Assembly (NCBI RefSeq): GCF_030814995.1 | Contig: NZ_JAUSVX010000003.1 | Span: 310,001 to 374,000, forward strand | From: Labrys wisconsinensis | GTDB taxonomy: Bacteria > Pseudomonadota > Alphaproteobacteria > Rhizobiales > Labraceae | Reading direction: 5' to 3' | Length of the DNA: 64,000 bases | In this document: positions 1-64,000 of the stretch, piece by piece | Layout of the letters: the number at the start of each line of letters is the position of its first letter | How positions within the stretch are numbered: the first letter of the stretch is position 1 | Program-made: the position numbers and the translations under genes | The notes under the pieces: model-generated | What the model saw: the letters and a program-made list of their open reading frames with translations, nothing else | Databases searched by the model: none | Told to the model about the DNA's origin: nothing

Positions 1-1028
1 AGGATCAGGGTGTCGCAGGCGAGCACGTAGAACAGGAGCAGGCCCTGGATCACCTTGGTGATGCCGATCGGCACCTTCAGCGTGATCTGCGCCGCCTCGC
101 CGCCGAGATAGGAGAGCGCCAGCAGCAGCCCCGCCAGCAGGATGCCGATCGGATTGAGGCGGCCGAGGAAGGCGACGATGATGGCGGTGAAGCCGTAGCC
201 GCTGGCGAAGGGCAGCTGCAGCATGCCCATGGTGCCCGCCGCCTCGCTGATGCCGGCGAGCCCGGCCAGGGCGCCGGAGACCAGGAAGACGAAGATGGTC
301 ATGCGCCGCGGCGAGAAGCCGGCGAACAGGCCGGCGCGCGGCGCCTGGCCGAGCAGGCGGATCTCGAAGCCCTTCAGGGTGCGGGCCAGCAGGAAGGCGG
401 TGGCCAGCACCGCCACCAGCGCCAGGGCCGCGCCGAGATGGATGCGGCTGTGCGGGATGATCACCGGGATGACGTTGTCGAAATCCGCGGTCAGCGGGAA
501 GTTGAGCCCGGCCGGATCGCGCCAGGGCCCGCGCACGAGATAGTCGAGCAGCTTGTCCGCGACATAGACCAGCATCAGGCTGGTCAGGATCTCGTTGGTG
601 TTGAAGCGGATCTTGAGCAGCGCCGGGATCAGCGCCCACAGCGCCCCGCCGGCCATGCCGGCCAGGATGATCGCCGCCACGGCGAAGCCCGAGGAGGTGC
701 CCTGGCAGGCGAGCGCCACGCCGCCGCCGCAGGCGGCGCCGATGATGTACTGGCCCTCGGCGCCGATGTTCCAATTGTTGGAGAGGTAGCACAGCGACAG
801 GCCGACGGCGATCAGCACCAGCGGCGTCGCCTTGACGAACAGCTCCTGGAAGGTGCGGAACTGGGTGAGCGGCCGGACGAAATAGACGTAGAGCGCCTGG
901 CCCGGCGGCTTGCCGTAGAGCGCGAAGATGATGGCGGCCGACACCAGCGTCAGCGCGATGGCGATCAGAGGCGAGGCCAGCGCCATCAGGCTCGAACGCT
1001 CCGGACGCTTCTCCAGCTCAAGCCGCAT
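1..1028 (-). CDS. BMP/nucleoside-type ABC transporter permease (partial, cut by window edge)
   Basis: Inner-membrane permease of an ABC importer. Seen: an open frame from ATG at 1028 running off the left edge (342 codons visible). It starts MRLELEKRPE, then has several hydrophobic segments and family-like stretches such as NNWNIGAEGQY and TNEILTSLMLVYVA. Known: these are typical of the permeases paired with RbsA-like duplicated ATPases in basic-membrane-protein (BMP) nucleoside/purine importers (YufP/NupB type). The start overlaps the 3' end of the ATPase gene by 11 bases, so the two are translationally coupled. Inferred: linked to xanthine dehydrogenase and hydroxyisourate hydrolase, it probably imports purines or nucleosides. 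A second permease and a BMP binding protein would be expected just left of the window. Confidence 0.85.
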   Translation of the reverse strand, partial: MRLELEKRPERSSLMALASPLIAIALTLVSAAIIFALYGKPPGQALYVYFVRPLTQFRTFQELFVKATPLVLIAVGLSLCYLSNNWNIGAEGQYIIGAACGGGVALACQGTSSGFAVAAIILAGMAGGALWALIPALLKIRFNTNEILTSLMLVYVADKLLDYLVRGPWRDPAGLNFPLTADFDNVIPVIIPHSRIHLGAALALVAVLATAFLLARTLKGFEIRLLGQAPRAGLFAGFSPRRMTIFVFLVSGALAGLAGISEAAGTMGMLQLPFASGYGFTAIIVAFLGRLNPIGILLAGLLLALSYLGGEAAQITLKVPIGITKVIQGLLLFYVLACDTLI

Positions 1029-2559
1029 GGGCAGCGCCCCCCATCAACAGACCGATGCGCTCCAGCGTCATCTGCGGCGCCGGATCGGCGGCGGACAGGC
1101 GCCCGTCATGGATCACCGCGATACGGTCGGCGATCTCGAAGATCTCGTCGAGATCCTGGCTCATGACGAGCACGGCGGCGCCGCGCCGCGACAGATCGAT
1201 CAGGGCCTGACGGATGGTCGCCGCCGCGCCGGCATCGACGCCCCAGGTCGGCTGGCTGACCACCAGCATGCCCGGCTCGCGCAGCATCTCGCGGCCGACC
1301 ACGAATTTCTGCAGGTTGCCGCCGGAGAGCGAGCCCGCCTCCGGATCGCGCTTGCCCTTGCGGACGTCGAAGGCCGTCGACACCGCATCGGCCTGCGCCG
1401 CCGCCTTGTCGAGGTCGACCATGCCGTGATGCACCAGCCCGGCGGTGGCGTGGCCGGTCAGCAGCGCATTCTCGGACAAGGGCAGCCGCGGCGCCGCGGC
1501 ATGGCCGAGGCGCTCCTCCGGGACGAAGGCGGCGCCGAGCCTGCGGCGCGCCGTGACGCCGAGCAGCCCGGCCGGCGTGCCGTCGATGCGCAGGACCTCC
1601 GCCCGCGGCGCCGGCCGCTCGCCCGACAGCGCCGCGAACAGCTCGGACTGGCCGTTGCCGGCGACGCCGGCAATGGCGACGATCTCTCCGCCCCGCACCT
1701 CCAGCGACACGTCCTTCAGCGCCACGCCGTGCAGGTCCTCCGGCGGCATCGACAGGCGATCGAGCGTGAGGCGCGCGCCCCCCTCGCCGGCCTTCCGGCC
1801 GTGATGGACGGTGGCGATATCAGCGCCCACCATCATGCGCGCCAGGCTGGCCGGCGTTTCCTGCCGGGGGTCGCAGGTGGCGACCTTGCGGCCGTGGCGC
1901 AGCACCGTGGCGATATGGCAGATGCGCTTCACCTCCTCCAGGCGATGGGAGATGTAGAGCACCGCCCGCCCCTCGGCCGCAATCCGCTCCAGCGTGACGA
2001 AGAGCTGGTCCGCCTCCTGCGGCGTCAGCACCGAGGTCGGCTCGTCGAGGATGACGAGCTTGGGGTCCTGCATCAGGCAGCGCACGATCTCGATGCGCTG
2101 GCGCTCGCCGACCGAGAGCGAATGAACCATGCGCCGGGGGTCGAGCGGCAAGCCATAGGCCGCCGAGATCGCATCGATGCGACCGGCGGTGTCCTTCAGC
2201 GGCGTGCCCGGCGGCAGGGCGAGCGCCACGTTCTCGGCGACGCTCAAGGCCTCGAACAGCGAAAAATGCTGAAACACCATGCCGATGCCCATGGCCCGCG
2301 CCGCCGCCGGCCCGCCGAGCCGCACCGGCTCGCCCTGCCAGCGCAGCTCGCCCTCGTTGGGCTGCAGCAGGCCGTAGAGAATCTTCACCAGCGTCGACTT
2401 GCCGGCGCCGTTCTCGCCGAGCAGCGCATGCACCTCGTGCGGCATGATCGCCAGGTCGATGTGATCGTTGGCCGTCAGGGTGCCGAAAATCTTGACGATT
2501 CCCCGCGCCTCCATCAGGGGCGTGGCCGGACCTCCCGCCATTGCCGAACTCGTGACCAT
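1018..2559 (-). CDS. ABC importer ATPase, duplicated RbsA/YufO type
   Basis: Cytoplasmic ATPase energising the adjacent permease. Seen: about 513 aa with two nucleotide-binding domains. The first has a perfect Walker A (GENGAGKSTL, about residue 50), the signature LSVGERQRIEI and Walker B LVILDEPTSVL. The second has the relaxed Walker A GVAGNGQSELF, the signature SLSGGNLQKFVVG and a Walker B-like LVVSQPTWGVD in which the usual D-E pair is replaced by S-Q. Known: one canonical and one degenerate site is normal for sugar/nucleoside importer ATPases of this type. ATG at 2559 is used here; a TTG two codons upstream (2565) is also possible, and neither has a strong ribosome site. The substrate is inferred from the purine-catabolic neighbours. 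Confidence 0.9.
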   Translation of the reverse strand: MVTSSAMAGGPATPLMEARGIVKIFGTLTANDHIDLAIMPHEVHALLGENGAGKSTLVKILYGLLQPNEGELRWQGEPVRLGGPAAARAMGIGMVFQHFSLFEALSVAENVALALPPGTPLKDTAGRIDAISAAYGLPLDPRRMVHSLSVGERQRIEIVRCLMQDPKLVILDEPTSVLTPQEADQLFVTLERIAAEGRAVLYISHRLEEVKRICHIATVLRHGRKVATCDPRQETPASLARMMVGADIATVHHGRKAGEGGARLTLDRLSMPPEDLHGVALKDVSLEVRGGEIVAIAGVAGNGQSELFAALSGERPAPRAEVLRIDGTPAGLLGVTARRRLGAAFVPEERLGHAAAPRLPLSENALLTGHATAGLVHHGMVDLDKAAAQADAVSTAFDVRKGKRDPEAGSLSGGNLQKFVVGREMLREPGMLVVSQPTWGVDAGAAATIRQALIDLSRRGAAVLVMSQDLDEIFEIADRIAVIHDGRLSAADPAPQMTLERIGLLMGGAAHAA

Positions 2560-2676
2560 GCTCAATTGTTAGGCGAGGAATGCGGGGTTGAGAAGAGGAA
2601 AACAGCGTCGGACCCCGCGTAGCACGGCAGCGCCCGCGGACTCAAATTACGGCTTCTGCGCCGCCCGGACACGGCA

Positions 2677-3675
2677 TCAGCGGTGCTCCGCCAGGCGGGA
2701 GAAGACCGGCAGCCGCGCCCGCGCCGCCTCGCGCACCATCAGCATCTGGGCCGCGACCGATGCGGCGATGACGGCCGGCTCCTTGCCCTCGATGCCCGGC
2801 AGGCCGATCGGACAGGCCAGCGTGTCGATCAGCCCGGACTCCAGCTCGGCCTGGCGCATCTGCGAGGCGAAGCGGGCCCGCTTGGTGGCGGAGCCGATGA
2901 CGCCGACCAGCGCGAATCGCCGCGCCGCCAGCGCCGCCGTGGCGATCGCCAGGTCGAGCGCATGGCTGTGGGTCATGATCAGGACGATCGCCCCGTCCGG
3001 CTGGTCGCGCAACAGGCTCACCGGGTCCTCGGCCGCCACCGGCACGACGTTGCGGGGCACGTGGGCGGGGAAAGCGCCCTGACGCGCATCGGCCCAGACC
3101 AGGCGGAACGGCAATGGCGCCAGGGCGAGCGCCAGGGCGCGCCCGACATGGCCGGCCCCGAACAGGGCCACCGCCGTCGCCGGCGCACCGAAGCGCTCGA
3201 GCACGCGGCCGTCGGGCAGCACGCGCCGCTGCTCCGTCGGCGCCAGAGCGGTGGCTTCCTCGTCCGTCGCGAGGCGGCGGGCCAGGCGGCCGCCGGCTTC
3301 CGACAGGCCGAGGGTGACGAAGGCTTCGTCCCGCACGCCGGCCAGGGCGGCGATCCCGTCCAGATCCACCGCATCGAATCGCTCGATGGTGAGCCGCACC
3401 CGCCCGCCGCAGCATTGGCCGAGATCCGGGCCGAGCGAACGGTCGAGACGGCGCAGCCGAGCTCCACCGTCGGCCGCCAGCAGCGCCTGGGCCTCGGCCA
3501 GCGCCTGCCACTCCAGCGCGCCGCCGCCGATCGTGCCGGAGAACGCCCCGTCGGCCCTGACCGCCATGCGGGCGCCGACGTCGCGCGGGCTCGATCCCGA
3601 CACCTCGACGACGCTGACCAGGGCGGCGCGACCGCCCGCCTCGATCATGCTGCGCAGGGTGGCGAACACCGACAT
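2677..3675 (-). CDS. xdhC: Xanthine dehydrogenase accessory protein XdhC
   Basis: Chaperone that binds molybdenum cofactor, promotes its sulfuration and inserts it into xanthine dehydrogenase. Seen: 332 aa from the ATG at 3675, preceded by GGTGAG about 10 bases upstream. The N-terminal XdhC/CoxI domain has the segment EVSGSSPRDVGARM and the glycine cluster GTIGGGALEW (about residues 25-60). The C-terminal Rossmann-like domain begins VALFGAGHVGRAL (about residue 160). An in-frame ATG at 3732 would add 19 residues without homology. The gene follows xdhB after a 144-base gap and precedes the ABC importer genes on the same strand, so it is likely the third gene of a xanthine dehydrogenase operon. 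Confidence 0.93.
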   Translation of the reverse strand: MSVFATLRSMIEAGGRAALVSVVEVSGSSPRDVGARMAVRADGAFSGTIGGGALEWQALAEAQALLAADGGARLRRLDRSLGPDLGQCCGGRVRLTIERFDAVDLDGIAALAGVRDEAFVTLGLSEAGGRLARRLATDEEATALAPTEQRRVLPDGRVLERFGAPATAVALFGAGHVGRALALALAPLPFRLVWADARQGAFPAHVPRNVVPVAAEDPVSLLRDQPDGAIVLIMTHSHALDLAIATAALAARRFALVGVIGSATKRARFASQMRQAELESGLIDTLACPIGLPGIEGKEPAVIAASVAAQMLMVREAARARLPVFSRLAEHR

Positions 3676-3819
3676 CGGCAGGGTCTCACCAGCCGCCCGA
3701 CCGGGCCGCAGCTGCAGGGCCGTGGGCGGCAATCGCCGTCATCATAACGCGGAAGCCCGGCGCTTGTCCGCAACGCGGCAGGACCGATCCCCCGCGGGGC
3801 CCGCCGGCGGCCCTCGGCC

Positions 3820-6144
3820 TCAGGACCGGCCCCGGGCGGCCCTCACCGCCTCCAGGATCGCCTCCGGCGTCGCCGGGGCGTCGAGCGCCACCGGCCGTCC
3901 GGGCGCGAGAGCGTGGACGGCGTCGGCGACGGCCGAGAAGACCGAGATCGCCAGCATCAGCGGCGGCTCGCCCACCGCCTTGGAACGGCCGATCGTGTCC
4001 TCGCGATTCTCGTTGTCGTAGAGCGCCACGCGAAAATCCGCCGGCACGTCCGCCGCGGTCGGGATCTTGTAGGTGGAGGGCGCATGGGTAAGGAGGCGGC
4101 CCTTGTCGTCGAAGACCAGCTCCTCGGTGGTCAGCCACCCCATGCCCTGGACGAAGCCGCCCTCGATCTGGCCGATGTCGATCGCCGGGTTCAGCGAACG
4201 GCCGACATCGTGCAGGATGTCGACCCGGTCGACCTTCATCTCCCCGGTCAAGGTGTCGATCGTCACTTCCGAGCAGGCGGCGCCATAGGCGAAGTAGAGG
4301 AACGGCCGCCCCTTCTTGTTCGCCCGATCCCAGGCGATCTTGGGCGTGCGGTAGAAGCCGGTCGAGGATAGCGAGACCCGGGAGAGCACCGCCTTCTTGG
4401 CAAGCTCGTCGAAGGTCATGCTCCTGTTGCCGCCATAGGCCCGGCCGCCGCGGAACGTCACCTCCTCCGGCCGCACCGCGAACTCGCCGGCGGCGACGGC
4501 AGCCATGCGCTCGCGGATCGTGCGTGCCGCCGCCTTCGCCGCCATGGCGTTGAGGTCGGCGCCGGAGGAGGCGGCGGTCGGCGCGGTGTTGGGGACCTTG
4601 GCCGTGGTCGTCGCGGTGATGCGCACGCGCCCCACCTCGATGCCGAACTCGTCGGCGACCACCTGCGCCACCTTGATGTAGAGGCCCTGCCCCATCTCGG
4701 TGCCGCCGTGATTGAGCTGGACCGAGCCGTCGGAATAGACGTGGACCAGGGCTCCGGCCTGGTTGAGATGCATCAGCGTGAAGGAGATGCCGAACTTCAC
4801 GGGCGTGAGCGCGATGCCCTTCTTCAGGATGGCGCTGCCCTCGTTGAAGGCCTCCGCCGCCAGGCGCCGCTCGCGATAATCGCTGGTGCGCTCCAGCGTC
4901 TCGACCAGCGGCAGCAGCACATTGTCCTCGACCCGCTGGCCATAGGGCGTGTAGTCGCGGCCCGGCGCGTAGAAATTGCGCTTGCGCACGTCGAGCGGAT
5001 CGAGCCCCAGCGTCCAGGCGATGGCATCGATCGTGCGCTCCATGCCGACCATGCCCTGCGGCCCGCCGAAGCCGCGGAAGGCGGTGTTGGACACCGTGTT
5101 GGTCTTCATCCGCCGGGTGCCGATATGCACGTCGCCGAGATAATAGGCGTTGTCGGCGTGGAACATGGTGCGGTCGCAGATGCCGAGCGACAGATCGGCG
5201 GAGTAGCCGCAGCGCGCGGCATAGGTGATGTCGTAGCCGTGGATCAGGCCGGTCTCGTCGAAGCCGACATCATAGGTGATGCGGAAGTCGTGGCGCTTGC
5301 CGGTCATCGCCATGTCGTCGTCGCGGTCGAGCCGGAGCTTGCAGGGATGCCCGGTGCACTGGGCGGCCACGGCCGCGATGGCGGCCCATTGGCTCGCCTG
5401 GCTCTCCTTGCCGCCGAAGCCGCCGCCCATGCGCCGGACCTCGCAGGTCACGGCATGGTCGGGAACGCCGAGCACGCGCGCGACCACGTGCTGCACCTCG
5501 CTCGGATGCTGGGTGGAGGACAGGACGTGCATGTCGCCGTCCTCGCCCGGCGTCGCCAGCGCGACCTGGCCTTCGAGGTAGAAGTGCTCCTGGCCGCCGA
5601 CGAGGAAGCTGCCCTGCGCCCGGTGACGGGCATGGGTGAGCGCCCGCGAGACGTCGCCGCGGCGGAACTCGTAGTCCGGCATGACCGTGGTGCCGCCTTC
5701 GAGCGCCGCGTCGACGTCGACCACCGGCGCCCGCGCCTCGTACTCGATGCGGGCGAGCCGTGCCGCCCGCCGGCCCTCGTCGCGGGTCCTGGCGACGACG
5801 GCGAACACCACCTGGGCGTGGAACTCGACCCGACCGTCGGCGAAGCAGGGATCGACGTCGAAATCGACCGGCGACACGTCGTTGCGGCCGCGGATGTCGG
5901 CGGCGGTGAGGACGGCGACCACGCCCGGCGCCGCGCGCACCGCGGCGAGGTCGATCGACAGGATGCGGCCGGCGGCAATCGCCGCGCCGGAAGGAACCAC
6001 GTGCAGGGTTCCCGCCGGCTCCGGCACGTCGTCGATGTAGCGGGCCGTGCCGGCCACGTGCTTGACGGCGGAATCGTGCGCTACCGACCGGCTCATCACG
6101 CCGTCCGTCACCGGCACCACGGCCAGGGTCTCATGCGGCGACAT
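3820..6144 (-). CDS. xdhB: Xanthine dehydrogenase, molybdopterin-binding large subunit
   Basis: Catalytic subunit that hydroxylates hypoxanthine and xanthine to urate. Seen: 774 aa, normal for the bacterial split enzyme. The N-terminal hammerhead domain (KHVAGTARYIDDVPEP) is followed by molybdopterin-binding loops GGGFGGKES and FRGFGGPQGM. The catalytic glutamate lies in the C-terminal motif KAVGEPPLMLA. No signal peptide is visible, so it is cytoplasmic, like XdhA. The start overlaps the end of xdhA by 14 bases, indicating translational coupling. Together with XdhA it forms the (AB)2 enzyme, with XdhC encoded downstream loading the cofactor. Confidence 0.95.
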   Translation of the reverse strand: MSPHETLAVVPVTDGVMSRSVAHDSAVKHVAGTARYIDDVPEPAGTLHVVPSGAAIAAGRILSIDLAAVRAAPGVVAVLTAADIRGRNDVSPVDFDVDPCFADGRVEFHAQVVFAVVARTRDEGRRAARLARIEYEARAPVVDVDAALEGGTTVMPDYEFRRGDVSRALTHARHRAQGSFLVGGQEHFYLEGQVALATPGEDGDMHVLSSTQHPSEVQHVVARVLGVPDHAVTCEVRRMGGGFGGKESQASQWAAIAAVAAQCTGHPCKLRLDRDDDMAMTGKRHDFRITYDVGFDETGLIHGYDITYAARCGYSADLSLGICDRTMFHADNAYYLGDVHIGTRRMKTNTVSNTAFRGFGGPQGMVGMERTIDAIAWTLGLDPLDVRKRNFYAPGRDYTPYGQRVEDNVLLPLVETLERTSDYRERRLAAEAFNEGSAILKKGIALTPVKFGISFTLMHLNQAGALVHVYSDGSVQLNHGGTEMGQGLYIKVAQVVADEFGIEVGRVRITATTTAKVPNTAPTAASSGADLNAMAAKAAARTIRERMAAVAAGEFAVRPEEVTFRGGRAYGGNRSMTFDELAKKAVLSRVSLSSTGFYRTPKIAWDRANKKGRPFLYFAYGAACSEVTIDTLTGEMKVDRVDILHDVGRSLNPAIDIGQIEGGFVQGMGWLTTEELVFDDKGRLLTHAPSTYKIPTAADVPADFRVALYDNENREDTIGRSKAVGEPPLMLAISVFSAVADAVHALAPGRPVALDAPATPEAILEAVRAARGRS

Positions 6145-7609
6145 GGCTCGCCTCGCGCCGGCCGATCAGCCGCGTCTCCTCGCTCTGGGCGCCGGCGACT
6201 TCCACCAGCGCCTTGAGCAGCAGCGCCCTGGCGACCTCGCCGCGATAGGCGGCCGAGGCCCGGACATCGTCGATCGGCTGGAAATCCTCCGCGATGGCGT
6301 CGAGCGCCCGGGTCCAGGTGCCGCCGTCGTCGAGCACCGCCCCGATCAGGGCCTCCTCGGTCGCCGACGCGCGCTTCGGCGTCGCCGCCATGCCGCCGAA
6401 GGCGACGCGGGCATCGGCCACCACGCCGTCGAGGAGCGAGAACTTGAAGGCGCCCATCACGGCGGAGATGTCCTCGTCGAAGCGCTTCGACACCTTGTAG
6501 CAGCGGAACGCCTCGTCGGGCCGCAGCTTGGTCACGGCCACGCCGACCACGAACTCGCCGGGCCGGCGGTCCTGCTTGCCATAGGCGATGAAGAAGCTCT
6601 CCAGCGGCATGGCCCTGCCCTCGCTGCCCATGCGCAGATAGATCTTGGCGCCGAGCGCGATCATCGCCGGGGCGAGGTCGCCGATCGGCGAGCCGTTGGC
6701 GATGCTGCCGCCGATGGTGCCGGAGGCGCGCACCTGCCTGGAGCCGAACCGGCGCATCAGCTCGCCGAGGTCGGGATCGATGCCGCCGAGGGCCGCCTCG
6801 GCCCGGGCATGGGTCACGGTGGCGCCGATCGACAAGGCCTCGGGCGTCTCGACGAAGCGGTCGAGCCGGCCGACCCGCCCGAGCCAGATCACCTTGGCGA
6901 TATCGCGCAGCTGCTTGGTGATCCATAGGCCGACATCGGTGGCGCCGGCCACCAGCGTCGCATCGGGATGGGCCTGGTAGAGCTCGGCCAGGGCGTCGAT
7001 CGAAGCGGGCGCGGCGAAGAAGCGCTGCTCGTTGCCGATGAAGATATCCTCCTCGTCGGCGAGATCGGCCAGCACCGTCGCGGCCGCCGCGCGATCGCGG
7101 GCCGCCGCGCCGCCCACCTCGCCGGCGCAGGCCGCCAGCGCCGCATCGATGATCGGCCGGTAGCCGGTGCAGCGGCACAGGTTGCCGGCGAGCTGGTCCG
7201 TCACCACCTGGCGCGTCACCGGCCGCACGCCCTCCTCGTAGAGGGCGAAGAGCGACATGACGATGCCGGGCGTGCAGAAGCCGCATTGCGAGCCGTGATG
7301 GGCCACCATCGCCGCCTGCACCGGATGCAGTCCGGACGGCCCGGCGAGGTCCTCCACCGTGATCAGCTCGCAGCCGTCGATCATGCCCGCGAGCATGATG
7401 CAGGCATTCACGGGCTCGTAGACCATGGCGCCGTCGCGCAGCCGGCCGAGCACCACCGTGCAGGCGCCGCAATCGCCCTCGTTGCAACCCTCCTTGGTGC
7501 CGGTGGTCCGCCGGGTCAGGCGGATATGGTCGAGCAAGGTCAGCTTGGGGTCGAACCCATCGATGGTGTGCACCGTGCCGCCGCTGAGGTACTGCACCCG
7601 GTCGCGCAT
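6131..7609 (-). CDS. xdhA: Xanthine dehydrogenase small subunit (2Fe-2S and FAD domains)
   Basis: Electron-transfer subunit of xanthine dehydrogenase, passing electrons from the molybdenum site through two 2Fe-2S clusters to FAD and NAD+. Seen: 492 aa. The plant-ferredoxin-like cluster uses Cys42, Cys47, Cys50 and Cys70 (motif GCNEGDCGAC). The second cluster uses Cys109/Cys112 (QCGFCTPG) and Cys145/Cys147 (CRCTGYRP). The FAD-binding domain contains VAGATDVGLWITKQ (about residue 215). All ligands are present, so the protein should be functional. It starts 3 bases after the uraH stop and overlaps xdhB downstream, so uraH-xdhA-xdhB reads as one operon. Confidence 0.95.
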   Translation of the reverse strand: MRDRVQYLSGGTVHTIDGFDPKLTLLDHIRLTRRTTGTKEGCNEGDCGACTVVLGRLRDGAMVYEPVNACIMLAGMIDGCELITVEDLAGPSGLHPVQAAMVAHHGSQCGFCTPGIVMSLFALYEEGVRPVTRQVVTDQLAGNLCRCTGYRPIIDAALAACAGEVGGAAARDRAAAATVLADLADEEDIFIGNEQRFFAAPASIDALAELYQAHPDATLVAGATDVGLWITKQLRDIAKVIWLGRVGRLDRFVETPEALSIGATVTHARAEAALGGIDPDLGELMRRFGSRQVRASGTIGGSIANGSPIGDLAPAMIALGAKIYLRMGSEGRAMPLESFFIAYGKQDRRPGEFVVGVAVTKLRPDEAFRCYKVSKRFDEDISAVMGAFKFSLLDGVVADARVAFGGMAATPKRASATEEALIGAVLDDGGTWTRALDAIAEDFQPIDDVRASAAYRGEVARALLLKALVEVAGAQSEETRLIGRREASHVAA

Positions 7610-7612
7610 GGC

Positions 7613-7960
7613 TCAGCTCCCCCGGTAGGTCGAGTACCCGTAGGGCGAGACCAGCAGCGGCACGTGGTAGTGGCCGTCCTCGGAAAGACCGAAGCGGACC
7701 GGCACGACGTCGAGGAACGGGGTCGGCGGCAGCGTCACGCCGCCGCGCCGGAAATAGTCGCCGACATGGAAGGCGAGCTCGTAGACGCCGGGACGGAAGG
7801 CCTCGCCCTCCAGGATCGGGCCGTCGACGCGCCCGTCGGCATTGGTGGTGCGCTCGGCGAGCACCACCCCATCCGCGACGCGCGTCAGCGTCAGCGCCAG
7901 GCCGGCGGCGGGCCGGCCCGTGCTGGTATCGAGGACATGCGTCGTCAACCGTCCGGTCAT
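7613..7960 (-). CDS. uraH: 5-hydroxyisourate hydrolase (transthyretin-like)
   Basis: Hydrolyses 5-hydroxyisourate, the product of urate oxidation, to OHCU in the route to allantoin. Seen: 115 aa from the ATG at 7960. The N-terminal signature is TTHVLDTSTGRPA, and the C-terminus ends in HYHVPLLVSPYGYSTYRGS, with the His-containing segment and the terminal YRGS tetrapeptide diagnostic of the family. A longer frame to 8020 would add 20 residues unlike the family. It is the first gene of the minus-strand purine operon (uraH-xdhA-xdhB-xdhC). Urate oxidase and OHCU decarboxylase are not in this window. The 96 bases upstream (7961-8056) separate it from metZ; I see no clear operator there. Confidence 0.93.
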   Translation of the reverse strand: MTGRLTTHVLDTSTGRPAAGLALTLTRVADGVVLAERTTNADGRVDGPILEGEAFRPGVYELAFHVGDYFRRGGVTLPPTPFLDVVPVRFGLSEDGHYHVPLLVSPYGYSTYRGS

Positions 7961-8056
7961 GGCGCCCCGTCTTGAATCGCAGCAGCCATTCAAGTGTTGC
8001 CGGTTTTCGCGCCTGCGCAAAGGGGAATTGCGAGGTTTCGTTGACGGAAACGCCGC

Positions 8057-9262
8057 TCAGACCCCGTCCAGCGCCGAAATCAGGTCCTCGATCAGGTCCT
8101 CGGCATCCTCGATGCCCGCAGAGACGCGCAGCATGCCCTGGGTGATGCCCATGCCCAGGCGCTGATGCTCCTCGAAGCGCTGATGCGTCGTGGTGGAGGG
8201 GTGGGTCACCAGGCTCTTGGCGTCGCCGAGATTGTTGGAGATCTTGATGATGCGCAGGGCGTTGGCGACGCGGAAGGCCGCCGCCTTGCCGCCCGCGACC
8301 TCGAAGGTCACGAGCGTGCCGCCGCCGCGCATCTGCCGCCGCGCCACCGCGACCTGGGGATGGTCGTCGCGGAAGGGGTAGAGCACGCGGGCCACCGCGG
8401 GATGGCTCGCCAGCGCGTCGGCGATGAGACGGGCATTCTCGGTCTGCTGGCGCACCCGCAGCGGCAGCGTCTCCAGGCCCTTCAGCATCACCCAGGCGTT
8501 GAAGGGCGAGATCGACGGCCCGGTCTGGCGCAGCAGCGTGTGGATATGGTCGGCGATGAACTTGTCCGAGGCGAGGATGACGCCGCCGAGGCAGCGGCCC
8601 TGGCCGTCGATATGCTTGGTGGCGGAATAGACGACGCAGTCCGCCCCGAGCTGCAGCGGGCTCTGCAGCATCGGCGTGGCGAAGACGTTGTCGACCACCA
8701 GCTTCGCGCCGGCATCCCTGGCGATGGCGGCGATGGCGGCGATGTCCAGCACCTCCAGCGTCGGGTTGGTCGGGCTCTCCAGGAAGAACACCTTGGTCTC
8801 GGGCCGCACCGCGGCGCGCCACGCCTCCAGCTGCGTGCCGTCGACCAGGGTCGACTGCACGCCGAAGCGGGGCAGCAGCTCCTCGATGACGTAGCGACAC
8901 GAGCCGAACAGAGCCTTGGCCGCGACGACATGGTCGCCGGCCTTGAGCTGGCCCATCAGCGAGGCGGTCACCGCCGCCATGCCGGTGGCGGTGGCACGGG
9001 CCGCCTCCGCGCCCTCCAGCTCGGCCATGCGCCGCTCGAACATGGCGACCGTCGGGTTGGAGAAACGGCTGTAGATATAGCCGGGTTCCTCGCCCTTGAA
9101 GCGCGCCTCGGCGGCCTCGGCGCTGTCGTAGACATAGCCCTGGGTCAGGAACAACGCTTCGGAGGTCTCGCCGAACTCGGAGCGCAGACTGCCCCCGTGC
9201 ACGAGGCGCGTGGCGGGGCGGAGGGGACGGGAAGGCGTCTGATCTGGCATTGCGGCATCCAT
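8057..9262 (-). CDS. metZ: O-succinylhomoserine sulfhydrylase
   Basis: PLP enzyme that makes homocysteine directly from O-succinylhomoserine and sulfide in methionine biosynthesis. Seen: 401 aa from ATG 9262 (397 aa if ATG 9250 is used). It has the Cys/Met-metabolism fold with FLESPTNPTLEV and the PLP-lysine motif VYSATKHIDGQG, and the N-terminal RPATRLVHGGSLRSEFGETS is typical of MetZ. The open frame extends to 9352, but that stretch is occupied by a SAM-II riboswitch, so the longer start is rejected. Neither candidate start has a close Shine-Dalgarno; the best one, GGAAGGAGC at 9284-9292, lies 21 bases away beside a small hairpin. It is monocistronic and regulated by S-adenosylmethionine. 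Confidence 0.93.
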   Translation of the reverse strand: MDAAMPDQTPSRPLRPATRLVHGGSLRSEFGETSEALFLTQGYVYDSAEAAEARFKGEEPGYIYSRFSNPTVAMFERRMAELEGAEAARATATGMAAVTASLMGQLKAGDHVVAAKALFGSCRYVIEELLPRFGVQSTLVDGTQLEAWRAAVRPETKVFFLESPTNPTLEVLDIAAIAAIARDAGAKLVVDNVFATPMLQSPLQLGADCVVYSATKHIDGQGRCLGGVILASDKFIADHIHTLLRQTGPSISPFNAWVMLKGLETLPLRVRQQTENARLIADALASHPAVARVLYPFRDDHPQVAVARRQMRGGGTLVTFEVAGGKAAAFRVANALRIIKISNNLGDAKSLVTHPSTTTHQRFEEHQRLGMGITQGMLRVSAGIEDAEDLIEDLISALDGV

Positions 9263-9297
9263 AAGCCGCGTGACGGAGCAAACGCTCCTTCCAACGG

Positions 9298-9355
9298 CCC
9301 CTTTAGCAAGTTGTTTAACGTGGCTGCAAGCCGGCCGGCCCAAATCCACCACGAC
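9298..9355 (-). promoter_or_regulatory. SAM-II riboswitch in the metZ leader
   Basis: Seen on the minus strand: CGTGG (about 9350-9354) pairing with CCACG (about 9318-9322) as the P1 stem, then the conserved GTTAAACAA (about 9311-9319) and the hallmark GCTAAAG (9301-9307). The aptamer lies about 40 bases before the metZ start. Known: this order of conserved blocks is the SAM-II (metA) aptamer of alphaproteobacteria, an H-type pseudoknot that binds S-adenosylmethionine and blocks translation. The match is from memory of the family consensus, not a covariance search. Confidence 0.85.
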
Positions 9356-9363
9356 GAAGATTG

Positions 9364-9392
9364 TGAGTAGCGGCCTGCGGCGATGGCGTCAA
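9364..9392 (-). promoter_or_regulatory. Predicted metZ promoter
   Basis: Minus strand: -35 TTGACG (9387-9392), 17-base spacer, -10 TACTCA (9364-9369). Transcription would start just before the first stem of the SAM-II aptamer, which is the expected arrangement. The -35 is strong and the -10 is weak. Confidence 0.5.
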
Positions 9393-9435
9393 TCACGCGT
9401 TTGCGTTAGGCAGGTCGATCGCATCGAGAGACCCC

Positions 9436-10518
9436 ATGGCTTCCCACGGCATCCTGCCCTCGCAATCGATCGCGGCTCTCGCCACCGGCGGCATCATCCG
9501 CACGGAGCGGCCGCTCGATGCCGACCAGATCCAGCCGGCGAGCCTGGACCTCAGGCTGGGCGCCCGGGCCTACCGGATGCGCGCCAGCTTCCTGCCGGGC
9601 CCGCGCACCCGCGTCGAGGAGCGCATCCGCGACCTCGCCCTGCACGAGATCGACCTCAGCCGCGGCGCCGTGCTGGAGACGGGCTGCGTCTATATCGTGC
9701 CGCTGATCGAGAGCCTGGCCATGCCGGGCGACCTCCTGGCTTCGACCAATCCCAAGAGCTCGACCGGGCGGCTCGACGTGTTCACCCGGGTGATCACCGA
9801 CCATGCCAAGGCCTTCGACCAGGTCGAGCCCGGCTATGACGGCCCGCTCTATGCCGAGATCGGGCCGCGCACCTTCCCGGTGCTGGTGCGCACCGGCTCG
9901 CGCCTGTCGCAGATCCGCTTCCGCAAGGGCGAGGCGCGCATCGACGACGCCTCGCTACGCGAGCTGCAGCGGCGCATGGGCCTGGTCTCCACGCCCGATC
10001 CCGACATTGCCGGCGGCGTGGCGCTCTCGGTCGACCTCGGCGGCTTCGGCGAGGGCATCGTCGGCTACCGCGCCAAGCGTCACACCGGCGTCGTCGACAT
10101 CGACGAGCGGGCGGCCTGCGACCTTCTCGACTTCTGGGAGCCGATCCGGCGGCGTGGCCGCAACGAGCTGATCCTCGACCCCAACGAGTTCTACATCCTC
10201 GCCTCCAAGGAAGCGGTGCACGTGCCGCCGGACTTCGCCGCCGAGATGGTGCCTTTCGATCCGCTGGTCGGCGAGTTCCGCGTCCACTATGCCGGCTTCT
10301 TCGACCCCGGCTTCGGCTATGCCCCGGACGGCATGGAGGCGGCGCGCGCCGTTCTGGAGGTGCGCTCGCGCGAGGTGCCCTTCATCCTCGAGGACGGCCA
10401 GATCGTCGGCCGCCTCGTCTACGAGCGGATGATGGAGCGGCCTTCGCTCCTCTACGGCTCCGGCCTCGGCTCGAACTATCAGGGCCAGGCCCTGAAGCTG
10501 TCGAAGCATTTTCGTTAG
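9436..10518 (+). CDS. dcd: 2'-deoxycytidine 5'-triphosphate deaminase, long two-domain form
   Basis: Deaminates dCTP to dUTP for thymidylate synthesis. Seen: 360 aa, roughly twice the length of E. coli Dcd (about 190 aa). The N-terminal half holds the Dcd core segments IQPASLDLRLG and ASTNPKSSTGRLDVF. The C-terminal half repeats a dUTPase-like fold with LILDPNEFYILASKEAVHV and GFFDPGFGYAPDG. Known: this duplicated form is the standard Dcd of many alphaproteobacteria. ATG at 9436 has only a weak GAGAG ribosome site. The gene is divergent from metZ, sharing the 173-base intergenic region with the riboswitch and metZ promoter. Confidence 0.9.
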   Translation: MASHGILPSQSIAALATGGIIRTERPLDADQIQPASLDLRLGARAYRMRASFLPGPRTRVEERIRDLALHEIDLSRGAVLETGCVYIVPLIESLAMPGDLLASTNPKSSTGRLDVFTRVITDHAKAFDQVEPGYDGPLYAEIGPRTFPVLVRTGSRLSQIRFRKGEARIDDASLRELQRRMGLVSTPDPDIAGGVALSVDLGGFGEGIVGYRAKRHTGVVDIDERAACDLLDFWEPIRRRGRNELILDPNEFYILASKEAVHVPPDFAAEMVPFDPLVGEFRVHYAGFFDPGFGYAPDGMEAARAVLEVRSREVPFILEDGQIVGRLVYERMMERPSLLYGSGLGSNYQGQALKLSKHFR

Positions 10519-10569
10519 CCGGGATCAGGATACGACGGCGCGCAGGAAGGAACCCGATCCGCCCGCTGC

Positions 10570-10602
10570 TTGGAAGATATCCGCATTATGCGTATAATAC
10601 GG
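10570..10602 (+). promoter_or_regulatory. Promoter and palindromic operator of the Phd/PemK-like toxin-antitoxin pair
   Basis: Seen: -35 TTGGAA (10570-10575), 17-base spacer, perfect -10 TATAAT (10593-10598). A 22-base imperfect palindrome (10581-10602; each 11-base arm matches the other at 9 positions, arms CCGcATTATgC and its mirror) covers the spacer and the -10. Inferred: binding site for the antitoxin, which would block polymerase, as is usual for Phd/YefM autoregulation. Confidence 0.7.
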
Positions 10603-10627
10603 AGACTTGCCTCAACAGGGTGACACC

Positions 10628-10882
10628 ATGCCCCGGACGACCGCGATGGAATTCCAACGTAAGTTCGGAGAGTTCCAGCATCAGGCTCAGCGCGAGCCGG
10701 TCGAAATCACGCGGCACGGCAGGCGGGAGTTCGTCCTGCTGTCGGCCGCCCACTATGACTGGCTTCTGGCCGCCGCCAAACGCATGCATCGGACCGAGGA
10801 TGCCCAGGCGATCGTGATCGAAGCAGTGGAGCGCGCGGAAATGGACCCCGACCACGAAGCACTCGACGAATTGCTGAAGTGA
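10628..10882 (+). CDS. Phd/YefM-family antitoxin
   Basis: Predicted antitoxin and autorepressor. Seen: 84 aa from ATG 10628 with AGGGTG 5 bases upstream; a TTG at 10607 would extend it by 7 residues. The N-terminal part (MEFQRKFGEFQHQAQREPVEITRHGRR) has the Phd/YefM pattern of a short helix, then EPVxITRHGR and a strand FVLLSAAHY. The acidic tail EMDPDHEALDELLK would be the toxin-neutralising region. The gene lies 9 bases before the PemK-like gene and is preceded by a palindromic operator over its -10 box. The family call is by pattern only. Confidence 0.8.
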   Translation: MPRTTAMEFQRKFGEFQHQAQREPVEITRHGRREFVLLSAAHYDWLLAAAKRMHRTEDAQAIVIEAVERAEMDPDHEALDELLK

Positions 10883-10891
10883 GCCGGCTGC

Positions 10892-11317
10892 ATGGCGTTT
10901 CCGGTCGCCAAGCCGGGCCTGGTCGTCCGGTACGACTATCTGTGGTCCCGAGAGGCTGCGGCCGGGCACGATCAGGGCAAGGACCGGCCCGTCTGCCTGG
11001 TTGCAGCCAGCGACAACGCCACCAAGCCGCGCTTCGTCGTCCTGCTACCGATCACGCATCGGCCGCCGGATGCAGACTCTGTCGGGATCGAAGTTCCGGC
11101 GAAGGTCAAGCTGCTGCTCGGCCTCGATGAGGCCCCGAGCCGGGTCATTGTTTCGGAGTACAACGTCGACGAGTGGCCCAATGGTGGCCTGGCGCCCGTG
11201 CCCGGCAGGCCTGGCTTGTTCAGCTACGGCTTCGTACCGCCAAATCTCTTCGGGCAGATCAAGGCCAGGTTCCTGGAGCTCGCACGCCAAAAAAGAAGCA
11301 ACGCGGTGCGCCGTTGA
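10892..11317 (+). CDS. PemK/MazF-like toxin (probable)
   Basis: Probable toxin of the pair with the Phd-like antitoxin. Seen: 141 aa with PGLVVRYDYLWSREA, then KDRPVCLVAA and VVLLPITHRPPD. This is the strand order of MazF/PemK folds: an N-terminal loop, an RP-containing strand, and a strand with a Pro-Ile-Thr/Ser turn. The later segments LLGLDEAPSRVIVSEYNVDEWP resemble PemK-like proteins annotated in rhizobia. Known: MazF/PemK proteins are ribosome-independent mRNA endonucleases. The assignment rests on gene order and this pattern; the sequence is distant from classical MazF, so RNase activity is not assured. It converges with trpE, whose stop lies 24 bases downstream. Confidence 0.65.
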   Translation: MAFPVAKPGLVVRYDYLWSREAAAGHDQGKDRPVCLVAASDNATKPRFVVLLPITHRPPDADSVGIEVPAKVKLLLGLDEAPSRVIVSEYNVDEWPNGGLAPVPGRPGLFSYGFVPPNLFGQIKARFLELARQKRSNAVRR

Positions 11318-11341
11318 TCGAGCGAACCGCCACGCTCCACC

Positions 11342-12853
11342 TTACTGCCCCCGCCCTGGCTGCCCGGCGAAGCGCACCGCCTCCTCGGCGGCGCGGAACA
11401 GCGCCTTGGCCTTGTTGATGCACTCGGCCTGCTCGGAGGCCGGCACGCTGTCGTAGACGATGCCGGCGCCGGCCTGGACGTGCATGACGCCGTCCTTCAC
11501 CAGCGCCGTGCGCAGCACGATGCAGGTGTCCATCTGGCCGTCGGCGCCGAAATAGCCGATGGCGCCGGCATAGAGGCCGCGCTTGTCCTTCTCCAATTCG
11601 TCGATGATCTCCATCGCCCGCACCTTCGGCGCGCCGGACACCGTGCCCGCGGGGAAGCCGGCTGCCAGGGCGTCGAGGGCGTCCTGGCCCGGCCGGATCC
11701 GGCCCTCGACGTTGGAGACGATGTGCATGACGTGGCTGTAGCGCTCGACGAAGAACTGGTCGGTGACGGTGACGCTGCCGATGTCCGCGACCCGGCCGAC
11801 GTCGTTGCGCCCGAGATCGAGCAGCATCAGGTGCTCGGCGAGCTCCTTGGGGTCGGCAAGGAGCGAGGCCTCGTGCGCCGCATCCTCCGCATGGGTGCGG
11901 CCGCGCGGCCGCGTGCCGGCGATCGGGCGGACCGTGACCTTGCCGTCGCGCAGGCGCACCAGGATCTCGGGGCTGGAGCACACCACGGAGAAGCCGGCAA
12001 ACTGCAGATAGACCAGGAACGGTGCCGGATTGACCCGCCGCAGCGCCCGGTACAGCGTGAAGGGCGGCAGCTGGAACGGCGCGGTGAAGCGCTGCGACAG
12101 CACGACCTGGAAGATGTCGCCGGCGCGGACATGGTCCTTCGCCTTCTCCACCATCGCGAGATACTCGGCCTCGCTGGTGTTGGATGTCTGGCTCGCATGC
12201 AGCGCGTCGAGGTCGACCACCTCGGCGAATTTGGGCACGTGGCGGTCGAGCCCGTCGACGATCGCCATCAGCCGCTCGACGGCGCGGGCATGGGCCTGCT
12301 TGGCGCCGACACCCGGCTGCGGACGCACCGGCGTCACCACCGTGATCTCGTCGCGCACGGCGTCGAACACCACCATGATGGTCGGGCGGATCAAGAGCGC
12401 ATCCGGCACGCCGATCGGGTCGGGCTTCTGCGCCGGCAGCCGCTCCATCTGGCGCACCATGTCATAGCCGAGATAGCCGAACAGTCCCGCCGCCATCGGC
12501 GGCGCCCCGGACGGAAGCTCGATGCGGCTCTCGGCGATCAGCGCCCGCAACGTCTCGAGGGGATGGCCGGGCAGCGGCTCGAACCGATCCTGCGCCGGCT
12601 TGCGGTTGATCGAGGCCGCCCCCTTGTCGCAGCGCCAGATCAGGTCCGGCTCCAGGCCGATCATGGAATAGCGCCCGCGCGTCGCCCCACCTTCCACCGA
12701 TTCGAGCAGGAAGGCGTTGGGCCGGTCGCCGGCGATCTTCATGAAGGCGGCGACCGGCGTCTCGAGGTCGCCCACCAGGGTGGTGGCGACGATCTGCGCG
12801 CGACCCGCGGCATAGCCTTCGGCAAAAGCCTCGAAGGAAGGTTCGATGTTCAT
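11342..12853 (-). CDS. trpE: Anthranilate synthase component I
   Basis: Converts chorismate and ammonia (supplied by TrpG) to anthranilate, the first step of tryptophan synthesis. Seen: 503 aa. The N-terminal region has the feedback-binding element [10 protein letters not shown] (about residues 48-57). The C-terminal chorismate-binding domain contains [29 protein letters not shown] and [18 protein letters not shown]. The partner trpG is 4 kb away on the other strand, which is unusual because these genes are normally adjacent in the order. I found no Trp-rich leader peptide in the 204 bases upstream (12854-13058), so ribosome-mediated attenuation is not evident. It is probably co-transcribed with the upstream foldase gene. 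Confidence 0.95.
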
Positions 12854-13058
12854 GGCGGAGAGGTCCGATCGATGTCAGGGCGGCGCGAGCGAGGCGCTCC
12901 GGCCGCGGGCGAGGGTCAGGCGACGAGCCGACGCCATCGCGTCCGGCCGTCGATCCGCCGGATCGCCCCGATATCGGACATGCCGACACCCCCCACACGG
13001 CGCCGAACGCCGGCGCCCGCATGAGCGCAGCCTCCGTCCTCCCGACAGACAGGCCCCA

Positions 13059-14969
13059 TCACCCCTCTCCCCCGACGACGCCGGTGGCCCGGTTGACGTT
13101 GGTCTGGTTGACCACCAGCCCGAGATCGTTCTGCAGGCGCGTCACATACTCGACCAGGATGTCCTCGCCGATCAACTGCTCGATCTGCCGCGCCATCGTC
13201 ACCGCCTGGTCAGCCTTGGGATCGAAGGGCGGGACAGCATTGTCGGTGACCTGGAGGACAATACGATCCGTGCCGCTGCCGGAGAGCGTGGTGGCGAAGC
13301 TCTTGACCGGTGTGGAGAACACCAGGTTGGCCGCGGCGGCCGACAGCCCCTGCCCTTCGGTGTTGCGCTTGAGGTTCCATGCCTGCTTGACATCGAGATT
13401 CGCAGCCTTGGCGACGTCGTCGAGGGACTTGCCGCCGTCGAGCTGCTTGACGAGGTCGTCGGCGCGGGCCTTGAGACGCCGCGCCTTCTCGTCGACCGTC
13501 CAGGCGGCGACGACGTCGGCCCTGGCCTCGTCGAGCGTGCGGTCGCGGGACCGCGTCACCGCATCGACCGCATACCAGACGGTGCCGGCGTCCCGACCGT
13601 CGATCGGGTCGGTGTCGGACCCGGGATCGTTGGCGAACACCGCCGGGGCGAGCTTGTCCTGCAGCGGCATCTCGATGGTCTTGCCGGTGGGGTCCCTGCC
13701 CTGCGCGTCCATGGCGGCGACCTCCACGACCTGGAGGCCGAGCTTGCCGGCGATCTCCTTGAGCGAGGCGCCGCCGGAGCGTTCGTCGTCGATCTTGGTC
13801 TGGAGGTCGAGCAGCTCGTTGCGTGCCCGGTCGCTGGCCACTTCCTTCTTGATCTCATCCTTGACGAGGTCGAAGGGGGTGACCGCCTCGCGCTCGATCT
13901 TGGTGACGCGCAGGATCACGGTCGAGAGCCTGCCGTGCACCACGCCGGAGGTCGTGCCTTCGGCCAGCGAGAAGGCGGCGTCGGCGAGCGCGCTGTCGAG
14001 GAGCTGGGCCTTGGTCACCGTGCCGAGATCGAGGTCTGCGGGCTGGAGCTTGCGCTCGGCGGCGATGCTGTCGAAAGTCGCCTTGCCGCTGGCGATGTCG
14101 GCGGCCGCGGCCGAAGCTTCGGCGTCGTTGGCAAAGGCGATGCGCTGGACCGTGCGCTTCTCCGCCGCCGTGAACTGGCTCTTGCGGCTCTCATAGGTGG
14201 CCTTGGCGTCGTCGTCGGTGACCACGACCTTGGCCGCGAACGCATCCGGCACCAGCGCGAGATAGGTGAACTTGCGGTATTCCGGCGTGCGGAAGGCGGC
14301 ACGGCGCTCGTCGTAGAAGGTCTGCAGGGCCGCCGCGTCGGGCTGGCCGATGTCGCCGAGCTGCTCGTCGGTCAGCGTCGCATAAGCAATGCTGCGGGTC
14401 TCGCCGCTGTAGCGGGCGAACGCTTCCTGCATCACCTCGGGTGCCACGATCTCGCCGCCCAGCGCCTCGCCGAGCTGGCTGCGCAGATAGGTCTGGCGCT
14501 GCTGGGCCAGGAGGCCGGCCTCGGTCGTGCCGCTCTCGCGCAGGATGGCGTTGAAATAGGTCGGATCGAAGCGCCCGCCGTTCTGGAAGGCCGGGTCGCT
14601 CCGGACGATCTCGGCGACCTTGATCGGTTCGAGATCGAGCCCGTATTTCTTCACCTGCTCGTCGAGCGCCGCATTGCCGGCGGCGCGCTGCACGACCTGA
14701 CGGTTGATCCCGAGCAGGCGCGCCTCAGCCGGGCTGAGCACCTTGCCGAAGCGGCGCGACTGCTGGCGGACCTCCAGCGTATAGGCGCGCTGCAGCTCCT
14801 CGGTCGAGACGATCGTGCCGCCGACGCTGATGGCCTCGTTGGAGCGGAAGCCGCGGAAGATGTCCTGGATGCCCCACAGGGCGAAGCTGAGGATCAGCAA
14901 CACCATCAGGGCGATCAGGATCAGCCGGGCGATCCCCTGCTGGAAGGTCGTGCGGATGGAGGTCAGCAT
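13059..14969 (-). CDS. ppiD: Periplasmic peptidyl-prolyl isomerase/foldase, PpiD/SurA-N type
   Basis: Membrane-anchored chaperone for secreted and outer-membrane proteins. Seen: 636 aa. One N-terminal transmembrane helix ([20 protein letters not shown], about residues 14-33) is followed by a SurA-like N-terminal domain with the [16 protein letters not shown] and [13 protein letters not shown] segments. Parvulin-like material (about residues 250-400) and a long alpha/beta C-terminal region follow. Known: PpiD proteins face the periplasm near the SecYEG exit and often lack strong isomerase activity. The gene is divergent from tpiA (246-base gap, 14970-15215) and lies upstream of trpE on the same strand, a common pairing in Hyphomicrobiales. 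Confidence 0.87.
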
Positions 14970-15215
14970 GGGCGGGCGACTATGTTTCCAGAATCCGGGT
15001 TGCCGATCGAGACTGCCGCCTCGCGAAAGGCGCGCATCATAGGGATGCGGCGATGGGGCCGCAATGGCACCCTCCGGAGGTTTTTCGGCGCCTTGCCCCG
15101 TGCTGCCGCCGTTGTTAAGAGGCGTCGGAGGTCTCCGGCCGCCATGGCCGGAGCCGGGGGACGACCGCCGGCGTGTTTGGCGCGAGGGCGGGATTTGGAA
15201 TCACAGGAGGCATCC

Positions 15216-15977
15216 ATGGCGCCGGCACGGCCGCGCCCGCTCGTTGCGGGCAACTGGAAGATGAACGGCCTGGCGGCGTCCGCCGCCGAGCTCGACGCCA
15301 TCGCCGAGGGCGTCGCCGCCGGCGGCGCCGGCCGGGCGGAGGCGCTGATCTGCCCGCCCTTCACCCTGATCGCCGCCTTCGCCGCGCGCCTTGCCGGCAA
15401 GGCGCCCGCCATCGGCGGGCAGGACTGCCACGCCAAGCCGTCAGGCGCCCATACCGGCGACGTCGCGGCCGAGATGCTGCGCGATGCCGGCGCGAGCCAT
15501 GTCATCGTCGGCCATTCCGAGCGGCGCACCGACCACGGCGAGACCGACGACGTCGTCAAGGCCAAGGCCGAGGCGGCGCTACGCGCCGGCCTCGTCGCCA
15601 TCGTCTGCATCGGCGAGACCCGGGCCGAGCGCGAGGCCGGCAAGACGCTGGACGTGGTCGGCACCCAGCTCGCCGGCTCGCTGCCGGCCGGGGCCACCGC
15701 GGCCAACACCGTCATCGCCTACGAGCCGGTCTGGGCCATCGGCACCGGCTTGACGCCGACGGCGGCAGACGTGAAGGAAGTGCACAATTTCATCCGCGGC
15801 CAGCTCTCCGTGGCGCTGGCCTCCGAAGGCGCCGGCGTGCGCATCCTCTACGGCGGCTCGGTCAAGCCGGCCAATGCGGCCGAGCTGATGGGCGTGGAAA
15901 ATGTCGACGGCGCCCTGATCGGCGGCGCCTCGCTGAAGGCGGCGGACTTTCTGGGGATTGCGGCGGCGTACAAGTAG
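15216..15977 (+). CDS. tpiA: Triosephosphate isomerase
   Basis: Interconverts dihydroxyacetone phosphate and glyceraldehyde 3-phosphate in glycolysis and gluconeogenesis. Seen: 253 aa from ATG 15216 with a perfect AGGAGG five bases upstream. The active-site segments are GNWKMNG (Asn/Lys), [10 protein letters not shown] (catalytic His) and the signature [11 protein letters not shown] (catalytic Glu), with the phosphate-binding [12 protein letters not shown] near the end. The frame is open far upstream, antisense to ppiD, but the Shine-Dalgarno and homology fix this start. Downstream, GGACAG and CTGTCC arms (about 15995-16016) form a hairpin without a T tract. Confidence 0.97.
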
Positions 15978-16057
15978 GATCCGCCCCCTTGCCGGACAGT
16001 GGAGGACCGGCTGTCCTCCCCACCCTGCCTACCTTGAGCCGGCGGGAACGCTTCTCT

Positions 16058-16086
16058 TTGCGTCGTGTGTCGCTACACGATACACT
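16058..16086 (+). promoter_or_regulatory. Predicted higBA promoter with inverted-repeat operator
   Basis: Seen: -35 TTGCGT (16058-16063), 17-base spacer, -10 TACACT (16081-16086). The spacer carries the inverted repeat TCGTGT (16063-16068) and ACACGA (16075-16080) with 6 bases between. Inferred: operator bound by the downstream HigA-like repressor. Confidence 0.55.
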
Positions 16087-16091
16087 GCGCC

Positions 16092-16370
16092 ATGATAGTC
16101 GGCTTTCGCAACAAGGGGCTCGAAACCCTGTACCGGACCGGGTCCGGCCGCGGGGTGCAACCGGCACACGTGGCCAAGCTGAATCGCATCCTGGCTGCGC
16201 TGGATGCAGCGGCGTCGCCCGCCGACCTGAACCAGCCTGGCTACAAGCTCCATTTGCTCAAGGGGGAGCTGAAAGGACACTGGTCCATATGGGTCAATGG
16301 CAATTGGCGCGTCACTTTCTGCTTTGTCGGAAGTGACGTGGATTTGGTGGACTACCTGGATTACCACTGA
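16092..16370 (+). CDS. higB: HigB-type toxin of the RelE/ParE superfamily
   Basis: Predicted ribosome-dependent mRNA endonuclease toxin. Seen: 92 aa from ATG 16092. It has FRNKGLETLYRTG at the N-terminus, a helix pair (KLNRILAALDAAASPADLN), and the strands LHLLKGELKGHWSIWVNGNWRVTF. The tryptophan-rich WSIWVNGNWRV strand and the ending DLVDYLDYH are typical of HigB. Toxin-first order followed by an Xre-type antitoxin 13 bases later is the higBA signature. The module sits between tpiA and trpG, which are housekeeping genes with very different composition constraints, suggesting insertion. Confidence 0.9.
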   Translation: MIVGFRNKGLETLYRTGSGRGVQPAHVAKLNRILAALDAAASPADLNQPGYKLHLLKGELKGHWSIWVNGNWRVTFCFVGSDVDLVDYLDYH

Positions 16371-16383
16371 AGGAACTCGCGCC

Positions 16384-16671
16384 ATGATGAAGAACCATCC
16401 GCACCCCGGCGAGCTTCTGCGCGAGGATGTGCTCATGCCGCTCGGGATCGACGTTACGGATGCCGCTCACCGGCTCGGCATGTCGCGCACGAGCTTGTCG
16501 CGCGTCATCAATGGCCGGGCCGGCATAAGCCCCGATCTGGCCGTTCGCCTGGAGCGTGCAGGCGCAAGCACCGCGCGATTCTGGATGACCTTGCAGGCCA
16601 ACTATGAATTGTCTCTCGCCGAGCAGCGCGAGCAGCCGGAGGTGCGGCCGCTGCGAACGGAAGCCGCCTGA
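16384..16671 (+). CDS. higA: HigA-type antitoxin, Xre-family helix-turn-helix
   Basis: Antitoxin and autorepressor of the HigB toxin. Seen: 95 aa from ATG 16384 (94 from the adjacent ATG 16387). The N-terminus is NHPHPGELLREDVLMPLGI, the VapI/HigA start pattern. A helix-turn-helix (VTDAAHRLGMSRTSLSRVIN, about residues 24-43) is followed by GRAGISPDLAVRLERAGAST and FWMTLQANYEL. Together with higB it should form a self-regulated operon read from the promoter with an inverted repeat at 16058-16086. Confidence 0.92.
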   Translation: MMKNHPHPGELLREDVLMPLGIDVTDAAHRLGMSRTSLSRVINGRAGISPDLAVRLERAGASTARFWMTLQANYELSLAEQREQPEVRPLRTEAA

Positions 16672-16694
16672 GAGAGTGTGGCAAGCTGCGAAGC

Positions 16695-16723
16695 TTGACC
16701 CGCTCTGTCTTCGCGCCCTAGTG
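16695..16723 (+). promoter_or_regulatory. Predicted promoter of the trpGDC-moaC-moeA operon
   Basis: Seen: -35 TTGACC (16695-16700), a 17-18 base spacer and a CTAGTG -10-like box (16718-16723), about 60 bases before the trpG start. Five of six -35 positions match the consensus; the -10 is weak but resembles CTA-starting alphaproteobacterial boxes. Confidence 0.4.
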
Positions 16724-16782
16724 CTGTCCGGTGAACTCCGGGACGTTTCTTGTGACGCCCGTCAGCCGAGGAGGCCCGTGCC

Positions 16783-17391
16783 ATGACCACCGTGACGCTG
16801 ATCGACAACTATGACAGCTTCACCTGGAACCTCTGGCACTATATCGGCCAGCTCGGGTGCGAGGTCACGGTGCATCGCAACGATGCAGTGACGGCGGACG
16901 AGGTCCTGGCCGCCGAGCCCGACGCCATCGTGCTGTCGCCCGGCCCCGGCACCCCCGACAGCGGCGGCGGCATCTGCTGCGAGCTGATCGGCAAGGCGAC
17001 GGGCCGGACGCCGCTCTTCGGCGTCTGCCTCGGCCACCAGGCGATCGGACAGGTGTTCGGCGCGACCGTGACCCGGGCGCCGCTGCCGATGCACGGCAAG
17101 CTCTCGGAGATCCACCACGAGGGCGGCGGCGTGTTCCGCGGCATCAACGGGCCGTTCCAGGCCACGCGTTACCACTCGCTGATCGTCGACCGCGACACCC
17201 TGCCCGACGCGCTGGAGGTCACCGCGCAGACGGATGACGGCATCGTCATGGGCATGTCGCATCGCAGCGCGCCGGTGCACGGGGTGCAGTTCCACCCGGA
17301 ATCGATCCGCTCCGAGCACGGCCATCGCATCCTGCAGAACTTCCTCGACATCGCGGCGGAGTGGAATCGCCGGCACCGCGGCAGGGCGTGA
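16783..17391 (+). CDS. trpG: Anthranilate synthase component II (glutamine amidotransferase)
   Basis: Releases ammonia from glutamine for TrpE. Seen: 202 aa. Class I amidotransferase triad: the nucleophile Cys in [12 protein letters not shown] (about residue 85) and His/Glu in GVQFHPESI (about residues 170-175); the oxyanion region is [18 protein letters not shown] lies about 9 bases before the ATG. The stop codon overlaps the trpD start by one base (TGATG), so trpGD are translationally coupled. It is separated from its partner trpE, which lies on the opposite strand. Confidence 0.95.
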
Positions 17392-18401
17392 TGGACGAGT
17401 TCAAGCCCTTCGTCGGCCGCGCCGCAGCGCGGCCGCTCAGCCGCAGCGAGGCGGCGGAGGCCTTCGACCTCCTGCTGTCGGGCCAGGCGACGCCCTCGCA
17501 GATCGGCGGCTTCCTGATGGCGCTGCGGGTGCGCGGCGAGACGCCGGACGAGATCGCCGGCGCGGTCAGCGCCATGCGCTCCAAGATGACGCCGGTCGTC
17601 GCGCCGGCGGACGCCGTCGACATCGTCGGCACCGGGGGCGATGCCTCCGGCTCCTACAACGTCTCGACCGCCGCGGCGCTGATCGTGGCGGGTGCCGGCG
17701 TCAAGGTGGCCAAGCACGGCAACCGGGCCCTGTCGTCGCGCTCCGGCGCGGCCGACGTGCTCACCGCGCTCGGCGTCAAGATCGACCTGACGCCGGAGCG
17801 GATCTCCGCCTGCATCGCGGAAGCCGGCCTCGGCTTCATGTTCGCGCCGGCCCATCACGGCGCGATGAAGCATGTCGGCCCGACCCGGGTGGAGCTCGGC
17901 ACCCGCACGATCTTCAACCTGCTCGGCCCCTGCTCCAACCCGGCCGGCGTCAAGCGCCAGCTCCTCGGCGTGTTCTCGGCCCATTGGCTGGAGCCGCTGG
18001 TGGAGGTGCTGCACAGCCTCGGCTCGGAGCGGGTCATGGCCGTGCACGGGAGCGACGGGCTCGACGAGATCACCACCACCGGACCGACCGACGTGGTGTC
18101 GCTGGAGAACGGCAGGGTGACGCGCTTCACCATCGAGCCCGAGGCGATCGGCCTGCGCCGCGCAGCGCCGGCCGAGCTCAAGGGCGGCGACGGCGCCTAC
18201 AATGCCCTCGCCCTGCGCGCGGTGCTTGCCGGCGAGAAGACGCCCTATCGCGACATCGCCGTCCTCAACGCCGCCGCGGCGCTGATGGTGGCAGGCAGAG
18301 CCGCGAGCCTCGCCGAAGGCGCGGCGCTGGCGGAGGCTTCCATCGATCATGGCCGGGCCGAAGGAGCGCTCGACCGGCTCGTCCACGTCTCCAACGAATG
18401 A
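17391..18401 (+). CDS. trpD: Anthranilate phosphoribosyltransferase
   Basis: Transfers phosphoribose from PRPP to anthranilate. Seen: 336 aa from the ATG overlapping the trpG stop. The PRPP-binding motif is [17 protein letters not shown] (about residue 80). [17 protein letters not shown] and [19 protein letters not shown] provide the anthranilate site. [10 protein letters not shown] is the conserved family stretch. The stop overlaps the start of the next gene (ATGA). Confidence 0.96.
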
Positions 18402-18766
18402 CCATGCGCGATCCCCGGATCGACGCCTCTATCGCGCAGGCGCCGGGCTTCGCCCGGCCGATCCTGGCGCATATCCGCGCCGTGGTGCATGATGGCGGCG
18501 GCGGGATCGGCGAGACCATCAAGCGGGGCATGCCCTATTTCGAGCAGGACGGCCTGATCTGCGGCATGGCGGCCTTCACGACCCATTGCGCCCTGACCTT
18601 TCGCAAGGGCGAGGCGGCGAGCGGCGCGATCGGCGCCATGGGCCAGTTCGGGCGCCTCACCCGACTGGACGACCTGCCGGACGACGCGACGCTCCGGGCG
18701 CTGGTCGAACGGGCGGTCGCCCTGAACCGAGCCGGCGCCAGGACCGGCGCAGCAGGAAAGAGCTAG
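18398..18766 (+). CDS. DUF1801-domain protein inserted between trpD and trpC
   Basis: Function unknown. Seen: 122 aa from the ATG at 18398, overlapping the trpD stop by 4 bases. The pattern [23 protein letters not shown], followed by hydrophobic strand [10 protein letters not shown] and the late [27 protein letters not shown], fits the DUF1801/YdhG fold (small alpha/beta proteins sometimes called iron chaperone-like). No membrane segment or signal. It ends 3 bases before trpC, so it is embedded in the trp operon and translationally coupled. Nothing in the sequence ties it to tryptophan synthesis. The fold name is moderately sure, the role unknown. Confidence 0.75.
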
Positions 18767-18769
18767 GCG

Positions 18770-19576
18770 ATGGCCGATATTCTCCAAACCATCGAAGCCT
18801 ATAAGCGGCGCGAGATCGCCGCGGCCAAGGAGCAGCGTCCCCTGGCCGGCCTGGCGAAGGCGGCGGCGGCGGCGCCGCCGGTGCGCGGCTTCCTGCATGC
18901 GCTCGAGGCGAAGCTCGCGCGGGGCGAGCCGGCCCTGATCGCCGAGATCAAGAAGGCGAGCCCGTCCAAGGGGCTGATCCGGGCCGACTTCGATCCCCCG
19001 GCGCTCGCCCGCGCCTACGAGGCCGGCGGAGCGGCCTGCCTGTCCGTGCTGACCGACGAGCCCTCCTTCCAGGGCAAGCCGGCCTATCTCGGTGCGGCCC
19101 GCGCCGCCGTCGGCCTGCCGGCCCTGCGCAAGGACTTCATGTACGACCCCTATCAGGTGGTGGAGGCGCGCGCCTGGGGCGCGGACTGCATCCTGATCAT
19201 CATGGCCGGCATCGACGACGCGGGTGCCCGCGCGCTCGTCGCCGCGGCGAAAGACTGGTCGCTCGACGTGCTCTGCGAGGTGCATGATGCCGCAGAGCTC
19301 GATCGCGCCCTCGCGCTCGACGTGAGGATGATCGGCATCAACAACAGAAATCTCAAGACGTTCGAGACGAAGCTTGAAGTTTCCGAAGAGCTCGCGCCGC
19401 GTGTGCCGCGCGACCGCCTGCTGGTCGGGGAGAGCGGCATCTTCACCGCGGCCGACATCACCCGGTTGAAGCGCGTCGGCATCGGTACCTTCCTGGTGGG
19501 CGAGAGCCTGATGCGCCAGGCCGACGTCACCGCGGCGACCCGGACGCTGCTCGCGCCGCAGGCGGAGGCCGCGTGA
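18770..19576 (+). CDS. trpC: Indole-3-glycerol-phosphate synthase
   Basis: Closes the indole ring from CdRP. Seen: 268 aa. [20 protein letters not shown] (catalytic Lys and phosphate site, about residues 62-81), [21 protein letters not shown] and the C-terminal [10 protein letters not shown] are all canonical for the TIM-barrel enzyme. AGGAAAG lies upstream of the ATG. Its stop overlaps the GTG start of moaC. The remaining tryptophan genes (trpF, trpB, trpA) are not in the window. Confidence 0.97.
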
Positions 19577-20052
19577 GCAGCCTCACCCATCTCGGCGCCT
19601 CCGGCGAAGCCAACATGGTTGATGTGTCGGAGAAGCCGGCCACGACGCGCGTCGCGGTGGCGGAGGGGCGCGTGGTGATGCAGGCTGAGACGCTGGCGCT
19701 CGTGCGCAGGGGCGACGCCAGGAAAGGCGACGTGCTCGGCACGGCGCGGATCGCCGGCATCATGGCGGCGAAGAGGACGCACGAGCTGATCCCGCTCTGC
19801 CACCCCTTGATGTTGGCCAAGGTGACGGTGGAGATCGAGCCCGACGAGGCCCTGCCCGGCCTGCGGGTGAGGGCGCTCGCCAAGGTCACGGGCCAGACCG
19901 GCGTCGAGATGGAAGCCCTGACCGCCGTCTCGGTGGCGTGCCTCACCATCTACGACATGGTGAAGGCGGCCGATCGCGGCATGCGCATCGAAGGCATCCG
20001 CCTCGTGGAGAAGAGCGGCGGCAAGTCCGGCGAATGGCGGGCCGACCCATGA
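19573..20052 (+). CDS. moaC: Cyclic pyranopterin monophosphate synthase
   Basis: Second step of molybdenum cofactor synthesis, making cyclic pyranopterin phosphate. Seen: 159 aa from a GTG overlapping the trpC stop. The start region is [18 protein letters not shown]; the catalytic segments are IPLCHPL and [18 protein letters not shown] with the DR/KS tail [11 protein letters not shown]. Coupled by overlap to moeA. In this window the molybdenum cofactor is needed by xanthine dehydrogenase. Confidence 0.97.
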
Positions 20053-21272
20053 CCGACCTCCTGCCCGTCGCAGACGCCCTGGCACAGGTCCTCGCCGGCG
20101 TCGAGGCCCTGCCGGTCGAGCGCGTGCCGCTGCTCGAGGCCCGCGGCCGCGTGCTGGCCGAGACGCTCGTCGCCCGCCGCACCCAACCCGGGTTCGACGC
20201 CTCGGCCATGGACGGCTATGCCCTGCGGGCGGCGGAGGCGGCCGAGGGCGCGGCGTTGACGGTCATCGGCGAGAGCGCCGCGGGCCATGCCTTTTCCGGC
20301 CGTTTCGCCACCGGCGAGGCCGTCCGCATCTTCACCGGCGCGCCGGTGCCTGATGGCGCCGACGCCGTGCTGATCCAGGAGAATGCCCGGCGCGAGGGCG
20401 ACGTCATCCGCGTCACGGTCGCGCCGCGCCCCGGCCAGAACATCCGCCGGCGCGGCCTCGACTTCCGCGACGGCGATCCGGCGCTCGCGGCGGGAAAGCG
20501 GCTCGGTCCGCGCGACCTCGCCCTCGCCGCGGCGACCAACCATCCCGCCCTTCCCGTGCATCGGCGCCCGCGCGTGGCGATCCTGGCGACCGGCGACGAG
20601 ATCGTCCTGCCCGGCGCGCCCGCGGGCCCGCACCAGATCGTCGCCTCCAACACGTTCGCCCTGGCGGCGATGGCGCAGGCCGAAGGCGCCGACGTGATCG
20701 ACCTCGGCATCGCCGGCGATACCATGGCGGCGCTGGAGGCGGCGATCCGCCGGGCTCGGGATGCCGAGGCCGACGTGCTCGTGACCATTGGCGGCGCCTC
20801 CGTCGGCGACCGCGACCTGGTGCAGGCCGCCCTGACCCGCGAGGGCATGAGCCTCGGCTTCTGGAAGATCGCCATGCGGCCGGGCAAACCGATGATGCAT
20901 GGCGGCCTCGGCCGGATGCGCATCCTCGGCCTGCCCGGCAACCCGGTTTCGGCCATCGTCTGCGGCGTGCTGTTCCTGGTGCCGCTGATCCGCGCCCTGT
21001 CCGGCCGCGGCGATCGCACTCTGGCGCGCCGGCCGGCGCGCTTCGCCGTCGATTGGCCGGCGAACGATTTCCGCGAGGACTATCTGCGCGCGACGTTCGC
21101 GCTTGACGCAGCGGCGGAGCTGCCGATGGTGACACCGTTCGCGGTGCAGGATTCGTCGATGGTCAGCGTGCTGGCCGGCGCGGACTGCCTCGCCATCCGT
21201 CCGCCGCACGCACCGGCGGCGCAGGCGGGCGACCCCTGCGAGATCATCGATCTCAACGCTGCCGGCTATTGA
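20049..21272 (+). CDS. moeA: Molybdopterin molybdenumtransferase
   Basis: Inserts molybdate into adenylylated molybdopterin. Seen: 407 aa from the ATG overlapping the moaC stop (ATGA). [36 protein letters not shown] and the MPT-binding [12 protein letters not shown] and [13 protein letters not shown] are in the family order, followed by GLPGNPVSA and a C-terminal domain. This is the last gene of the coupled trpG-trpD-DUF1801-trpC-moaC-moeA run. The lexA promoter begins about 20 bases after its stop. Confidence 0.96.
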
Positions 21273-21290
21273 TTTACTTGAAGTTCATGA

Positions 21291-21335
21291 TTGCGGAACA
21301 CAGTGCGAACATGTAGCACTGTTCATGTTTTGTTT
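21291..21335 (+). promoter_or_regulatory. lexA promoter with LexA boxes
   Basis: Seen: GAAC-N7-GAAC at 21296-21310 (the reverse complement of the alphaproteobacterial GTTC-N7-GTTC LexA site). It lies in the spacer of a promoter with -35 TTGCGG (21291-21296), 17 bases and -10 TAGCAC (21314-21319). A second, near-consensus GTTC-N7-GTTT lies at 21321-21335, over the expected transcription start. This is the expected autoregulation of lexA. Confidence 0.8.
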
Positions 21336-21377
21336 GGCGATTCATCGGTTGATTCGCCCGCCGCACCAGGAACGCCG

Positions 21378-22094
21378 ATGCTGACGAAGAAACAACACGA
21401 ATTGTTGCGCTTCATCCACGAACGCCTGAAGGAGCAGGGCGTGCCGCCCTCCTTCGACGAGATGAAGGACGCGCTCGACCTTCGCTCCAAGTCCGGCATC
21501 CATCGCCTGATCATGGCGCTGGAGGAACGTGGTTTCATCCGTCGCCTGCCCAATCGCGCCCGGGCGCTCGAGGTGGTCAAGCTGCCCGAGTCCTCGGTGC
21601 CGGGATTCGGGGCCACCCCCTCGCAGCGCGGCTTCCGACCCAACGTGATCGAGGGCGCCCTGGGGCGGGTGCGCAGCGCCCCGGCGGCGCCCGCCGACGA
21701 GGATGCCGTCCGCTCGGTGCTGGTGCCCGTCATGGGCCGGATCGCCGCGGGCACGCCGGTCTCGGCCATCCAGAACAAGAGCCATACGATCAGCGTGCCG
21801 CCGGAGATGCTGACGGCCGGCGAGCATTTCGCCCTCGAAGTGCGCGGCGATTCGATGATCGAGGCCGGCATCTTCGACAACGACATCGTGCTGATCCGCC
21901 GCCAGGACAATGCGGAGACCGGCGACATCATCGTGGCGCTGATCGACGACGAGGAGGCGACGCTGAAACGTCTGCGCCGCCGGGGCGCCTCGATTGCGCT
22001 CGAAGCCGCCAACCCCGCCTATGAGACACGCATCTTCGGACCGGACCGCGTGCGCATCCAGGGCAAGCTGGTCGGCTTGTTCCGCCGCTACTGA
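21378..22094 (+). CDS. lexA: LexA repressor
   Basis: SOS transcriptional repressor that self-cleaves when RecA filaments form. Seen: 238 aa from ATG 21378. N-terminal winged helix ([16 protein letters not shown] ... [32 protein letters not shown]). The cleavage site Ala-Gly is in [10 protein letters not shown], the catalytic Ser in RGDSMIEAG and the Lys in [10 protein letters not shown]. An upstream in-frame ATG (21291) would place LexA boxes inside the coding region and is rejected. Its stop overlaps the convergent comEC stop by 7 bases. Confidence 0.97.
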
Positions 22095-24370
22095 GGCTCC
22101 GTCGCGGCTTCGTTGCCGGCCTCGTCCGTGGCAGCTGCCGGCGCGACTGCCGACCGCCTCGGCGCAATCGTCCGGGCGGCGACGGGCGCCCAGGGCCTGT
22201 CGCTGCCGGCAGGACGTGCGGCGACGACACGCCAGCGCGGCACGGCATCGAAGGACGAGGTCTCCTCGTAGATGGCGATGGATCCGGCGGCGAGAATCGC
22301 TGCTCTGTCGACGACCACGCCGGCAGCGGCGCAGCGGGCCGGCGCCGCGAGGGGCGTGACCAGGATGGCGACCTTGCCGCAGTCCTCGTCGATGGCATTC
22401 ATGGTCCGGTCCAGCTCCAGGGCACGCCCATGCCCGAGGGGAACAGAGCAGCCCTCCGGGTCGCAGCGCCTGCCCTCGGCCAGCGTCGGGTCCTCGGGCG
22501 GACGGGCATCGCCCATCGCCAGGAGCCATTCGCGGACGTTGAAGGCATCGCGCTTGTCGGCGATGACAGCCAGGCGCTCGCCGTCCCGGGCCAGGGCGGC
22601 ATGGCCGTTCGCCCCGAGGATGGCGACCGGCCTGGGCGAGGCCACGGCCAGCGCCGCGCCGAGGCTCAGCGGCAGCACGGCGACGAGGGCCAGGCGGCTG
22701 CGCAGGACCGCCAGCAGCACCAGGCAGGCGGAGAAGGCGGCGAGCGCCGTGCTGGAGAATTGCGGCGTGACGATCTCCGAGCCTGGCCAGGTCGCGACCA
22801 TCCGGGCGATCGCCATGAACCAGCTCACCGCCACGCCCATGGCGGACCAGACCGGCGCGCCGTAACCGAACGGCTCGGCCGCCAGCGCCAGCAGGGCCAG
22901 CGGCATGATCAGCAGCGAAACGATCGGCGTCGCCATGAAGTTGGCGGCGAGCGACTGGACCGTCAGCCGATGGAAATGGAAGGCGGAGAACGGCGCCGTC
23001 GCCAGCGAGGCGATGATCGTGGTGACCATCAGCCCGACGACCACCACGCCGAACCGGGACAGCACCCGCCCGGCAAAGGAGGTCGGCGGCCGCGATCCCG
23101 GCCGGCGCGGCTGGTCGTACCAGGCGACGAGCATGGCGACCGCGCCGAAGGACATCTGGAAACTCGGCCCGAGCAGTTGCTCCGGCGTGGTCAGGAGCAC
23201 GAGGCCGGCGGCGAGCGCGACGTTGCGGCGGGTGATGGCGGTGCGATTGAGCGCCATCGCCATCAGCACGATGGCCGACATGAAGAAGGAGCGCACCGTG
23301 GCCACTTCGGCGCCGGAAAAGATCGTGTAGGCCGCGGCCGGACCGAGGGACAGCATGGCCGCCAGCGCCTTCAGCGGCAGGCAGAGGGCGAGGCGCTGGG
23401 AGAGCGCCAGCAGCGCGCGGATCAGCCAGAACAGCGCGCCGGCGAACAGCGCCATGTGCAGGCCGGAGATCGACACCACGTGATAGAGGCCGGCGGCGCG
23501 CAATGCCGTGTTGGCGTCCTCGGGGATCAGGCCGCGCTTGCCGGTGACCTGCGAGGCAGCGACGGCGCCGTCCTCGCCCGGCACGATCGCGACGATGCGC
23601 TCGGTGAGGGCGTTGCGGATGCGGTCGAGCCAGGCGGCGAAGCGCTCGCCGGCGGTCATGGCGACGGGACGCTCCGCCGGCTTGATCCGGCCGGCGACGA
23701 AGCCCACCGCGCCGATGCCGTGGAAGAAAGCGTCGCGGGCGAAGTCGTAGCCGCCGGGCACCGTTGGAGGCGGCGGCGGGCGCATCAGCGCCTTCAGCGT
23801 CACGCTGTCGCCCGGCGCCGGCAGGTCGATGCCGGTGGAGGTCAGCCGGACCAGGGCGGGCATGGCCTCCGGGGCAAGGCCCGCGATCGTCTCCGGCCGC
23901 AGCACCAGGCGGGCACCGCCGCGGGCGCGCCGGTCGACGGAGAGGACCGTCGCAGTCATGGTCGCGGTCAGGGGCTTGGTGAGCTGCGGCGCCGCCACGG
24001 CGAGAGTGCGCAGCTTGGCCGAGGAGAAGCCGACGCCGAGGGCCGCGCAGCAGACGAAGCCGATATACAGCCAGCGCCGGCCGCGAGCGGCCCAGGCCGC
24101 CGCGACCGCCGCAAGGCTCGCCGTGGCCGGCCCGGCGAGGCCCGGCTCTTCCGGCGCGACGAAATAGAGGATGACGCCGAGCCCCAGGAAGATCGGCACG
24201 ACCAGCGCGAGATCGAAGGCGTCGGCCTCGAAGGCGGCGGCGGCGCGCAGCCGGGCGCCGAAGGTCGCGACGAGCTGTGACAGCGTCGCCACGCCGGGCA
24301 TGACAAAGGGTTGGCGGCGCGGGTCGACCCCCGCCACCCCGACGCGCTCCCCTGCCCGCCCACGCCCCAT
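22088..24370 (-). CDS. comEC: ComEC/Rec2-family membrane protein without a metallo-beta-lactamase motif
   Basis: Inner-membrane channel protein; in competent bacteria ComEC passes single-stranded DNA inwards. Seen: 760 aa. Two or three N-terminal transmembrane helices precede a DUF4131-like periplasmic region, then the Competence domain with [34 protein letters not shown] and many hydrophobic helices up to about residue 575. The C-terminal part (about 580-760) lacks any HxHxDH motif, so the nuclease-like metallo-beta-lactamase domain of classical ComEC is absent or degenerate. Known: rhizobial ComEC proteins are often like this. It converges on lexA and is divergent from gltX. A shorter start at ATG 24301 is possible. 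Confidence 0.88.
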
Positions 24371-24480
24371 GAAAGGCCGCTCCGACGCTACCGCCCGGCA
24401 CGACGCTGTGTTAAACGCCCCCAGCGTATCGCGTCCCCTACCCGCTCGCCAGGGGACTGCCTCAAGAGACCGCCCCCGAC

Positions 24481-25905
24481 ATGTCTTCGCCCGTCGTCAC
24501 CCGTTTCGCCCCCTCGCCCACCGGCTTCCTGCATATCGGCGGCGGCCGCACGGCGCTGTTCAACTGGCTCTATGCCAAGGCGAAGGGCGGCAGGATGCTG
24601 CTGCGCATCGAGGACACCGACCGGGAGCGCTCGACCCAGGCCGCCATCGGCGCCATCATCGACGGCCTCTCCTGGCTCGGGCTCGACTGGGACGGCGATC
24701 CGATCTTCCAGTTCGCCCGCGCCGCGCGGCACCGCGAGGTGGCGGAGGCGATGCTGGCGAGCGGGCGGGCCTATTACTGCTATGCCACGCCGCAGGAGCT
24801 GGAGGAGATGCGCGAGACCGCCCGCAGGGAGGGGCGGCCGCCGCGCTATGATGGGCGCTGGCGCGATCGCGATCCCGCCAGCGCGCCGCCGGGCATCAAG
24901 CCGGTGATCCGCCTGCGCGCCCCGCAGGACGGCGAGACCGTCATCGACGACGAGGTGCAGGGCCGCGTCACCTGGGCCAACAAGGACCTGGACGATCTGG
25001 TGCTGCTGCGCTCGGACGGCAATCCGACCTATATGCTGGCGGTGGTGGTGGACGACCACGACATGGGGATCACCCATATCATCCGCGGCGACGATCATCT
25101 CACCAATGCCGCGCGCCAGAAGCAGATCTACGAGGCCATGGGCTGGGACGTGCCGCACATGGCCCATATCCCGCTGATCCACGGGCCGGACGGCGCCAAG
25201 CTGTCCAAGCGGCACGGGGCGCTGGGCGTCGACGCCTATCGCGCCATGGGCTATCTGCCGGCGGCCATGCGCAACTACCTGGTGCGCCTGTCCTGGAGCC
25301 ACGGCGACCAGGAGATCTTCTCGACCGAGGACATGATCGCCGCCTTCGACACCGGCGCGATCGGCCGCTCCCCGGCCCGCTTCGACTTCAAGAAGCTGGA
25401 GAACCTCAACGGCCACTACATGCGTGCCTCCCCGGACGCCGAGCTGATGGATGCGATCGACAAGCTGCTCCCGCACATCCCGGGCGGCCCGGAGCTGGCG
25501 GCCAAGCTCGATCCGCCGATGCGTCGCAAGCTGACGGCGGCGCTGCCCGGGCTGAAGGAGCGCGCCAAGACGCTGATCGAGCTCCTGGACGGCGCCGGCT
25601 TCCTGTTCGCCGCCCGCCCCCTGCCGCTCGACGACAAGGCCCGGTCGCTGCTCACCGACGAGGCGCGGGCGACGCTGGGGCTGGCCACGACCCGGCTCGA
25701 GACCCTGGCGGACTGGTCGGCCGAAGCGGCGGAGGCGGCAATCCGGGCCCTTGCCGACGAGACCGGGCTCAAGCTCGGCCAGGTGGCCCAGCCGCTGCGC
25801 GCAGCCCTCACCGGGCGGGCGACCTCGCCGCCGGTGTTCGACGTGCTGGCGGTGCTGGGCCGCGAGGAGAGCCTCGCCCGGCTGAAGGACCAGGCCACGT
25901 CCTGA
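24481..25905 (+). CDS. gltX: Glutamyl-tRNA synthetase
   Basis: Charges tRNA-Glu (and possibly tRNA-Gln for later amidation). Seen: 474 aa, usual length. Class I signature [20 protein letters not shown] at the N-terminus (HIGH-type motif), zinc-region variation in the middle, and the KMSKS-type motif KLSKRHG (about residue 240). A C-terminal anticodon-binding helical domain follows. Only a weak ribosome site precedes the ATG. It is divergent from comEC with a 110-base intergenic region. Confidence 0.96.
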
Positions 25906-26160
25906 GGGGGCGGCCGGGCCGCGGAATCGCGGCCGTCCGGAGTCGCCCGGCCGCCGATCGAGACGCTCCGCCGGCCCTGCAGCATCCGCACGCCGGTTGC
26001 GCCGCCAGGGCACGCCTGCCGGTCCCGGACCAGTTCTTGCGGCAATGCAGCAAATGAGCTACCCAATCCGCGCGAACGACGGACGCAGGATCGCAGCAGC
26101 GATCACGGGCCTGCACCGGGCTCGGGCGCGTCGGCCGGTTTCCGAACACAGGAGACGAGC

Positions 26161-27453
<1,293 letters not shown>

Positions 27454-27475
27454 GGCGCTGCAAGAAAATGGTACA

Positions 27476-27496
27476 GCGGCGCTGAAGAAGCGCCGC
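27476..27496. terminator. Hairpin between convergent gltA and lpxB, possible terminator
   Basis: Seen: perfect 8-base stem GCGGCGCT (27476-27483) and AGCGCCGC (27489-27496) with a 5-base loop. On the minus strand a partly T-rich stretch (27463-27469 region, ATTTTCTTG) follows a few bases later; on the plus strand there is no T tract. It lies in the 68-base gap between the two stops, so it may end transcription from either side. Confidence 0.4.
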
Positions 27497-27521
27497 CGGC
27501 GGCCTTGCCGATCGCCCGGGA

Positions 27522-28697
27522 TCAGCGGGCCGCGCGCTTGGCTTCGATGGTTTCGAGCACGATGCGGGCGGCGCGCTCGGATGGCGCTTCGCCTTCCAGC
27601 CGCATCAGGCCGTCGAGGCGGCCGAGCGCCTCGAGCTGGTGCCGGCGCTCCGGCCCCTCGCCGATCAGCGGCACCAGCGCCTCGGCGAGGCGCGGCGGCG
27701 TCGCATCCTCCTGCAGCAGCTCCGGGATCGCCCGCTCGCCCAGGATCAGGTTGGGCAGCAGCACCGACGGCGTCCGGATCAGCCGGCGCGCCAGGAAGGC
27801 CTCCCAGCCCGGGAGGCGATAGGCGCCGACCATGGGCACGCCGGACAGTGCCAGCTCCAGCGTCACGGTGCCGGAGGCCGCCAGCGCCGCCCGTGCCCGC
27901 CGGAACGCCGCGAACTTCTCGGCCTCCCCGTCGATCACCCGCGGACGGACCGCCCAGCTCGCGACTGCGGCGCGCAGCCGCTTCGCATGGCGCGGCACCG
28001 TGGGCAGGACGATGTCGAAGGGGCCGGCCCGCTGTATCGCCAGGGCCAGCGCTTCGCCGAAAACGTTCGTCAGCCGCGCCACCTCGCCAGAACGGCTGCC
28101 CGGCAGCGCCAGCACCAGCGGCGGCGCGGCGGAGCGCGCCGCCGTCTCCTGCGGATCTGGTCGCAGTTCGCCCAGGCGCTCGATCAAGGGATGGCCGACA
28201 TAGGTGCAGGGCGGCCCGCCCAGCCGCTGATGCGCAGCCGGCTCGAACGGCAGCAGGGCCAGGACATGGTCGACATAGGCCGCCATGTCGCGCGCTCGCC
28301 CGGATCGCCAGGCCCAGACCGACGGCGAGACGTAGTCGACGATCGGCAGGCCCGGCAGGCGCCGCCGCACGCGCTTTGCGACCGCGTGGGTAAAGCCGGG
28401 ACTATCGATGATCACCAGCACGTCAGGCGGCTCGGCCACCACCGCGTCGATCGTCTGCCAGGCCCGCGCATAGATCGTCGGAAACCGCGCGAGGACCGGG
28501 GCAAATCCCATCACCGCGACGTCGTCGAGGGGAAACAGGCTTTCCATGCCTTCGGCGCTCATCGCCGGGCCGGCGACGCCGCGAAAGCGGACCGCGCCGG
28601 CGAGCCGCCGGCGCAACGCCTGCATCAGCTTGAAGCCGAGCTGGTCGCCCGAGGGTTCTCCGACCACCAGGAAGACGTCGAGCGGCGCACCGGTCAT
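27522..28697 (-). CDS. lpxB: Lipid-A-disaccharide synthase
   Basis: Joins UDP-2,3-diacylglucosamine and lipid X into the lipid A disaccharide at the inner membrane. Seen: 391 aa. N-terminal VFLVVGEPSGDQLGFKLMQAL, then IDSPGFTHAVAKRVRR, VDYVSPSVWAWR and LPFEP; the GT19 C-terminal half contains LALPGSRSGEVARL and ASGTVTLELAL. The start overlaps the lpxI stop (ATGA). Last gene of the lpxD-fabZ-lpxA-lpxI-lpxB run. Confidence 0.96.
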   Translation of the reverse strand: MTGAPLDVFLVVGEPSGDQLGFKLMQALRRRLAGAVRFRGVAGPAMSAEGMESLFPLDDVAVMGFAPVLARFPTIYARAWQTIDAVVAEPPDVLVIIDSPGFTHAVAKRVRRRLPGLPIVDYVSPSVWAWRSGRARDMAAYVDHVLALLPFEPAAHQRLGGPPCTYVGHPLIERLGELRPDPQETAARSAAPPLVLALPGSRSGEVARLTNVFGEALALAIQRAGPFDIVLPTVPRHAKRLRAAVASWAVRPRVIDGEAEKFAAFRRARAALAASGTVTLELALSGVPMVGAYRLPGWEAFLARRLIRTPSVLLPNLILGERAIPELLQEDATPPRLAEALVPLIGEGPERRHQLEALGRLDGLMRLEGEAPSERAARIVLETIEAKRAAR

Positions 28698-29578
28698 CTT
28701 GCGACCCCGAGGATGAACAGGCCGAGCTTCTCCGCCTCGGCCAGGGTCTGCTGCCGCTCGACGACCAGGACGCCACCGGCCTCGACCGCGATGCCGGCAA
28801 GCCCGGCCCGAACCGCCAGCCGCACGGTCCTCGGGCCGATCACCGGCAGGTCGGCGCGCATGTCCTGGCCGGGCTTGGGCGCCTTCACCATCACCCCGCC
28901 GCGATGCTCGGCCAGCACCGGCCGGCCATGACGCAGCAGGCGGCCGAGCAGCCCGTGCCGCCGCAACGCCGAGACGCGGCGCAGCATCGCGTCCGTCCCC
29001 TCTGCGGCCTCGACCGCCAGGACCCGCCCGTCGGCCACGACCACCGCCTGGCCGACATCGAGCGGCCCGAACGCCCGCAGCGCCTCCACGCCCCTGGCGA
29101 TGTCAGCCATGGCGCTCTCGCCCGGGTCTCGGCCGGCGAGCAGGCCGATTGCGGCCATCAGCCCCGGAGCCACGTCGCGCACGCCAACCACGGGAAAGCC
29201 GCTGTGCTCCAGGAAGGCGATGACGCCGCGCAGGACATTGTCGTCGCCGCCCCGCACGATCCGGCGGATCTCGTCGCGGTTGAGCGCCGCCTGCCAGGCC
29301 GCGAGCACCAGGCCGAGCCCCGGCCTGTGGACGGTTCCGGCCATGACGATGCGGCCGACGCCGAGGCGCCCCAGCGCCGCCACCGCCCCGGCAGGGTCCA
29401 TCATCCCGATCGGCTCTTGGGCGAACCCGGCGAAATCGGCGTCCGCCACGCCCCGCAGCGGCATCACCACCACGGCTTCGCCGCGCGCGGCGACCTCGGC
29501 GGCGATCTCGGCCGGCAACCGGCCGGCTCCGGCGATGATCGCCAGGGGAGCGGGCCTGGAGCTCGCGCCGGGGCTCAA
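28694..29578 (-). CDS. lpxI: UDP-2,3-diacylglucosamine pyrophosphatase LpxI (DUF1009)
   Basis: Cleaves UDP-2,3-diacylglucosamine to lipid X; it replaces LpxH in alphaproteobacteria. Seen: 294 aa from a TTG that overlaps the lpxA stop (TTGA). N-terminal LAIIAGAGRLPAEIA and MAGTVHRPGL; the C-terminal catalytic region has VKAPKPGQDMRADLPVIGPRTV-like residues, including the conserved Asp pair (about residues 220-235). The TTG is chosen because the family begins just before LAIIAG and no ATG is close. Confidence 0.93.
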   Translation of the reverse strand: MSPGASSRPAPLAIIAGAGRLPAEIAAEVAARGEAVVVMPLRGVADADFAGFAQEPIGMMDPAGAVAALGRLGVGRIVMAGTVHRPGLGLVLAAWQAALNRDEIRRIVRGGDDNVLRGVIAFLEHSGFPVVGVRDVAPGLMAAIGLLAGRDPGESAMADIARGVEALRAFGPLDVGQAVVVADGRVLAVEAAEGTDAMLRRVSALRRHGLLGRLLRHGRPVLAEHRGGVMVKAPKPGQDMRADLPVIGPRTVRLAVRAGLAGIAVEAGGVLVVERQQTLAEAEKLGLFILGVAR

Positions 29579-30384
29579 GCGTCGGCGCCCGCCGCGTCGC
29601 GCGGCGTGCAGATCGCCCGATCGCCGCCCGCCCGGACGAAGGACACCATCTCCTGCACCAGCGGCTCGTCGACGAACTCGGACGCGACGTCCTCGAGCCG
29701 CTCCTTCAGCGTGCCCTCGTCGGCGAACAGCAGGCGGTAGGCCCGGCGCAGGGCGTGGATCTGCTCGCGCTCGAAGCCGCGCCGCTTCAGGCCGACGATG
29801 TTGAGGCCGGCGAGATGGGCACGGTTGCCGATCGCCATGCCATAGGGGATGAGGTCGTTCTCGACGCCGGTCAGCCCGCCGACGAAGGCGTGGGCGCCGA
29901 TGCGCACGAACTGATGCGCGGCGCAGCCCCCGCCCAGGATGGCGAAGTCGCCGACCGTGCAGTGGCCGGCGAGCATGACGTTGTTGGAGCAGATGACGTT
30001 GTTGCCGAGCTTGCAGTCATGCGCGACATGGCTCTGGGCCAGGAAGACGCAGCGCTCGCCGACCTCCGTCCGCAGGCCGCCGCCGGCCGTGCCGGGGTTC
30101 ATGGTCACGCCTTCCCGGATCAGGCAGTCGGCGCCGACCACCAGTTCGGACGGCTCTCCCCGGTACTTGAGGTCCTGCGGGGGGTGCCCGAGCGAAGCAA
30201 AGGGATAGACCTGCGTGCGGGCGCCGATGCGGGTGCGCCCGGCGACGACCACGTGCGAATGCAGCGTCACGCCGTCCGCCAGGGACACGGCCTCGCCGAC
30301 GAGGCAGAAAGGCCCGACGGTCACGCCCTCGCCGAGAACGGCGCCGGGCGCGACGATAGCCGTGGGATGGATGGCCTGGGTCAT
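29575..30384 (-). CDS. lpxA: UDP-N-acetylglucosamine acyltransferase
   Basis: First step of lipid A synthesis, acylating UDP-GlcNAc from acyl-ACP. Seen: 269 aa. Left-handed beta-helix hexapeptide repeats run through the first two thirds ([20 protein letters not shown] onward); [18 protein letters not shown] includes the catalytic His region, and the helical C-terminal domain begins after [19 protein letters not shown]. The start overlaps the fabZ stop (ATGA). Confidence 0.96.
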
Positions 30385-30857
30385 GCGGGGCTATTCTCGA
30401 CAAGCATGGCGGAGACGATCGCCTCGGCGGCAACCGCTCCGTCGACCTTGGCCTCGCCGCGGTACCACCACATGTTGCGCCGGCTCTTGAGCTTGGTCAT
30501 GTGCAGGCGCATCTGGTCGCCCGGCGTGACCGGCCGGCGGAATTTGCACTCATCGATCGTCATGAAATAGAACAGCTTCGGCGGCGCGCCGGCGAGCGAC
30601 TTCAGCATGCAGATCGCGCCCGCCGTCTGCGCCATCGCCTCGATGATCATCACGCCGGGCATCACGGGCCGGTTGGGGAAATGCCCCATGAACTGCGGCT
30701 CGTTGAACGTCACGTTCTTGATGCCGATGGCGGATTCGTCGCCCGCGATGTCGACGATGCGGTCGACGAGGAGAAAGGGGTAGCGGTGCGGCAGCAGCGA
30801 CAGGAGCTTGACGATATCCACGGCTTCCAAGGTCTGCACCGGCGAGGCCTCGGTCAT
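30381..30857 (-). CDS. fabZ: 3-hydroxyacyl-ACP dehydratase FabZ
   Basis: Dehydrates 3-hydroxyacyl-ACP in fatty acid elongation and so competes with LpxA for substrate. Seen: 158 aa hot-dog fold; active-site segment [23 protein letters not shown]-like with catalytic His and Glu (about residues 60-80). N-terminal [14 protein letters not shown] is diagnostic. It starts one base after the lpxD stop and overlaps lpxA. Confidence 0.97.
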
Positions 30858-30858
30858 T

Positions 30859-31932
30859 TCATTCTCCCTTGTCTTCCCGGGCGTCCGGCGCGGCGGCGCG
30901 ACCGCCGGCCGCCAGCCGCTTCAGCGCAGCCAGTTCGCGCGCCCATTCGCGTAACGGCCGCGCCGGCGTCCCGCCCATGCGGGCGCCCGGGGGCACGTCG
31001 TCCTTGACGTTGGCGGCGCCGGCGATCTGGGCGCCCATGCCGATGCGGATATGGCCGACCGTCGCCGAGGCGCCGCCCATCACCACGAAATCCTCCAGGA
31101 CCGTCGACCCGGATATGCCGACCTTGGCGACGAGAACGCAATGGCGACCGATCATGACATTGTGGGCGATCTGCACCTGGTTGTCGATCTTGGTGCCCTC
31201 GCCGATCACGGTGTCGCGGTTGGCGCCGCGGTCGATGGTGGTGCCGGCGCCGATCTCGACGTCGTCCTGGATCACCACCCGTCCGACCTGCGGCACCTTC
31301 ATGTGGCCGCGCGGGCCCATGGCGAAGCCGAAGCCGTCCTGGCCGATCTGAGCGCCGGGATGAACGATGACCCGATTGCCGATCAGGCAGTGCTGCAGCG
31401 TGGTATTGGCGCTCACCGAGCAGTCCCGGCCGATGCGCACGTCCGGCCCGATGACGGCGTTGGGCCCGACGATCGAGCCGGCGCCGATCTCGGCGCGCGG
31501 GCCGATCACCGCGCCGGGATCGACGGTGACGCCGAGCTCCAGCCGGGCCTCGGGATGAACGAAGGCACCGGGCGCGATGCCCTTGGAGCCGAACATCGAT
31601 TGCGGGCGCGCCGCCTCGGGATGCAGGACGAGCGCAACCTGGGCAAAGCTGCGATAGGGCTCGCGCACGACGAGCAGCGGCGCGCCCGTCGGGGCCTTCG
31701 CGGCGAATTTCGGCGCGATCAGGACGAGGCCGGCGCGGGTGGTCGCCAGCAGCGGCAGGTAATGCGGATTCTCCAGGAAGGTGAGATCATCCGGCCCGGC
31801 CTGGTCGAGCGGCGCCACGGCGCTGATGCGCCGCGTCGGCTCGAGCCCCTCGGCCGGCGCCGCGCCGGTGATCGAGACGATGTCGGCGACCGCCAAGGCA
31901 GCGTGCGGACGAAAGAACACGGGGTCGGTCAT
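30859..31932 (-). CDS. lpxD: UDP-3-O-acylglucosamine N-acyltransferase
   Basis: Third lipid A step, N-acylating UDP-3-O-acylglucosamine. Seen: 357 aa from ATG 31932. The N-terminal uridine-binding domain ([20 protein letters not shown]) is followed by hexapeptide repeats and the catalytic His region [22 protein letters not shown]; ending [14 protein letters not shown]. The frame is open upstream across the bamA terminator and into bamA; those starts are rejected. A Rho-independent terminator (31975-32008) lies just before this gene, so it may have its own promoter in the short upstream stretch or rely on read-through. Confidence 0.95.
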
Positions 31933-31974
31933 GCCTCGGCCGTTCGCGCCGCCCCGGAGACGGAGGGCGCCCAT

Positions 31975-32008
31975 AAGAAAGCCGGCCGGTCCGTCGGGAC
32001 CGGCCGGC
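31975..32008 (-). terminator. Rho-independent terminator between bamA and lpxD
   Basis: Seen: perfect 12-base arms GCCGGCCGGTCC (31981-31992) and GGACCGGCCGGC (31997-32008) with a 4-base loop. On the minus strand the stem is followed by TTTCTT (31975-31980). It lies 19 bases after the bamA stop and ends about 43 bases before the lpxD start. Confidence 0.85.
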
Positions 32009-32026
32009 GGTTGAGAGCAGCGGTCC

Positions 32027-34258
32027 TCAGAATGTGGTGCCGCCGGAGAAGTGGAAGAACTGCGTCTGGTCGCCCCTCGCCTTGCTGAGGACCTGGGAGA
32101 AGTCGAAGCGCAGCGGCCCGAGAGGCGAGGCCCAGAGCAGGCTGGCGCCGACGGAGGAGCGGATCGTGCTCTCGTCCAGCAGGCAGAACTGCTCGCTGGA
32201 GCACGGACCGTAGTTCTTGCCGCCATAATTGTAGAGCGTGCCGGCGTCGGCGAAGAGCGCGCCCCTCAGGCCGAGCTCACGCGGCAGGCCGAGCAGCGGG
32301 AACTGCAGTTCCACCGTGCCGCCGTAATAGGTGGTGCCGCCCAGCGAGTTGCCTTCGGTGTTGCCGCCGGCGCCGGAGATATCGCGCGGGCCGATGCCGC
32401 CGGGCGCGAAGCCGCGCACCAAGTCCGGACCGAGGTTGAACTGGTCGACAATGGCGAGCTTGTCGCCGCCCCAGCCGACCATGTAACCGCCCTGGCCGCG
32501 CACCATCAGGGTCAGGTCATCGGTGATGGGGTAGTAGTAGCGGGCGTCAACCGTGCTCTTCAGCCACTTGGCATCACCGCCGACGCCGGCGAAATCCTGC
32601 TTGAAGCTGACAAAGGTGCCTTCGCTCGGGTTCTTGATATCATCGAGCGTGCTGTAGGCCAGGGTATAGCCGACGGTCGAGACGAAGCGCGTGCCGACCA
32701 GGTCCTTGATCGCCAGCGAGGCCTCGCCGTTGGTCCAGCAGGCATTGGGATTCTTCGGATCGTACGGGATCATGTTCGGCGGGAAGCCGCAATCGTCGTA
32801 CTGCGAGGGGATCGACACCTGCTGCTGGTAGCCGCTGTAGCGCACGCCGAACGAGAAGTCCTCGGTGACCGGGAAGGTTGCGCGCAACGTGCCGCCCGTC
32901 ACGCGGTTGTTGTAATAGGTGTAGTCGCTCTGGTCGGTCTTCTTGGTGAAGAGGTCGAAGCCCGCGGCGATGCGCTGACCGAGGAAATAGGGCTCGGTGA
33001 AGGAGAACTGCACGCCCTGGGTGTTCTGGCCGTACTGGACCGCCACCTTCACATACTGGCCGCGGCCGAGGAAGTTGCGCTCCGACAGCGAGACCTCACC
33101 GATGAAGCCGTCCGAGGTGGAGTAGCCGCCGCCGACCGAGAACTCGCCGGTCGACTGGTCGACCACCTCGACGTCGATGATGACGCGGTCCGGCGCCGAG
33201 CCCGGCTCGTTGGTGATCTTGACGCTCTCGAAATAGCCGAGGTTGCGCAGGCGCCGGGCGGCGCGGTCGATCATCGCCTTGTTGTAGGGGTCACCTTCGG
33301 CCACGTCGAACTCGCGCCGGATGACATAGTCGCGGGTGCGGGTGTTGCCGGAGATGTTGATGCGCTCGATATAGACCTTGGCGCCCTCTTCCACGACATA
33401 GGCGATGTTGATGTTGCCGTTGGCGTCGCGCTCGCCGCGCGGGCGGACCTGGGCGAAGGGATGGCCGCTGCGCGCCAGCTCGTCGGTCATGTCCTCGACG
33501 GTCTTGTCCACGTCCTCGGCGTCATAGGCGTCGCCCGTCGAGGTGCGCATCTTGCTCTCGAGGTCGGCGGAATTGATCTCGGGCACGGTCGACTGGACCG
33601 TTGCGGCGCCGAAGGTGTGGTACTGGCCCTCGTCCACCGTGAAGGTGATGATGTAGGCGTCCTGCTTCTCGTTCAGCGTCGGCACGACCGACACGACGCG
33701 GAAGTCGGGATAGCCGCGATTGGCGTAGAAGCGCGTCAGCCGCTCCACATCGCCGGCGATGCGGTTGGGGTCATAGGTGTCGGTGGTGCGTAGCCAGCCG
33801 AAATAGCCGGATTCGACCGTCGCCATCTGCCGCTTCAGCCGCCAGTCGGAGTAGGCGTTGTTGCCGATGAAGCGGATCTCCTCGACGCCGATCTTCTCGC
33901 CTTCGTTGACGGTGAGAATGAGGTCGACGCGGTTGTTGGGCAGAGACACGGTGCGATAGGTGATCACCACGGTCGCGCGGCCGTTGGCGGCGTAATAGTC
34001 CTTCATGCGCGCGATGTCGGTCTCGACCTTCTTCGGGTCGAACGGCGTCTTCGGCTTGGATTCCATGCCGCTCTGCAGGGTGTCGCTGTTGATCTTCTTG
34101 TTCTTCTCGAAGACGACACGGTTGATGATCGGCGCCGCCGGAGCCGCCTGTGCCTGGGCAACAGCTGCGAAAACAACGGGCGCGGCTCCGAAGGCGAAGC
34201 AGAGCGCGACGAGCACAAGCGCCATACGCAGTTTCGACTTGAACAAAGCTGATGCCAT
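32027..34258 (-). CDS. bamA: Outer membrane protein assembly factor BamA
   Basis: Central subunit of the BAM complex that inserts beta-barrel proteins in the outer membrane. Seen: 743 aa. Sec signal peptide (basic [12 protein letters not shown], hydrophobic core, AQAQA cleavage region near residue 40). Five POTRA domains follow to about residue 390, then the Omp85 16-strand barrel with the conserved VRGF region ([14 protein letters not shown]) and a C-terminal Phe (FSGGTTF), the beta-signal. Two Cys pairs appear in barrel loops ([25 protein letters not shown]). It is encoded after rseP with a 167-base gap that contains a hairpin. Confidence 0.96.
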
Positions 34259-34288
34259 GGGGCTCGTACCCTACCCTATTTCCAACGT

Positions 34289-34318
34289 CCGGCAGGAACT
34301 CACGCGGCAACCTGCCGG
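34289..34318 (-). promoter_or_regulatory. Inverted repeat in the bamA 5' region
   Basis: Seen: perfect 8-base arms CCGGCAGG (34289-34296) and CCTGCCGG (34311-34318) separated by 14 bases, ending about 30 bases before the bamA start. It is too far from any T tract to be a terminator for rseP. Inferred: a leader stem-loop or an operator of bamA; no function is shown. Confidence 0.4.
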
Positions 34319-34425
34319 ATTCGCTTCCCCTGCAGAGACGGTTCTACAGGGTTTCGAACCGCGTGCAACCGGGGCTCCAAAGAGGCCTGCCCTTTTTTGG
34401 GACAGCGTTGCCCACGCGCCACTGG

Positions 34426-35553
34426 CTATCCCGCGAAGGGATGGATGACGTCGTTCACCAGGGAAAACACCATCAGCATCACCACGAAGGCGAGGCCGAC
34501 GCGATAGAGGAGCTCCTGGGTCGTTTCCCGCAGCGGGCGGCCCTGAATCGCCTCGATGGCGTAGAAGACGAGGTGCCCGCCGTCGAGGAGAGGGATCGGG
34601 AACAGGTTCAAGAGCCCGATCGACACCGACAGGAAGGCCGCCAGCGAGATCAGCCCGATCAGGCCGCTCGATTCGGCGACGTGCTTGGAGATCTGGGCGA
34701 TCTTGACGACGCCGCCCATGTCGCGCGTGTCGCCATGGCCGGCCACCAGGCTTCCCAGGAACGAAAAGGTCTGGCTAATGATGTTTCCGACTTCCTGGGT
34801 GCCGAGCCACAGCGCCTGGAACGGATTCTGCTGCTCGCGCGCCGGCTGGATGCCGAGCTGGCCCTGCCGCACCGGGTTGGTCGCCTCCGGCGGCTGCTCC
34901 CGGAGCGTCGGCGTGACGCTCAGCGTCGCCCGCGCGCCGTTGCGGTCGATCTCGATCGGCACGGTCTTGTCGGCCAGCGGCTCGACGACGTGCGGAATGT
35001 CGGCGAAGGCAGCGATCGGCTTGCCGTCGATCGCGACGATGATATCGCCGGCCCGGATCCCCGCCTTGTCGGCAGCGCTGCCGGCGATGACGACGCCGAC
35101 CTGCGAGGTAACGCTCAATTTGCCATAAACCGAGAAAAATGCGGCGAAGATTAAAATTGCGAGAATGAAGTTGGCAATCGGACCTGCCGCAACGATAGCC
35201 GCCCGCTTCCAGATCGGCTTGTGGAAGAAGCTGACCGCCCGCTCCTCCGGCGTCATCAGCTCGTTCTTCTGCACGTCGGGCATGGACGCGGCATTGGCGT
35301 CCCCGAAGAACTTGACATAGCCGCCGAGCGGCACCGCCGCTACCCGCCAGCGTGTGCCGTGCCGGTCGTTGAAGCCGAACAGCTCGGGGCCGAAACCGAG
35401 CGAGAAGGTCAGCACGCGCACGCCGCACCAGCGCCCGACGATGAAATGGCCGAGCTCGTGGAAGAAGACGATGATGGACAATACGAACAGGAACGGCACG
35501 ACATAGCCGAGCGTGCTGCCTCCGAGAGTCCCGAGGCTGGCAACGAAGTTCAT
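34426..35553 (-). CDS. rseP: Site-2 protease RseP
   Basis: Intramembrane zinc metalloprotease that cleaves anti-sigma factors and remnant signal peptides. Seen: 375 aa from ATG 35553. The zinc site HELGH (about residues 32-36) sits in the first transmembrane helix, and the C-terminal motif NLFPIPLLDGG supplies the third ligand. One PDZ domain (about residues 120-195, SAADKAGIRAGDIIVAIDG) lies between helices. Longer in-frame starts up to 35655 add a hydrophilic stretch unlike the family. It is separated from cdsA by 143 bases; the usual dxr gene is missing here. Confidence 0.94.
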   Translation of the reverse strand: MNFVASLGTLGGSTLGYVVPFLFVLSIIVFFHELGHFIVGRWCGVRVLTFSLGFGPELFGFNDRHGTRWRVAAVPLGGYVKFFGDANAASMPDVQKNELMTPEERAVSFFHKPIWKRAAIVAAGPIANFILAILIFAAFFSVYGKLSVTSQVGVVIAGSAADKAGIRAGDIIVAIDGKPIAAFADIPHVVEPLADKTVPIEIDRNGARATLSVTPTLREQPPEATNPVRQGQLGIQPAREQQNPFQALWLGTQEVGNIISQTFSFLGSLVAGHGDTRDMGGVVKIAQISKHVAESSGLIGLISLAAFLSVSIGLLNLFPIPLLDGGHLVFYAIEAIQGRPLRETTQELLYRVGLAFVVMLMVFSLVNDVIHPFAG

Positions 35554-35696
35554 GGTCACGTCCTTGTCCCGATTGGCTGGCCCGATCGCGGCGGCGCCCT
35601 TGGTGCTCCGCCTATGCCAGCGCATCGTGGCGCAGCCGTGATGCGGCGCAAACAATTTTAACGATTGGTTTCATGTTTTGGTTAACACGCCGGCGC

Positions 35697-36521
35697 TCAC
35701 CACGCCAGCAGCGCCCGGGCCGGCGCGAGGGGACTGCCCAGCATGCCGAGCACCAGGGCGACGAGCGCCGCCACCACGAAGCCGTCGAGCCGGTCCATGA
35801 CGCCGCCGTGCCCGGGAATGAGATGGCTGGCGTCCTTGGTGCCGAAGCGCCGCTTCAGCGCCGATTCCAGAAGATCGCCGCCCTGCGACACCACCGCCAG
35901 CACGACGGCGAGGCCGAGCAGGACCGCCGTGGCGCCCGCTCCCGCGGCGGCGGCCACCGTCCAGCCTCCGAGCGCGCCGAACAGCGTGCCGCCGAGAAAG
36001 CCGGACCAGGTCTTCTTCGGGCTGACCCGGGGCCAGAGCTTGGGTCCGCCCAGTGTGCGCCCGGTGAAATAGGCCATGATGTCCGAGCCCCAGACCACGG
36101 CGAAGACGAACAGGGTCGCGGCAAACCCATAGGCCGCATCGGCGCGCAGCAGCACGATCGGCACCACGGCAGCCCCGGCATAGGGCACGCCCAGGGCGGC
36201 GAGGACGGCCTGCGGCCGGCCGCGCAGCAGCATGCCGACGCCGGCGGCGCCGACGGCCAGCGCCGCCACGGCGACAGCGGCCTGGCCGAGCGCCGCCGCC
36301 AGGGCCGCAGCCGCCAGAGCGGTGCCGCCGGTGGCGAGCACCGCGGGCGCACGGGTCCCGACCACCATGCCGATCCACTCGACCAGCACCGCACCGGCGG
36401 CAACGGCCCAGAACAGGGCGAAGCACCAGCCGCCCCACCACGCGGCGGCGAGGGCAGCAGCTGCCATGAGGATGCCGGAGATGGCCCGCCGGGCGAGATC
36501 GGACCAGGCCGCGTCAGCCAT
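35697..36521 (-). CDS. cdsA: Phosphatidate cytidylyltransferase
   Basis: Makes CDP-diacylglycerol for phospholipid synthesis in the inner membrane. Seen: 274 aa from ATG 36521, with about seven or eight hydrophobic helices and the complete CdsA signature [21 protein letters not shown]-like block (about residues 225-245) that includes KD and HGG. It overlaps the uppS stop by 8 bases, so the two are translationally coupled. Confidence 0.95.
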
Positions 36522-37290
36522 GCGTCCCCTGGCGGGTGCGGCCCGCTTCCAGGCCGCCGAACCGCCGCTCGCGGCCGGCATATTCGGCGAGCGCCGCCTC
36601 CAGCACCGAGCGATCGAAGTCGGGCCACAGGATCGGCAGGAAGACGAACTCGGCATAGGCCGCCTGCCACAGCAGGAAGTTGGAGAGCCGCTGCTCGCCG
36701 GAGGTGCGGATCACCAGATCCGGGTCGGGAATATCGGCGGTGTCGAGGCTCGCCGAGAGCCGCTCCGGCGTGATCTCGGCCGCCTGGAGCCGCCCCTCGG
36801 CCACGGCCTGGGCGAGGCGCCGCGCCGCCGCGGCGATCTCCTGCCGCGAGCCGTAGTTGAAGGCGACCACCAGGGTGAGGCCGGTGTTGGCGCGCGTCAG
36901 GTCCTCGGCTTCGGCCAGGAGGCCGGCGACTTCGGCATCGAGGCCTTCGCGCTCGCCGATGATGCGCACCCGGACATTGCCGGCGTGGAGCTCGGCGAGG
37001 TCGTTGCGCACGAACCGCTTCAGGAGCCCCATCAGGTCGTCGACCTCGGGCTTGGGGCGCGACCAGTTCTCCGAAGAAAAGGAGTAGAGGGTGAGATAGG
37101 CGATGCCGAGGTCCCCGGCGGCACGGACCGTGCGCCGGAGCGCCTCGACGCCGCGCCGGTGGCCCTCGAAGCGCGGCAGCATCCGCTTGGCGGCCCAGCG
37201 GCCGTTGCCGTCCATGATGATGGCGACATGGCGCGGCGTTCGCGCAAGCAGCTTGGCGCCCCGCCCCTCCATCATCTCGCTCATCGTCAT
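36514..37290 (-). CDS. uppS: Undecaprenyl diphosphate synthase
   Basis: Builds the C55 isoprenoid carrier for peptidoglycan and polysaccharide synthesis. Seen: 258 aa. Catalytic Asp in [13 protein letters not shown] (about residue 27), the substrate site [11 protein letters not shown] and the C-terminal [20 protein letters not shown] are canonical cis-prenyltransferase motifs. A second ATG two codons in is possible. It starts 36 bases after frr. Confidence 0.96.
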
Positions 37291-37326
37291 GGTTGGCCCC
37301 TGCGCCCAGTCCCGCCCGAGCGAAGA

Positions 37327-37887
37327 CTAGACCTGCATGATCTCTTTTTCCTTGCCCGCCAGGATCCTGTCGACCTCGAGGATCATGCCGTCCGTGGCCT
37401 TCTGCACCTGGTCGGCGAAGCGCTTCTCCTCGTCCTGGCTGATGCCGCCGTCCTTCTCGGCCTTCTTGAGCAGGTCGAGGCCGTCGCGCCGGACATGGCG
37501 GACGGCGACGCGCGCCGCCTCGGCATATTTATGCGCCACCTTGACCAGTTCCTTGCGGCGGTCCTGCGTCATCTCGGGGATGCGCAGGCGGATGACCTGG
37601 CCCTCGGTCTGCGGGTTGAGGCCGAGATTGGAATTCATGATCGCCTTCTCCACCGCGCCGACCATGCCGCGGTCCCAGACCTGCACGCTGATCAGCCGCG
37701 GCTCCGGCACCGAGACCGTGGCAACCTGGGAGATCGGCAGGTGCGAGCCGTAGGCGTCCACCTGGACCGGCTCCAGCAGCGCGGCCGAGGCGCGGCCCGT
37801 GCGCAGGCCGCCGAGTTCGTGCTTGAGGGCGGCGAGCGCTCCGTCCATGCGGCGCTTGACTTCGGAAAGATCGAACGAGGTGGTCAT
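37327..37887 (-). CDS. frr: Ribosome recycling factor
   Basis: Splits post-termination ribosomes together with EF-G. Seen: 186 aa from ATG 37887, the usual length (about 185). [44 protein letters not shown] and the C-terminal coiled-coil helices ([20 protein letters not shown] onward) match the two-domain fold. GAGGGC precedes the start; the upstream ATG at 37908 is less likely. The 109-base gap to pyrH has a GGCAGC/GCTGCC hairpin (about 37978-37993) just after the pyrH stop. Confidence 0.96.
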
Positions 37888-37996
37888 GGTGCCCTCAGTC
37901 TTCTTCACTATGCCGTGCGGAGCGTCCGGTCTACCCCAGGGGCAGGTTGGAAACCCGGCACGATCTCGGAGTTCTCCGGCAGCCTCGGCTGCCCGA

Positions 37997-38713
37997 TCAA
38001 GCCGTGACCAGCGTACAGCTGGCTTCGCCGCGCAGCACGCTCGCGATCGAACCGGCCTGATGAATCGAGAACACGATTATCGGCAAGCTGGCCTCCCGGG
38101 CAAGGGCAAAGGCCGCCGTATCCATCACCTTCAGATCACGACGGATCACCTCGTCATGGCTGATGCGGTCGAAGCGGGTGGCCGTCGGATCCTTCTTGGG
38201 ATCGGCGGTGTAGATGCCGTCGACCTGGGTCGCCTTCATCAGGACGTCGCATTCGAGCTCGGCCGCGCGCAGCGCCGCACCGGTGTCGGTGGTGAAGAAC
38301 GGGTTGCCGGTGCCGCCGGCGAGCAGCACCACGCGGTCCTTGGACAGGTGCTCCATGCCCTGCTGGCGTGTGTAGGTTTCCACCACCGAGGGCATGGCGA
38401 CGCCCGACATGGCGCGGGCGGGCTGACCGAGGGAGGTGAACTGCGCCTCCAGGGCGATGACGTTCATGACGGTGGCCAGCATGCCCATGGAATCGGCGGC
38501 CGGCCGCGACAGGCCCATGCCGGCGATCTGGGACCCGCGGAAGATATTGCCCCCGCCGACCACCACCGCGACCTCGACGCCGAGCTTGACCGCGGCGATG
38601 ACGTCCTCGGCGATCCGCCGCACCGTCGCCCGGTCGATGCCGAAGGGCTCGGTGCCCATCAGCGCCTCGCCGGAGAGCTTGACCAGGACCCGTTTATAGG
38701 GAAGCGCCGCCAT
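37997..38713 (-). CDS. pyrH: UMP kinase
   Basis: Phosphorylates UMP to UDP for pyrimidine nucleotides. Seen: 238 aa from ATG 38713. [46 protein letters not shown] and [14 protein letters not shown] are typical of hexameric bacterial UMP kinases. AAGGAG lies 7 bases before this ATG; longer starts run into the tsf terminator hairpin and are rejected. Confidence 0.96.
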
Positions 38714-38744
38714 CGCCTTCTCCTTCATGTCCGACTGTTCTCGC

Positions 38745-38770
38745 AAAAAGGGCGGCTCGTGGCCGCCCTT
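38745..38770 (-). terminator. Rho-independent terminator between tsf and pyrH
   Basis: Seen on the minus strand: perfect 9-base arms AAGGGCGGC and GCCGCCCTT (38762-38770 and 38748-38756) with a 5-base loop, followed by a run of five T (complement of 38745-38749). It lies 35 bases after the tsf stop and just before the pyrH ribosome site. Confidence 0.85.
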
Positions 38771-38805
38771 CCGACTCGCTCGATACCGCTTGTCCGCCGC
38801 GGAGC

Positions 38806-39732
38806 TTAGCGCGTGCCCGCCTGCGCCGCCACTTCCGCGGCGAAATCGGTGGTCTCCTTCTCGATGCCCTCGCCGAGGGCGTAGCGCACGAAGCCGGCCA
38901 CCTTGATGGCGCCGCCGGCCGCGCTCTCGGCCTCGCGGAGGGCTTGGCCGACCGTCTTGGCCGTGTCGAAGATGAAGGGCTGCTCGAGCAGCGTCACTTC
39001 CTTGAAATAGGTCTTGATGCCGGATTCGACGATCTTGGCGATCGCCGCCTCGGGCTTGCCCTGCTCGCGATACTTGTCGGCGAGCACGGTCTTCTCACGC
39101 TCGACCGTGGCCGGATCGACGCCGTCGGCATCGACCGCGATCGGATTGGCGGAGGCGATGTGCATGGCGACCTGCCGGGCGAGCTCGGGCAGCTTCTCGC
39201 CCTTGCCGGCCGTCTCCAGCGCCACCAGCACGCCGATCTTGCCGAGGCCGGGAACGACCGGCGAATGGACATAGCTGCCGACGACGCCCTCGCCGACACC
39301 GACGACCCTGGCGCGGCGCAGGGTCATGTTCTCGCCGATCTTGGCGACGGTCGCCGCGATCTTCTCATCCACCGTGCCGCCGCCGGGATAGGCGGCCGCC
39401 TTGATGGCCTCGACGTCGTCGCCGACGGTGAGCGCCACCTTGGCGATGGTCGCCACCATCTCCTGGAACTCCGGATTGCGGGCGACGAAGTCCGTCTCCG
39501 AATTGACCTCCACGGCCACGCCCTTGACGCCGTCGACCAGCACCGCGACCAGACCTTCGGCGGCGACACGGCCGGCCTTCTTCGCGGCCTTGGACAGGCC
39601 CTTCTTGCGCAGCCAGTCGATCGCGGCCTCGATGTCGCCGCCGACCTCGGTCAGCGCCGCCTTGCAATCCATCATGCCCGCGCCGGTCGTCTCGCGCAGT
39701 TCCTTGACCATCGCGGCGGTGATGTTCGACAT
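38806..39732 (-). CDS. tsf: Elongation factor Ts
   Basis: Guanine-nucleotide exchange factor for EF-Tu. Seen: 308 aa. [19 protein letters not shown] at the N-terminus is the TDF/EF-Tu contact signature, followed by [24 protein letters not shown]-like and two core subdomains with [20 protein letters not shown]. It is separated from rpsB by a 181-base region with two strong hairpins. Confidence 0.97.
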
Positions 39733-39838
39733 GTCTCAAATCCTCGTTGGCGCCGTGCCGGCGAACCGCGCGGGGCGGGCCGCACCGGGGGCGGACAGGT
39801 GATGGGCCGCGGCACGGGCCCGGTGGACGACGGGCAGC

Positions 39839-39911
39839 GGCCCGGCGCTCCGGAGAGCGGCCGGGCCGATACAACCAGAAAGCCGTGGCGCGGCTGCGAC
39901 GCCGCGCACGG
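39839..39911 (-). other. Two GC-rich hairpins between rpsB and tsf
   Basis: Seen: (a) 39883-39894 pairing with 39901-39911 (CCGT and CGCGGC arms, 6-base loop), followed on the minus strand by CTTTCTGGTT; this sits 3 bases after the rpsB stop. (b) GGCCCGGC (39839-39846) pairing with GCCGGGCC (39860-39867), with an inner GCTC/GAGC pair. Neither has a full T tract. They may attenuate transcription into tsf or protect the rpsB 3' end. Confidence 0.45.
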
Positions 39912-39913
39912 GC

Positions 39914-40930
39914 TCAGGCGGTGACCAGCGTCCTGGCGAGCTCGACCCAGCCGTCGCGGGCGATGCGGCCGTTGAGCTTGAGGTCGGCGTCGACCTTGGC
40001 GACATCGGCGTCGGTCATCGCCGCGATCTGCCAATAATGCCAGAGACCGCCCTCGTTCAGCTTCTTCTCCAGCTCCGGACCGACACCCGTGAGCTTGCTG
40101 AGGTCGTCCGGCGCGCCGCGCGGGGCCGCCAGCAGCTCGAAGGCCTCGCCGGCCGGCTCCGCCGCATCGCCGGCGGCGACGGGCAGCTCCTCGACGATCG
40201 GCTCGGCTTCCTCGCCGATGTCGAGACCGGCCTCGCCATGCGCCCGCGAGATGCCGTCCAGCGCCGCGCGCGCCACCAGGTCGCAATAGAGCGACAGGGC
40301 GCGGCCGGCATCGTCGTTGGCAGGGATCGGGTAGGTGATGCCGTCCGGATCCGAGTTGGAATCCAGGATCGCCGCGACCGGGATGTTGAGCCGGCGGGCC
40401 TCCTTGATGGCGATGTCTTCCTTGTTGGTGTCGATCACGAAGATCAGGTCGGGCGTGCCGCCCATGTCCTTGATGCCGCCGAGGGAGCGCTCGAGCTTGT
40501 CCTTCTCGCGCGTCAGGTCGAGGCGCTCCTTCTTGGTGTAGCCGCCCTGGGCGCCCGTGGAGAGCAGCTCGTCGAGCTTGCGCAGGCGCTGGATCGAATT
40601 GGAGATGGTCTTCCAATTGGTCAGCGTGCCGCCGAGCCAGCGCGAATTGACATAATACTGCGCCGAGCGGCGGGCAGCGTCGGCCACCGAATCCTGCGCC
40701 TGGCGCTTGGTGCCGACGAACAGCACGCGGCCGCCGCGGGCGACGGTGTCGGACACCGCCTGCAGCGCACGATAGAAGGCCGGCACCGTCTGGGCGAGAT
40801 CGATGATGTGGATGCCGTTGCGGACACCGAAGAGGTAGGAGGCCATCTTCGGGTTCCAGCGATGGGATTGATGGCCGAAATGGGCGCCGGCTTCGAGCAG
40901 CTGACGCATGGAGAAATCGGGCAGTGCCAT
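39914..40930 (-). CDS. rpsB: 30S ribosomal protein S2 with C-terminal helix-hairpin-helix extension
   Basis: Structural protein of the 30S subunit. Seen: 338 aa from ATG 40930, longer than the about 240 aa of E. coli S2. Residues 1 to about 235 are the S2 core ([24 protein letters not shown] region, [46 protein letters not shown]). An acidic Ala/Glu-rich linker follows, then about 65 residues starting [20 protein letters not shown], a helix-hairpin-helix-like module. Known: similar tails occur on S2 and L21 of some rhizobia. The frame is open upstream to 41116, through the promoter, which I reject. Confidence 0.95.
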
Positions 40931-41053
40931 GAGAGTTAACTCCGGTTCGAGAGCCTCCGCGGACATCCACCGTGCCGCCACACCCGAAAGGACGAAGCAA
41001 AGCACGGCACCGGAGCGGTTTCGGCCGCTTCGTCCGCGTGTGGAATGGCGCGC

Positions 41054-41082
41054 TCTATAAGCGCGCGGGTCGATGCTTGCAA
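41054..41082 (-). promoter_or_regulatory. Predicted rpsB promoter
   Basis: Minus strand: -35 TTGCAA (41077-41082; preceded by C, giving CTTGCA as in rhizobial promoters), 17-base spacer, -10 TATAGA (41054-41059). This gives a leader of about 115 bases before the rpsB ATG. The leader can form GTGCCG/CGGCAC and has the palindrome GAGTTAACTC immediately before the start, overlapping the GGAG ribosome site. Confidence 0.55.
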
Positions 41083-41134
41083 GCGCCAAAGCGCCGCTCG
41101 CGCCGTTTTCGCCCACGGCCGGACTGCGGCCGCG

Positions 41135-41947
41135 TCAGGGCGCGAGGTCGTGATAGGGCAGCGTCAGCCCGAACATGCGATGCATGACGAGGTCGATGTC
41201 GCGCGGCAGGAACGGCTTCTTCAGATAGGCGTTGGCGCCGAGCTCGCGGGCCTGGTCCAGCGCATCCTGGCTCGCCGACATCAGCACGACATGCACATGC
41301 GGGTTGTAGGCGCGGAAGATGCGCAGCGTCTGCGCCCCGTCGAGGCCGGGCATGTTGAGGTCGATGAAGACGATGTCGGCCGTACGCCTGGCATAGAGCT
41401 CGAAGGCCGAGACGCCGTCGCGCGCCTCGGCGATGTCGAGGCGGAAGATCGAGCGGTCGAGCAGGCGGCGGATGATCGAGAGCGTCGTGCCGGAATCATC
41501 GACCAGCAGCACGCGGGTCGTCTGGGTGACGCGCTCATGGGTGGCGAGCACCCGCCGCACCGCCTCGGTGTCGAACGGCTTGACGAGATAGTCGTAGGCC
41601 GCGAGACGGCGCATGCGCGCGATCTGCTCGGCATCCGACGTGACGGAGATGACCGCGAAAAAGGGCATGCGCCGGGCGCCGTGCAGCCTCTCCACCACCT
41701 CGGCGCCGTTGATCTCGGGCATGGCGAGGTCGACGAAGGCGACGTCGACGCGGTTGTTCGACAGGCAGTCGAGGGCCTGCAGGCCCGTGGCCGCCTCGTG
41801 CACCGTCGTGGTGCCGCCATAGGCGAGGACCGCCTCGCGCACGAAGCGGCGCCAGAGTCCGGCATCGTCCGCCACCAGCACCGACAGGGCTTCCGCCTCG
41901 ACGAAGGAGACGTCCATGGGTCTCGTCTCGGTCGCACGCGAACTCAT
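41135..41947 (-). CDS. Tandem response-regulator receiver protein
   Basis: Probable phosphorelay signalling protein. Seen: 270 aa made of two CheY-like receiver domains and nothing else. Domain 1 (about residues 20-135): acidic pair VADDAG, phospho-acceptor VDLAMPE, Ser/Thr ISVTSD, Lys LVKPFD. Domain 2 (about residues 145-260): LVDDSG, FIDLNMPG, LMSASQD, LKKPFLP. Both sets of key residues are intact, so both domains should be phosphorylatable. There is no DNA-binding, GGDEF or kinase domain, and no histidine kinase nearby. Same strand as dnaE (158-base gap) and rpsB (204-base gap). The target is unknown. Confidence 0.85.
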   Translation of the reverse strand: MSSRATETRPMDVSFVEAEALSVLVADDAGLWRRFVREAVLAYGGTTTVHEAATGLQALDCLSNNRVDVAFVDLAMPEINGAEVVERLHGARRMPFFAVISVTSDAEQIARMRRLAAYDYLVKPFDTEAVRRVLATHERVTQTTRVLLVDDSGTTLSIIRRLLDRSIFRLDIAEARDGVSAFELYARRTADIVFIDLNMPGLDGAQTLRIFRAYNPHVHVVLMSASQDALDQARELGANAYLKKPFLPRDIDLVMHRMFGLTLPYHDLAP

Positions 41948-42105
41948 CGAAGCCCCGTTTCGCTGCCGGCGGGATAGCGCCGCGGACCCACCCCCCGGGC
42001 GTCCGCGGCACGGCGCAGGCTGTTTGCGTCGAATCGACGGGGCCCGTCAACAGGCCGGCCCGGCCGCCGGGCCGCCCCCTCCCCGCATCCGCCGACCGCG
42101 ACGCC

Positions 42106-45100
42106 TCAGACCTGCTGGACCGCCATCACGCCGGGAATGGCCTTGATGGCGCTGGTGATCTGCGGCGAGAGCTGGAAACGGCCGGGCAGCCGCACCTCGA
42201 CCTCGCGCCGCCCCTCCTCGATCTGCAGCACGAAGGAGACCTCGGCCTCACCGCGCTGGCCGAGGCGGCGAGCCACCGAGTCCAGCGCCTGGTCGCCGCG
42301 CAGGAACACCCGGATGCCGCGCTGGTTCTTGGCCGCCGCATCGTCCAGACGCTCGGCGGTGACGATGCGTGCCCGCACGTCCTCGCCGTCCTGCGCGGCC
42401 TGCACCGTCAGCAGGACCGGCGTGCCCGGCTCGAGCAGGTCGCGATACTGCGCCAGGCCTTCGGAGAAGATCACGGATTCGAACTGCCCGGAGGCATCCG
42501 ACAGCATGATGATGCCCATCTTCGAGCCGGTCTTGGTGCGCCGTTCGGAGCGCGACAGCACCGTGGCGGCGAGCCGGCCGGCCGAAGCGCCCTGCTTCAC
42601 CTTCTGGGTGAACTGGACCCAGGACGGGATCTGCAGGCGGCCGAGCACGGCGGCATAGGCGTCGAGCGGATGGCCGGACAGGAAGAAGCCGACCGCGTCG
42701 AACTCGCGCTGCAGCTTGTCGGCCGGCTCCCAGGGCTCGACCGGGTTGACCTTGAGCGGCTCGGGCCGCGAGGCGCCGCCGAACATGTCGGACTGGCCGC
42801 CGGTCTTCTCCGCCTCGGCCCGCTGGGCCAGCGCCATGATCGCGTCGATCGAGGCGGCGACGCGGGCCCGGTCGGGGTCGAGCTCGTCGAAGGCGCCGGC
42901 CGCGGTGAGGCTCTCCAGCATGCGCTTGTTGACGGCGCGCGGATCGAGGCGACGGGCGAAATCGGCGAGGTCGAAGAAGGGCTCCGCGCCGCGGATCTCG
43001 ATCAGGCGCTGCATCGCCGCCATGCCGACGCCCTTGACCGCCCCGAGCGCATAGCGGATGGCGCCGTCGTGCACCTCGAAATCCGGCCCGGAGCGGTTGA
43101 TCGAGGGCGGCTCGACCTTGATGCCGAGGCGCCGCGCCTCCAGCCGGAATTCGGCCAGCTTGTCGGTGTTGGAGATGTCGAGCGACATCGAGGCGGCCAT
43201 GAACTCGACGGGGTGGTTGGCCTTCAGCCAGGCCGTCTGGTAGGTCAGCAGCGCATAGGCGGCGGCGTGGCTCTTGTTGAACCCGTAGTCGGCGAACTTG
43301 GCGAGATAGTCGAAGATCTCGTCGGCCTTGGCCTTGGCAATGCCGCGCTCGACCGCACCGGTGACGAAACGCGCGCGCTGGGCGTCCATTTCCGCCTTGA
43401 TCTTCTTGCCCATGGCGCGGCGCAGCATGTCGGCCTCGCCCAGGGTGTAGCCGGACAGGATCTGCGCGATCTGCATCACCTGTTCCTGGTAGATGATCAC
43501 CCCATAGGTCTCTTCCAGCGCCGGCTTGATCTGGTCGAGCATGTAGTCGGGGTCCTCGCGCCCGTTCTTGCGGGCGTTGTAGACCGGGATGTTGGCCATC
43601 GGGCCGGGACGATAGAGCGCCACCAGGGCGATGATGTCCTCGAAGCGGTCGGCATGCATGTCGACTAGCGCTCGCCGCATGCCCTGACTTTCAACCTGGA
43701 ACACGCCGACCGTCTCGCCGCGCGCCAGCATCTGGTAGGTCTTGTCGTCGTCGAGCGGCAAAGCCGCGAGGTCCAGCCCGATGCCGCGCTGGGCGATGAA
43801 GTTGACGGCGCGCTGCAGCACGGTCAGCGTCTTCAGGCCGAGGAAGTCGAACTTCACCAGCCCGGCCGGCTCCACCCATTTCATGTTGAACTGGGTGGCC
43901 GGCATCGGCATGGCGGTCTTGGGGTCGTGATAGAGCGGCACCAGCTCGGTGAGCGGCCGGTCGCCGATCACCACGCCGGCCGCGTGGGTCGAGGCGTGGC
44001 GGTAGAGACCCTCCAGCTTCTTGGCGATGGTCAGCATGCGCTCGACCACCGGATCGGCCTGCGCGGCCTCGCGCAGCTTGGGCTCGTCCTCGATCGCCTT
44101 GGCGAGGGTCACCGGGTTGGCCGGGTTCTGCGGCACCAGCTTGCACAGCTTGTCGACCTGGCCGTAGCTCATCTCAAGGACGCGGCCGACGTCGCGCATC
44201 ACGCCTCTGGCCTGCAGCGAGCCGAAGGTGATGATCTGCGCCACCCGGTCCGCACCGTACTTCTCCTGGACATAGCGGATGACCTCATCGCGCCGGTCCT
44301 GGCAGAAATCGACGTCGAAGTCCGGCATCGAGATGCGTTCGGGGTTGAGGAAACGCTCGAACAGCAGGCTGAAGCGCAGGGGATCGAGGTCGGTGATGGT
44401 CAGGGCATAGGCGACGAGCGAGCCCGCGCCGGAGCCGCGGCCGGGCCCGACCGGGATGCCCTTGGACTTGGCGTGCTTGATGAAGTCCGAGACGATCAAA
44501 AAATAGCCGGGAAACTTCATCTTCTCGATGATCGAGAGCTCGAACTCCAGGCGCTGGCGATAGTCGCCCTCGCTGCGCCCGGCAGCCGTGCCGTGCGCGG
44601 CCAGGCGCGCCGCGAGCCCGTCGCCGGCCTGGCGGCGCAGCTCGCCGGCCTCGTCCACCGGCTCGGTGCCGGTACCGACGGAAAAGCGCGGCAGGATCGG
44701 CTTGCGGGTGCGAGCCCGGAAGGCGCACCGCCTGGCGATCTCCACCGTGGCGTCGACGGCCTCCGGCAGATCGGCGAAGAGCGAGCGCATCTCCGCCCGG
44801 CTCTTGAAATAGTGCTGGGGCGTCAGGCGCCGCCGCTCGGTCTCGGCGAGGATGCGGCCCTCGGCGATGGCGAGCAGCGCATCGTGCGATTCGTGGTCGG
44901 AGCGCGCGGCGAAATAGCACTCGTTGGTGGCGACCAGGGGCAGGCCCCTGGCATAGGCGAGGTCGAGCAGGAACGGCTCGAGGCGCCGCTCCTCCTCGGT
45001 GCCGTGGCGCTGGATCTCGACATAGAGGCGATCGGCGAAGGCCTGCGCCAGCAGCGCCGCGCGCTCCGCGGCCAGGGCCGGCTGGCCGTCGCGGAAGGCG

Positions 45101-45570
45101 ACGTCGAGCGGCCCGCCGGGGCCCCCGGTCAGAGCAATCACCCCCTCGGCCCGCTCGGCCAGCACGGCGGCGGCGAGGTGCGGCTCGGCCGCGGCGCCGG
45201 CCTCGCCGTAGGCCATGGAGGAAAGCGCCATCAGATTGGCATAGCCGGCCTCGCTCTGGGCCAGCAGGATCAGGCGCGGCAGGCGGCGCAGATGCGGGAG
45301 ACGGCGGTCCGGCCCCTCCTCCCGGTCGGCGAAGTCGACCGCGAGCGACACGCCGACGATCGGCTGGATGCCGGCGCCGGCAAGCTTCTCGGAGAACTCC
45401 AACGCCCCGAACAGGTTGCTGGTGTCGGTGATGGCGACGGCGGCCATGCCGTCCGCCTTGGCGAGGTCGGCGATCTTGCCGACCTTCATCGCCCCTTCCA
45501 GCAGCGAATAAGCCGACCGCACATGCAGGTGCACGAAGCCCGCGCCGACCATTTCACTCGCCCGACTCAT
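42106..45570 (-). CDS. dnaE: DNA polymerase III alpha subunit (replicative)
   Basis: Replicative DNA polymerase catalytic subunit. Seen: 1154 aa from ATG 45570; a GTG one codon upstream is possible, but AAGGGG is better spaced for the ATG. N-terminal PHP domain (FVHLHVRSAYSLLEGAMKV, then GVSLAVDFAD). Palm with the catalytic Asp motif MPDFDVDFCQDRR and GPGRGSGAGSLVAYAL; fingers with HASTHAAGVVI and YRPGPMANIPVYNARK; beta-binding and OB domains toward the C-terminus (GQFESVIFSEGLAQY). Length and the full PHP domain fit DnaE1 rather than the mutasome DnaE2. DnaA-box-like sites lie 100-120 bases upstream. Confidence 0.96.
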   Translation of the reverse strand: MSRASEMVGAGFVHLHVRSAYSLLEGAMKVGKIADLAKADGMAAVAITDTSNLFGALEFSEKLAGAGIQPIVGVSLAVDFADREEGPDRRLPHLRRLPRLILLAQSEAGYANLMALSSMAYGEAGAAAEPHLAAAVLAERAEGVIALTGGPGGPLDVAFRDGQPALAAERAALLAQAFADRLYVEIQRHGTEEERRLEPFLLDLAYARGLPLVATNECYFAARSDHESHDALLAIAEGRILAETERRRLTPQHYFKSRAEMRSLFADLPEAVDATVEIARRCAFRARTRKPILPRFSVGTGTEPVDEAGELRRQAGDGLAARLAAHGTAAGRSEGDYRQRLEFELSIIEKMKFPGYFLIVSDFIKHAKSKGIPVGPGRGSGAGSLVAYALTITDLDPLRFSLLFERFLNPERISMPDFDVDFCQDRRDEVIRYVQEKYGADRVAQIITFGSLQARGVMRDVGRVLEMSYGQVDKLCKLVPQNPANPVTLAKAIEDEPKLREAAQADPVVERMLTIAKKLEGLYRHASTHAAGVVIGDRPLTELVPLYHDPKTAMPMPATQFNMKWVEPAGLVKFDFLGLKTLTVLQRAVNFIAQRGIGLDLAALPLDDDKTYQMLARGETVGVFQVESQGMRRALVDMHADRFEDIIALVALYRPGPMANIPVYNARKNGREDPDYMLDQIKPALEETYGVIIYQEQVMQIAQILSGYTLGEADMLRRAMGKKIKAEMDAQRARFVTGAVERGIAKAKADEIFDYLAKFADYGFNKSHAAAYALLTYQTAWLKANHPVEFMAASMSLDISNTDKLAEFRLEARRLGIKVEPPSINRSGPDFEVHDGAIRYALGAVKGVGMAAMQRLIEIRGAEPFFDLADFARRLDPRAVNKRMLESLTAAGAFDELDPDRARVAASIDAIMALAQRAEAEKTGGQSDMFGGASRPEPLKVNPVEPWEPADKLQREFDAVGFFLSGHPLDAYAAVLGRLQIPSWVQFTQKVKQGASAGRLAATVLSRSERRTKTGSKMGIIMLSDASGQFESVIFSEGLAQYRDLLEPGTPVLLTVQAAQDGEDVRARIVTAERLDDAAAKNQRGIRVFLRGDQALDSVARRLGQRGEAEVSFVLQIEEGRREVEVRLPGRFQLSPQITSAIKAIPGVMAVQQV

Positions 45571-45673
45571 CACCGCACCCCTTTGTCAGAGTGGCGAGCT
45601 TGCCGCCCTGGCCCCGGCAAACCAAGCCGCGACCGCGGGGCGCGGGTGTATCGTCCCCAGCCTGTAGACGAGC

Positions 45674-45692
45674 TGTGGATGGTTGTGGATAA
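45674..45692 (-). promoter_or_regulatory. DnaA-box-like pair upstream of dnaE
   Basis: Seen on the minus strand: a perfect DnaA box TTATCCACA (45684-45692) followed one base later by the 7-of-9 match CCATCCACA (45674-45682). They lie about 100-120 bases before the dnaE start, in the 126-base gap after the small membrane ORF. Inferred: possible DnaA control of dnaE or an incidental site. Confidence 0.5.
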
Positions 45693-45699
45693 CTTTTGG

Positions 45700-45798
45700 T
45701 CAGAATCCGGTGACGAAGCCGCCCCAGACCGCGATCATGGCCAAAAACACGCCCATGGAAGCCAGCGCAGCGGCATCTTCTGCGAAACGAGCGAGCAT
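45700..45798 (-). CDS. 32-residue single-helix membrane protein under LexA control (candidate SOS micropeptide)
   Basis: Unrecognised small protein. Seen: ATG at 45798, 32 codons, TGA at 45700-45702, with GGAGG five bases upstream of the start. The N-terminal part is LARFAEDAAALAS (amphipathic, two acidic residues); residues 15-29 (MGVFLAMIAVWGGFV) form one transmembrane helix; the end is TGF. Its promoter (45827-45854) carries a perfect LexA box. It is transcribed toward dnaE, 126 bases downstream. Known: Caulobacter SidA, a 29-residue LexA-controlled inner-membrane peptide, blocks division through FtsW/FtsN. Inferred: an analogous SOS peptide; no sequence identity is claimed. It could also be a leader ORF in front of dnaE. 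Confidence 0.7.
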   Translation of the reverse strand: MLARFAEDAAALASMGVFLAMIAVWGGFVTGF

Positions 45799-45826
45799 AC
45801 GATCCTCCCGATCACTGGATGTATGC

Positions 45827-45854
45827 ATCATGTTCCATTTTTGTTCTTTGTCAA
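45827..45854 (-). promoter_or_regulatory. SOS promoter: LexA box GTTC-N7-GTTC between -35 and -10
   Basis: Seen on the minus strand: consensus -35 TTGACA (45849-45854), 16-base spacer and -10-like CATGAT (45827-45832). The LexA site GTTC-N7-GTTC occupies 45832-45846, filling the spacer. Repressor bound there would exclude polymerase. The predicted transcript starts about 20 bases before the ribosome site of the 32-codon ORF. Confidence 0.8.
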
Positions 45855-45944
45855 GCACCGCATCGGCGTTTCGTCGCAAAGCGTGTTCGGTTTGTTCTGA
45901 AAACGCCGCTCCAGAGGTAGCAAGCCGGCTATCGACCGCGCGTC

Positions 45945-46628
45945 TCAGGCCAGCTCGACAACCTTGCCGTCGCGCAGCGTGACGCGCCGGTCCATGCGGG
46001 CGGCGAGATCCATGTTGTGGGTGGCGATCAGCGCCGCAAGTCCGGAAGCGCGCACCAGCGCGGTCAACGTCGCGAACACATGGTCCGCCGTGCCGGGATC
46101 GAGATTGCCGGTCGGCTCGTCGGCCAGCAGCACCTTGGGCGCATTGGCGACGGCCCTGGCGATGGCCACGCGCTGCTGCTCGCCGCCGGAGAGCTCCGCC
46201 GGCCGGTGCGTCAGGCGCTGGCCGAGGCCGAGGAAGGCCAGGAGCTCGCCCGCCCGCTCGCGTGCCTGAGCCTTGGTGAGGCCGCGGATGAGCTGCGGCA
46301 GCATGACGTTCTCGATCGCCGAGAATTCCGGCAGGAGGTGGTGGAACTGGTAGACGAAGCCGATCCCGGTGCGCCGCAGCCGGGTACGCGCCCCGTCGTC
46401 CAGGCTGGCGGTCGGCTCGGCGCCGACATAGACGTCGCCGCCGTCGGGCTGCTCGAGCAGGCCCGCGACGTGCAGGAGCGTCGACTTGCCGACGCCCGAC
46501 GGGGCGATCAGCGCCACGGACTGGCCCGCCCATACGGAGAGATCGGCGCCGCGCAGGATGTCGAGCGTGGCCTCGCCCTGGCGGTAGCGCCGTTCGACGA
46601 CGTGAAGCTGCAGTGCCGGATCGGCCAT
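45945..46628 (-). CDS. lolD: Lipoprotein-releasing system ATPase LolD
   Basis: ATPase of the Lol system that extracts outer-membrane lipoproteins from the inner membrane. Seen: 227 aa from ATG 46628, overlapping the lolC/E stop by one base. Walker [14 protein letters not shown]-loop [14 protein letters not shown], signature [14 protein letters not shown], Walker [13 protein letters not shown] and the H-loop ATHNMD. A longer frame to 46850 is antisense-like in composition and rejected. Confidence 0.95.
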
Positions 46629-47932
46629 CACTCGTACCTCAGCGCCTCGACCGGATCGAGCCGGGCGGCTCGCCAGGAGGGATAGAGCGTGGCGAGCACC
46701 GAGAGGATCAGCGACATCAGCACGATGGCGGTGACCTCGCCGGGGTTTATCTTGGCCGGCAGGCGCGAGAGGAAATAGAGCTCGGGCGCGAACAGCTCGG
46801 TCTGGGTGAGCCAGGACACGAACTGCCGGATCTGCTCGATCCAGGTGCACACCACCACGCCGAGCACGAAGCCGGCGAAGGTGCCGGTGGCGCCGATCGC
46901 CGTTCCGGTGATCAGGAAGATACGCATCACTGCCCCGCGCGTCGCGCCCATGGTGCGCAGGATGGCGATGTCGGAGCCCTTGTCCTTCACCAGCATGATC
47001 AGGCCGGAGATGATGTTGAGCGCGGCGATCAGGATGATCAGCATCAGGATCAGGAACATGACGTTGCGCTCCACCTCCAGGGCGGTGAAGAAGGTGACGT
47101 TGCGCTGGCGCCAGTCCGTCATCGTGATCGGGCGTCCCGCCGCCGCCTGGATGGCGTCGCGGGCCTCGTCGACCCTGTCGGGGTCGTCGACATAGATCTC
47201 GATGGCCGTGACGTCGTTGTTGCGGTTGAAATAGGCCTGCGCCTCGGCGAGCGGCATGAACACGAAGTTGGAATCGACCTCCGACATGCCGATCTCGAAG
47301 ATCGCCACGATCGGGTAGACCTTGATGCGCGGCGTGGTGCCGAACACCGTCGCCGCCCCGCGCGGGGAGACCAGCGTGATGTTGTCGCCGAGGCGCAGGC
47401 CGAGCTGCTCGGCGAGGCGCGAGCCGACCATCACGCCGTGCCCGTCGTCGAACTTGTCGAGCGTGCCGTCCCTGATGCTCTGGCCGATGGAGGGCAGCTT
47501 CTCCAGGTCGGCCGCCCTGACGCCGCGCACCAGCACGCCGCCGGCGTTGAAGGGCGAGGATGCCAGCGCCTGGCCCTCGACGATCGGCACGGCGAGCTTG
47601 ACGCCGGCGGCCCCGGAGATGCGCTGCGCCACCGCCTCGAAGTCGGTCAGCGGCGTCTCTGTCGGCGTCACCACGATATGGCCGTTGAAGCCGAGGATCT
47701 TGGATTGGAGCTCGACGCGGAAGCCGTTCATGACGGACATGACGATGATCAGCGTCGCCACCCCCAGCATGATGCCGACGAAGGAGAAGCCGGCGATGAC
47801 GGAGATGAAGCCCTCCTTGCGCCGCGCCCTGAGATAGCGGAAGGCCATCATCCGTTCGAAACCGGAGAAAGGCGGCGTGCCGGTCGGCTCGGGCTTGTCC
47901 TGGGGTGTTGCTGCAGCGACGGCGCTCATCAT
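46628..47932 (-). CDS. Lipoprotein-releasing system permease LolC/LolE
   Basis: Inner-membrane partner of LolD. Seen: 434 aa with four transmembrane helices: one near residues 45-68 ([20 protein letters not shown] region) and three in the C-terminal third ([58 protein letters not shown]). A large periplasmic MacB-like domain lies between. [20 protein letters not shown] is the usual LolC/E start. Many alphaproteobacteria have one such permease acting as a homodimer, which the single copy here suggests. Confidence 0.93.
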
Positions 47933-48054
47933 TCGTCCGGCTCGGGTCTCGACCCTAAGTCAACTGGAATCGCGGCGTTTCAGCGGCGCTTTCGTGCGTC
48001 GCCGCCATCATCCCCGCGCCGGCCTGGTCGGCAAGGACCGCCGCTGCCATGCCC

Positions 48055-48183
48055 CTAGCCGACGTGCCGGCCGAGGATGTCGAGGGTGCGGGCCCGGGCG
48101 CATTCGGCTCCCGCGCGGTCATGGCTGCCGCCGACATCGCGGTTGAGGCCGTCGGCGGCGGTGAGCCGGACCATCTCCTGCAT
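48055..48183 (-). CDS. Possible small ORF after proS (42 aa), unrecognised
   Basis: Seen: ATG 48183, TAG at 48055-48057, 42 aa beginning MQEMVRLTAADGLNRD and containing GAECARARTLDILGRHVG. GGGGGA lies 7 bases before the ATG. Third codon positions are almost all G or C, as in the neighbouring genes, which favours coding. It begins 15 bases after the proS stop on the same strand, so it could be co-translated. No family is recognised and no membrane or signal segment is visible. It may be spurious; the rest of the 266-base gap to lolC/E shows nothing clear. Confidence 0.35.
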   Translation of the reverse strand: MQEMVRLTAADGLNRDVGGSHDRAGAECARARTLDILGRHVG

Positions 48184-48198
48184 GACGGATCCCCCGGG

Positions 48199-49515
48199 TC
48201 AGAAGCGGGCCAGCACGTCGGCCGGGCTCAGGGTCTCGCGCGCGCCGGTGGCGCGATTCTTCAGCTCCACCTGCCCGGCGGCCAACCCCTTCGGCCCGAC
48301 GATCACCTGCCAGGGCAGGCCGATCAGGTCCATGGCGGCGAACTTGGCGCCGGGCCGCTCCTCGGTGTCGTCGAGCAGCACCTCGACGCCCTTGGCGCCG
48401 AGCCTGGCGTAGAGTTCGGCGCAGGCCCCGTCGACCGCGGCGTCGCCGGGCTTGAGGTTGACCAGGCCGACGCGGAACGGAGCGATCGCTTCCGGCCAGA
48501 TGATGCCGGCCTCGTCGTGCCCCGCCTCGATCGCGGCGGCGGCGACGCGGGTCGGGCCGATGCCGTAGGAGCCCCCATGCACGGGCACGAGCGAGCCGTC
48601 CGGCGCGGCGACGACGGCCTTCATCGGCGCGGAATATTTCGTGCCGAAATAGAAGATGTGCCCGACCTCGATGCCGCGGGCGGACACCTGCGCTTCGGCG
48701 GGAAGCGCCGCGAAGGCGGCGGCGTCGTGCTTCTCCGACGTGGCGGCATAGAGCGAGGTCCAGCGCTTGACGATGGCGTCGAGCCCGGCCTTGTCGTCGA
48801 AGTCGGTCGCCGCGTCGGGCGCCGTCATCGTGAGGTAGTCCTTGTGGCAGAACACCTCGCTCTCGCCGGTCGAGGCGAGGATGATGAACTCGTGGCTGAG
48901 ATTGCCGCCGATCGGGCCGGTGTCGGCCACCATCGGGATGGCGGTGAGGCCGAGCCGGGCAAAGGTCCTGAGATAGGCCACGAACATCTTGTTGTAGGAA
49001 TGCTCGGCCCCGGCCTGGTCGAGATCGAAGGAATAGGCGTCCTTCATCAGGAACTCGCGCCCGCGCATCAGGCCGAAGCGCGGACGGATCTCGTCCCGGA
49101 ACTTCCACTGGATATGGTAGAGGTTCAGCGGCAGGTCCTTGTAGCTGCGCACATAGGTGCGGAAGATGTCGGTGATCATCTCCTCATTGGTCGGGCCGTA
49201 GAGCACGTCGCGCTCGTGGCGGTCCTTGATGCGCAGCATCTCCTTGCCATAGTCGTCGTAGCGCCCGCTCTCGCGCCAGAGATCGGCCGACTGGATGGTC
49301 GGCATCAGGAGCTCGATCGCGCCGGCCCGGTTCTGCTCCTCGCGGATGATGCGGTTGATCTTCTCCACCACGCGCAAACCCAGCGGCAGCAGCGCATAGA
49401 TGCCGGCAGCCTCCTGACGGATCATCCCGGCACGCAGCATCAGCCGGTGGGATACGACTTCGGCCTCCTTCGGCGTCTCGCGCAGGATGGGCAGGAAATA
49501 GCGGCTGAGGCGCAT
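48199..49515 (-). CDS. proS: Prolyl-tRNA synthetase, short alphaproteobacterial form
   Basis: Charges tRNA-Pro. Seen: 438 aa against about 570 for E. coli ProS. Class II motif 2 region [31 protein letters not shown]-like and motif 3 [16 protein letters not shown] are present, followed by the anticodon-binding domain ([21 protein letters not shown] onward). The roughly 180-residue editing insertion domain between motifs 2 and 3 is missing, as is normal for this order, so Ala-tRNA-Pro would need a free-standing editor elsewhere. Confidence 0.95.
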
Positions 49516-49929
49516 GGAACAGGCTTTCGAGGCTGAAGAACGGCGGCGAGATGACCCGATCCCCGCCGAAAATACAAGCGGGAGCGGCGGTCAAAACACG
49601 GCCGCGGCGGTGGCATAGCTCTGCCCGATCCCTAGTCCAGAAAAACGATCTGCACAAATTTTCAGCAATATTATGAAATTTGAGCGACAGGCTGCGCGGG
49701 GACGTGACAACGCACAACAGATGGTCTAGCGTCCCGATCCGTTAACGGCAGGACGACCAAACGCCCGGTGTCGGGCAGCAGGAAGTCAAGGTCCAAGTCT
49801 TGGGAGGAAGCCTAGCGGCGCCGCCGGCAAAAATGCCGGGAAAGAGCAGCCTACCCGGGGTTCTCAACATCGCGATAGACGAATGAGGAATTCGGCGGGT
49901 AATTAGGTTTGAGACGTGGTCTGGTATAG
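49516..49929. other. Gene-free interval between proS and ilvA with several hairpins
   Basis: No convincing protein gene. The AT-rich part (about 49635-49690) is the only such stretch nearby and probably holds the proS promoter. Beyond it lie several inverted repeats: GGGACG/CGTCCC (49699-49704 and 49730-49735), GCCCG/CGGGC (49763-49767 and 49772-49776), CCAAG/CTTGG (49793-49797 and 49799-49803) and CCGGC/GCCGG (49824-49828 and 49835-49839). A strong bidirectional terminator follows at 49930-49961. Read left to right this looks like a structured transcript of about 260 bases with its own terminator, but I cannot match it to 6S, SRP, RNase P or tmRNA. Confidence 0.4.
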
Positions 49930-49961
49930 AAAAGCGAGGCTTGCGAAAGCCTCGCTTTTTT
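49930..49961. terminator. Bidirectional Rho-independent terminator downstream of ilvA
   Basis: Seen: 10-base perfect arms AGCGAGGCTT (49933-49942) and AAGCCTCGCT (49947-49956) with a GCGA loop. Plus strand: six T follow (49956-49961). Minus strand: four T (complement of 49930-49933). It serves ilvA, whose stop is 17 bases away, and could also end a plus-strand transcript from the gene-free interval. Confidence 0.9.
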
Positions 49962-49977
49962 CGTGCGTCCCGCATCC

Positions 49978-51489
49978 TCAAGCCAGGAACATGCGGAAAG
50001 CCGGATTTTCCGTTTCCTCCTCATAGGGATAGCCGAGCGAGCGCAATTGCCGCACGAAGCGCTGCCGGTCGGCGGCGGGCACCTGCAGGCCGGCGAGGAC
50101 GCGACCATAGTCGGCGCCGTGGTTGCGGTAGTGGAACAAGGTGATGTTCCAGTCGGTGCCGACGGCCTCCAGGAACTTCAGAAGCGAGCCCGGCCGCTCG
50201 GGGAACTCGAAGCGCAGGATGACCTCGTCGGCGAGAGCCGGGGCGCGGCCGCCCACCATGTAGCGGATGTGCAGCTTGGCCGCCTCGTTGTCGCTGATAT
50301 CGAGCACGCCGTAGCCCAGTTGCGTCAACTCGGCGACGATAGCCGGCTTCTCCGCCTTGGCGTCGCCGAGCTTGATGCCGACGAAGACATGGGCGGCGGC
50401 ATTGTCGGCGTAGCGGTAGTTGAACTCGGTGATGGCCCGGTTGCCGAGGACGTTGATGAAACGCTTGTAGCTGCCGCGCTCCTCGGGAATCGTCACTCCG
50501 AGCAGAATCTCGCGCGCCTCGCCGATCTCGGCGCGCTCGGCCACGTGCCGGAGCCGGTCGAAGTTCATGTTGGCGCCGCTGTTGATCGCCACCAGCGCCC
50601 CGCTGCGTCCGGGCTGGCGGGCGGCATGGAGCTTGAGCCCGGCCAGCGACAGCGCCCCGGCGGGCTCGGCGAGCACGCGCGTGTCCTCGAAGATGTCCTT
50701 GACCGCCGCGCACATCTCGTCGGTATCGGCAAGGATCACGCCATCCAGCAGATCCTTGCACAGCTGGAAGGTCTCGGTGCCGGCCCGGCGCACCGCCACG
50801 CCGTCGGCGAACAGGCCGACCCGGTCGAGCTCGACCGGCGCGCCCGCCGCGAGCGCCGCCTGCATCGAGGCGGCGTCCACCGGCTCGACGCCGATCACCC
50901 GGGTCTGCGGCCGCAGGAACTTGACATAGGCGGCGATGCCGGCGGCCAGGCCACCGCCGCCGATCGGCACGAAGATCGCCTCGATCGGCCCGGGATGCTG
51001 GTGCAGGATCTCCATGCCGACCGTCCCCTGCCCGGCGATCACGTCGGGATCGTCGAAGGGGTGGACGAAGGTGAGCCCATGCCGGCGCTCGAGAGCGCGG
51101 GCATGGGCATGGGCCTCGTCGAACGCCTCGCCGTGCAGCACCACCCGGCCGCCGCGATGGCGCACGGCGTCGACCTTGATGGCCGGCGTCGTCACCGGCA
51201 TGACGATGGTGGCGGCGATGCCGAGGCGCTGCGCCGACAGCGCCACGCCCTGCGCGTGGTTGCCGGCGGAGGCGCAGATCACGCCGGCCGCGCGGGCCGC
51301 GTCCGACAGGCGCGCCAGGCGGTTGTAGGCGCCGCGGATCTTGAAGGAGAAGATCGGCTGCAGGTCCTCGCGCTTGAGCAGGACCGACGCATCGAGGCGC
51401 TCGCCGAGGCGCACCATGCGGTCGAGAGGGGTCTGCACGGCGACGTCATAGACGCGGGCATCGAGGATCTTGCGGACGTAATCGGTCAC
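49978..51489 (-). CDS. ilvA: Biosynthetic threonine dehydratase with two regulatory ACT-like domains
   Basis: Deaminates threonine to 2-oxobutyrate, committing to isoleucine. Seen: 503 aa from GTG 51489 with CCTCCG before it; no better ATG is close. PLP lysine in FSFKIRGAYNRL (about residue 58), CASAGNHAQGVA, and the PLP phosphate loop VPIGGGGLAAGIAAY. The C-terminal part (about 325-503) has the two ACT-like units (EERGSYKRFINVLGNRAITEF; ADEVILRFEFPERPGSLLKFL) that bind isoleucine and valine, so this is the feedback-regulated form (E. coli IlvA is 514 aa). Confidence 0.95.
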   Translation of the reverse strand: MTDYVRKILDARVYDVAVQTPLDRMVRLGERLDASVLLKREDLQPIFSFKIRGAYNRLARLSDAARAAGVICASAGNHAQGVALSAQRLGIAATIVMPVTTPAIKVDAVRHRGGRVVLHGEAFDEAHAHARALERRHGLTFVHPFDDPDVIAGQGTVGMEILHQHPGPIEAIFVPIGGGGLAAGIAAYVKFLRPQTRVIGVEPVDAASMQAALAAGAPVELDRVGLFADGVAVRRAGTETFQLCKDLLDGVILADTDEMCAAVKDIFEDTRVLAEPAGALSLAGLKLHAARQPGRSGALVAINSGANMNFDRLRHVAERAEIGEAREILLGVTIPEERGSYKRFINVLGNRAITEFNYRYADNAAAHVFVGIKLGDAKAEKPAIVAELTQLGYGVLDISDNEAAKLHIRYMVGGRAPALADEVILRFEFPERPGSLLKFLEAVGTDWNITLFHYRNHGADYGRVLAGLQVPAADRQRFVRQLRSLGYPYEEETENPAFRMFLA

Positions 51490-51684
51490 CGGAGGCTCGC
51501 GAAGACGGGAAACAGAGCCGGCATCGGGCCGGCGCCCGCGACGCATAGGCCGATTTCGCGGAGATTTCGATCGACAAATCCGCCCGGCATGGCAGACCCT
51601 CGGCCACCGCACACCGCGGCCCGATCCCCGATGCCGGGAGCGCCAGGGCGCGGCAGGGCGGTGGCAGATGCGGGACGCAGCGAC

Positions 51685-52440
51685 ATGCACGAGACCGGGC
51701 CCTTCGACGACCGTCTCTACGCCGATCCGGCGCTGGTCGACTTCTACGACCTCGACAATGGCTGGCGCGCCGACTTCGATTTCTGCGCGACGCTGGCGGC
51801 AGGCGCCGGCTCGGTTCTCGATCTGGGCTGCGGCACCGGAGAACTGGCCGCGGCGCTGGCGCCCGGACGGCACGTCGCTGGCGTCGACCCCGCCGCCGCC
51901 ATGCTCGAGGCCGCGCGGCGGCGCCCCGGGGGAGAGCGCGTGCGCTGGATCGAGGCCGATGCGCGCACCGTCCGGCTCGGGCATCGCTTCGACCGCGTGA
52001 TCCTGACCGGCCACGCCTTCCAGGTCTTCCTGACGACGGCCGACCAGCGAGCGGTCCTGCGGACCATCGCCGAGCATCTGGCGCCGGACGGGCGCTTCGT
52101 CTTCGACAGCCGCAATCCACAGGCACGGGCGTGGCTCGAATGGGTGCCGGGCGAATCCCACCGCCGGCTCGACCATCCGGCACTGGGGCCCGTCGAGGCC
52201 TGGAACGACGCGGTCCACGATGCGGCCACCGGCATCGTGACCTATGAGACCCATTATCGGCTGCTGCGGGACGGACGGCATCTCTGCGCCGCCTCCAGGA
52301 TCCGCTTCACGCCGCAGGCGGATCTCGCCGCGCTTCTGGACGAAGCCGGTCTCGTCGTCGAGACATGGCTCGGCGACTGGCACGGCGGCGCCTGCGGCCC
52401 CTCCTCCCCGGACTTCATCCCGATCGGGCGGCGGCGCTGA
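51685..52440 (+). CDS. Class I SAM-dependent methyltransferase
   Basis: Predicted small-molecule methyltransferase. Seen: 251 aa from ATG 51685. SAM-binding motif I VLDLGCGTGELAAAL (about residues 40-54), VAGVDPAAAMLEAAR (motif II acidic residue), IEADARTVRLGHRFDRVILTGHAFQVF (motifs III/IV) and LAPDGRFVFDSRNP (post-motif). The substrate cannot be told from the sequence. It is divergent from ilvA and converges with the polysaccharide deacetylase gene 18 bases away. It may act on the nearby polysaccharide, but that is only proximity. In-frame ATGs upstream (for example 51589) are possible starts. Confidence 0.85.
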   Translation: MHETGPFDDRLYADPALVDFYDLDNGWRADFDFCATLAAGAGSVLDLGCGTGELAAALAPGRHVAGVDPAAAMLEAARRRPGGERVRWIEADARTVRLGHRFDRVILTGHAFQVFLTTADQRAVLRTIAEHLAPDGRFVFDSRNPQARAWLEWVPGESHRRLDHPALGPVEAWNDAVHDAATGIVTYETHYRLLRDGRHLCAASRIRFTPQADLAALLDEAGLVVETWLGDWHGGACGPSSPDFIPIGRRR

Positions 52441-52458
52441 CCCTCCGGGGCGGCAGGC

Positions 52459-53514
52459 TCAGGCGGCGTCGGCGGGCCGCAGGCGGTCGGCGAGCGCAAA
52501 GGGAGCGCCCGACAGGAACAGGTCGACATAGCGCAGCGCCTGGAAATGTCCGTTCAGCGACACGCGCGGCAGGCATTCGGCACGGGCGGCATGGGCGCCG
52601 TGAACCAGACCGCGGCGGGTGGTGACGCCGGTGCGGAAGCCCAGTTCCCGCACCATGGCGAATTCGCGGGGCCCGGCCGCTGCGGCATTGCCGACGGGAT
52701 AGGCGAAGTGCTCGATCCGCCGCCCCAGCGTACGCTCGAGCACGGTCCGCCCCTCCAGGATCTCCGCCCGCGCGTCCACCGCCGGCAGCTTGGCCAGCAT
52801 CGGATGGGAGCGGGTATGCGCACCGAAGGTGGCGAGCGGGTCGGCGCCGAGCGCGGCGAGCTCCGGCCAGGTCATGCACAGCTCCCGGCACGGCGCCTGC
52901 GGCGCGAATCCGGCCTGGCGCGCCAGGTCCGCGATGGCGGGATGGCGTGAGGGCTCGCCGTCCCGCAGCAGGTCGGCGTAGATCGCGGCAAAGGCCCGGC
53001 CCTTGGCCCGTGCATCGGCGGTCTCGTAGCGGCGTGGAATGCCGCCGAGCACGGCCTCGGCCGCGGCGAGGCGCCGGATCGCCTCCGCCAGCACCACCCA
53101 CCACAGCACGCCGCGGCCCTCGGCGAAGTCGCTGGCGACATAGATGGTGTAGGGGCAGCCATGCCGCTGGAACACCGGCACGGCATGGAGGGCGTTGTCG
53201 CGATAGCCGTCGTCGAGCGTGAAGGCCGCGAACGGGGACCCCTCCTCCGCCGCGCCGATGCGCCGATGCGCCTCGTCCATGGTGACGAGATCGAAGCCGC
53301 GCTCCCGGACCCGTGCGATCGTGCGGTCGAGGAATTCCGGCGTCACTTCCAGATGCCGGTTCGGCGCGAAGGCTTCGCCCCGCCACGGCCGAACGTGATG
53401 CAGCATGAAGATGGCGCCGCGCCCCTTCGCCGGGGGCGGCATCCAGCGATGCGCCCCGACGAGGTGAAGGGCGTCGAGGCCGGACTTGAACACGAGCTGG
53501 CGCAGACCGGACAT
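52459..53514 (-). CDS. Polysaccharide deacetylase (NodB-homology, CE4 family)
   Basis: Predicted N- or O-deacetylase of an extracellular polysaccharide. Seen: 351 aa, no signal peptide. The metal-binding motifs of the NodB domain are TLDDGY (about residue 100, where many family members have TFDDG) and HTRSHPML (about residue 233). IFMLHHVRP and the later HFAYPVGN and CLPRVSLNG fit CE4 proteins such as HfsH of Caulobacter, which deacetylates the holdfast polysaccharide. The absence of a signal peptide also fits HfsH. It lies downstream of the Wzc-like gene across a 19-bp tandem repeat. The holdfast role is inferred from context. Confidence 0.87.
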   Translation of the reverse strand: MSGLRQLVFKSGLDALHLVGAHRWMPPPAKGRGAIFMLHHVRPWRGEAFAPNRHLEVTPEFLDRTIARVRERGFDLVTMDEAHRRIGAAEEGSPFAAFTLDDGYRDNALHAVPVFQRHGCPYTIYVASDFAEGRGVLWWVVLAEAIRRLAAAEAVLGGIPRRYETADARAKGRAFAAIYADLLRDGEPSRHPAIADLARQAGFAPQAPCRELCMTWPELAALGADPLATFGAHTRSHPMLAKLPAVDARAEILEGRTVLERTLGRRIEHFAYPVGNAAAAGPREFAMVRELGFRTGVTTRRGLVHGAHAARAECLPRVSLNGHFQALRYVDLFLSGAPFALADRLRPADAA

Positions 53515-53568
53515 GGTGCCCTCCCCGCCCCAGCCTGCGGCGAAAACCGCAAGATTCAGTTAGCACCT

Positions 53569-53634
53569 CCCGCGAATGCGGGAGCGGCCCGCGAATGCGG
53601 GAGCGTCCCGCGAATGCGGGAGCATCCCGCGACG
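53569..53634. repeat. Tandem 19-base palindromic repeat (three copies plus a partial)
   Basis: Seen: CCCGCGAATGCGGGAGC followed by GG, GT or AT, at 53569-53587, 53588-53606 and 53607-53625, then a partial copy starting CCCGCGA (53626). Each unit contains the hairpin CCCGC-GAAT-GCGGG. The array lies in the 133-base gap between the Wzc-like gene stop and the deacetylase start. There are no spacers, so it is not CRISPR. It may act as a transcriptional attenuator or mRNA stabiliser, or be a dispersed repeat family. Confidence 0.85.
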
Positions 53635-53647
53635 CCGTCCCCGGCCG

Positions 53648-56128
53648 TCACGCCGCGGCGAGGCCGTCCGGTCCGGCCTCGGGCGCGGCCACCGTGGCGA
53701 TGTCGCGGGCGCCGAGCCGCTCCAGCACGCCGCGGGCGTCGATGCCGTCGGCGCCGGCCTCCTCGGGCACGCTGACCACCAGCGCGCTCTCGCAGGCGGC
53801 GGCGATCGGCGCCCAGATCGGTCCCTCCGGGCCGCGCAGCACGCCGCCGTCGAACACGACGGCGTCATAGGTCGAGGACAACGCCTCGAACACCACCTGC
53901 AGCCGGGCCGTCACCCCCTCGCCGTCGGCATCGGCGGAGACGGCGCGACCGCCGCCGATCAGGTGCAGACGGGAGAAACGGTCGCGCTCGATCACGTCGA
54001 CGAAGGACGCCTCGCCTGCAAGGAGCTCGCCGAGGCCCGGCCGGCCGCCGGACGCCTCGCCCGGCGTGAGGTCGATCAGGACGACGCGCAGGCTTGCGGC
54101 TGCGAGCGCCCGGGCAAAGTGCGACGCGGCCGCCGAGATGCCTTCCCGCGATCCGCTGCCGGCAAAGAGGACGCTGCGGGTACCGCCCATCCGGGCGCGC
54201 AGCTGCGCCGCCAGCCGCTCGAGCTCGGTGAGACGGTCGCGCTGCGGGGTGGCATCGTGGACCGGCGGCACCTCGGCCATCGGCAGCGGCTCGACCGGCG
54301 GCGCAGGCTCGGCAGCCGGAACGGGCTCTACCGGCGCGGCGATGGCCTCGAGGCTCTGGGACGACTCGGCCTCGGCCGCAGCAGGCTCGGGCGTCGTCGC
54401 GACGGGTGCCGGCGCATCCGCCGGGAGCACAGCCGCGACGGGGTCGCCGGCGGGCTCCGGCGGCCGATAGCCGAGCGGCTCGTGCAGGCCGAGCGCCGCC
54501 TCGCCGGCGGCCGCGGGCATCGGCGGCGTCCAGAGCGGTGCAGGCACGGCCGCCTCCGCCGCAGGCTCCGGCGGGAGGTGGCGACCGGGGCCGGCGGGCG
54601 GCGGCTCGCGCGGCGACTCCGCCGGCACAGGGGCCGGCCGCAGCGGCGGGCGCTCGGCCTCGGCCGGCGGCTCGCTCGCCGGACGCTGGGTGAAAGCGCG
54701 CCCGGACATCAGTTCCGAGGCGGCCACGAGGGCCAGCGACAGCACGAGGACGGCGACGGTGACGATGAAGATGATCGGCAGCTTGCGCGGGAAATAGGGC
54801 GTCGTCGCCGGCACCGCCTGGGAGATGATGCGCCCGCCCGCCGGCATCTCGGTGAAGGAGCCGTAGGCGTTCGCCTCGCGGTAGCGCGAGAGATAGGCCT
54901 CCAGCAGGTCGCGCTGCGCCTTGGCCTCACGCTCCAGCGCGCGCAGCTGCACCTCCTGCTCGTTGGAGGAGGCGGCCTGCTGCTTCTGGCTATCGAGCTG
55001 CTGCGTCAGGGTCTCGACCCGGGACCCCGCAAGCTGCGCGTCGTTCTCCAGCGAGCGCACGGTCTTCTGGGCCTCGATGACGATCTGCTTCTGCAAGCCG
55101 GCGAGCTGGGCGTTCAGCTCCTTGATGCGGGGATGGGCGGGCAGCAGCGTCCGCGATTCCAGCGCCAGCTGGGAGCTCAGGGTGACGCGCTGCTCGATCA
55201 GGCGGCGCATCAGGTCGTTGTTGTTGACGTCGGAGACGTCGATCGGCTTGCCGGCCTTGAGCAGCCCGCGGATCAGGCTGGCCTTGGCCTGCGCCTCGGT
55301 CTGCTGGGCACGGGCGGCGGAGAGCTGGGTGTTGGCGTCGACGAGCTGCTGGGTGGTGAGCGAGGCGTTGTTCTGGGCGATGAACAGGCCGTTCTTGGTG
55401 CGATAATCCTCCACCGCGGCTTCGGCCTTGGCCACGGTCTTGCGCAGCTCGTCGATCTGGGGCGAGAGCGCCTGCGAGGCGTCGAGGGATTCGCCGCGCT
55501 TGGCGGCGCGCTGGGTCTCGATATAGAGCGCGGCTATGGTGTTGGCGGCGCGGGCCGCCAGGTCCGGGTCGCGCGAGGAGAACTCGATGGTGATGACCCG
55601 CGACTTGTCGACGGGATAGGCGGCGAGGGCCTCGAAATAGGTGTCGAGCACCCGCTCCTCCGGCGCCTTGGCGAGCGGGTCCTTGGCCAGGCCCAGCACC
55701 ATCAGCACCTGCGACAGCGGGCCGACGCCCGAGGCGCCGGGGTCGAATTCGGGGTTGCCGACCAGGCCGAGCTTCTTGATCGCGGCCAGGGCGAGGTCGC
55801 GCGACATGATCACCTGCACCTGGCTGGCGACCGCCTGCTCGTCGACGACCTGCTGGTCTGCGCCCGGCTGGGCCCCGGTCGGCCGCGTGAAGGTCGATTC
55901 CTGCGCCTGCAGGAACACGCTGGCGGTCGACTTGTACTTGGCCGGAATCAGCTGCACCACGATCGCCGAGCAGACGAGGGCGATCAGGGTCGGAATCAGA
56001 ATCAGCCGCCGGCGGGCCCACAGCGCCCGCGCAAGGGCGCCGAGGTCCAATTCGCCGCCGCGCTCATCGCGGGCGGCCAACGGATCGCTGGCGTCTAAGG
56101 AAGCGCGCATGACGGACCCCGGGAGCAT
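53648..56128 (-). CDS. Wzc/GumC-like polysaccharide co-polymerase with degenerate kinase-like domain
   Basis: Inner-membrane protein controlling export and chain length of a polysaccharide. Seen: 826 aa from ATG 56128 (ATG 56110 possible). Wzz domain with TM1 (LILIPTLIALVCSAIVVQLI, about residues 42-61), a long periplasmic coiled coil (about 215-430), TM2 near residue 455 (LPIIFIVTVAVLVLSLALVA), a Pro/Ala/Glu-rich linker of about 150 residues, then a MinD/BY-kinase-like domain from about residue 650. That domain has Walker A-like GSGSREGIS without the lysine, VVLIDLTPG and AVVFDGG, and no C-terminal tyrosine cluster. It is therefore unlikely to be an active tyrosine kinase. Divergent from the Wza-like gene. 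Confidence 0.87.
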   Translation of the reverse strand: MLPGSVMRASLDASDPLAARDERGGELDLGALARALWARRRLILIPTLIALVCSAIVVQLIPAKYKSTASVFLQAQESTFTRPTGAQPGADQQVVDEQAVASQVQVIMSRDLALAAIKKLGLVGNPEFDPGASGVGPLSQVLMVLGLAKDPLAKAPEERVLDTYFEALAAYPVDKSRVITIEFSSRDPDLAARAANTIAALYIETQRAAKRGESLDASQALSPQIDELRKTVAKAEAAVEDYRTKNGLFIAQNNASLTTQQLVDANTQLSAARAQQTEAQAKASLIRGLLKAGKPIDVSDVNNNDLMRRLIEQRVTLSSQLALESRTLLPAHPRIKELNAQLAGLQKQIVIEAQKTVRSLENDAQLAGSRVETLTQQLDSQKQQAASSNEQEVQLRALEREAKAQRDLLEAYLSRYREANAYGSFTEMPAGGRIISQAVPATTPYFPRKLPIIFIVTVAVLVLSLALVAASELMSGRAFTQRPASEPPAEAERPPLRPAPVPAESPREPPPAGPGRHLPPEPAAEAAVPAPLWTPPMPAAAGEAALGLHEPLGYRPPEPAGDPVAAVLPADAPAPVATTPEPAAAEAESSQSLEAIAAPVEPVPAAEPAPPVEPLPMAEVPPVHDATPQRDRLTELERLAAQLRARMGGTRSVLFAGSGSREGISAAASHFARALAAASLRVVLIDLTPGEASGGRPGLGELLAGEASFVDVIERDRFSRLHLIGGGRAVSADADGEGVTARLQVVFEALSSTYDAVVFDGGVLRGPEGPIWAPIAAACESALVVSVPEEAGADGIDARGVLERLGARDIATVAAPEAGPDGLAAA

Positions 56129-56264
56129 GACCGTCCCGATCTGACAGCAACATGGTTGATGCGACGTTAATCGCGTCCCGGCCGCCGGGGCGGCGTTGGA
56201 GTTTGTTAACCATAATCGGCCTAGAAGGGACTCGATCAGAAGTTGTCAATGCGGGTCCTCTCCC

Positions 56265-56858
56265 ATGCACCGTCCAACCGTCGGATCGCCGCTGCGCCGC
56301 AAGCCGGGCAGCACGCTGCGCCTCGCCGTGGTCGCGCTCGGCATCCTTACTGCCGGTTGCAGCTCGCCCCGCTACGCCGCCTTCCAGGACACGCCCTACA
56401 CGCCCTACCGTCTCAGCTCCGGCGACAAGGTGCGGGTGCTGGTCTTCGGCCAGGACAATATCTCCAACATCTACGCGGTCGATGCGAGCGGGCGGATCTC
56501 CATGCCGCTGATCGGCGCGGTGCCGGTCTCCGGCCGCACCACCGCCCAGCTCGAGGGCGACATCGCCACGCGGCTGCAGAACGGCTATGTGCGCGAGCCG
56601 CACGTCTCGATCGAGGTGGAGCAGTATCGGCCGTTCTTCGTGCTCGGCGAGGTCAACCAGGCCGGACAGTTCCCCTACGTGAACGGGCTGACCGCCCAGA
56701 CCGCGGTGGCGATCGCCGGCGGCTTCACCCCCCGCGCCCAGGAGCGCAGCGTCGAGCTCACCCGGCTCGTCGACGGGCAGGCCGTCACCGGCTTCGTGCC
56801 GATCACCTACCCCCTGCAGCCCGGCGACACGATCAAGGTCAGCGAGCGCTGGTTCTGA
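56265..56858 (+). CDS. Polysaccharide export lipoprotein, Wza/OPX family
   Basis: Outer-membrane or periplasmic export component paired with the Wzc-like protein. Seen: 197 aa from ATG 56265. Signal peptide with lipobox ILTAGC (Cys at about residue 30). Poly_export domain (YRLSSGDKVRVLVFGQDNISNIYAVDASG region, about 48-130) and one SLBB domain (FFVLGEVNQAGQFPYVNGLTA onward). It lacks the large C-terminal region of E. coli Wza and resembles HfsD/ExoF-size proteins. Divergent from the Wzc-like gene across a 136-base region; the next gene is 131 bases downstream. Confidence 0.88.
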   Translation: MHRPTVGSPLRRKPGSTLRLAVVALGILTAGCSSPRYAAFQDTPYTPYRLSSGDKVRVLVFGQDNISNIYAVDASGRISMPLIGAVPVSGRTTAQLEGDIATRLQNGYVREPHVSIEVEQYRPFFVLGEVNQAGQFPYVNGLTAQTAVAIAGGFTPRAQERSVELTRLVDGQAVTGFVPITYPLQPGDTIKVSERWF

Positions 56859-56989
56859 AGGCAGCGACGGCCACCCCTGATCGGGACGGACAGGTTCAAG
56901 TTTACGCAGTCGCCTGAACCAATCCTCAAGCATTCCGCGTCATTGTCTGCCGGCGATGCGCCCGCCGTCAGCGGCCGGGACAGGACGGA

Positions 56990-58534
56990 ATGCGTGCCAT
57001 GACCGAGTTCAATGCCCGTGCGAAATTCGGAACCCGGGCGATGATGAGCGCGCCGGCGCCGGTCGCCGACGCGCCGCCGGCGGCGCTGTCGGACCAGGCT
57101 CGCGCCATCGCCGACCGCTTCTCCGACAGGCCGATCTCGCGCAGCATGCTGAGCGGCTGGGTCCGGATCATCGAGTTCCTGGCGGTGCTGGCCATCGGCT
57201 TCGCCGTCTATCTCGGCACCATCGTGCGCGAAGACGGCAGCGATCCGCGCTACCTCATCCCGCTCGTGCTCGGCGCGCTGTTCACGATCGCCCTGATCCA
57301 GGCCGCCGACGGCTACAACACCGGCGCGTTCCGCTCCATCTTCGGGCAGATCGGCCGAATTGCCGCGGCCTGGACGCTGGTCTTCGCCGGATTCGCGGTG
57401 GCGATCTTCTTCCTCAAGCTCGGCGAGTTCTATTCGCGCCTCTGGTTCACCGCCTGGTACATTGCCGGCTTCGCATTCTTCCTGGTGTTCCGCACCGGCG
57501 TGGCGGTGCTCGTCGGGCACTGGATGCGCGACGGCCGGCTGCAACGCCGCGCCGTGATCGTCGGCGGCGGCGAGACCGCCGCCGAGCTGATCCGCTCGAT
57601 GGAGGCCTCGGCCGACAAGGACGTGCAGATCTGCGGCATCTTCGACGATCGCGCCGGCGACCGCTCGCCGGCGATCGTCCAGGGCTACCCCAGGCTCGGC
57701 ACCATCGCCGAGCTGGTCGCCTTCGCGCGCATCGCCAAGATCGACATGCTGATCGTGTCGCTGCCGATCACCGCGGAGAACCGGCTGCTGCAGATCCTGC
57801 GCCAGCTCTGGGTGCTGCCGGTGGATATCCGCCTCTCCGCCCACACCAACAAGCTGCGCTTCCGGCCGCGCTCCTACAGCTATATCGGCGCCGTGCCGTT
57901 CCTGGACGTGTTCGACAAGCCGATCGCCGACTGGGATTCGATCGTCAAGCGCAGCTTCGACCTCGTCTTCGCCAGCCTGGCGCTGGTGCTGCTCTCGCCG
58001 GTGCTGGCGGCCACGGCGATCGCCATCAAGCTCGATTCGAAGGGGCCGGTGCTGTTTCGCCAGAAGCGCTACGGCTTCAACAACGAGGTGATCGACGTCT
58101 TCAAGTTCCGCTCGATGTATGCGGAGAAATGCGACTACGAAGCCAAGGTGGCGGTGACCAAGGGCGACCCGCGCGTCACCCGCGTCGGGCGCTTCATCCG
58201 CAAGACCTCCATCGACGAGCTGCCGCAGCTGATCAACGTGCTGATCGGCAACCTCTCCCTGGTCGGCCCGCGTCCGCACGCGGTCGGCTCGAACACCCAG
58301 GACAAGCTGTGGGAGGCGGTGGTCGACGGCTACTTCGCCCGCCACAAGGTCAAGCCCGGCGTCACCGGCTGGGCCCAGATCAACGGCTGGCGCGGCGAGG
58401 TCGACACCTCCGAGAAGCTGCGCCGGCGCGTCGAGCACGACCTCTACTATATCGAGAACTGGTCGCCGCTGCTCGACCTGCAGATCCTCGTGCGCACGCC
58501 GCTCGCTCTCGTCAACACCGAGAACGCCTATTGA
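56990..58534 (+). CDS. Undecaprenyl-phosphate glucose/galactose phosphotransferase (initiating enzyme)
   Basis: Transfers the first sugar phosphate to undecaprenyl phosphate. Seen: 514 aa from ATG 56990 with AGGACGG upstream. Four N-terminal transmembrane helices, a Rossmann-like region ([17 protein letters not shown], about residue 185), a fifth hydrophobic helix ([20 protein letters not shown]), and the C-terminal sugar-transferase domain with [48 protein letters not shown] and [12 protein letters not shown]. This is the WcaJ/HfsE/PssY architecture. The stop overlaps the next ATG (TGATG). Confidence 0.92.
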
Positions 58535-59826
58535 TGGCGACCGCGGCGGCCCTCGGCGCGCCGGCCGCCGCGCGGCTGCGCTTCACCGTCAGCCCGGAAA
58601 GGCTGCGCCAGGCGACGCTGTGGCTGATGGTGTTCGGCGGCTCGATCACCATGGTCGAGCCCTCGCCCTACGAGCTCCTCGGCGTCCTCGCCATCCTGAC
58701 CTGGGCCTGCGGCGGCCTGACGCTGAAGCGGGAGATGATCCCGGTCATCCTGCTCGTTCTCGTCTACATGATCGGCGCCACCATCACCCTGATTCCGGTG
58801 ATGCACCTGCCCAAGACGGTGATGTGGACCTGCATCGGCTGGTTCCTCGCCTTCACCGGCCTGTTCTTCATGATGGTGCTGTCCGAGCGCACGGTGGAGC
58901 GCCTCGACATCCTGGTGCGCGCCTATGTCGCCACGGCGGTGATGTGCTCGCTCATCGGCGTGCTCGGCTATGCCCGGCTGCTGCCGGGCTCGGACGCGCT
59001 GCTGCTCTATTCGCGCGTCAAGTCGACGTTCCAGGACCCGAACGTCTTCGGCCCGTTCCTGGTCTTCCCAGCCCTCGTTCTGGTGCAGCGGCTCTATATC
59101 GACGGCATGGACGGGGCCGGCCGCAACGTCCTGAAGCTCCTCATCATCATGGCCGGCCTGTTCCTGTCGTTCTCGCGCGGCGCCTGGGGCCATTTCGTCG
59201 GCTCGGCGGTGCTGATGACGCTGATGACGCTGTGGTGCGCACGCTCGCGCCAGCTGCGCACCCGCGTGGTGGTGCTGTGCATCCTGGGCGCGGTCGCCCT
59301 GGCGCTGCTGATCCTGATGCTGCTCTCCTTCGATGCCGTCAGCAAGCTGTTCGCCGAGCGCGCCAGCCTGGAGCAGAACTACGACCTCGGCCAGTTCGGC
59401 CGCTTCAACCGCCACTGGCTCGGCTTCGTGCTGGCGCTCGACAAGCCGATCGGCATCGGCATGCTGCAATTCGGCCCGATGTTCGGCGAGGACACCCACA
59501 ACTCCTATCTCAATGCCTTCATGTCCTACGGATGGATCGGCGGCATCGTCTGGCCGGCGATGGTGGTGTCGACGCTGTTCGTGGGCTGGAAATATTGCCT
59601 GAAGCCGGCGCCCTGGCGGCACATCTTCATCTGCGTGACTGCGACCTACCAGGTGGTGGTGCTGGAAGCCTGGATCATCGACGTCGACCATTGGCGCCAT
59701 GTCTGGCTGCTGTTCGGCGCGGTCTGGGGCCTGGCCATCGCCACGGCGCGGCTGCAGCGCGGCGATCCCCGCAGCCTCGCCGAAACCGCGGCGCCAGCCC
59801 TGCGCCGGGGCCGGCGCATGCTGTAG
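58534..59826 (+). CDS. O-antigen ligase / Wzy-type polymerase family membrane protein
   Basis: Polymerises or ligates lipid-linked oligosaccharides at the periplasmic face. Seen: 430 aa with about ten transmembrane helices and the family's large periplasmic loop (FNRHWLGFVLALDKPIGIGM, GEDTHNSYLNAFMSYGWIGG) bearing the conserved His (THNSYL). One-base overlap with the upstream transferase gene, so the two are coupled. In holdfast-type loci the corresponding gene is HfsC/HfsI. Whether this one polymerises or ligates cannot be told from sequence. Confidence 0.87.
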   Translation: MATAAALGAPAAARLRFTVSPERLRQATLWLMVFGGSITMVEPSPYELLGVLAILTWACGGLTLKREMIPVILLVLVYMIGATITLIPVMHLPKTVMWTCIGWFLAFTGLFFMMVLSERTVERLDILVRAYVATAVMCSLIGVLGYARLLPGSDALLLYSRVKSTFQDPNVFGPFLVFPALVLVQRLYIDGMDGAGRNVLKLLIIMAGLFLSFSRGAWGHFVGSAVLMTLMTLWCARSRQLRTRVVVLCILGAVALALLILMLLSFDAVSKLFAERASLEQNYDLGQFGRFNRHWLGFVLALDKPIGIGMLQFGPMFGEDTHNSYLNAFMSYGWIGGIVWPAMVVSTLFVGWKYCLKPAPWRHIFICVTATYQVVVLEAWIIDVDHWRHVWLLFGAVWGLAIATARLQRGDPRSLAETAAPALRRGRRML

Positions 59827-59874
59827 CCGCCGGCCCGAATTTCACGCCAATGGAATGTATGAAATCGGCCGCGG

Positions 59875-59903
59875 TTGTCATTGCCTGTGGAATGGGCTAG
59901 TTG
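59875..59903 (+). promoter_or_regulatory. Possible cysG promoter
   Basis: Seen: -35 TTGTCA (59875-59880), 17-base spacer, weak -10 TAGTTG (59898-59903), about 90 bases before the cysG ATG in the 169-base gap after the ligase gene. Confidence 0.3.
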
Positions 59904-59995
59904 TCCGGCGTCGCCTTCGGGATAGAGTGCCGCGGCCGCCTGCCGCAAGCTCGCCGGCACCAGCCGAAGCCTCGATCCGTTGACCGGGAATCGTC

Positions 59996-61456
59996 ATGAG
60001 CCGCACGCCGAGTGAAGCCGAGCCGGGGCGCATCGCGCCGCTTTCGGTGCTGCCGGTGTTCTATCGCCTCGGCGGCAAGCGTGCGTTGGTCGCCGGCGAG
60101 AGCGCCGGCACGGCCTGGAAGGCCGAGCTGCTGGCCGCGGCCGGCGCCGCGGTCGAGGTCTACGCTCCTGCCGTCTTCGACGAGCTCGCCGAGGTGCTCG
60201 CCCGCAGCGAGGGCCGCATCCGCCATGTCGCCCGGCGCTGGAGCCCGGCGGACCTCGCCGGCGCGGCGCTCGCCGTGGCGGATGCCGCTGACGAGGCGGA
60301 GGCGCAGGCCTTCCGCGACGCCGCCAAGGCCGCCGGCGTGCCGGTCAACATCGTCGACCGTCCGGCCTTCTGCGATTTCCAGTTCGGCTCGATCGTCAAC
60401 CGCTCGCCCCTGGTGGTCGGCATCTCCACCGACGGGGCATCCCCGGTGTTCGCCCAGGCAATTCGTGCCCGCATCGAGACGCTGCTCCCCGACGGCTTCC
60501 GCCGCTGGGCCGAGGCGGCCAAGGCCTGGCGGCCGCTGGTGCAGTCGCTCTCCGCCTCCTTCGCCGTCCGGCGCCGGATCTGGGAGCGCTTCGCCCGCGA
60601 GGCCCTGGCCCGCCCGGGGGACGAGCCGACCGAATCGGATCGCGGGGCGCTGGTCGCCGCCGCGGCGGCGGACCGTTCCACCGTCGGCTCGGTCGTGCTG
60701 GTCGGTGCCGGTCCGGGCGATCCCGAGCTCCTGACGCTGAAGGCGGTGCGCGCCCTGCAGTCGGCCGACGTCATCCTGCACGACGACCTCGTCGCCGAGC
60801 CGGTGCTGGACTTCGCCCGGCGCGAGGCCCGGCGCATGGTGGTGGGCAAGCGCGGCCGCCGCCCCTCCTGCAAGCAGGACGACATCAACGCCCTGATGGT
60901 GTCGCTCGCGGCCGGCGGCAAGCGCGTCGTCCGCCTCAAGGGCGGGGACCCCCTGGTGTTCGGCCGGGCGGGCGAGGAGATCGCCGCCTGCCGCGCCGCC
61001 GGCATCCCGGTCGAGGTGGTGCCCGGCGTCACCGCGGCGCTCGGCGCGGCGGCACGCCTGGCGGTGTCGCTGACCCATCGCGACCATTCCAGGCGCCTGC
61101 AATTCGTCACCGCCCATTCCCGCCAGGGTCGCCTGCCCGACGACCTCGACTGGAAGGCGCTGGCCGATCCGGCGGCGACCACCGCCGTCTACATGGGCAA
61201 GGCCGTGCTGGGCGAGCTCGCGCAGAAGCTCGTCGCCGCCGGGCTCGATCCGGCGACGCCGGCGATCATCGTCGAATATGCCACGCGCGCCGAGGAGCGG
61301 ATCTTCCACGCCAGCGTCGGCACCATGGCCGGCGTGCTCGCCGAGGAGGCGCTGGAAGGTCCCTGCATCATGCTGATCGGCGCGGCGCTGGCCGAAGCCA
61401 GGCCGGCCGAGGCGGCCGCGATCGTCGAAGAGGCGCTCGCCCGCGCGCAAGCGTGA
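59996..61456 (+). CDS. cysG: Siroheme synthase (trifunctional CysG)
   Basis: Makes siroheme for sulfite and nitrite reductases by methylating uroporphyrinogen III, then oxidising and ferrochelating. Seen: 486 aa. N-terminal dehydrogenase/ferrochelatase part (about 1-215) with YRLGGKRALVAGESAGTAWK, where the usual GGG dinucleotide motif is replaced by AGES, and GVPVNIVDRPAFCDFQFGSIVNR. C-terminal SUMT part (about 220-480) with VVLVGAGPGDPELLTLKAV, HDDLV, RLKGGDPLVFGRAGEE and EVVPGVTAA. The variant first motif is, as I recall, usual in rhizobial CysG. No cysI or cysH lies next to it in the window. Confidence 0.94.
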   Translation: MSRTPSEAEPGRIAPLSVLPVFYRLGGKRALVAGESAGTAWKAELLAAAGAAVEVYAPAVFDELAEVLARSEGRIRHVARRWSPADLAGAALAVADAADEAEAQAFRDAAKAAGVPVNIVDRPAFCDFQFGSIVNRSPLVVGISTDGASPVFAQAIRARIETLLPDGFRRWAEAAKAWRPLVQSLSASFAVRRRIWERFAREALARPGDEPTESDRGALVAAAAADRSTVGSVVLVGAGPGDPELLTLKAVRALQSADVILHDDLVAEPVLDFARREARRMVVGKRGRRPSCKQDDINALMVSLAAGGKRVVRLKGGDPLVFGRAGEEIAACRAAGIPVEVVPGVTAALGAAARLAVSLTHRDHSRRLQFVTAHSRQGRLPDDLDWKALADPAATTAVYMGKAVLGELAQKLVAAGLDPATPAIIVEYATRAEERIFHASVGTMAGVLAEEALEGPCIMLIGAALAEARPAEAAAIVEEALARAQA

Positions 61457-61526
61457 CCTGCCTGCAATTGTAAGCAACTGCGCCAGCCGCTACATCGGAG
61501 CGGGGCTGAGAGCAGAGCGAACCGGC

Positions 61527-61757
61527 ATGGTCGAGATGACGAGGCATATTCAGGGTTTGACGGCCTTGCGCGCCGATCTGGTCGAACAGCGCCGGGCAGT
61601 CGTGGCCAAGCGCGGCAGCGTCGCCGCCAAATCCATCGCCACCAGCGTGGAGAACTGGCAGCGCCTGATCGAAGCGGTCGACCGGGCGATCGCCGACGAG
61701 ACCGCCCGCATGCAGCAGGCCAAGGCCAAGCCGGCGGCGGCCGCCGCCGGAGGCTGA
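61527..61757 (+). CDS. Small hypothetical protein (76 aa), unrecognised
   Basis: Function unknown. Seen: 76 aa from ATG 61527. It looks like two helices: RHIQGLTALRADLVEQRRAV and IATSVENWQRLIEAVDRAIA-like, followed by an Ala/Lys-rich tail (QAKAKPAAAAAGG). No membrane segment, cysteine or signal. It resembles short coiled-coil accessory proteins. The ribosome site is poor. It lies 70 bases after cysG on the same strand and converges with the LysR gene 13 bases away. Confidence 0.65.
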   Translation: MVEMTRHIQGLTALRADLVEQRRAVVAKRGSVAAKSIATSVENWQRLIEAVDRAIADETARMQQAKAKPAAAAAGG

Positions 61758-61770
61758 CGGCGGCGCCGGA

Positions 61771-62688
61771 TCAGCCGCTGCCCTCGCCTTCCATCATCAG
61801 CCCGGGCAAGGCGGCCGCCAACGCATCGACGGCGAGGCGGACCTTCAGCGGCAGGTGCGGCGTTTGCAGCCACACCGCGTGGCAGTCGTAGAGATAGTGC
61901 GGCTGGTCCGGCAGCAGCGCCAGCAGCGTGCCGGCCCGGATGCGCTCGCGCACGAGCCAGCCGGGAAGCCAGGCGAGCCCCATGCCGTCGGCGGCGGCAT
62001 CGGCGATGGCGTCGAGGTCGTCGAGGCGCAGCCTGCCGACGGGCATGATCTCGGCCGCGGACTGGCCCTGGCGGGGGAACAGCCAGGGGCGGACGCGGCC
62101 CGAGCGGCGATAGACGATGGCCTGGTGCCGGGTGAGATCGTCAAGGGTCCGCGGGCGGCCGTGCCGATCGAGATAGGACGGCGCGGCGCACACGAGCATG
62201 CGCTGGCGCGCCAGCCGGCGGGCGACGAGCCCGCCCCGGTCCTCCAGCACGCCGGTGCGGACCGCCAGGTCGTGGCCGCTCTCCGCCAGATCCACGATCG
62301 GGTCGCCGAGCGACAGGTCGAGCTCCAACCCCGGATGCTCCCGCGCCAGCGCCATCAGCACCGGGACGACGCAACGGCGGCCGAAATGCACCGGCATGGC
62401 GACCCGCAATCTGCCGCACGGCGCGGCCAGCTGGTCGGCGGCGAGCGCATCGGCCGCATCGGCCTCGGCCAGCACCGTGCGGCAGCGCTCGTAATAGGTG
62501 CGTCCGAACTCGGTCAGGCTCTGGCGGCGCGTGGTGCGGTTGAGGAGCCGCACGCCGAGGCGCTCCTCCAGGAAGCGGACATGCTTGCCCACCATCGGCG
62601 CCGACAGGCCGAGCGCGGCGGCCGCCGCCGCGAAGGAGCCGAGATCGACGGCCCGGATGAACACCGCCATGCTCGCGAGTCGATCCAT
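61771..62688 (-). CDS. LysR-family transcriptional regulator
   Basis: DNA-binding regulator, probably of the divergent oxidoreductase gene. Seen: 305 aa from ATG 62688. N-terminal winged helix: MDRLASMAVFIRAVDLGSFA, AAAALGLSAPMVGKHVRFLEERLGVRLLNRTTR. The effector domain starts at about residue 90 (GRLRVAMPVHFGRR). The sequence LLNRTTRRQSLTEFGRTYYER is typical of the large LysR subgroup that regulates neighbouring dehydrogenases. The longer frame to 62730 is not supported by the family start. It is divergent from the gene at 62792 with a 103-base intergenic region. Confidence 0.92.
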   Translation of the reverse strand: MDRLASMAVFIRAVDLGSFAAAAAALGLSAPMVGKHVRFLEERLGVRLLNRTTRRQSLTEFGRTYYERCRTVLAEADAADALAADQLAAPCGRLRVAMPVHFGRRCVVPVLMALAREHPGLELDLSLGDPIVDLAESGHDLAVRTGVLEDRGGLVARRLARQRMLVCAAPSYLDRHGRPRTLDDLTRHQAIVYRRSGRVRPWLFPRQGQSAAEIMPVGRLRLDDLDAIADAAADGMGLAWLPGWLVRERIRAGTLLALLPDQPHYLYDCHAVWLQTPHLPLKVRLAVDALAAALPGLMMEGEGSG

Positions 62689-62709
62689 ATTCGAAATCCT
62701 GCATTCCGA

Positions 62710-62740
62710 CTGCCGTGCCAGAGATATCATTTATCGGCAG
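62710..62740. promoter_or_regulatory. Inverted repeat between the LysR gene and the oxidoreductase gene
   Basis: Seen: CTGCCG (62710-62715) and CGGCAG (62735-62740) separated by 19 bases, spanning an AT-rich centre (GATATCATTTAT). Position and dyad symmetry fit a LysR binding region controlling both divergent genes. No exact T-N11-A assignment is claimed. Confidence 0.45.
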
Positions 62741-62791
62741 GATCCCAGGTGGCAAAGCCTATTCGGTTCCATTGCTTTGGAGTTGACGCGG

Positions 62792-63781
62792 ATGCCACGC
62801 ATGGTTCGCTTTCATGAGCACGGCGGTCCCGAGGTGCTGCGCATCGAGGAGATCGAGATGGCGGCACCCGGCCCGGGCGAGGTCCGGATCCGGGTGAAGG
62901 CGCTCGGCCTCAACCGCGCGGAGGCGCTGCTGCGGGCCGGGACCTATATCGAGACGCCCCCCCTGCCCTCCGGCCTCGGCCTGGAGGCGGCGGGGCTGGT
63001 CGAGGCGGTCGGCGCCGGCGTCGCCGGCTTCTTGCCCGGCGAGGCGGTCAGCGTCGTGCCGCCGCGGTCGATGGCGCGCTGGCCGGCCTATGGCGAGGTC
63101 GCGACCTTTCCGGCCGCGCTCGTGGTCCGGCACCCGCCGCAGCTCGGATTCGCGGCGGCGGCCGCGACCTGGATGGCCTTCCTCACCGCCTATGGTGCGC
63201 TGGTCGATATCGCCGGGCTGCGCGCGGGTGACGTCGTCGCCGTCACCGCGGCCTCGAGCAGCGTCGGCCTCGCGGCGATCCAGATCGCCAACCGTGTCGG
63301 CGCCGTGCCGGTCGCGGTGACCCGGACCGCTGCCAAGAGGGACGCCCTGCTGGCGGCCGGGGCCGGGCATGTGGTGGCGTTAGCGGAAGAGGACCTGGAG
63401 GCGCGGCTGAAAGGCATTGCCGGGCCCGAGGGCGTGCGCGTGGTGCTCGACCCCGTCGGCGGACCGATCTTCGAGCCGCTGACCGCGGCGATGGCACGGG
63501 GCGGCATCCTGATCGAATATGGCGGGCTCGCCCGAGAGCCGAGCCCTTTCCCGCTGTTCACGGTGCTGAGCAGGAGCCTGACGCTGCGCGGCTATCTCGT
63601 CCACGAGATCACCGGCGATCCCGTCCGGCTCGAACGCGCCAAGGCGTTCATCCTCGACGGTCTCGCCTCGGGCGCGCTCCGCCCGGTCATCGCCCGGACC
63701 TTCCCGTTCGACGAGATCGCCGAGGCACACCGCTTCCTCGAATCGAATGCGCAGTTCGGCAAGATCGTCGTGACGGTGTGA
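62792..63781 (+). CDS. Zinc-free medium-chain dehydrogenase, quinone oxidoreductase-like
   Basis: NADPH-dependent oxidoreductase of the QOR/zeta-crystallin group, substrate unknown. Seen: 329 aa from ATG 62792 with GGAGTTG upstream (second ATG at 62801 possible). GroES-like domain: MVRFHEHGGPEVLRIEEIE, GLNRAEALLRAGTY, LGLEAAGLVEAVGAGV. Rossmann domain: GDVVAVTAASSSVGLAAIQIA with the AASSSVG nucleotide loop, then VLDPVGGPIFEPL. The cysteine and glutamate zinc ligands of alcohol dehydrogenases are absent. Probably regulated by the divergent LysR protein. Confidence 0.9.
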   Translation: MPRMVRFHEHGGPEVLRIEEIEMAAPGPGEVRIRVKALGLNRAEALLRAGTYIETPPLPSGLGLEAAGLVEAVGAGVAGFLPGEAVSVVPPRSMARWPAYGEVATFPAALVVRHPPQLGFAAAAATWMAFLTAYGALVDIAGLRAGDVVAVTAASSSVGLAAIQIANRVGAVPVAVTRTAAKRDALLAAGAGHVVALAEEDLEARLKGIAGPEGVRVVLDPVGGPIFEPLTAAMARGGILIEYGGLAREPSPFPLFTVLSRSLTLRGYLVHEITGDPVRLERAKAFILDGLASGALRPVIARTFPFDEIAEAHRFLESNAQFGKIVVTV

Positions 63782-64000
63782 CCGATCCTGCACCGGGATC
63801 TTCGATGCGCCGGGCCGAACGCTCTGCGACAGATCCTCCCTCAGGTCAGACGCAGAAACATTCGGCAAGCACGCGCACGCACGTGTCAAGAAAAGCAAAG
63901 CCGGCTCCTTCAGTACGAGGAAGGAACCGGCTTCGTTTTTGGCCCGTCGGGGCCGGAGCAACGTGAGGGAAACACCAATGCACGTCGCACGCAAACGCAA
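63782..64000. other. Right-end interval without a recognised gene
   Basis: I see no supported coding region in these 219 bases. The interval holds the terminator at 63891-63940; the rest gives no clear signal. A gene entering from beyond the right edge on the minus strand cannot be excluded. Confidence 0.5.
63891..63940. terminator. Rho-independent terminator, probably bidirectional
   Basis: Seen: AAGCCGG (63898-63904) pairing with CCGGCTT (63927-63933) and inner CCTTC (63907-63911) with GGAAG (63919-63923). Plus strand: TTTTT (63936-63940) follows. Minus strand: a T-rich TTTGCTTTTCTTG follows. It lies 117 bases after the oxidoreductase stop. Confidence 0.8.

Follow-up and report, generated by a model that had tools for sequence, protein, structure and literature searches.

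What is encoded by the short open reading frame (ORF) that lies between lolD and dnaE on the minus strand of this locus, and why would a LexA box stand in front of it? We addressed this question within the window, i.e., the whole 64-kb stretch of DNA that was analysed, and by comparison with related genomes. The coding elements of the locus are the following:

45700..45798, minus strand: small ORF of 32 aa, the proposed sidA orthologue (sequence, family conservation, pN/pS below 1, one predicted membrane helix)
45804..45808, minus strand: Shine-Dalgarno sequence GGAGG, 5 bases 5' of the ATG (sequence)
42106..45573, minus strand: dnaE, encoding the replicative DNA polymerase III alpha subunit, with its listed start 126 nt after the small ORF
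45945..46850, minus strand: lolD ORF (ABC ATPase), the upstream neighbour, which served as the lolD query for the loci of relatives

The earlier note had described a 32-codon minus-strand ORF with GGAGG five bases before its start codon, and this description was confirmed on re-reading: the ATG is at 45798, the TGA ends at 45700, and the product is MLARFAEDAAALASMGVFLAMIAVWGGFVTGF. The single transmembrane helix proposed there was likewise borne out as a prediction, AlphaFold2 with a 29-sequence alignment giving one helix at residues 2–31 (mean pLDDT 93). A peptide of 32 residues with this predicted helix would correspond in build to SidA of Caulobacter, a peptide of about 29 residues with one membrane helix. 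On the upstream side, the true start of lolD probably lies inside the ORF 45945..46850. A 277-residue ORF (45700–46533, minus strand), which uses another frame of lolD, continues through the small ORF in the small-ORF frame; it looks spurious and could mask the small gene in annotation.

The regulatory elements considered here, together with the gene of the putative regulator, are as follows:

45832..45846, minus strand: LexA box GAACAAAAATGGAAC (GTTC-N7-GTTC on the opposite strand), in agreement with the extended box consensus GAACAAAANNNGAACA obtained from 53 loci with the same arrangement
45827..45854, minus strand: sigma-70-type promoter-like site TTGACA-16-CATGAT, enclosing the LexA box (promoter scan)
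21378..22094, plus strand: lexA of this genome (PF01726, E 3.8e-17, matched span 21381–21566; ORF and ATG read)
21296..21310, plus strand: LexA box before lexA, ending 67 nt 5' of the lexA ATG at 21378, the sole other box of the window

The TTGACA hexamer occupies positions 45854–45849, and the -10-like hexamer CATGAT overlaps the LexA box by the last base of the box. This promoter-like site, with 10/12 matches, is the one found in the region 45500–46000, compared to 0.2 expected in shuffles, so both the sequence and the promoter scan uphold the earlier claim of a TTGACA promoter with a perfect LexA box inside its spacer. Taken alone, the presence of a LexA box in the window is not beyond chance: the GTTC-N7-GTTC pattern was observed twice in the 64 kb, the expectation being 0.86, and two or more were obtained in 20 of 100 shuffles. 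Genome-wide, it occurs 123 times versus 51 for the reversed pattern. The finding rises above chance because the ORF, the box and their place are conserved in relatives, as described below. The PF01726 cut-off is passed by one LexA in the genome, which is encoded within the same window, and by position the box at 21296–21310 is autoregulatory for lexA. With an exact GTTC-N7-GTTC in its spacer, and a lexA gene preceded by the same kind of box, the small ORF appears to possess the LexA-box promoter that characterizes sidA.

Several further sites of this type were recorded. Upstream of the promoter, at 45885–45897, GAAC half-sites are paired a second time, here separated by 5 bases rather than 7 (GAACAAACCGAAC). 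Elsewhere in the genome (G000), boxes at about position 33869 of contig C1 and 159214 of contig C6 adjoin genes for a DUF5131 and a Radical SAM protein, and a second dnaE-type gene (C4 294036–294821) lies near boxes C4:297656 and 297968. Among 20 regions with other boxes, 18 ORFs from 13 regions were scanned and some were named (DUF5131, Radical SAM, Macro, HD and others); no clean list of LexA regulon members emerged from these 18 ORFs.

The family is represented by four further genomes, which belong to a single genus, and each of them has the small ORF, with 58–65% identity of the peptide. In a tblastn search of 297 genomes of the order, Hyphomicrobiales according to the earlier note, 106 had a match at E <=1, the weak ones including chance matches. 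Many weaker matches lie inside long frames. The loci judged were the best 30 places among the family and order matches. Twenty-nine of these 30 loci have an ORF of 31–32 codons with dnaE downstream, and 27 have an exact box 46–74 nt before the ATG, the exact box being missing from L024 and L034. One of the 30, L026 (E 8.6e-4), was rejected as a false match that has neither dnaE nor a box; the same genome has, upstream of dnaE (L295), a box with one mismatch and a similar ORF. A profile search of the peptide in 385 genomes of the class yielded no match with E < 0.003 beyond the order.

The pN/pS ratio in the frame of the ORF is 0.41 within its own genus, 0.21 in group f20 and 0.13 in group f36, compared to 0.64–5.6 in the other two frames of the three groups; within the own genus the contrast is small (0.41 vs 0.64 in one other frame). 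Family conservation and pN/pS values of 0.13–0.41 indicate, at the level of sequence comparison, that the small ORF is a gene. Conservation in relatives, on which the earlier note had let its proposal depend, is seen in the four family genomes, in the pN/pS ratios and in the survey that follows. Group f36 (L011, L020, L025, L028 and L030) additionally displays a second, oppositely oriented box (GTTC-N7-GTTC), which starts 18 nt downstream of the first.

The survey was anchored on dnaE, so that its loci were not selected by the peptide. The gene was located in 206 of 212 class genomes (4 of them in the order) and in 136 of 139 order genomes, and upstream DNA was taken for 150 dnaE loci, usually with one or two representatives for each family group. 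The order contributed 73 of its 136 located genes, a number that counts the window and three congeners, and the remainder of the class contributed 77 of 202. The pattern scored was an exact LexA box followed by an ORF of 24–50 residues with a hydrophobic stretch, both before dnaE. It was present at 40 of the 73 order loci and at 13 of the 77 loci elsewhere in the class or, counted by family group, in 23 of 44 sampled order groups and 12 of 67 other class groups. Four scrambled boxes (CAAG, GACA, AGAC and ACAG) gave the combination at 0/150 loci each, and the scrambled boxes alone at 0–2/150. In the GTTC-N7-GTTC orientation there are 11 boxes in the order, 10 of them with the ORF, and 9 in the rest of the class, 2 of them with the ORF; this orientation was not taken as a control, since LexA boxes may be oriented either way and a second box is present at several loci.

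The exact box and ORF are missing together at 33 of the 73 order loci and 64 of the 77 other class loci. Among the 33, three (L318, L286 and L295) combine a similar ORF with a box that has one mismatch, and most others show nothing similar by the filter used. At four order loci (L306, L320, L297 and L291) no ORF is paired with the box, and L320 and L274 have a similar ORF with no box nearby. In group f43, one member's peptide is matched by tblastn in 11 of 99 genomes; an exact box and a downstream dnaE accompany 10 of these 11 matches. So few matches, yet nearly all at dnaE with a box, suggest that tblastn undercounts so short a peptide. A small genome of the order (G007, 1.4 Mb; locus L338) retains both box and ORF upstream of dnaE.

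These distributions bear on one alternative, namely that the ORF encodes some other small hydrophobic toxin, of the type I toxin or holin-like kind, under LexA control. A short, hydrophobic product and a LexA box would fit such a toxin. Its chromosomal place beside dnaE, however, is kept across many family groups, and database searches point to no toxin family: the peptide has no match in NCBIfam, just two Pfam models match it, both far below the cut-off, and the region 45400–46100 is without any Rfam RNA family match. We therefore regard this explanation as highly improbable.

A more specific identity is suggested by the Caulobacteraceae, four records of which were in the scan. One of them, Phenylobacterium sp. 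(L180), has a 30-residue membrane ORF with an exact box upstream, 27 nt before dnaE, and 105 of 119 genomes of its family match this peptide at E <=0.5. We collected 52 Caulobacteraceae loci from 50 genomes (L204/L246 and L225/L235 being pairs), with ORFs called by HMM. These loci were picked by peptide match, so the ORF is present in 52/52 by selection, whereas selection did not extend to its place, its precise length or the box. A length of exactly 29 residues was found in 42 of the 52 loci and an exact LexA box in 43; dnaE follows at an estimated 16–65 nt, likewise in 43 loci, with an overlap of 4 and 164 nt as the extremes; the dnaE starts were set by script, and the 5–7 nt gaps and the one overlap depend on the choice of start codon. 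A nucleoside hydrolase gene adjoins the 29-residue-type ORF, in divergent orientation, in five of seven inspected loci, and one of these hydrolases was confirmed (PF01156, E 8.7e-79).

This configuration can be compared with published data on Caulobacter, cited here and below from excerpts of the papers named. SidA is described as a 29-aa inner-membrane protein that is induced by LexA cleavage and acts on FtsW (PMC4211646). The tag of sidA is CCNA_02004 (PMC10769358), and CCNA_02005 is a nucleoside hydrolase (PMC3667746). In the older numbering dnaE is CC1926 and lexA is CC1902 (PMC1839093), and lexA is also CCNA_01979 (PMC11535069); with the resulting offset of 77, dnaE would be approximately CCNA_02003 and hence a neighbour of sidA. 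It is thus very probable that the 29-residue ORF found in Caulobacteraceae is sidA, the link being made through other Caulobacteraceae genomes, metagenome-assembled ones among them, and the published locus tags. The position beside dnaE is therefore a further property that the small ORF of the window has in common with sidA.

If the small ORF and dnaE share their place in two lineages, do they also share a transcript? In the scan of 45500–46000, there was no terminator-like site and no second promoter-like site between them. Given this and the closeness of the two genes in Caulobacteraceae, where the small gap leaves little room for a separate dnaE promoter outside the small ORF, we infer that the small ORF is perhaps co-transcribed with dnaE. 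A translated small ORF, sORF25, reported within the dnaE1 5'-UTR of S. meliloti (PMC10117765), fits one transcript. The alternative raised in the earlier note, that the transcript also carries dnaE, is thus in keeping with the locus and compatible with a SidA-like peptide.

Co-transcription opens two further explanations in which the peptide itself is secondary. According to the first, selection has favoured SOS induction of dnaE, and the small ORF travels along as a passenger on a dnaE transcript controlled by LexA. The uninterrupted stretch before dnaE and the gap of 16–65 nt in 43 of 52 Caulobacteraceae loci agree with it, but a passenger would not hold a pN/pS of 0.13–0.41 or such a constant length. 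Moreover, a Caulobacter lexA mutant filaments and a lexA sidA double mutant does not (PMC12700426); this SOS study makes no mention of dnaE in its main text. The passenger explanation is quite unlikely on these grounds. According to the second, the ORF is a leader or upstream ORF whose translation regulates dnaE, the peptide having no job of its own. Nearly all matched loci do have the ORF before dnaE, and both the translated ORF in the S. meliloti dnaE1 5'-UTR and the short Caulobacteraceae gaps would suit a leader. On the other hand, selection acts on the amino acid sequence, a helix is predicted, and the gap between the ORF and dnaE reaches 605 nt (L277). An attenuator or known RNA structure was sought and neither a terminator-like site nor an Rfam match was found, and SidA of Caulobacter is reported to work as a peptide (PMC4211646). 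A purely regulatory leader is accordingly very unlikely.

To examine whether the peptides are related by descent, we compared a set of 29 Caulobacteraceae-type peptides (A2) with a set of 29 from the order (A3). The hhalign comparison of A2 and A3 gave a probability of 88%, an E-value of 2.9e-6 (for a single comparison) and a score of 24.6 over 27 columns without gaps, 26% of the columns being identical. The underlying alignments were built by us, and for some peptides an internal start was chosen, a procedure that works in favour of similarity. None of 300 column permutations reached the score of 24.6, and when only the membrane part was permuted, 1 of 300 exceeded the real pair (28.1 vs 24.6). 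Both sets share a core consisting of an acidic residue-x9-F with A/S-L/F-x-S/A between, which also occurs in members of f43; this motif was defined post hoc, and its occurrence in 22 of 37 peptides versus 1.9% of shuffles is descriptive only. A tryptophan stands at F+7 in the order and at F+2 in Caulobacteraceae. Parvibaculum (L170) has tryptophan at both positions, and its peptide has a BLAST match to a peptide of each set. Homology to the Caulobacteraceae peptide is thus moderately supported, the peptide being short. Sequence similarity, place and promoter together support common descent, and the most fitting reading of the peptide is orthology with SidA, not just analogy. The earlier note had proposed an analogous SOS checkpoint peptide; its SidA-like part stands, backed by the place at dnaE, the LexA-box promoter, the size and the gap-free similarity, while the word analogous seems too weak, orthology being favoured.

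Since the shifted tryptophan could mean a different contact with the target, one may ask whether an orthologue of SidA, still in the membrane and under SOS control, has come to act on something other than FtsW/FtsN. The drift of the sequence outside the core and the move of the tryptophan from F+2 to F+7 speak for such a change. Against it, the acid-x9-F spacing of the core is kept in both sets and in the f43 members, and FtsW recurs as a target: YneA of Bacillus acts on it, and low-confidence models place ChiZ, SosA and SidA there too (PMC13396833). We consider a changed target unlikely.

The best explanation, which we hold to be likely, is that the small ORF is the orthologue of Caulobacter sidA and encodes a LexA-controlled peptide that blocks division, with a transcript running into dnaE. 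By the precedent of Caulobacter SidA (PMC4211646), LexA would repress the small ORF in healthy cells; upon DNA damage, RecA-stimulated cleavage of LexA would free the promoter, and the peptide would enter the inner membrane, where it would hold FtsW, FtsI and FtsN, the complex that builds the septal wall, in an inactive state until the damage is repaired. The transcript would continue into dnaE, so that expression of the replicative polymerase would depend, at least in part, on the LexA-controlled promoter. For this organism, both the induction by damage and the block of division are proposed by analogy with Caulobacter. More tentatively, and with somewhat less than even confidence, a LexA-controlled sidA-dnaE operon might be an old alphaproteobacterial arrangement, in which one promoter releases a division brake and raises the replicative polymerase; if so, division arrest and replication capacity would be induced together.

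SidA itself is known, and the present gene would be a further SidA-type peptide in another order. Neither a spread of SidA beyond Caulobacter nor its pairing with dnaE under LexA was found described in the open-access literature, as judged from titles and the beginnings of abstracts among the matches listed, and the open-access passages covered discuss SidA for Caulobacter only. Such tiny genes are easily overlooked: the start of Caulobacter sidA was corrected by ribosome profiling (PMC4117421), and sORF25 is missing from S. meliloti annotations (PMC10117765). The occurrence of the pattern in 23 of 44 order groups and 12 of 67 others provides a concrete candidate for an SOS division checkpoint in many alphaproteobacteria, and a connection of division arrest with the replicative polymerase gene can now be tested directly and cheaply.

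Among the known systems with which the locus can be compared, YneA, SosA and ChiZ are larger than SidA. They are described as Gram-positive, damage-induced membrane proteins that block division (PMC13396833), but they belong to other lineages, YneA and ChiZ are presented as unrelated genes (PMC4211646), and no membership in their group is claimed here. In the low-confidence model, SidA lies on TM7 of FtsW, at the face opposite to YneA, and its mechanism may differ (PMC13396833). DidA of Caulobacter is likewise a small membrane division inhibitor acting after DNA damage; unlike the gene proposed here, it is SOS-independent, activated by DriD and encoded at another locus (PMC4211646), the likeness being by description alone. 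By position alone, the small ORF resembles sORF25 of Sinorhizobium meliloti 2011, the translated small ORF in the dnaE1 5'-UTR; Hadjeras et al. raise the idea of upstream ORFs for 5'-UTR sORFs and name sORF25, and SidA is absent from the main text of their paper (PMC10117765). The closest likeness is to SidA (CCNA_02004): a peptide of about 30 residues with a single helix, a LexA-box promoter, a gene directly before dnaE and 27 columns aligned without a gap. Compared to SidA, the peptide of the window has 32 instead of 29 residues and its tryptophan at F+7 instead of F+2, its gene has lolD upstream and 126 nt to dnaE, and its activity as a division inhibitor is a prediction.
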